Virus record (IMG/VR): IMGVR_UViG_3300034356_004067
Span: 1-23,005 of that record
Source of the DNA: a virus
Reading direction: 5' to 3' (one strand)
DNA: 23,005 nt
The notes beneath the pieces are model-generated. The model worked only from the letters and a program-made list of their open reading frames with translations. It did no database searches and was not told where the DNA came from. Position 1 is the first letter of the stretch. The number at the start of each line of letters is the position of its first letter. A program made the position numbers and the translations under genes. Positions 1 to 23,005 of the stretch are shown here, piece after piece.

Positions 1-2
1 TT

Positions 3-1034
3 CGCAGGCATAACAGAGCATGGGGCGACGCACTGCTGGATATTGGCAAGCGAGCCATGAAAGAAATCCGCAAGGCACACGGTAGTCGTACTCTCGCAAG
101 TACCGACGAACACGATGGACTCGCCCCATACGGATTCACTCACACTGAGCGAATCGCAGAATGGGTGGACAGGCTCGCCAGTTTCTCACCACCTGAGAAG
201 CGCAAGGGTGGCAAGGGTGACCAAGAGGGAGATGGCAAGCCCGAAGGTGGAGTAGATAAGTCAGGCGAGGAACACAGTGGCGAATACGAGGAGTCCAAAA
301 AAGACGGAGACAAGAACGGGAATCCTCATGGCAAGATTGCCCCTGCCGACAATAGTGGAGCAGTCTCTTGGGCGGAACTACGAGTGAGCCGAGAGCCACT
401 ACCTCGCTATCACACTGGTTCTATGGGCAAGAAGCGAATCGCCACAAATGTTGGTATTCGTCCTCGCCGTATGCACCGATTCATGACCGACCCTGCCAAG
501 AGAGTTTTTGACAAGACCGTTCGTGGTAGTGGTGGCATGGTCATCATTGACGCTAGTGGTTCTATGTCATTCACTACTGAACAAATCGCTGAAATCATTG
601 AGAACGCACAAGGCGCAACAGTGATGATTTACAGCGATAAGGGTCGCCACGATGGTTCTCCTAACGCATGGGTAGTTGCCGATAAGGGTCGTATGGTTGA
701 GACAGTGGACTACATTGACTACGGACATGGCAACGGCGTGGATTTCCCCGCTATTGAGTGGGGCGTAAAGAATCGCCAATATCGGACCACACCTCTAGTT
801 TGGATAACAGACGGTGGAGTGTGCGGAAAGAATGACGGATTCTCTGACCTGCTCGCCATGCAGTGCATGACCTACGCCAAGCAACACGGCTACATCGTCG
901 TTCCCCATATTGAGGAAGCCATTGAGCAACTGCGCAACCTGCGCATAAATGGCAAGGCGCAGAGCGTGTACCCGTGGACATTCCGCAGGATATGGCTCAA
1001 CCACATGGGCAAGTCCTCTCCCGATATGGAGTAG
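3..1034 (+). CDS. CobT/VWA-like metal-ion-dependent adhesion domain protein, 5' truncated
   Basis: The reading frame is open from the left window edge, so the true start lies outside; the first internal ATG is at 57. Numbering from that ATG, residues 45-95 form a very charged Gly/Lys/Glu linker. A von Willebrand A-type domain follows, with the MIDAS motif DASGS at residues 165-169 and a second acidic strand, WITDGG, around residue 252. This arrangement (acidic linker, then a VWA domain close to the C-terminus) matches the CobT/DUF2201 putative-peptidase VWA family. In cells and large phages such proteins often work with a MoxR-type AAA+ ATPase, but no partner is visible here. The stop codon TAG (1032-1034) lies inside a copy of the dispersed 12-mer AGTAGATAAGTC, and a second copy at 251-262 is translated as VDKS. 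The VWA call is firm; the substrate is unknown. Confidence 0.8.
   Translation, partial: RRHNRAWGDALLDIGKRAMKEIRKAHGSRTLASTDEHDGLAPYGFTHTERIAEWVDRLASFSPPEKRKGGKGDQEGDGKPEGGVDKSGEEHSGEYEESKKDGDKNGNPHGKIAPADNSGAVSWAELRVSREPLPRYHTGSMGKKRIATNVGIRPRRMHRFMTDPAKRVFDKTVRGSGGMVIIDASGSMSFTTEQIAEIIENAQGATVMIYSDKGRHDGSPNAWVVADKGRMVETVDYIDYGHGNGVDFPAIEWGVKNRQYRTTPLVWITDGGVCGKNDGFSDLLAMQCMTYAKQHGYIVVPHIEEAIEQLRNLRINGKAQSVYPWTFRRIWLNHMGKSSPDME
251..262 (+). repeat. Dispersed 12-mer AGTAGATAAGTC, copy 1
   Basis: Exact copy inside the VWA gene, read in frame as part of GVDKS. It is the only copy lying wholly within the interior of a gene. Confidence 0.8.
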
Positions 1035-1041
1035 ATAAGTC
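1030..1041 (+). repeat. Dispersed 12-mer AGTAGATAAGTC, copy 2
   Basis: Exact copy overlapping the end of the VWA gene; bases 3-5 of the motif are that gene's TAG stop codon. It forms an inverted pair with the copy at 1104-1115. Confidence 0.85.
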
Positions 1042-1049
1042 TCCTTAGA

Positions 1050-1081
1050 GGGTGATGGTGGTACTCATTCCACCATCACCC
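1050..1081 (+). terminator. Strong intergenic hairpin after the VWA gene
   Basis: A perfect 12-bp stem (1050-1061 with 1070-1081, GGGTGATGGTGG / CCACCATCACCC) closes an 8-nt loop, 15 nt after the VWA stop codon. No U-tract follows, so it is not a textbook intrinsic terminator. It could stabilise a 3' end or act as a processing site. The inverted 12-mers at 1030 and 1104 bracket it. Confidence 0.5.
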
Positions 1082-1103
1082 CGAAAGGATTTGGGCATAG
1101 GGG

Positions 1104-1115
1104 GACTTATCTACT
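1104..1115 (-). repeat. Dispersed 12-mer AGTAGATAAGTC, copy 3 (inverted)
   Basis: Reverse-complement copy (GACTTATCTACT) in the non-coding stretch. With copy 2 it brackets the 1050-1081 hairpin as an inverted repeat. Confidence 0.85.
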
Positions 1116-1125
1116 CTATGTACCA

Positions 1126-1181
1126 CCACTGCCTCAGCCGTTGAGAATCATGCTCCTTTGATTTTCCGTCTGAGGTAGTGG
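1126..1181 (+). ncRNA. Candidate structured RNA, long imperfect hairpin
   Basis: CCACTGCCTCAG (1126-1137) pairs with CTGAGGTAGTGG (1170-1181) over 12 positions with one G-U. Inside it, GAGAATCA (1143-1150) pairs with TGATTTTC (1159-1166), giving about 20 base pairs in two stacked helices. It lies in the 201-nt gap between the VWA gene and the next small gene. A TACAAT hexamer at 1200-1205, just after it, may be a -10 box for the downstream gene. It may be a small RNA, a leader element or a palindromic protein-binding site; the strand is assigned by neighbouring gene direction only. Confidence 0.35.
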
Positions 1182-1235
1182 GCAAGGTCTAAGTCAAGGT
1201 ACAATAGAAACCACTACTAGAAAGAAGGCTACGAA

Positions 1236-1469
1236 ATGAATGAGGAACTGCTGGACGAGTTGTACGAAACTCTAGCGAGAGTGTGCCACTACTACGAGGG
1301 CATGAAGCAGGACATAGAGCAGGGCAAGTACGCAGGCGAACAGGCACAGCGTGATTGGGAAACTTTGGCATGCACTGAGGGAATGAGCGTTATGCCCATC
1401 ATCGCTGAAATGGCACTCGCCCACAAATGGGATTTAGAGGACAGTTTGGAAACTGGAGTAGATAAGTGA
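1236..1469 (+). CDS. Small acidic hypothetical protein (77 aa)
   Basis: ATG at 1236 is preceded by a purine-rich ribosome binding site (AGAAAGAAGG, about 5-8 nt upstream). The protein is acidic, looks entirely helical, and has no Cys cluster or membrane segment. I do not recognise a family. Its last codons are formed by a copy of the dispersed motif: GGA GTA GAT AAG TGA encodes the terminal GVDK and the stop. It is transcribed in the same direction as the VWA gene but is separated from it by the structured 201-nt gap, so it may have its own promoter (TACAAT at 1200-1205). Confidence 0.6.
   Translation: MNEELLDELYETLARVCHYYEGMKQDIEQGKYAGEQAQRDWETLACTEGMSVMPIIAEMALAHKWDLEDSLETGVDK
1457..1468 (+). 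repeat. Dispersed 12-mer, copy 4 (last base G)
   Basis: AGTAGATAAGTG, one mismatch from consensus, overlaps the 3' end and TGA stop of the 77-residue gene. An ATG follows directly at 1469. Confidence 0.75.
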
Positions 1470-1551
1470 TGGCACTACTCCTATTCATTATTTCGTTTTT
1501 TTTCATCACCTCACTACATGGCAGACTTTCCGCCACGCCCCATTCGGTAAG

Positions 1552-1563
1552 AGTAGATAAGTC
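1552..1563 (+). repeat. Dispersed 12-mer AGTAGATAAGTC, copy 5
   Basis: Exact copy in the gap between two convergent genes, 3 nt beyond the stop codon of the minus-strand membrane protein. Confidence 0.85.
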
Positions 1564-1566
1564 CCT

Positions 1567-1917
1567 CTACGGTTTCTTTGCCTCGCCCCATATGACCATG
1601 CTGAGTGCCTGCCACATGATGTATATGGTCGCCAGTGCCAGTGAATCCCACACGCCCACGGACCACGAGACAACTCCTGCCGATTCCAGAACATGCGCAC
1701 CAAGCAACAGCAGGACAGCGTAGAGAACGACGAGCGAGATGAACCCCATGACCGCATTGCGATTTCGAGTCCGCCGAGTGCTTTTTAGGTTGGGAGCCCC
1801 GCCTGAATCCATCAGCCTAGAAGCCCCGCCTGAAATTGACCGACCTTGAGAATCCCGGATAGCCCGAGGAAAACTCGAATTCATTTTGCTTGTATTTTTC
1901 CAATTATTAGAAACCAT
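1567..1917 (-). CDS. Small two-helix membrane protein (116 aa)
   Basis: The ATG at 1917 has an excellent ribosome binding site (GAGGAGG, 4-5 nt upstream), which decides the start and the strand. The first ~55 residues are polar and basic (a cytoplasmic tail containing two SGGA repeats). They are followed by two hydrophobic segments at about 56-76 and 85-108, with a short WGEAKKP tail. The SGGA repeats correspond to a duplicated AGCCCCGCCTGAA in the plus-strand DNA. No family is recognised. It is convergent with the preceding gene and isolated from other minus-strand genes. A holin-like or superinfection-related role would be a guess. Confidence 0.65.
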   Translation of the reverse strand: MVSNNWKNTSKMNSSFPRAIRDSQGRSISGGASRLMDSGGAPNLKSTRRTRNRNAVMGFISLVVLYAVLLLLGAHVLESAGVVSWSVGVWDSLALATIYIMWQALSMVIWGEAKKP

Positions 1918-1939
1918 TGCTCCTCCTCATGGGAACCAA

Positions 1940-1956
1940 TTGACGGTGGTGGAAGA
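1940..1956 (+). repeat. Dispersed 17-mer TTGACGGTGGTGGAAGA, copy 1
   Basis: Exact consensus copy lying 11 nt beyond the 3' end of the HTH gene on the opposite strand. If it is a promoter, transcription would run antisense into that gene. A TATTAT lies 20 nt downstream of TTGACG, which is a poor spacing. Confidence 0.8.
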
Positions 1957-1967
1957 CCCTCTATTTA

Positions 1968-2366
1968 TTATACGATGTTGAGTTTTCTGATAATTTGATG
2001 AACTCGCTGTCGAGATAAATCAAACTCGTCGGCGATTTCCCGGAGGGATTTCCCCTGAATGCGGAGTTGGCGAATTGCTTCATTTCTTGAAGAATCCGTC
2101 GCCGGCCCTGGCTGGAACGGACCCCACTGCCACCCCTTGATTTGTTCCATTCTGGCGATTCGGGCTGAAGGAAGCTGATTCTTGCGATATCTCTGACGAA
2201 TATATCCAGACCAGGCCCCAAGAGGAATATTTTTTTCATTTATTTTTGCAATATACGGGGCCGGGATTTTGGAATTTCCGTTTTTCTGAATATAAGTCTC
2301 GAGCGCCTCAACGTATAAGTTGAATTTCGTAATGTTGTCCATGTATTGACACGTTAGTACGAACAT
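1968..2366 (-). CDS. Helicase-associated domain protein with C-terminal sigma-r4-like HTH
   Basis: Residues ~10-83 match the short helicase-associated (HA) domain found in repeats in actinobacterial proteins: LGAWSGYIRQRYRKNQLP, then ARIARMEQIKGWQWGP. Residues ~93-131 form a helix-turn-helix of the sigma-70 region 4 type (SLREIADEFDLSRQRVHQII). Together they suggest a DNA-binding regulator. Neither ATG at 2366 nor the internal ATG at 2342 has a good ribosome binding site, and the shorter start (MDNITKF) is equally likely. The gene is bracketed by two same-orientation copies of the dispersed 17-mer (1940 and 2370), as if it were a cassette. It stands alone on the minus strand in a mainly plus-strand stretch. 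Confidence 0.7.
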   Translation of the reverse strand: MFVLTCQYMDNITKFNLYVEALETYIQKNGNSKIPAPYIAKINEKNIPLGAWSGYIRQRYRKNQLPSARIARMEQIKGWQWGPFQPGPATDSSRNEAIRQLRIQGKSLREIADEFDLSRQRVHQIIRKLNIV

Positions 2367-2369
2367 GTG

Positions 2370-2384
2370 TTCGGTGGTGGAAGA
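2370..2384 (+). repeat. Dispersed 17-mer, copy 2 (2-nt shorter)
   Basis: TTCGGTGGTGGAAGA, lacking the internal GA of the consensus. It sits 3 nt upstream of the longer start of the HTH gene on the opposite strand, and points away from that gene. Confidence 0.7.
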
Positions 2385-2422
2385 ATCACATTTTTTCTTT
2401 ACTTAAAATACTTTAATATATG

Positions 2423-2451
2423 TTGACAAATACCCAGAGAGGCGCTACGCT
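2423..2451 (+). promoter_or_regulatory. Sigma-70-type promoter
   Basis: TTGACA (2423-2428), a 17-nt spacer, then TACGCT (2446-2451). The -35 box is perfect, the spacing is ideal, and the -10 is a good actinobacterial-type variant. Expected transcription start is about 2457-2459, which is where the folded element begins. Confidence 0.65.
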
Positions 2452-2458
2452 TCCCATG

Positions 2459-2543
2459 GAGGTTGGCAGACACTTATACGCCCGCAATTCGAGCGGGTAC
2501 ACGAGAGTTTGAAAAGGTTCCGTCGGGGAGCCGTCCCAGCCTC
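2459..2543 (+). ncRNA. Candidate structured RNA or 5' leader, three-way junction
   Basis: About 85 nt can fold into three helices. P1 pairs GAGGTTGG (2459-2466) with CCAGCCTC (2536-2543). P2 pairs CCCGC (2481-2485) with GCGGG (2493-2497) around a 7-nt loop. P3 pairs GGTTCC (2516-2521) with GGAGCC (2527-2532). P1 begins where the 2423 promoter should start transcription, and the next gene starts 31 nt after P1 closes. The outline resembles a class-II tRNA (acceptor-like P1, 7-nt loop on P2), but U33, a normal D arm and a T loop are missing. It could be a leader that controls the genes from 2575, a free small RNA, or a degenerate or mimic tRNA. Confidence 0.4.
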
Positions 2544-2574
2544 ACTTTTCACCTACTAGACGAAAGCAGGCATC

Positions 2575-2811
2575 ATGCCCACAACAGCTACACATACGGA
2601 ACATTTCGACCCAGCCATTAGAGGTCTCGCAGGAAAAACAATCAAACGCGTGCGCCATATGATTGAAGAAGAAATCAAAGGAATGAGTTGGTGGACGCAA
2701 CCAGCCAACACAATTGTTATTGAGTTCACTGACAACACTTATGCAATCGTGAGTTCAGACCAAGAGGGCAACGACGCTGGTCACCTAATCGTAGAGGGAT
2801 ACGATTCATGA
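2575..2811 (+). CDS. Hypothetical protein (78 aa)
   Basis: ATG at 2575 follows AGCAGG at a short distance. The protein is a compact mixed alpha/beta sequence (IKRVRHMIEEEIKG, then TIVIEFTDNTYAIVSS) with no known motif. It is the first gene behind the 2423 promoter and the candidate structured leader. Its stop overlaps the next start (ATGA), so the two are probably co-translated. I do not recognise the family. Confidence 0.65.
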   Translation: MPTTATHTEHFDPAIRGLAGKTIKRVRHMIEEEIKGMSWWTQPANTIVIEFTDNTYAIVSSDQEGNDAGHLIVEGYDS

Positions 2812-3041
2812 AAGTGTCAGCGCTACTCAAGCAACTGAACGATTTAAATCCGGACGATGAAATCTGCGCGCTTTACTGGACCAAAGAAGCCTATGACTAC
2901 AGGGATATCGAAGAAGAAGAAATTACTTCGGAAGCTTGGGCAGAAATTTGTAAAGAATTCGATGAATGGGACAATGCAGGACTCGACGTCTCTGAATGGA
3001 TTGCAGACGCTGTCATAGAAAAGACAAATCTTAAGTCGTGA
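2808..3041 (+). CDS. Acidic hypothetical protein (77 aa)
   Basis: Starts at the ATGA overlap with the preceding gene. It is very acidic (DYRDIEEEEITSEAW) with an N-terminal KVSALLKQLNDLNPDDEI helix-turn typical of small phage early proteins of unknown role. There are no cysteines beyond two scattered ones and no membrane segment. High negative charge would suit a DNA-mimic or inhibitor protein, but nothing specific supports that. It ends TGA overlapping a further ATG that opens only a 15-codon frame. Confidence 0.65.
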   Translation: MKVSALLKQLNDLNPDDEICALYWTKEAYDYRDIEEEEITSEAWAEICKEFDEWDNAGLDVSEWIADAVIEKTNLKS

Positions 3042-3074
3042 TGACTCAACTTCTAAAGAAAGCCTTGGTAGACA

Positions 3075-3245
3075 ATGGGATTAGTTAACCATTTAATTAC
3101 TTATCAAATAGGAAAATCTCGTGGACGTCGTAAAAGTGAAAAAGAGCGCCCCCTGGCGGCCGACAGTCGAGACCCAGATTGCTTAAATTATTCAATTTTC
3201 TGCAGACAATTCGGTAGCTGCGATGGTCAGAAATGTGAATATTAA
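3075..3245 (+). CDS. Cys-rich small protein (56 aa)
   Basis: The frame starts at ATG 3075 and ends at TAA 3243-3245. The N-terminal part is basic (KSRGRRKSEKER). The C-terminus carries four cysteines at 36, 43, 49 and 54 (C-X6-C-X5-C-X4-C) in DPDCLNYSIFCRQFGSCDGQ. This is a plausible small metal-binding or disulphide module and is the main reason to accept the gene despite its size. No strong ribosome binding site is visible. It lies 33 nt after the preceding gene and in the same direction. The function is unknown; compact phage Cys4 proteins are often transcription or nuclease modulators, but that is inference. Confidence 0.55.
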   Translation: MGLVNHLITYQIGKSRGRRKSEKERPLAADSRDPDCLNYSIFCRQFGSCDGQKCEY

Positions 3246-3284
3246 TTCCTAACAAAAAATCATAAATTTCCCCCGCCGGCAGCG

Positions 3285-3298
3285 GCCATCCAGATGGC
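3285..3298 (+). promoter_or_regulatory. Short inverted repeat before the 156-aa gene
   Basis: GCCATC-CA-GATGGC, 14 nt upstream of the ATG at 3313. It could mask the weak ribosome binding site or be an operator. The rest of 3246-3312 is A/T-rich and contains one GCCGGC palindrome. Confidence 0.25.
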
Positions 3299-3312
3299 AG
3301 AAAAGAGAAAAA

Positions 3313-3783
3313 ATGAAAAATGAATACTGGAACTCAGAAGATGACGAAGAAAAAAATATAATCAAAAAATTAGAAAATCATGGGCTTAGCTCCGACATCG
3401 CTGCACTAATAGCAGACCAGATTTCGTCGTCCTCAGTAGAGCTCGATGACCGTCCAGCAAATAACATCATATTTATTTTTGCAGACAGTGACGAATCAGT
3501 GGTAACTGGTATACACGTTCCTGGCGATGCATTAAATGGAGAAGACGGACCGGTATTAATGCGTGGTTCTCATGATAAATCCATCATCGCGGCTTTCTCT
3601 CGAGAGTTCATCGCCGGCCGTCTGCGTAAAATGGAATCATTCGCAGAGGAGGAAGCGGGGCTCACCATTGAAAGCGAAGAACTATGGCTGGATGAATTGG
3701 AAAACCTCGCCGACATGGCTAGAATCGAGCTAATTAGAAATCCTCCCGAATCTTGGGAGCAACTACTAGAGGGTGAGCACTAA
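3313..3783 (+). CDS. Acidic hypothetical protein (156 aa)
   Basis: ATG at 3313 after a purine-rich stretch (AGAAAAGAGAAAAA). The N-terminus is Asp/Glu-rich (NSEDDEEKNIIKKL). A central stretch (NNIIFIFADSDESVVTGIHVPG) suggests a beta-rich core, and a long amphipathic acidic helix follows from residue ~105 to the end. No catalytic motif was found. The neighbouring DUF1599-type gene starts 3 nt downstream of its stop, so the two form an operon. I do not recognise the family. Confidence 0.65.
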   Translation: MKNEYWNSEDDEEKNIIKKLENHGLSSDIAALIADQISSSSVELDDRPANNIIFIFADSDESVVTGIHVPGDALNGEDGPVLMRGSHDKSIIAAFSREFIAGRLRKMESFAEEEAGLTIESEELWLDELENLADMARIELIRNPPESWEQLLEGEH

Positions 3784-3786
3784 AAG

Positions 3787-4494
3787 ATGTTGACGGTGGT
3801 GGATGAGTTAGAACCAGAGCACCCAAGGAACTGGAACGAGGCTGCGGCCTCCTGTATTTCTGAGATTTTAGAACAAATCTCCCGGCCTCTGGCCCACATG
3901 CAAAAAGAAGAAGAAAATATCAAAACCAGGATTGTCAGCTCGAATCCATGCGGCCCTCTAGAAAATGACCTTTTTTTGAATTCTATTCTCGAAGGCCTCT
4001 CGATGATTGATAATCATTTTGAAGGCATGGTCCAGAACATGAACTGGTTTGAATCGGACCCAATGTACTGGGTTGAAGAATGGAAGAATCTTGGTTCTAT
4101 CGCAGCGGTGGCAGGCATAAAAAACGGGAATTTACTTCCGTTGGCCGGCGAAGACCATCCAGAAAATACGTTTTTTTCAGCTTCGGCAGCGGGAGCTGAC
4201 AACATTTGGAAGACTGAGGACAACACCTGGAGACTTCAGGACGATTTAACATCGACGCTTATCCGGAAGCAGTCAGATTATGGACATAATAATATTGCCC
4301 GCTTCGGACGCCAAGGTCTGATTGTCCGATGTCATGACAAGGTGGCAAGATTAAAAAATCTTCATCTATCACGCGCCGGCCAAGCAGCTAACGAATCAAT
4401 CGCCGATACCTATACTGACATCATTGGCTACTCGGCAATTGGTATGATGTGGGAACGTGGCTGGTTCCTGTTAAATTTAACCAAGAATACGTGA
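3787..4494 (+). CDS. DUF1599-like (nucleotide modification associated domain 1) protein
   Basis: The last ~80 residues carry the signature of the Nmad1/DUF1599 family, an all-alpha NTP-pyrophosphohydrolase-like fold: KQSDYGHNNI at 161-170, GLIVRCHDKVARLKNL at 177-192, and NESIADTYTDIIGYS at 202-216. These conserved polar positions normally face a nucleotide. Members occur in phages, often near nucleotide or base-modification genes; the exact reaction is not established. The N-terminal 150 residues are less conserved-looking and may be a phage-specific helical extension. The start region coincides with the dispersed 17-mer (3790-3806), so the first codons (LTVVDE) may not be selected as protein. 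It starts 3 nt after the preceding gene. Confidence 0.65.
   Translation: MLTVVDELEPEHPRNWNEAAASCISEILEQISRPLAHMQKEEENIKTRIVSSNPCGPLENDLFLNSILEGLSMIDNHFEGMVQNMNWFESDPMYWVEEWKNLGSIAAVAGIKNGNLLPLAGEDHPENTFFSASAAGADNIWKTEDNTWRLQDDLTSTLIRKQSDYGHNNIARFGRQGLIVRCHDKVARLKNLHLSRAGQAANESIADTYTDIIGYSAIGMMWERGWFLLNLTKNT
3790..3806 (+). repeat. Dispersed 17-mer, copy 3
   Basis: TTGACGGTGGTGGATGA, one mismatch from consensus. It overlaps codons 2-7 of the DUF1599-like gene. Confidence 0.75.
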
Positions 4495-4528
4495 AGAAAG
4501 TAAGTAATTTAAACCCCCCTCCAGACGG

Positions 4529-4540
4529 AGTAGATAAGTC
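4529..4540 (+). repeat. Dispersed 12-mer AGTAGATAAGTC, copy 6
   Basis: Exact copy in the short gap between the DUF1599-like gene and the gene at 4563, 22 nt before that ATG. Confidence 0.85.
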
Positions 4541-4562
4541 AACCTAGAAAGGTATTAGACAA

Positions 4563-4925
4563 ATGAGTATTTGGGACCCATTAAATCAAAACTTCAAAGG
4601 GACATGGAAAGTGTCGCCCCAGTCAGTTATCGAGGACGACCCTTACCTGGCAAGCCTGTACGAGATGACCAAGGAACAGGACAAGAAATTGTTCGACTCG
4701 CTGCTGTACGTCGAAGAAACAGGAAATTTGTTCACGTCGGATGAGCGAGCTGACAATTTAAACAAAATAAGGGAAAATCTTCTCGAATTGTCTTCGACGA
4801 TGGAAAAGCTCGACGGAGCGGACCTGAAGCATAAAATAGTATTTTCGGCACTTCTTCTTCAGACCATGCGCGTCTACGATAAAGTGAACAAAATGCATGA
4901 GGAACTCCTGGCGGACGGAAAATGA
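4563..4925 (+). CDS. Helical hypothetical protein (120 aa)
   Basis: ATG at 4563 with AGAAAGG about 11 nt upstream. The sequence is almost wholly helical and charged, with heptad-like stretches (DNLNKIRENLLELSSTMEKL and MRVYDKVNKMHEELLADGK), which suggests a coiled-coil or helical-bundle protein. No enzyme motif was found. It overlaps the following small gene by ATGA, so translation is probably coupled. The family is unknown. Confidence 0.65.
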   Translation: MSIWDPLNQNFKGTWKVSPQSVIEDDPYLASLYEMTKEQDKKLFDSLLYVEETGNLFTSDERADNLNKIRENLLELSSTMEKLDGADLKHKIVFSALLLQTMRVYDKVNKMHEELLADGK

Positions 4926-5083
4926 CTGGGCCATTGGAAGAACATCCAGAATATTTGGATTTTCTACAAGGGATGGTCGACGAACGTCTTCTGAAAGAGG
5001 CCGACATGAGAGCCCATTATCAGGATTTCTGTGAGGGCATGGCCCACTTTGACCTGGACGACACAATTGACAGCGAACAATAA
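4922..5083 (+). CDS. Small acidic protein (53 aa)
   Basis: The frame runs from ATG 4922 (ATGA overlap with the preceding gene) to TAA 5081-5083. It is strongly acidic and helical (EEHPEYLDFLQGMVDERLL, and DLDDTIDSEQ at the end), with a single Cys. The exact overlap at the front and a ribosome binding site for the next gene right after its stop argue that it is real. No function can be assigned. Confidence 0.55.
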   Translation: MTGPLEEHPEYLDFLQGMVDERLLKEADMRAHYQDFCEGMAHFDLDDTIDSEQ

Positions 5084-5096
5084 AAGGAAAATAAAC

Positions 5097-5453
5097 ATGA
5101 CAGCACTAGCAGTTATCATTTTTGGGATTTTGTTCTGGGTGGCAGCGAACATTATCAAAAATTCCCTGACCAACCGCCAGACAAAAGACAGAAGAATCTA
5201 CAAGCGCCGCTCACATCCAAAAAATATTGAAAAAAGTATTCAAGACCTACTCGAGCTCGAGCTGCAGGAATTCCTCCGCGAGGAAGAAGTTAAAGAAAAA
5301 GCAAGAAATCGAGAACAGCATCCGACGGCGTACTTGCGCAAAATCGGAGGCACGCTCGATAGGGAGACTCAGGAGATTCTGTCCAAGATAACGTCCGACA
5401 GACAGGGTCCTCGCCGGCGGGCTAGAGGTCATCAGTTCTGGTGGGGCGAATGA
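5097..5453 (+). CDS. N-terminally anchored membrane protein (118 aa)
   Basis: I chose ATG 5097 because AAAAGG lies about 9 nt upstream and because an upstream in-frame ATG at 5031 would overlap the preceding gene and disrupt the membrane segment. Residues 2-19 form one hydrophobic helix (ALAVIIFGILFWVAANII). The rest is cytoplasmic and highly charged, with a Glu-rich helix (LLELELQEFLREEEVKEK) and a basic C-terminal part (RQGPRRRARGHQFWWGE). This topology suits a small phage membrane effector, but there is no family match I recognise. Confidence 0.6.
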   Translation: MTALAVIIFGILFWVAANIIKNSLTNRQTKDRRIYKRRSHPKNIEKSIQDLLELELQEFLREEEVKEKARNREQHPTAYLRKIGGTLDRETQEILSKITSDRQGPRRRARGHQFWWGE

Positions 5454-5596
5454 AAAGCGAAGGTGCCCCCTCGGGGAGCTGCCGGATGGTCACCTACCAA
5501 TCCACCCGCATCTCAACCCGAAGAGGCTGCTTCTTTCGGGATGAAAGGGGAATCCGTTGGAAGCCCCGCCAACTTATCACATCAAAATTCCCGTGA
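5450..5596 (+). CDS. Small basic protein (48 aa), tentative
   Basis: The frame starts at an ATGA overlap with the membrane-protein gene and ends at TGA 5594-5596. The product is basic with several aromatic and Arg residues (TRRGCFFRDERGIRWKPRQL). The four-base overlap matches the style of this operon. A longer GTG-initiated frame (5463-5660) overlaps it in another register but is Pro/Ser/Ala-rich and less protein-like. Either could be spurious. Confidence 0.35.
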   Translation: MKSEGAPSGSCRMVTYQSTRISTRRGCFFRDERGIRWKPRQLITSKFP

Positions 5597-5678
5597 CTCG
5601 CAAATTCTCGCAAAATTTATAATATTTCGCAGCGCTCCAGATTTTTTAAGAAAAAAATAAAAAAACCTCTGAAACCGA

Positions 5679-5695
5679 TTGACGGTGGTGGAAGA
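5679..5695 (+). repeat. Dispersed 17-mer TTGACGGTGGTGGAAGA, copy 4
   Basis: Exact consensus copy. TACGTT lies 17 nt after TTGACG, a plausible promoter arrangement. Confidence 0.8.
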
Positions 5696-5909
5696 GTCTG
5701 ATACGTTTCAAGAACTGCTTATCTCAATAGAGAGAAGTTGGAAATTTCCAGGCGCCGGCCAGCGCTATACCTACAGAATTGTTGAACACCCCCGAGGGGA
5801 GGTGTTATTTGGGATGTCCATTTACAATATTACTTGTAAAGGTTCCCCCAAACCCCCTCCAAAGTATCTCTTACGGCGAAGCCGATTAAACTCCATCTAC
5901 GAAAGATAG
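5679..5909 (+). CDS. Hypothetical protein (76 aa), TTG start uncertain
   Basis: The frame opens at TTG 5679, the first bases of a dispersed 17-mer, and reads to TAG 5907-5909. The interior looks like protein (QRYTYRIVEHPRGEVLFGMSIYN, partly beta). There is no ribosome binding site, and the first seven residues come from the repeated DNA motif. If the motif is a promoter (TTGACG, 17 nt, TACGTT at 5702-5707), this start cannot be used and the coding claim weakens. A 9-bp hairpin with one bulge (5785-5806) lies inside the frame. Confidence 0.4.
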   Translation: MTVVEESDTFQELLISIERSWKFPGAGQRYTYRIVEHPRGEVLFGMSIYNITCKGSPKPPPKYLLRRSRLNSIYER

Positions 5910-5983
5910 TGAAGTTGAATCTCCTACCAAGATAAGAACAGCCGGTTTAAGGTGAAGTCTATTTTAAATTATCTTTAAATTGT

Positions 5984-6000
5984 TTGACGGTGGCGGAAGA
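5984..6000 (+). repeat. Dispersed 17-mer, copy 5
   Basis: TTGACGGTGGCGGAAGA, one mismatch from consensus, directly upstream of the replication-module gene at 6021. Confidence 0.8.
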
Positions 6001-6013
6001 CTCCAGGTAGATT
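5984..6013 (+). promoter_or_regulatory. Probable promoter giving a leaderless mRNA
   Basis: TTGACG (5984-5989), 18 nt, TAGATT (6008-6013). A start site 7-8 nt further on falls at or next to the ATG at 6021, which has no good ribosome binding site. This fits leaderless initiation, common in Actinobacteria. Confidence 0.4.
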
Positions 6014-6020
6014 GGTAAAT

Positions 6021-6395
6021 ATGAGCGCTGATAAAAATTCTCGAGGACCCAACGTCCACAATAAGAGCAAAATAGAAATCGGTAAGAAAGTAGCGTTCCC
6101 TCTGGTGATGGAAGTCTTCGTCTACTGGAAAGACGTCATGAGTAAGAAGCGTGCCCAGCTTGATATCAAGCGGGAGAGAGACCTCAGATGGGCAATAGCT
6201 GTATATAGCGTCGAAGGCTGCAAGGAGGCAATCGATGGCTGTGCGCTGTCTGACTTCCATATGGGGAAGAACAAGTCCAAGACTGCCTATAATGACATAT
6301 CGCTCATCTTCAGAGACGCCGACCATGTGGAGAAGTTCCTAGACATGAATGACAACCCAACAACTTCAGCTAAATCTAACTGGATAAACGAATGA
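6021..6395 (+). CDS. Phage replisome-organiser C-terminal-like protein
   Basis: Residues ~25-112 follow the pattern of the conserved C-terminal domain of phage replication initiators: VFVYWKDVMSKKRAQLDIKR, then an Ala-rich helix ending KEAIDGCALSDFHMGKNK, then NDISLIFRDADHVEKFLDM. In the usual proteins this module follows an N-terminal DNA-binding domain; here it stands alone (124 aa), so the DNA-binding part is missing or encoded elsewhere. I prefer ATG 6021 to the TTG at 6012. The gene overlaps the following helicase-loader-like gene by ATGA, which supports a replication role. Confidence 0.6.
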   Translation: MSADKNSRGPNVHNKSKIEIGKKVAFPLVMEVFVYWKDVMSKKRAQLDIKRERDLRWAIAVYSVEGCKEAIDGCALSDFHMGKNKSKTAYNDISLIFRDADHVEKFLDMNDNPTTSAKSNWINE

Positions 6396-6880
6396 CCAAA
6401 GATGAGCTAGTCGAGCTGGTAGACCAGGTGTACGCCACCTACAGGACAGAGATGCCTCATGGAGAGGCGGAGGTCAAAGCCACCCTCAATGCATGGTACG
6501 AGATGTTGCACGACCTAGAGGCGTCAGACGTCAAACGAATCTTCAGAAACCTAGCGGTAGTAGACGAGTTCCTCCCCAGGCCAGGCAAGCTCAGAAGACT
6601 CACCATAGATGCCACCACAAAAATACCCCCATTCGATGACCCCATTACTGCTTGGGGTAAATGGTTGACCCTAACCCAGGAGGTCAACTCCGGCATGCCC
6701 CCATCCATCCCAGCGTCAGAAGTCATGACCCTAACAGTCAAGGCCCTCGGCCAGTCAGCCTACAACCTCCACACCAATGCAGACCGAAACGTATTCTGTG
6801 CAATGTACGAGAAGGTGCTCGCAACTGTAGAGGGAGACAAGTATGCTGTGCCAGACCCCCCAACAAAAAAGATGACCTAA
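6392..6880 (+). CDS. Helicase-loader-like replication protein (162 aa)
   Basis: The N-terminal ~75 residues resemble phage DnaB-type helicase loaders of the G39P kind: an amphipathic helix pair (ELVDQVYATYRTEMPHGEAE, then NAWYEMLHDLEASDVKRIF), followed by the characteristic FLPRPGKLRRLTID, where a Pro-rich turn precedes a basic helix. The C-terminal half (AWGKWLTLTQEVNSG to KVLATVEGDK) is helical. Such proteins bring the replicative helicase to the origin-bound initiator. It starts at an ATGA overlap with the gene above. The call rests on pattern and context; no catalytic motif is expected. Confidence 0.55.
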   Translation: MTKDELVELVDQVYATYRTEMPHGEAEVKATLNAWYEMLHDLEASDVKRIFRNLAVVDEFLPRPGKLRRLTIDATTKIPPFDDPITAWGKWLTLTQEVNSGMPPSIPASEVMTLTVKALGQSAYNLHTNADRNVFCAMYEKVLATVEGDKYAVPDPPTKKMT

Positions 6881-6907
6881 TAAAAATTAGGCAATAGGAG
6901 TTACCCT

Positions 6908-7048
6908 GTGGAGTTCCTGAAAATTATACCCCTAATAATGTGCTCCAGTTTAATTTGGAAAATATCACACAGTACATTTCCGTTCTCCTATAAAATTGCC
7001 TCAATCGTTTCTGTAGTTGTTGCAATGAGGTCATTGTTGTTGCAGTAA
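6908..7048 (+). CDS. Small membrane peptide (46 aa)
   Basis: GTG at 6908 is preceded by AGGAG with 7 nt spacing, a better ribosome binding site than most genes here. The peptide is hydrophobic in two stretches (FLKIIPLIMCSSLIWKI and FSYKIASIVSVVVAM), consistent with a two-pass or surface-lying membrane peptide. It fills the gap between the replication genes and the RHH genes, and ends 10 nt before the next start. The function is unknown. Confidence 0.45.
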   Translation: MEFLKIIPLIMCSSLIWKISHSTFPFSYKIASIVSVVVAMRSLLLQ

Positions 7049-7058
7049 ATTCAATTGG

Positions 7059-7223
7059 GTGAAACGCAACCCAGGCCGACCCGTCGCCCATCCAACAAAG
7101 CCGGTAGTCACACTTACCCTGCGCGTCAACAGAGACTTCAAAGAGAAGCTCATCGCCCAGTCCCAGGCAGTAGACCTGACCCTCACCGACTACATTAAGA
7201 CCCTAGTCGAACGCGACAGCTAA
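7059..7223 (+). CDS. Ribbon-helix-helix (CopG/Arc-like) DNA-binding protein, 54 aa
   Basis: The frame starts at GTG 7059 and ends at TAA 7221-7223. After a basic, Pro-rich N-terminus comes one beta strand (VVTLTLRV), then two helices (NRDFKEKLIAQSQAVD and LTDYIKTLVERDS), the canonical RHH layout in which the strands of a dimer enter the DNA major groove. Its length is typical for the family. It overlaps the next RHH gene through TAATG. No antitoxin-toxin pair is evident; a phage repressor or accessory regulator is more likely. Confidence 0.6.
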   Translation: MKRNPGRPVAHPTKPVVTLTLRVNRDFKEKLIAQSQAVDLTLTDYIKTLVERDS

Positions 7224-7567
7224 TGGGCCGGCGCGCAGAAAAGACGCGCTTCGTCGACAAGTACGTCATCCTGAACGTACGCATGAAGGGTAAACAGAAA
7301 AACGAAATAATTGACTATGCCCGGAAAAAGAACCTGGCAGTCAACGATGTAATGCTGTACGCCGTCTGGGAATTCATCCGAAACGAAAAAGGCATACCCG
7401 ACGCCGGCTCAGCACAGTACTCCATCCCCACCATACAAGAAACCGTACTCGCCTATGTCAGAGGAGACCGACTCCTCCAACCGTGCGGCCTAAAAGAGTG
7501 CGAACAAAAAATAACCCAATTAAATAATATGCAATTTTGTGAGACTTGTAATATTCGCATCCAGTGA
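7223..7567 (+). CDS. RHH-like protein with C-terminal Cys4 zinc motif (114 aa)
   Basis: ATG 7223 overlaps the stop of the preceding RHH gene (TAATG). Residues ~12-55 look like a second RHH fold: strand KYVILNVRM, helix KQKNEIIDYARKKN, helix AVNDVMLYAVWEFIRN. The C-terminus holds four cysteines, C88, C93, C106 and C109 (C-X4-C and C-X2-C), probably a zinc ribbon. Two adjacent RHH proteins suggest either a hetero-oligomeric regulator or tandem duplication with later gain of the zinc module. An inverted repeat that may terminate transcription follows at 7619. Confidence 0.6.
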   Translation: MGRRAEKTRFVDKYVILNVRMKGKQKNEIIDYARKKNLAVNDVMLYAVWEFIRNEKGIPDAGSAQYSIPTIQETVLAYVRGDRLLQPCGLKECEQKITQLNNMQFCETCNIRIQ

Positions 7568-7618
7568 ATTGGTATTTGTCAACCACAAAATTTTCAAAAA
7601 ATCGAAATCCTGCCCGGC

Positions 7619-7647
7619 GCGGAAACTTTTTGGGTTTTTTCCGCTTT
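7619..7647. terminator. Possible terminator between convergent genes
   Basis: GCGGAAA (7619-7625) pairs with TTTCCGC (7638-7644), with a T-rich loop and a short T-run after it. Position between the end of the RHH-zinc gene (plus) and the end of whiB (minus) suits a shared terminator. Confidence 0.4.
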
Positions 7648-7669
7648 AGATGGGCTGCATGTCCCTGAC

Positions 7670-8020
7670 TTAGTCGCCCCACATTTGGGCAAGTGTCGGT
7701 CTTGTGGGTTTGATTTTTCGTCTTCTTTGTTCTGCCGCCAGTTGCCTGCTGGTTAGTCCAGCCCAGACTCCATGCATATCGGCCGGCGGAAACTCTAGTG
7801 CGTACTCTAGGCAGTCTTCGATGACTGGGCATGTTCTGCATAGTGCTCGTGCTTGTGCGATGTATGTAATGTCCTTATGTTGTTTGGGGAACATTAGTGA
7901 GGTTTGCCCTCTACAACTGGCATCATTAAACCAAGTTTTAAAAGGTATATCCATTGCCGGCGATGGTTGGGCATTATTTTTGGGTAATTTTTGTTGGGGT
8001 GTTATATCTTCGTTTGACAA
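7670..8020 (-). CDS. WhiB-family [4Fe-4S] transcriptional regulator
   Basis: Four cysteines at 36, 61, 64 and 70 (DASCRG, then C-X2-C in CRTC, then EDCLEYA) match the WhiB iron-sulphur ligand set. The family turn GVWAGL is at 84-89, followed by a basic DNA-contacting tail (RQLAAEQRRRKIKPTRP). WhiB proteins are confined to Actinobacteria and their phages, and usually act by binding region 4 of the host primary sigma factor. The TTG start at 8020 is chosen because AGGAGA lies 5 nt upstream; the next Met is residue 23. It could redirect or silence host transcription. Which WhiB subfamily it belongs to cannot be told by eye. Confidence 0.9.
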   Translation of the reverse strand: MSNEDITPQQKLPKNNAQPSPAMDIPFKTWFNDASCRGQTSLMFPKQHKDITYIAQARALCRTCPVIEDCLEYALEFPPADMHGVWAGLTSRQLAAEQRRRKIKPTRPTLAQMWGD

Positions 8021-8033
8021 ACAATTCTCCTGA

Positions 8034-8390
8034 GAAATACGATGTAATTCTCTCCTCTACTATTTATACACCATTAATAGATATGGATGCCTGTCTAGTA
8101 GTTTTTGTTAATTGTTGGTCGGATTGATATGTTTGTGGTTTGGACGGATATGTTTTTGGCAGTGTCTGTCGCCGCCAGTCGAGATGTAGGTGTTCTACTA
8201 CTACTGTCTTTACTCTCTCTATGGGATTTAGCCATATCTGGAATTCAGAAACGTGGAGGGAATTAAGCGGCGCCTTGTTTCCCCAGCATATGAGGCCTAT
8301 TCATTTCCAGCTCTGAGGCCGGCGTCGTAACCAGTAATAATCGTCAGGCCGAGCGGAGTCAACCGCAGATAAATTTATCTAACATTAGTG
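8034..8390. other. Gene-poor gap between whiB and the 81-aa gene
   Basis: No convincing gene. Two antisense frames of 45-46 codons overlap here (plus 8129-8266, hydrophobic; minus 8095-8235, Ser/Thr-rich); neither has a good ribosome binding site. The gap holds a 14-bp palindrome at 8367-8380, one GCCGGC at 8318-8323, and presumably the whiB promoter upstream of 8031. Confidence 0.5.
8367..8380. promoter_or_regulatory. 14-bp perfect palindrome, possible operator
   Basis: AGATAAATTTATCT lies just past the end of the small membrane-protein gene, within the intergenic gap upstream of whiB. It may be a regulator binding site. A chance origin is possible in A/T-rich DNA. Confidence 0.3.
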
Positions 8391-8636
8391 TCAGGCGGGG
8401 TCTTGTTTTCCGTCTTGTAGCCACCTGTACATATTCCGCCAGTGAACGCCCTGCCACAGTATCCACATGGCTAGGAAGCCTGGTTTGTTAAACAGTATTG
8501 AATAAACTGCCCAGGGGAATGAGTGCAGGGCGATAATCATGTGTCCGTGCCAGCGCTTGTTTCCAACCGTGTAGCTGCCATATACGCCAACTATCTCCAT
8601 GAAGAAGAGAAGCCATGTCCATGTTGACTCACTCAT
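8391..8636 (-). CDS. Small three-helix membrane protein (81 aa)
   Basis: The protein is hydrophobic through most of its length, with probable helices at ~7-23, ~34-50 and ~53-66, many Trp/Tyr residues and a basic end (RNMYRWLQDGKQ). The GVYGSYTVGNKRWHG and FPWAVYSILFNKPGFLAMWILW pattern resembles small PnuC-like or holin-sized membrane proteins common in actinophages, usually of unknown function. ATG 8636 follows a dispersed 12-mer copy with only one extra base between, and no classical ribosome binding site. It is 8 nt downstream of the proteasome-like gene, so the two are in one operon. Confidence 0.65.
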   Translation of the reverse strand: MSESTWTWLLFFMEIVGVYGSYTVGNKRWHGHMIIALHSFPWAVYSILFNKPGFLAMWILWQGVHWRNMYRWLQDGKQDPA

Positions 8637-8637
8637 T

Positions 8638-8649
8638 GACTTATCTACT
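8638..8649 (-). repeat. Dispersed 12-mer AGTAGATAAGTC, copy 7
   Basis: Minus-strand copy. Bases 3-5 are the TAG stop of the proteasome-like gene (the same register as copy 2), and the next ATG begins 1 nt after the motif. Confidence 0.85.
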
Positions 8650-9280
8650 TCTGTTCTATTGGTTTTTTGGGCTCTGCCGTCTGAATGTAGGTGTGATATG
8701 GGGAGCCGGTATGTGGGTCAAGCTTCGCTGCGATACTGAGGGACTTGAGGCATATGCCTTTTGCCTGTATAGCGGAGAGCTTTTTACCGCCGGCGAGTGA
8801 ATGTACGGCACCAAGGGCGTAGTCCGACCCACTGCCAACGGCATAAAGGCCAGATGCATCAGTTAGCCAGGAGTAATCGCTGTCAATTAGGTAGATAGTG
8901 GCATTTATGACCACAAGCAGCGATGAGGCTTGTTCTGCGTTGTGGTTTTTGTTCTCTTTGTTCTCTGGGGGAGAGTAGCCATGCAGGTCGAAGCATGCTC
9001 TTAAAGCTGGGATAAATTTAACTGTCATGAAATGGTCAAGCTTCTTGCCTCTATCTGCTGGATGAGCAGGTGGAGGGGAAAAAGCGTGGGTAAGAAGGTT
9101 TATTGCGCGCAGGTCTCCGGCAGCACCAATGAGGTATTTACCATTTGTCGTAATTTTAGAGACACCTTGGCTGAGCGTGGTCATGTGATATGCCGGGCCA
9201 TCCTCAAGAAAAGAGGTTATTCTTGTGTCGGCAGCTAATACTGCAAAACCCTCTCCTTGTATGCCCAGGATTGTTGTCAT
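8645..9280 (-). CDS. Proteasome beta-subunit-like Ntn hydrolase
   Basis: The N-terminus MTTILGI is followed by FAVLAADTRIT, the arrangement of mature proteasome beta subunits and HslV. After Met removal, Thr1 would be the nucleophile. Asp17 is in AADTR, and Lys41 (in SKITTNG) matches the usual Lys33 with a small insertion. GSGSDYALGA (149-158) matches the conserved Ser129/Asp/Ser loop. There is no propeptide, so the Thr would be exposed simply by methionine aminopeptidase. The family cleaves peptide bonds inside oligomeric chambers. A phage copy could replace or poison the host proteasome or act as a stand-alone peptidase. It overlaps the winged-helix gene upstream by ATGA. Confidence 0.75.
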   Translation of the reverse strand: MTTILGIQGEGFAVLAADTRITSFLEDGPAYHMTTLSQGVSKITTNGKYLIGAAGDLRAINLLTHAFSPPPAHPADRGKKLDHFMTVKFIPALRACFDLHGYSPPENKENKNHNAEQASSLLVVINATIYLIDSDYSWLTDASGLYAVGSGSDYALGAVHSLAGGKKLSAIQAKGICLKSLSIAAKLDPHTGSPYHTYIQTAEPKKPIEQK

Positions 9281-9525
9281 GTGAATTTTTCGCCTTCTTG
9301 ATTTACCTTTTCGATATTTTCAAAGACATTCGATAACACATCGTAATTCAGGTCATTTGTTTTGGTTAGCAAAGACCTTCCTTCTTCTGTCATGGTATAC
9401 AGCCATTGACCATCGTCGAGTATTCCGTCGATTTCAATGAGTCCAGCCCTGCGGAGCGTTTCTAAATCTCGATACAGGTCTTTCTCTGTATATCTTTCGT
9501 AATTAGACGTCTCTTCGTCGCTCAT
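9277..9525 (-). CDS. Winged-helix-like small protein (82 aa)
   Basis: Residues ~12-55 look like the second half of a winged helix: DLYRDLETLRRAGLIEIDG (recognition-helix style), then a wing DDGQWLYTMTEEGRSLL. The tail is acidic and helical. It overlaps both neighbours by ATGA (the phosphoesterase stop at its start, the proteasome-like start at its end), so all three are translated together. It might regulate this operon or be an adaptor for the hydrolase; the sequence does not distinguish between these. Confidence 0.6.
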   Translation of the reverse strand: MSDEETSNYERYTEKDLYRDLETLRRAGLIEIDGILDDGQWLYTMTEEGRSLLTKTNDLNYDVLSNVFENIEKVNQEGEKFT

Positions 9526-10736
9526 TCGGCAACATATTCCTTGCCTCGCAGGATTCCTCGACCGTTATATATCCACATTGGCTCGTAATTGAACCATTCA
9601 TTACCAGAACCAAATGGCTGATAGGTGACTATTCCTAGTCCCTGCTGCCAGTTCTCGGCTCCTTGGAGAATTGGACGTCCAAATTCATCCATCCCTGATT
9701 TCGTGGAAGGAACAGCGCCATCTACTCGGCACAGACACCCAGGGCTAGCGGCCATAATCGTGCGCGGACCCTGGTCCGTGCGGTAGGTGCGGTAGGCAAG
9801 CTCGTTTCGGTGGATGTGTCCGTATATCACCGAGATTCTTTCGTTGTCTAGGTACTTTTTGGTGGTCGAGTTGTTTGACACAACTTTGTCACCGTGTACA
9901 ACGACAAGATTAGAGTTCAGGTAATGTGCTGATTCCGGGTATCCGGGGAGGTAGTCGACGCCAAATTCGTCCATTCGGCACAAAAATGGCACCGACATGA
10001 CGGGCCAACCCTCGCGCAGTTCGTCATTTGACTTCCCTCGCGTAATTCCGAAAGCAGCTTCGGCGTTGGTCTGGATGTATCTAGCCATTCTGGCCTCGTG
10101 GTTGCCAGCAATCCATGTGATTTTTGCGTTTGGCGCAGCCTCACGGACCTGAGCACACAACATGGTTGCCCTGTCAATTGAAGCCTGAAGCATTTGTTTA
10201 AAAGGGGCAGCAGTAAGGAATTTCCCTAATTCAGCAAAGTCAAGGTTATCTCCAACCATTACTACCTGGTCTGGCTTCATTTCTTCGATGACTGCTAGCG
10301 CCACGGCTATGGCTAACTCATCGTGAATCGGTTCTAGCTCCGATGAATCGAGTGATTTTCGGTAGAAACCAATTTGTATATCAGGTACGATAATTGCCGT
10401 CTCCCACTCCTTGGGGGGTGCTGATTTTGTCTTTGGCTTTTGTAGTTGTATTTTTGGCCCTTTTTCTATGAGTGGCCACTGTGGTCCGGTATCCCACGAA
10501 GGACTAAATTGAATTGCCTGAAGGTCGTGGATAATCGCTTCGCCGGTGTCTGGGTTCTTTGTTACCGACTGATACAGAGAAACCTTCTTGACGCTTCCAA
10601 CCTCGCTTGGGTCAATCCCCTTGCGCTCAAGCATGGCTGCGATGTCGTTTAGGACCTTCTTGCCGGTGGCCTCACGGCTGGCATTTTCTGCCATAGTCTT
10701 GAGGGTAGAATTTAGGGCATTTTTGTTAGCGACCAT
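9522..10736 (-). CDS. Calcineurin-like metallophosphoesterase with N-terminal extension (404 aa)
   Basis: The five metallophosphatase blocks are present in order: PDIQIG (D119, with Gln121 in place of the usual His), GDNLD (162-166), GNHE (211-214), VHGD (280-283) and GHIHR (306-310). These bind two metal ions and hydrolyse phosphomono- or diesters. The first ~110 residues are an extra region (helical, then beta, then a Lys/Pro linker) without a recognised fold. I start at ATG 10736 because the preceding gene stops 2 nt upstream; a longer frame from 10781 would overlap that gene. Substrate (nucleic-acid end, nucleotide or protein) cannot be read from sequence. The DxH-to-DxQ change is notable. 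Confidence 0.8.
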   Translation of the reverse strand: MVANKNALNSTLKTMAENASREATGKKVLNDIAAMLERKGIDPSEVGSVKKVSLYQSVTKNPDTGEAIIHDLQAIQFSPSWDTGPQWPLIEKGPKIQLQKPKTKSAPPKEWETAIIVPDIQIGFYRKSLDSSELEPIHDELAIAVALAVIEEMKPDQVVMVGDNLDFAELGKFLTAAPFKQMLQASIDRATMLCAQVREAAPNAKITWIAGNHEARMARYIQTNAEAAFGITRGKSNDELREGWPVMSVPFLCRMDEFGVDYLPGYPESAHYLNSNLVVVHGDKVVSNNSTTKKYLDNERISVIYGHIHRNELAYRTYRTDQGPRTIMAASPGCLCRVDGAVPSTKSGMDEFGRPILQGAENWQQGLGIVTYQPFGSGNEWFNYEPMWIYNGRGILRGKEYVAE

Positions 10737-10738
10737 TG

Positions 10739-11017
10739 TTATTTGCTCTTTTCGTTTGAGTCGGATTGTTGTAGACAGCAACTTTGTGACCCGCCCTTAA
10801 AGCAGGTATTTCTTTTTTCTCCCAGGTATTCTCTGCTTATTGGGATACCGTCGTCTTTCAGGGCTCTGACGAGACCCATAGTCGAGGTGTTACTACAGAG
10901 GGCCTGAATAAGGGTCTCCGCTGTTTCCTCGTCAAGGGAGTTAATGATTCCCCCAAGTTTGCAGTCCCACTTTCGGGCTGGATTATTGATTAATTTCTGA
11001 AGTGAATCTCTCAACAT
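10739..11017 (-). CDS. Small hypothetical protein (92 aa), first gene of minus operon
   Basis: ATG 11017 is preceded by GGAAAAGGGG, a good ribosome binding site; a longer frame reaches 11098 but starts in the operator region. The N-terminal 65 residues are helical with a pattern like a small DNA-binding or adaptor domain (LRDSLQKLINNPARKW, then DEETAETLIQALCSNTSTMGLVRALKDDGIPISREYLGEKR). The helix pair ending in ISREYLGEKR recalls a helix-turn-helix. The tail has three cysteines and is Ser/Gln-rich. It is followed 2 nt later by the phosphoesterase. Confidence 0.6.
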   Translation of the reverse strand: MLRDSLQKLINNPARKWDCKLGGIINSLDEETAETLIQALCSNTSTMGLVRALKDDGIPISREYLGEKRNTCFKGGSQSCCLQQSDSNEKSK

Positions 11018-11103
11018 GGGTTCCCCTTTTCCTGCTATTCTCGTTGTTGTGCTTACTTTCGCAACTAGTGTTCTCTGTATCGGTCGCACCGTCATCACAG
11101 ATG

Positions 11104-11130
11104 CTACACCATTAAACTACACAGGTGTAG
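11104..11130. promoter_or_regulatory. Operator-like repeats between divergent genes
   Basis: CTACACC (11104-11110) and CTACAC-AG-GTGTAG (11117-11130) give three half-sites of CTACAC in 27 bp. The region lies between the minus-strand operon and the divergent winged-helix gene that starts at 11138. Autoregulation by that protein is the simple reading. Confidence 0.45.
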
Positions 11131-11137
11131 GTATCTC

Positions 11138-11587
11138 TTGAGGTCTCAGAAAATTAATGACATTAAAAAGGTTCTTGAGGACGCCATCTCCAAAGAAGGG
11201 GACGGCGAGATAACTGTCGAAAAATTCATGCAGGCCTTGGATAGCAAGAAAATTCTCCGCTACCAGAAAGAGCATGAAGTTAATATTCTGTCTACTTCTG
11301 GGAGAGTTCTTGCGGCTCTAATCGAAGACCAGAACATGACTATTCGTGCAATCTCTGTCTATCTTGATTTAAGCGAAACAATGATTGATAAAACAGTAAA
11401 ACAGTTAATAAATGCAGGGCTAATTACAAAGACAAAACTCAATCGACAAAATGTCTATAGATGTAACGATAAAGCAATTCTTGAGCAGCCTGATATACGT
11501 AACATTCTTAGTGCTATAAAAATTTTAAAGCACGTTAATTCTGCCAACGAGACGCCCGACCAAGGTGGCGATTCTTCTCCGTTTTAG
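11138..11587 (+). CDS. Winged-helix transcriptional regulator (149 aa)
   Basis: Residues ~53-110 form a MarR/ArsR-like winged helix: GRVLAALIEDQNMTIRAISV, then YLDLSETMIDKTVKQLINAG (recognition helix), then LITKTKLNRQNVYRCND (wing). The N-terminal 50 residues are a helical charged region, perhaps for dimerisation. The start is TTG 11138, the only reasonable upstream start in frame; the ribosome binding site is weak. It is divergent from the minus operon, with operator-like CTACAC repeats directly upstream, so it may control both directions. Confidence 0.65.
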   Translation: MRSQKINDIKKVLEDAISKEGDGEITVEKFMQALDSKKILRYQKEHEVNILSTSGRVLAALIEDQNMTIRAISVYLDLSETMIDKTVKQLINAGLITKTKLNRQNVYRCNDKAILEQPDIRNILSAIKILKHVNSANETPDQGGDSSPF

Positions 11588-11603
11588 ATAACATGCTTAC
11601 TGT

Positions 11604-12062
11604 ATGGTTTCATCCAGAGTACTCAGTAGTGCCAGGCCAGTCTTCCCCTACAAAAGCAATGGGTATAGAATCCTTTGCTACGGCGTTTTCCGCAAAGGCG
11701 ATTTCAAGACGTCCGAAATAAAATCCTGCTTGAGCGGCTCTTTTTCTAGGACGAATAATCGAGATTTTTTAGTTCCAGCAAACTGCCTATTAAAGGCTGG
11801 GTTTCTATTAAGGATAAATAGAGATACGTGGAGAGTGACCCGCAGTGGTGAATTAGCGATGTCATCCGCCGCTGCCTATCATCGTGAGTTCCGCGTTCGC
11901 ATGCTCGGCCCCAGATACATGGAAGATGCGACTGAGAGGATTCGGCTTGTTAATGCATCCATGATGTCACTAGAAGAGAAGCTTGATGCCGAAGACGAAA
12001 TACTCAACGAGATTGAAGACAGGATTGCCGCCCGCCAGGCGAAAACACCCTACTTAAAATGA
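11604..12062 (+). CDS. Winged-helix-like protein with coiled-coil tail (152 aa)
   Basis: Residues ~18-85 resemble a winged helix: a first helix GYRILCYGVFRKG, then TSEIKSCLSGSFSRTNNRDF, then NCLLKAGFLLRINRDTWRVTRSG as recognition helix plus wing. The C-terminal 60 residues are a charged helix (MMSLEEKLDAEDEILNEIED) typical of an oligomerisation coil. It follows the previous regulator by 16 nt in the same direction and ends 1 nt before a convergent gene. No good ribosome binding site precedes ATG 11604. Confidence 0.6.
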   Translation: MVSSRVLSSARPVFPYKSNGYRILCYGVFRKGDFKTSEIKSCLSGSFSRTNNRDFLVPANCLLKAGFLLRINRDTWRVTRSGELAMSSAAAYHREFRVRMLGPRYMEDATERIRLVNASMMSLEEKLDAEDEILNEIEDRIAARQAKTPYLK

Positions 12063-12063
12063 G

Positions 12064-12408
12064 TCATTCTTCGACTAAGTGAGTATTGGTTATAATCCAG
12101 GCATTAAATATTTCGTCATTTAGCGGCATAAACCAGAGTTGGCATGAGTCAAAGTTGTTTATGTCCCCAACAAGGGTCCATGATATTTCCATGAATTCAC
12201 TCGGTGGGCAAAGTCCTCCATTGCAGTCCATCCCGAAGCGGTTCACGAACCAAGTCACAATGCAGTCTCCCATTATGTTTTTACAAGGAGAGGCGCCTTC
12301 GTGTGGGCACAATATGTCAATAATCTCAAGGTCTGACTTATTTATTCGGAGATGAAGAGTGTGGCCATCATTGTGCCAAGTTTGTTCATATTCCTGATTG
12401 TGTGCCAT
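12064..12408 (-). CDS. Cys-rich conserved phage-type hypothetical protein (114 aa)
   Basis: Six cysteines (34, 42, 49, 62, 67, 89) and a regular pattern: a beta strand HTLHLRINKSDLEIIDILCP, HEGASPCKN, DCIVTWFVNRFG, then EISWTLVGDINNFDSCQLWFMPLND. Proteins of this shape are common hypothetical genes in actinophages; I know no function. The cysteines may bind a metal. It is convergent with the winged-helix gene, whose stop is 1 nt away. The upstream region 12409-12516 has a hairpin (CACGTC-TCTT-GACGTG, 12442-12457) and a TATAAA-like -10 on the minus strand. Confidence 0.65.
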   Translation of the reverse strand: MAHNQEYEQTWHNDGHTLHLRINKSDLEIIDILCPHEGASPCKNIMGDCIVTWFVNRFGMDCNGGLCPPSEFMEISWTLVGDINNFDSCQLWFMPLNDEIFNAWIITNTHLVEE

Positions 12409-12441
12409 GTTGATTCAGTTCGGATAAATTTGAAAAATCTC

Positions 12442-12457
12442 CACGTCTCTTGACGTG
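12442..12457. promoter_or_regulatory. Hairpin upstream of the Cys-rich gene
   Basis: CACGTC-TCTT-GACGTG, a 6-bp stem in the gap between two minus-strand genes. No T-run follows in either direction, so it may be an operator or leader hairpin and not a terminator. Confidence 0.3.
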
Positions 12458-12516
12458 TGGCAGGGCCTGTTTATAATTTATCACTCATCAGTTCGCTCGA
12501 GCGGAGGTATTTTTGT

Positions 12517-12726
12517 TTATGAAATAGACGCACATCTGGCGGAGCAGTAGTAACTATTGTTTTTTACGCGAACCATTCCCTTGACCATTAATTTTCCACA
12601 ATTCGCGCATGAGCAGGTCGAGTTTTTGGAGCCAACGTATCGAGTGGGGCTACCGTATATCGCATGGTCTTGTTGTTCTTGTTGGGACTTACCTGAAATC
12701 GGCTTTATGTTCTTTTTGGTGGCCAT
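12517..12726 (-). CDS. Zinc-ribbon protein (69 aa)
   Basis: The N-terminal half is polar and disordered-looking (SGKSQQEQQD). The C-terminal half is a treble-clef/zinc-ribbon-like unit, with C38, C40 and C43 (TCSCANCGK) and C61 and C65 (YYCSARCAS) flanking a short hairpin (LMVKGMVRVKNN). Phage proteins of this type often contact host RNA polymerase or nucleic acid, but no specific match is recognised. Its ATG overlaps the stop of the gene before it (TGATG). Confidence 0.65.
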   Translation of the reverse strand: MATKKNIKPISGKSQQEQQDHAIYGSPTRYVGSKNSTCSCANCGKLMVKGMVRVKNNSYYCSARCASIS

Positions 12727-12953
12727 CAGACATCCCCTTTGGCATGGTCGTTGATGTGCTGGTCAAGCTTTATTTCGTTGCGGATGACGGTACTTTCTAC
12801 TCTGTCAATCGAGCGACCGAGGTTTCTTCCAATAATGTCAAGTTTTTCTGAAACTACATTATGGTCAGACTTGTTCTCTCTGCGACCCTTTTCAATAAGG
12901 GCAACCACAATTGCCCCAACTAAACCAACTATGGCTATCGTAATTTCCTGCAT
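12726..12953 (-). CDS. Membrane-anchored coiled-coil protein (75 aa)
   Basis: One transmembrane helix at ~4-20 (ITIAIVGLVGAIVVALI) is followed by a basic stop-transfer (EKGRRENK) and a heptad-like helix (VVSEKLDIIGRNLGRSIDRVE) ending in HINDHAKGDV. This layout is frequent in actinophage genomes near lysis or tail genes and is sometimes annotated as holin or minor membrane protein. A lysis role is possible, but no endolysin is in the window. It is coupled to the zinc-ribbon gene through TGATG. The 12954-13067 gap upstream has an inverted repeat CATTAC/GTAATG (13014-13033). Confidence 0.65.
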   Translation of the reverse strand: MQEITIAIVGLVGAIVVALIEKGRRENKSDHNVVSEKLDIIGRNLGRSIDRVESTVIRNEIKLDQHINDHAKGDV

Positions 12954-13013
12954 GCAAATCAGCTTTCAGTTTTGATAACCCATATGTTGGTCCGGGACGA
13001 CTTATAAATTGTA

Positions 13014-13033
13014 CATTACGCAGATTTGTAATG
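13014..13033. promoter_or_regulatory. Inverted repeat in the gap before the membrane coiled-coil gene
   Basis: CATTAC, 8 nt, GTAATG. On the minus strand a TACAAT hexamer lies beside it, so this could be an operator over the promoter of 12726-12953. Weak evidence. Confidence 0.25.
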
Positions 13034-13067
13034 AATTAAGCCTTTAGAAATTACTAATAAAAATTAT

Positions 13068-15380
13068 TTATTCTGGCTCTCTCATATGAAGGTACAAAGC
13101 ACCTAGGAGAGCTATGCCAGAAGACACTCCGGCAATAGTTTTAATACTTCCCGAGAGTGTCAAATAGACAACCAGGGAGCCGGATATTGAAAGACCCAGG
13201 CCGAGTACTCCATAAATAAATTTTTTCATAAAAAGACTCCATTTAAAAGTTCGGACATTATTATTGTACTGGAAAACACTTAAGTTTTTAATCCATTCCT
13301 TGCTGTCTCCCGCAATCTCGCCAGAGAACTCTTCGTCGTCTTCTGGCTTGCGAGCACTATTGTTATTGGGCGCTCCGCCAGTCCCACTAGGACCACCAGA
13401 ACTACTAGAGCCACCTATTGCGCCACCAACCACAGCTACCGCTGCGCCTACGGCAATAACCGTGCGTCTATCGCCAACGTCAATCTGAGAATTTAAAGGA
13501 ACGTATGTGTCAATGGCTCCATCGAAAATATTTATTTCGGCTTCTAAGGACTCTCTGACTTCGGTAGGCGCATCTTGAACAGCCTCAATAAGTTGCGCTG
13601 CATCCTCTGAACTTATATTCGAAATATCAACGGCTTCGAATATTTCCGCAGCCTGGTCGCCGTCAACACTTTGCAAAACTTTTGCGCTCGTAGCGAGGTC
13701 TACAGCCTGGTCTTCCGTGACCCCATTCTCAATGACCGAGTCGACAGCAGCCGAGACCTGTTCTTCTGTGACCGTTTCTGACTCCAAGACGTTAACCAAT
13801 TCCTCAAATTGCTCATCAGAGATTGGCTCATCCAAGACGGCAGAAATGATTGAGTCAAATTTCTCATCGGAAATTGGTTCATCAAACACTGCACCGAGGG
13901 CTTCCGCGAACTGTTCTGTACTTAGGGGTTCATCAAAGACTGCCTGTACTGCAGCATCAAACTGCTCTTCGCTAAGGGACTCGGTGTCTTCAAAGACCGC
14001 CGCAACGGCATCTTGGAATTGCTCATCCGAAAGAGGTACATCAAACACTGCAGTAACCGCATCATTGAACTGTTCTTCCGATAATTGGCTAGGGTCTTCA
14101 AACACTGCATCTACAGCCGCAGCAAAGTTTTCATCAGATAAAGGCTCGGAAAAAACAGAATCAATAACCGTGGAGAACTGAGCATCTGTGAGTTCTTGGT
14201 CAAGGAGGGAGTTGACTACGGCAGTTAGTTCTTCAGGAGTATCGGCATCGGCGACCAAGTCGTCAACAGCTTCTGCGAGTTCGTTATTAGATATGGGCGT
14301 ATCAAAAATGTCCTCGACGGCAGTGTCGGCGGCATCCTGAACATCTTCTGGAACTTCTATCGGCGGTTCGCTCGTCGTTGGCGTTGTTTCGGGTGGTTCT
14401 GTTGGTTTAGGTATCGTTTCTTCAACTGTTTCTTCTGGTGTTGTTGTTCCAACTGGAACCTCCACTTCCGTGGTTGTTGTGGTTTCGGGTTCTGGTTCTG
14501 GTTCTGGCTCTGTAGTGGTTGTAACTATTTCTGGTTCTGGTTCAGTAGTAGTTGTGGGTTCTGGCTCTGGCTCGGTAGTAGTTGTGGGTTCTGGCTCTGG
14601 CTCGGTAGTAGTTGTAGTACTGGTCGTGGTAGTTACGGCGGTTGTTTCAGAAACCTCATTACTCCAACCTGAATAAACCGAGACAGAATCATTGTCGGCA
14701 CGAACCTTAAATTGATAGGTGGTTCCTGGTTCTAGATTTTCAACAACTGCAGATGTGTCCGTAGATGAGATTGCCCAGCCAGAAACCCAATTGTCATTGG
14801 AGAAAAAAATGGCATATCTCTCCACTTGGATATTTGACTGTTCCGGAGCGTTCCACGACAAATAAACTTTATTTTCATTACTGGATGTGACTATTAGGTT
14901 TTCTGGACTATTTAAATACGGAGCGATAGTCGTAGTGGTAGTGCTAGTGGTGGTTGTGCTGGTACTGGTTGTGGATGGGGTGTTGGTCGGCGTTAAGTCT
15001 GATTCGACTACGTAAGATGTTCCATACCACCTCGTAGGGTCCCCGCAGCAAACGCCCGTACGGATGCGATAGGTCCCAGTTGCTTGTACGTTATAAGAGA
15101 TGTATGAATCAAGACCGTAAAAGTCGTCGTTTGAAGCCAATTCCGTATTATTACTGTCATACAGCCATAGCTGGCTGTCAATACCGTATTGCTGAGCGTA
15201 GGTTCTTACGGTAAATGTAGTTCCGGCTTGCAGCTCATAATAATAGTCATTGGCGCCATCGGTTGTTAGAGTGCTGGCCTTTAATGGGCTCGAAAAAAAA
15301 GAAACAACCGAAAAAATCAAAATAGGTATTATCGCCCATGTGCTGGGTCGTGGTCTTATATATCTGTTGCCAATTCTCAA
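13068..15380 (-). CDS. Large repeat-rich, membrane-anchored surface protein (770 aa)
   Basis: Domain order: signal peptide or N-anchor (15-35, hydrophobic, ending LKAS); a PPC-like beta domain (~40-128, YYYELQAGTTFTVRTYAQ to GTYRIRTGVCCG); a Thr/Ser linker (130-152); a fibronectin type III domain (~157-247, LYLSWNAPE-type core and LEPGTTYQFKVRA); Thr and Pro-Glu repeats (248-345); eight or more ~19-residue degenerate helical repeats of the form LSEEQFDAAVQAVFDEP (~361-560); a Gly/Ser stretch (655-675); and two C-terminal transmembrane helices (~720-741, 747-765). The start is TTG 15380, with GAGAGG 7 nt upstream. This looks like a bacterial cell-surface adhesin or sensor and not a virion protein. 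It is unusual in a phage and may be a moron-type gene that alters the host envelope. It lies directly downstream of the glycan cassette. Confidence 0.7.
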   Translation of the reverse strand: MRIGNRYIRPRPSTWAIIPILIFSVVSFFSSPLKASTLTTDGANDYYYELQAGTTFTVRTYAQQYGIDSQLWLYDSNNTELASNDDFYGLDSYISYNVQATGTYRIRTGVCCGDPTRWYGTSYVVESDLTPTNTPSTTSTSTTTTSTTTTTIAPYLNSPENLIVTSSNENKVYLSWNAPEQSNIQVERYAIFFSNDNWVSGWAISSTDTSAVVENLEPGTTYQFKVRADNDSVSVYSGWSNEVSETTAVTTTTSTTTTTEPEPEPTTTTEPEPEPTTTTEPEPEIVTTTTEPEPEPEPETTTTTEVEVPVGTTTPEETVEETIPKPTEPPETTPTTSEPPIEVPEDVQDAADTAVEDIFDTPISNNELAEAVDDLVADADTPEELTAVVNSLLDQELTDAQFSTVIDSVFSEPLSDENFAAAVDAVFEDPSQLSEEQFNDAVTAVFDVPLSDEQFQDAVAAVFEDTESLSEEQFDAAVQAVFDEPLSTEQFAEALGAVFDEPISDEKFDSIISAVLDEPISDEQFEELVNVLESETVTEEQVSAAVDSVIENGVTEDQAVDLATSAKVLQSVDGDQAAEIFEAVDISNISSEDAAQLIEAVQDAPTEVRESLEAEINIFDGAIDTYVPLNSQIDVGDRRTVIAVGAAVAVVGGAIGGSSSSGGPSGTGGAPNNNSARKPEDDEEFSGEIAGDSKEWIKNLSVFQYNNNVRTFKWSLFMKKFIYGVLGLGLSISGSLVVYLTLSGSIKTIAGVSSGIALLGALYLHMREPE
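14470..14615 (-). repeat. Pro-Glu/Thr-coding tandem repeats
   Basis: Includes a perfect 30-bp tandem pair (14551-14580 and 14581-14610) plus degenerate units, coding TTTTEPEPEP. The array is prone to slippage and length change. Confidence 0.75.
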
Positions 15381-15437
15381 TCCCTGTCCTCTCCCGACAG
15401 AAACAATTTTACAGCATGCTATTTATAATGTGTGCAA

Positions 15438-16712
15438 TTAAATATCCCTCTTGGGAATGTTTCTTTGTTCAATAGGGCTCAGTCTGCCTTTATGCTGAAC
15501 ATCTATGTCTTTTCTGACCCACGTCATCCCGTATGGCGTGTCTAGATTCTCAACTCCAACTCTCATCATCAGGCGTTCCGCCATTGATTGAAACGAAGGG
15601 TCGTCACTTAAATTGAGATACGAGTTATGAAACCACGGAAGGTCATAGAAAGCTGGAGAATTAACAAGAAGACACCCGGCCGTAGTCCAGTGCTCTTCAA
15701 TTGGGGGGCTTTCGCTTATTACTTTTCCAGACAAACAATAAGCCCCAACATTTGCCCCAACAAGAGGTCTGTCTACTTCAAGCATTTTTTCAACAATCTC
15801 TACTGTTAGCTGTATGTCTGAGTCGACATATAGGATTGCTTGATAATTAACTACCCCAATGTTCCTTTCGGCGCAGTCTTCTCCCCAGTGGTGACCAGAG
15901 GTGACCCTATGTCTTTGAGCAAATTCTCGGATTAGGTTACGACCAGTTTCTATGCGAATCCATCTATTGCCGGACGTGACTTCTGCCTGCATGTCGTTTA
16001 TCGAGTAGGTCCAGTAGTCGCCATTGACTTCGCGAAGTGCAGCAACGACTTCGTGGAATGGTTCAACGCCGCGCACATCTGTCTCAAGTGCGGCAAACCA
16101 TTTAACGTTTGGAAACTTTTCGATGATTTGAGCCCTGTTTGAAAGCCAGTCCAAGTGTTCTCTAGCCTCGCACTTCCATGGGACTAGAGGGGTTCCGATG
16201 ACAAAATGCTTGCTGTAATCTATTGATTTTAATACCGAGGAAATGTGAGGTGCTGGTTCCGGATTTTTTAACTTCGATACAAAATCTGAACAAACTCCAG
16301 CATATTGAATCTCCCATCCTGGAGTTAGTTCTGACCAGTTCGCTTCAGGCATCACCTTTATACATTTTGCAGAGGTGTATTTTTTTCCTGGATAGGACCA
16401 CACATATCCCGTGCTTGTTAGTGTGTAATCGTCTACGTTATGAAAAAAACAATTCAAACCATTTCTCATAGCAAAACTTAATGCGTCAGTGTTTTTGCAA
16501 TGAACCCATATTTGGGTTGTTCTGTCAACCAGCCACTCGGCTGGGACTTGGTGCTGGGGCCAGTCATGGCCAAGAAATATTCCAGATTCATTAATCCATA
16601 AATCAACCTCAACATCAAAGCCTTGCGCTATTGCTTGCTCAATGTAGTCTGGCTGATTTTCAAATTCAGGATTAGGCCCGTTAAGGTTTCCGCGATGTGA
16701 TATGTAAATCAT
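15438..16712 (-). CDS. GDPD-like domain fused to GT-A-type glycosyltransferase domain (424 aa)
   Basis: N-terminal ~1-150 has the order of glycerophosphodiester phosphodiesterase TIM barrels: ISHRG (H6, R7), EVDLW (E35, D37) and LGHDW (H49), closing with QYAGVCSDF. C-terminal ~165-424 looks like a GT-A glycosyltransferase, with YVDSD (D297, D299) as a DxD metal/nucleotide-sugar site, then GANVGAYC and a HWTTAGCLLVN acceptor-loop pattern. The fusion suggests handling of a glycerophosphate- or phosphodiester-linked glycan. It is the last of five tightly packed genes, overlapping the methyltransferase by ATGA. The barrel call is good; the GT call is based on motif and length. Confidence 0.65.
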   Translation of the reverse strand: MIYISHRGNLNGPNPEFENQPDYIEQAIAQGFDVEVDLWINESGIFLGHDWPQHQVPAEWLVDRTTQIWVHCKNTDALSFAMRNGLNCFFHNVDDYTLTSTGYVWSYPGKKYTSAKCIKVMPEANWSELTPGWEIQYAGVCSDFVSKLKNPEPAPHISSVLKSIDYSKHFVIGTPLVPWKCEAREHLDWLSNRAQIIEKFPNVKWFAALETDVRGVEPFHEVVAALREVNGDYWTYSINDMQAEVTSGNRWIRIETGRNLIREFAQRHRVTSGHHWGEDCAERNIGVVNYQAILYVDSDIQLTVEIVEKMLEVDRPLVGANVGAYCLSGKVISESPPIEEHWTTAGCLLVNSPAFYDLPWFHNSYLNLSDDPSFQSMAERLMMRVGVENLDTPYGMTWVRKDIDVQHKGRLSPIEQRNIPKRDI

Positions 16713-17416
16713 TTTTCAACCTGAATCCATATCCAGTTTCTGTGATTGTCTCCAGGACCGGTATCTCTGATATCTGACTTGTAGTTGGTATACCCAATCT
16801 CGTCAACGAGGTCCTTTTGTATATCTGCTTCTTCTGTAATGCTTACATCTGCATGCCCGTTAGTGCTTGCCGCATCAAATATGTCATCGAAATATCCAGC
16901 AGTAGGAATTCCGTCTTTGCCCCCGTGTCCCATTTGGAAGCAAAGCTTTCCTCCCGGTTTTAGGACTCGATAAATATCTTTAAGAATATTAAATCTAATC
17001 TCGTGAGAACAAATATGTTGAAAGCAAATAACAGCGAAAACAACGTCATAGGTGTTTTCTTCTATCATCGATAAGTTGTCACCACTTGTGACGTAAAGGT
17101 TTGAGTTAAAAATATTGTTGTGTTCTAGGTTTATCTTTGCTTTATCAATATTGATATCGGAGATGTCTATTCCGTCGATTCTTGCAAAACGGTTAGAAAA
17201 CTTCACAAGGTTTCTTCCCGGGCCACACCCGTACTCGAGGGCAATTAGACCATTTGTATCAAAGTCCTTAAACAAAACAGTGTCATAGTCTGCCCAGTTG
17301 TTGTGGGCATCGTACGAACCAACGACAGGGTCTCTGAAAGACAACGACCACTGACTCGCATATTCGTCATAATACTTATTTTGCATGGACAGGTAGTCCG
17401 TTTTTGTCTTTTTCAC
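16709..17416 (-). CDS. SAM-dependent class I methyltransferase (235 aa)
   Basis: Motif I is EYGCGPG (61-67), motif II GIDISD (~83), motif III-like TSGDNL, and post-I VVFAVICFQHI, followed by VLKPGGKLCFQMGH, the usual order for small-molecule or sugar methyltransferases of the Methyltransf_11/25 type. Start is GTG 17416, overlapping the HAD-nucleotidyltransferase stop (GTGA). Within the glycan cassette it probably methylates a sugar or acyl intermediate. The target cannot be told from sequence. Confidence 0.75.
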   Translation of the reverse strand: MKKTKTDYLSMQNKYYDEYASQWSLSFRDPVVGSYDAHNNWADYDTVLFKDFDTNGLIALEYGCGPGRNLVKFSNRFARIDGIDISDINIDKAKINLEHNNIFNSNLYVTSGDNLSMIEENTYDVVFAVICFQHICSHEIRFNILKDIYRVLKPGGKLCFQMGHGGKDGIPTAGYFDDIFDAASTNGHADVSITEEADIQKDLVDEIGYTNYKSDIRDTGPGDNHRNWIWIQVEK

Positions 17417-18786
17417 TTATGGTTCTCCAAGTAATAGTTGAGGTCTTCCGGTGTTCCGATTCCCCACATCTCGGAAACTTCTTTAATTCGTATTTTCTTT
17501 CCGTCTTGAATTGCTTCATTAAATACGGGGCAAACATAGAACTCATTGTTGGTTCTTATGTTTTTTTCAATCATTTGATTTGCGTATTTAACATAGTCAG
17601 AGCCATGCTTCCAGTAGTAAACCCCTACCGTGGCATTGTCTGATATTGGATTTTTTTCAGCAACTTCATCAACAAACCCGTCTTCCCCTATTTTTGCATA
17701 AGACCACTTTGGGTGAGTTGCTTTAAACGTAAGTATTCCGCCGTCAATTTCATCTGCATCAAACGCGTATAGGCACTCATTGCTGTTCCACTCGATTAAC
17801 TGGTCAGAGTTTGCCATAAGAAGAGGGGCGTCATTGTCTATAAGGTCAGAAGCGAGAAGGGTCGTGCATGCTGCCCCTTCTGTCATTCCGTCAACAATTA
17901 CTATTTCGCATCCAGGTTTAATAATGCTCAATACTTGCTTGAGGTTGTATTTTTCGTAATGCTCTTTCTGTACAAGAAATATGAAATGGGCATCAATATT
18001 AAGATTATCGACCACCATCTGAATCATTGGCTTGCCGTGAACCTCGATGAGAGGCTTGGGAAATGTGTATCCAGCCTGGGAGAAACGTGAACCAGCTCCA
18101 GCCATAGGAATAAGAACGTTCATCTTTTCGTTCTTCCACGCAACATTTGTTCTTTGGCTTGCATTAATTTCTGATGCCATTCGTAATAATCTTTCTTTAT
18201 CTAGGCTGTATGAGTCTTTTATTGCATAGAGGTGAGCCCCAGAAGCGTTAGCTCCCTCTCTACCTATGTGCGAGTCTTCAACAATTATCGTTGAAGAAGG
18301 AGTTGCACTGCAGTTAATCATGCACTGCCAGTACATTTCTGGGTGAGGCTTATGATGTTTTACATCTTCGTTACTCATGATGTGGCTAACCATGTGCAGG
18401 ACGCCTATGGCGTTGAGAGCAGTAATTACTGTTTCACGAATAGCATTGCTCGCAACGGCTATTTTCCAGCCATCCGCTTTTAGGGTTTGCATTATGTCTA
18501 TTGCGTTTGCGTTTTTTGGCAATAAGCTCAATATTTCAATAGTTGACTTTTGCTTGTTTTCCCACACTTCTGAATGGGAATCTTTTGGAAGCCCTTTCAT
18601 AGAGGTGAGCATTTCTAGTTTCTTTGTAGTTCCAAGTCCATCAAAGGTAGATAAATGTTCACTGCGAGAGATAACGAACTCTTCTCCAACCAGAGATAGG
18701 GCTTTATTTAGCGATTCGTAATGAACATCGCGTGAATCTATAAGCACTCCATCTAGGTCAAATATAATCAGTTTTTGACTTTTCAT
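17413..18786 (-). CDS. HAD phosphatase - sugar nucleotidyltransferase fusion (457 aa)
   Basis: Residues 1-205 are a haloacid dehalogenase phosphatase: FDLDGVL (nucleophile D10, D12), SNA (S113), HKPHP (K146) and VEDS (E170, D171). Residues 222-457 are a nucleotidyltransferase: PMAGAGSRF (228-235), FPKPLIEVHGKPM (243-254), an ANSDQ strand for metal binding, and a WGIGTPEDL end typical of NDP-sugar pyrophosphorylases. A fused phosphatase/nucleotidyltransferase can act in sequence on one sugar-phosphate, as separate GmhB- and HddC-like enzymes do in heptose pathways. The substrate here is unknown. ATG 18786 overlaps the GT stop (ATGA). Confidence 0.8.
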   Translation of the reverse strand: MKSQKLIIFDLDGVLIDSRDVHYESLNKALSLVGEEFVISRSEHLSTFDGLGTTKKLEMLTSMKGLPKDSHSEVWENKQKSTIEILSLLPKNANAIDIMQTLKADGWKIAVASNAIRETVITALNAIGVLHMVSHIMSNEDVKHHKPHPEMYWQCMINCSATPSSTIIVEDSHIGREGANASGAHLYAIKDSYSLDKERLLRMASEINASQRTNVAWKNEKMNVLIPMAGAGSRFSQAGYTFPKPLIEVHGKPMIQMVVDNLNIDAHFIFLVQKEHYEKYNLKQVLSIIKPGCEIVIVDGMTEGAACTTLLASDLIDNDAPLLMANSDQLIEWNSNECLYAFDADEIDGGILTFKATHPKWSYAKIGEDGFVDEVAEKNPISDNATVGVYYWKHGSDYVKYANQMIEKNIRTNNEFYVCPVFNEAIQDGKKIRIKEVSEMWGIGTPEDLNYYLENHK

Positions 18787-19436
18787 TGGGATTCCGGGCC
18801 GGCATGTCTATGCCATTTATTGTGTCTAACAACGCTTCCACCATTACATTTCATGACGTACTTGTTACGCACCCTCATAGACCATTCGACATCTTCTTCT
18901 TCATTCCAACCCCGAGACTCATCAAGAGGCTCTTCTTGTAGAACGTGTTTTTTAACTATAAAGAATCCGCCAGAGATATACATGTATTGGGTTTGCGACC
19001 AGTCGTCGTAGTCGAGTGACCATGCCCTGCCGTGGTCTGGCTTATCCCAAAGAGACCAATCCATCGGGTTTCTGGCTCCGGTAATCAAATACTGAGGGCA
19101 TGAACATATTTCCCAGTCTGTACCAAAAGATTTAAAATTCACATACCAGTCTTTATCAAAAACGTGATAGTCATGCATTAATACAATATTTTCGTATTTT
19201 GCTTCAGCGGCAAGAATGTTCTTTTTTCTTGTTATCCATTTAGATTTTTGTGATTCGTCAAAATCGATTACCCTCAAGTCTTCGGCGGAATTAGAAAATT
19301 CATTGCCACCCCCGCCAATCAAGAGAATTTCATATTCGGGAATGGACAAATTCCTTATTGAATTAATTATTTCATCAAGTCTTTGACGGTCTTCAAATCC
19401 CGTAACTATCCCAAAAGTCCACCGAATATCATTCAC
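18783..19436 (-). CDS. GT-A-type (GT2-like) glycosyltransferase (217 aa)
   Basis: Begins with a nucleotide-sugar-binding strand (FGIVTGFEDRQRLDEIINSI) and EILLIGGGG, followed by an Asp-rich strand IVLMHDYHVF (D89-x-H91, equivalent to DxD/DxH) and GGFFIVKKHVL with an EEEDVEW acidic end (catalytic-base region ED/EW). Short for the family but with all core blocks. GTG start at 19436, 2 nt after the stop of the upstream GT-B gene. A phage or host surface glycan is the likely acceptor. Confidence 0.75.
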   Translation of the reverse strand: MNDIRWTFGIVTGFEDRQRLDEIINSIRNLSIPEYEILLIGGGGNEFSNSAEDLRVIDFDESQKSKWITRKKNILAAEAKYENIVLMHDYHVFDKDWYVNFKSFGTDWEICSCPQYLITGARNPMDWSLWDKPDHGRAWSLDYDDWSQTQYMYISGGFFIVKKHVLQEEPLDESRGWNEEEDVEWSMRVRNKYVMKCNGGSVVRHNKWHRHAGPESQ

Positions 19437-19438
19437 GG

Positions 19439-20533
19439 CTAAATATTGTCCTTGATGAACTTCATCGTTGCGTCCCAGTCATCACCACGAGCATCCATGG
19501 AAAAATCTTTTGCAATCTCGTAATTTTTGTCAGCTTCGTTTCGTCTCGCGGTGACGTCAATTAGTTGGTCTAAATGGTGCATCCATTCGTCTTTTGTGTT
19601 TGCAATTCGACCTACTCCCTTGTCTGCTAAATATTGATATTCGGGAGAATATGAAGAAACAAAGGGAATGCCGGCCGCCACATACTCAAGACCCTTGATG
19701 AAGGATTTTGCGTGATTGAATTCAATATTATTCAAAGGAACAATTCCAATATCAATTTGTTTAAATAAATTGGGGTATTGGTAAATTGGGGCCATGGATG
19801 TAATTTTAGAATACTTTTCATCAATTCCTAAAAGCTCATGTGCCAGCGGCGCACTTGGGTTGTGTCCAGAATGTTGAAAAAAAAGTTTTCTGCTTTGAAT
19901 GTATTTGCCCATAAACTTATTGAGCTGCTCAAGGTCGTTGGAGCGCCAATGAGTTGCTCCGACCCATCCGATACGAGGACGTTTGTTAACTGTTATTTGC
20001 TTTCGCGTCCATCGATGAAGGTCGATGCCGTTGCGCACCATGAAAACGTTGTTGCGTTTTTTGCTGTAATATTCAAACAGAAACGGCGTTGACGTGATTA
20101 TGGCGTCGGCAGCCATAATTATCTGTGCGTATATCTCTCTATTTGAATCTGGGTTAGTTTTTGGGTCAGTTGCCGCATAAGCCCTATTCGATTCCGACAG
20201 CCCGTCGTGCCAATCGTCAACATCTACGACGATTTTTTGCCCCATTGCTTGAGCCTTAAATACTGATTCGAGTACTTCTTTCTGCATTAAAAGCTTCAGG
20301 ACAATAATGTCCCATCCGTGGACAGACCGACCGTCTTCTGTGAGCATCCCAAATCCGCGTTGTTCGTTATATCCCGGGAATCCAACAGCACTAAACCACC
20401 CTCTTTTGTTCAGTTCATCAGAAGGGAGCTTACACCTGTACCATGCGCACCCATTCGGCTGTAGAGGGTCTGTGCCCCAACACCAATCATGGGTGAGGAA
20501 TGCAATCGTTGGTTTTTGGGTTCGGCGTTTCAT
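19439..20533 (-). CDS. GT-B-type (GT4-like) glycosyltransferase (364 aa)
   Basis: N-terminal half binds the acceptor (AWYRCKLPSDELNKRG, and VVDVDDWHDGL). The C-terminal half has the GT4-like nucleotide site: RIGWVGATHWRSNDLEQL, then IDIGIVPLNNIEFNHAKSFIKGLEYVAAGIPFV, where the Lys and Glu positions contact the sugar-nucleotide phosphates. First gene of the minus-strand glycan cassette, with ATG 20533 divergent from the tail-protein operon at 20711. The shared 177-bp gap must hold both promoters. Confidence 0.8.
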   Translation of the reverse strand: MKRRTQKPTIAFLTHDWCWGTDPLQPNGCAWYRCKLPSDELNKRGWFSAVGFPGYNEQRGFGMLTEDGRSVHGWDIIVLKLLMQKEVLESVFKAQAMGQKIVVDVDDWHDGLSESNRAYAATDPKTNPDSNREIYAQIIMAADAIITSTPFLFEYYSKKRNNVFMVRNGIDLHRWTRKQITVNKRPRIGWVGATHWRSNDLEQLNKFMGKYIQSRKLFFQHSGHNPSAPLAHELLGIDEKYSKITSMAPIYQYPNLFKQIDIGIVPLNNIEFNHAKSFIKGLEYVAAGIPFVSSYSPEYQYLADKGVGRIANTKDEWMHHLDQLIDVTARRNEADKNYEIAKDFSMDARGDDWDATMKFIKDNI

Positions 20534-20710
20534 ATAGGTCTTGACTCAGACTAATAAAAAACGGTCACACGACCCCGTCAAGAAATATTGAGAATTTAAT
20601 CATGTTTTCAAACAGAGATATCATCAAGCGGTTCAAATACTTGGCCATATTTGAGTGATATTTAATCTACAATCAATAGTGAAACTGCTTTTTGGGAGGC
20701 TCTAGGCGCG
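20534..20710. promoter_or_regulatory. Divergent promoter region, glycan cassette and tail operon
   Basis: A/T-rich gap. Plus-strand candidates are TTGGCC (20641) with TAATCT 16 nt later, and a TACAAT at 20668-20673; minus-strand has TATTAG near 20555. None is clear-cut. GGGAGG at 20694-20699 is the ribosome binding site of the plus-strand gene. Confidence 0.35.
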
Positions 20711-21094
20711 ATGTTGGCAGGAAATTATAACTTAACGTGTCAACAGGGCTCAACCTTTACTCGATTAATAGAAATTGAGCAGCCCGACCTCACAACTGAC
20801 CCGACCGGGAACACATTTGAGCCTTATAATTTGTCCGGATTTACGGCCAGAATGCAGGTACGTAGAACCATAGACTCGGCAAGCGTCTTACTGCACCTCA
20901 CTACGGCAAACGGGGCACTGACAATCAACCCTTCAGGGGCCGCCACAAATCAAATATATATTAACGTCAGTGCTTCGGTTACGGCTTCGGTCTCTACCAG
21001 CGGCGTCTATGACCTGGAGATAGTTAGCTCGACAGGGACTGTTACTAGAGTTCTTCAGGGGGAGTTTAATTTGAGTCCAGAAGTGACGCGATGA
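20711..21094 (+). CDS. Phage tail/fibre-associated beta-sandwich protein (127 aa)
   Basis: The sequence matches the common phage module seen just before tail-fibre genes: an N-terminal YNLTCQQGSTFTR strand, YNLSGFTARMQVRRTIDSA, a variable loop, then GVYDLEIVSSTGTVTRVLQG and a terminal strand. It is likely a beta-sandwich adapter between baseplate/collar and fibre, of BppU-N-like type. GGGAGG lies 11 nt upstream of ATG 20711. Its stop overlaps the next gene by ATGA, which supports a structural operon. Confidence 0.65.
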   Translation: MLAGNYNLTCQQGSTFTRLIEIEQPDLTTDPTGNTFEPYNLSGFTARMQVRRTIDSASVLLHLTTANGALTINPSGAATNQIYINVSASVTASVSTSGVYDLEIVSSTGTVTRVLQGEFNLSPEVTR

Positions 21095-21462
21095 GTAATG
21101 TCCCGAATAATGTAATCGTCAATCAGGATGCTCCCAATCAGGTGGTTGTCAACCAATCCGCCCCTAATAATGTCATTATTAATGAGGATTCTGCCAATCA
21201 AGTAATCGTCAATCAGGATGCCCCAAATCAGGTTGTTGTTAGATTATCCGCTCCTGCTTCCTCGAACACTAGGCGATACGTCCATATCCAGGAGCAGGCC
21301 TCGTCAACATGGACCATTGCGCATACTCTTGGCGGCAGGCCTTCAGTAACCGTTGTCGATTCTGCTGGGACCGTGGTCTACGGTGAGGTACAATATTTAT
21401 CAGACACTCAGGTTTCAGTGCTATTTAGTGCTGGATTTTCAGGGTACGCATACCTTACATAA
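21091..21462 (+). CDS. Repeat-containing fibre-associated protein (123 aa)
   Basis: Residues 5-54 are five tandem decapeptides of the form PNQVVVNQDA (30 bp each), alternating small/polar and aliphatic residues like a beta-solenoid or triple-beta fibre. The C-terminal ~60 residues (YVHIQEQASSTWTIAHTLGG to VSVLFSAGFSGYAYL) match a small domain widespread in phage fibre and head-fibre proteins. Starts by ATGA overlap; the tail-fibre gene follows 9 nt later. Confidence 0.65.
   Translation: MSNVPNNVIVNQDAPNQVVVNQSAPNNVIINEDSANQVIVNQDAPNQVVVRLSAPASSNTRRYVHIQEQASSTWTIAHTLGGRPSVTVVDSAGTVVYGEVQYLSDTQVSVLFSAGFSGYAYLT
21103..21252 (+). repeat. Five 30-bp coding tandem repeats
   Basis: Degenerate 30-bp units coding PNNVIVNQDA / PNQVVVNQSA / PNNVIINEDS / ANQVIVNQDA / PNQVVVRLSA. 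Diverged third positions show the repeats are kept at protein level. Confidence 0.75.
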
Positions 21463-21471
21463 GGACTCACT

Positions 21472-23005
21472 ATGGCTCAGAAGTTTCTTACAAATATTGA
21501 CCTCAATAAAAATGCGGTAGTTAACGCCAGTTTTGAGGTCCTTACTACCGACCCCTCAACCGAGCTTTTTGATGGCCGGATGTACTTCAATAGTGTCGAT
21601 GGCGTCATTAAAATCTATGATTCAACTGCCGCTGCGTGGCGAAAAGTCGTTGCTGGCATTGGTGCGGCTGCTGGCGTAATAGCCGCGGGCACTCACGCCA
21701 CAGCCCTAACGATAAGTGATTCCGGTGGGCAAATTTCAATTACCCCAAATCTTGCAACTTCTGCAAGTGCTGGTCTTTTCTCTGCAACGGATTTCACCAA
21801 ACTTGCCGACGCTACCGCAGATGCAACTGCATCCAAGTTGGTTATGCGTGATGCAAGCGGTCAGGCTAAAATCGCCACCCCTACAGATGCAGCACATATT
21901 GCCACCAAGGGGTATGTTGATGCCGCCCGTCAGGGCTTGGACGTAAAGCAATCGGTCAGAGTTGCCTCTGCTACTCCAGTAGCAATCGCCAACGGTCTTG
22001 AAGCCGGCGACACAATTGATGGAGTGACGCTTGCCGAGGGCGACCGAGTCCTTCTTATGGGCCAAACCTCTGCATCAGAGAACGGAATTTATGTTGCCGT
22101 CGCTTCTGGTGCTGCTTCTCGCTCGTCTGACGCAAATGGTACGGCCGATACCGGCGAGCTCAAGCCAGGAACATTCACTTTCGTTGAAGAAGGTACTGAC
22201 AACTCCGACAAGGGATTTGTTATCTCGACTAACGGAACCATCACTGTCGGCTCTACTGCTATTGCTTTCACGCAGTTCTCCGGCGCAGGCTCGTTTACAG
22301 CAGGTAATGGTCTTTCCCAGAGCGGAAACACAATCAATGTCAACGTCACCTCTAACAGAACAGCAATTACCGAAGATGCGATTGACATTTCAGCCAACTA
22401 TGTTGGTCAGTCTTCAATCACGACACTTGGCATAATTGGTACAGGAACGTGGCAAGGCAATGTCATTGCTGGTCAGTACGGTGGTACTGGAGTAGCCAAC
22501 ACCGGCAAAACCATCACTTTGGGTGGAAACCTCACCACCTCTGGAGCACACGCTACTACGCTCACCACGACCGGCACTACGGGCGTAACTCTACCCACAA
22601 CGGGAACCCTCTCTACCTTAGATGGTACTGAGACCCTTACCAACAAAACGCTCACTGCTCCAGCATTGGGAACGCCTGTATCGGGAGTTCTCACTAACGC
22701 AACTGGACTCCCATTAACAACTGGCGTTACTGGAACGCTTCCTATTGCCAATGGTGGTACTAACGCAACGACCGTAGCAGATGCCCGAGCGAACCTTGGC
22801 ATCAAGACATCCGCTGGTGCCGCATCCACAACCACTTCAGCGCTTGCTCGAATTGCCGCCCAACCTTGTGCTGCAACAGTAGAAGGCAACCCAGCTTCGG
22901 TTACGACCGTCGAACACAAGTTCAATACAAAGAATGTTATTGTTCAGGTTTTTCAAGTGTCTACTGGTGAAACAGTCAACTGTGATGTCGTTCGTTCCAC
23001 CGATG
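21472..23005 (+). CDS. Phage tail fibre protein, 3' truncated by the window
   Basis: ATG 21472 has AAGGA 7 nt upstream; the frame is open for 511 codons to the window end. N-terminal residues 1-60 ([20 protein letters not shown], then [15 protein letters not shown]) are a fibre attachment region. [41 protein letters not shown] and [13 protein letters not shown] are the standard fibre shaft block. Further on, [35 protein letters not shown] and [11 protein letters not shown] are typical collagen-like/beta-shaft repeats. The receptor-binding tip lies beyond the window. It defines the far right as the host-recognition module, divergent from the glycan cassette. Confidence 0.8.

Follow-up and report, generated by a model that had tools for sequence, protein, structure and literature searches.

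A proteasome-fold hydrolase of actinophages and its near-constant metallophosphoesterase partner

Introduction

Homologs of the proteasome are known from phages, but we know of no established function for them there. Several related enzymes frame the question. In HslV (ClpQ), the catalytic Thr1 is freed by methionine removal. Some Ntn hydrolases, for example connectase, are monomeric ligases, and some actinobacteria have a Pup-proteasome. A 2021 survey of proteasome homologs identified neither an informative gene neighborhood nor an AAA+ partner, and it found no AAH in Actinobacteria-specific phages (PMC8665760). PPH, also a phage proteasome homolog, is ~140 aa long and is without helix H2, and connectase carries an insertion at the S3/S4 site (PMC8665760).

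Here we describe NTN, a proteasome-fold Ntn hydrolase encoded in a phage gene block, and compare it with these systems and with the HslV-annotated protein WJZ48484.1 of Actinomycetia phage DSL-LC01.

Results

Gene layout of the block

The DNA analyzed here (the window) is a stretch of 23,005 nucleotides from a 23-kb virus record (IMGVR_UViG_3300034356_004067), and the gene block lies on its minus strand. In the order of transcription, it begins with g92 (10739-11017, −), a small conserved Cys-containing protein for which Pfam and PHROG profile searches gave no family match. After 2 bases comes MPP (9522-10736, −), a 404-aa calcineurin-like metallophosphoesterase, followed by an 82-aa winged-helix-like protein (9277-9525, −), the 211-aa NTN (8645-9280, −) and, after 8 bases, a facultative 81-aa membrane protein (mem81; 8391-8636, −), which is hydrophobic by hydropathy and matches a PHROG of unknown function (phrog_2421, E 6e-9). 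Last is a WhiB-family regulator (7670-8020, −) with a TTG start and AGGAG, matching PF02467 (E 4e-15; 56.6 bits vs a cut-off of 23.6). The profile matches confirm that, as proposed in a sequence-only reading, a proteasome-like Ntn hydrolase, a metallophosphoesterase and WhiB are encoded in a phage gene block. That reading counted six minus-strand genes, three overlapping by ATGA; the order is as described, but WhiB is 370 bases downstream of the block and outside 8391-11017, leaving five genes inside, and there are two ATGA junctions (9522-9525 and 9277-9280), which link the three genes MPP, winged-helix and NTN. The gene called a winged helix is present, but its assignment is weak, the PadR-like match (E 0.008) being below the cut-off. 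Its product is acidic (pI 4.2, net charge −11), and the gene was not found at loci L008-L010, L066-L067 and those of other relatives, and is therefore facultative. The position of g92 upstream of MPP is conserved across relatives.

A TrmB/MarR-like regulator gene (11138-11587, +) diverges from g92, and because of this divergence the promoter of the block is probably located in the 120-base intergenic region between the two genes (11018-11137). No match to the sigma-70 consensus was found in this region, and a promoter scan gave fewer sites than shuffles. The virus probably infects freshwater actinobacteria; WhiB points to an actinobacterial host, a use of this gene that is published practice (PMC6802176). 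Neither megablast against named phages nor PADLOC gave a match. A cellular origin of NTN was rejected, as the sole genome match was a mis-binned phage contig: this contig (JAURLY010000091.1) is filed under a gammaproteobacterial genome, but it is a phage contig of the NTN clade with identical gene order.

Elsewhere in the window, the enzymes at 15438-20533 (−) include, by domain matches, a SAM methyltransferase (16709-17416, −), a HAD hydrolase fused to a nucleotidyltransferase (17413-18786, −) and a glycosyltransferase (19439-20533, −). They adjoin an fn3 tail protein (13068-15380) and are possibly a glycan or DNA decoration block. A protein with a C-terminal DUF1599 (nucleotide modification associated) at 3787-4494 (+) hints at modified phage DNA.

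Active site, fold and relatives of NTN

NTN matched the Pfam Proteasome family (PF00227, E 1.1e-6) and, over residues 1-206, phrog_1040, "peptidase HslV family" (E 4.9e-24). Thr2 (codon 9275-9277), following the methionine, is the equivalent of Thr1, while Asp18, Lys42 and Gly55 correspond to Asp17, Lys33 and the oxyanion Gly47, and GSG is found at 149-151. All four residues are invariant in the NTN family (31/31 sequences), and the equivalents of Thr2, Asp18 and Lys42 are kept throughout a wider set of 28 homologs, among them proteins from Rhizobium, Streptomyces and several phages as well as E. coli HslV (28/28). Like nearly all family members, NTN starts with Met-Thr-Thr, and there is no propeptide, also when GTG and TTG starts are considered; the earlier proposal of a Thr1, Asp17 and Lys33 site without a propeptide thus holds. 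With such a start, removal of the methionine alone would free Thr1, judging from the behavior of HslV. The dN/dS of ~0.05-0.08 indicates strong purifying selection, the ratio being approximate because dS is saturated. As far as can be judged from its sequence, NTN is catalytically intact and propeptide-free, and it is predicted to be an active threonine peptidase.

The single-chain AF2 model of NTN (pLDDT 79, pTM 0.78; low-confidence loops at 27-30 and 111-115) and its Foldseek matches show the beta-sheet core conserved in the family, flanked by helices H1-H4. It has a helix at 78-99 and no large H3/H4 insertion, the H3/H4 region being of roughly HslV-like length. The best Foldseek matches were HslV and BPH, the beta-proteobacterial proteasome homolog (E ~1e-10, TM 0.6-0.7 to solved structures), and TM was 0.86-0.94 to phage HslV-like predictions. 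NTN reached neither the NCBIfam equivalog cut-off for HslV (31.5 bits vs 157.75) nor that for the bacterial proteasome beta subunit PrcB (12.8 vs 191.9), and the HslV profile scored it higher than the beta profile did. By sequence and predicted fold, NTN appears to belong with HslV and BPH. That it might be a stray proteasome beta subunit was rejected, as the PrcB equivalog was missed, there is no propeptide and each of 11 related phages has one PF00227-type gene per genome.

NTN resembles HslV in its fold and in Thr1/Asp17/Lys33, but differs from it in missing the equivalog cut-off, in longer loops after H1 and H2, and in that no HslU was found. BPH, which ranks near the top of both the structure and the profile matches, resembles NTN in its longer pore loop and in having no known unfoldase; however, it shares only ~18% identity with NTN and comes from other taxa, and the pore loop of NTN is not strongly acidic. 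An assignment to PPH was rejected on length and on the helix at 78-99, where PPH is without H2. The closely similar DSL-LC01 protein (phrog_1040) has 46% identity with NTN and the same catalytic residues, and a WhiB gene adjoins its gene, as near NTN; it differs in a longer Lys-rich tail, and no phrog_20266-type MPP was found in this phage by a search whose control was weak.

In the tree, NTN, the DSL-LC01, Pumpernickel and Pitbull actinophage proteins and ct2KA10 formed one clade (split support 100/99). The other clade unites phage proteins of Moorella and Psychrobacter with homologs on plasmids of Rhizobium, Streptomyces, Paraburkholderia and Bacillus; from this taxon distribution, rather than from the published AAH alignment, it seems to be AAH-like. 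The two clades are sisters (hhalign 99.8%, 178 aligned columns) and have an H1/H2 motif in common, whereas the AAH-like proteins have TSS at the oxyanion loop instead of AGD, and mostly GCG instead of G[ST]G. The deep, long-branched nodes (HslV, WaterT, JSF10) are uncertain, and AlphaRep matches in the profile search were set aside as chance matches to a repeat. The NTN clade is a new branch of a known kind of phage proteasome homolog, and it is a real, conserved feature.

Pairing of NTN with MPP

MPP matched PF00149 (24.2 bits, above the cut-off of 21.5) and phrog_20266 (E 1.8e-66), and its dN/dS is ~0.03-0.05. The metal motifs are D119-x-Q121, GD163, GNH213E, H281 and GH307xH309, with metal residues invariant in the family. 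The first motif is an invariant DxQ, not the calcineurin-like DxH, while the other motifs are kept; this variant metal site of the family is worth biochemical study. A weak likeness to Mre11/Lmo2642 in a fold search (TM ~0.3, low-confidence model) was set aside.

Scanning IMG/VR with MPP gave 69 loci, and scanning with the NTN alignment gave at least 586 encoding contigs, the best 80 of which were kept; both scans favor closer relatives and say little on the most distant NTN genes. In 78 of these best 80 loci, MPP precedes NTN on the same strand, the two genes mostly overlapping or lying ≤3 bases apart, otherwise ≤300. After clustering at 85%, NTN was present in 24 of the 25 MPP clusters and MPP in 32 of the 37 NTN clusters, the exceptions including three DSL-LC01-type loci. 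WhiB was a frequent but not constant neighbor, and the winged-helix and membrane genes were also often absent; what stays constant is therefore MPP-NTN, in most cases joined by g92. Of the genes named in the sequence-only reading, the constant partner of NTN is MPP and not WhiB.

The pair occurs in two phage types, genomes of 136-170 kb, to which the relatives of the window belong, and genomes of ~95 kb, whose portal and capsid genes are unrelated to those of the larger type while NTN is the same. Neither protein strictly needs the other, as each occurs alone in some phages: NTN in the DSL-LC01 type, and MPP relatives in Clavibacter and Microbacterium phages, where the metallophosphoesterases of CN1A and Lyell (phrog_20266/221) have 33-39% identity with MPP and no NTN beside them. 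A literature search found nothing on MPP together with a phage HslV. This near-constant phosphoesterase partner is the most useful new fact of the analysis.

Search for proteasome and unfoldase partners

The 11 related phages yielded neither an alpha subunit nor Pup, absences that are provisional as many relatives are fragments. For an HslU-like unfoldase, there was no AAA_2 match over the cut-off in six relatives, some of them fragments. A phage-encoded unfoldase was rejected, the AAA matches examined being MoxR-like, one with a VWA partner. These MoxR-like ATPases lie ~10 kb from the NTN block at loci L019 and L021, and at L019 a VWA-domain protein is next.

Discussion

The reading that we favor, and that could equally well prove wrong, is that NTN is an HslV/BPH-like homo-oligomeric threonine peptidase without a dedicated unfoldase, sharing one transcript and one process with MPP. 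The computed support is the fold, the active-site residues, selection, the single copy, the pairing with MPP, and the searches of relatives that found no Pup, alpha or HslU-like partner. Host methionine aminopeptidase would remove the methionine and expose Thr1, which would be activated by the Asp17 and Lys33 equivalents, and the subunits may self-assemble into a ring like that of HslV or BPH. Such a ring would cut unfolded or accessible polypeptides, or specific ones, of the host or the phage, with no dedicated ATPase or unfoldase. NTN and MPP would be co-made from one transcript and may serve the same host-takeover or counter-defence process. The earlier suggestion of a chamber of its own is compatible with the model, which matches ring-forming HslV and BPH and contains no large H3/H4 insertion; the low-confidence loops and the modest TM to solved structures are points against a ring peptidase.

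The main rival to the ring peptidase is a monomeric specific processing enzyme. NTN might be such an enzyme or a connectase-like ligase, a monomer or dimer with a single substrate, perhaps acting with MPP, and we consider this possible though distinctly less probable. It would fit the additional residues (about 24-40) that separate Asp17 from Lys33 close to the S3/S4 site, the clade-specific residues R58, N61, F67, P69 and P70, invariant in the 31-sequence family, the near-constant MPP and the failure to find an unfoldase. However, the model is without inserted helices at S3/S4, the H3/H4 length is compatible with double rings, and the G[ST]G and D188-x-x-T191 motifs resemble those of proteasomes.

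It is rather unlikely that MPP and NTN are unrelated passengers, adjacent only through the recent common ancestry of the phages. The paired loci are all on related actinophage-like contigs and each gene is found alone in other phages, as such a history would allow, but the pairing is kept at ~53-56% MPP identity and in phage types that differ in their head genes, and MPP-NTN stays while WhiB, the winged-helix gene and the membrane gene disappear or change position.

It is very improbable that NTN is a proteasome-fold protease acting in virion assembly (head maturation). In the ~95-kb relatives, g92-MPP-NTN does sit between the terminase and the portal-scaffold-capsid genes, in a region with no recognizable prohead protease, and no S78 was found in two such genomes. 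In all eight window-type relatives (8/8), however, a canonical S78 prohead protease is encoded well away from NTN, and on this ground the role was rejected for phages of the window type; in DSL-LC01, WaterT and Pitbull, NTN is accompanied by a separate annotated capsid maturation protease; and the head genes are unrelated between the two phage types that share the same NTN. The S78 domain (L182-L185; G001:C1:31578-32030 and equivalents, −) lies within open frames of ~3000-3700 aa (1227 aa in G009), an unusual giant capsid-protease protein.

We give least credence to the idea of the sequence-only reading that NTN enters the host 20S proteasome or competes with it, so redirecting Pup-dependent degradation: NTN has the proteasome fold and some actinobacteria do have the Pup-proteasome, but NTN is nearer to HslV and BPH than to bacterial beta subunits, relatives yielded no alpha, Pup or Mpa-like partner, and a host proteasome, presumed in that reading, is not universal in actinobacteria. 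Mixing into host rings is unsupported because a propeptide-free start is normal for such homologs and the searches of relatives yielded neither an alpha subunit or Pup nor an HslU-like unfoldase; the score against the beta subunit points the same way, and a link to Pup degradation is likewise unsupported, no Pup having turned up in the 11 related phages. That not all actinobacteria have a proteasome follows from our control panel, in which Corynebacterium glutamicum has Pup but no PF00227 match; a literature search on the proteasome status of Nanopelagicales found no paper.

With at least 586 IMG/VR contigs, the NTN actinophage clade is abundant. We think it unlikely, but worth stating, that MPP and NTN form a two-enzyme machine, widespread in freshwater actinophages, whose enzymes act one after the other on the same host or defence substrate; if true, phages would have a module of a new kind for takeover or counter-defence. 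The pairing of NTN with MPP is a first testable lead to the function of phage proteasome homologs.
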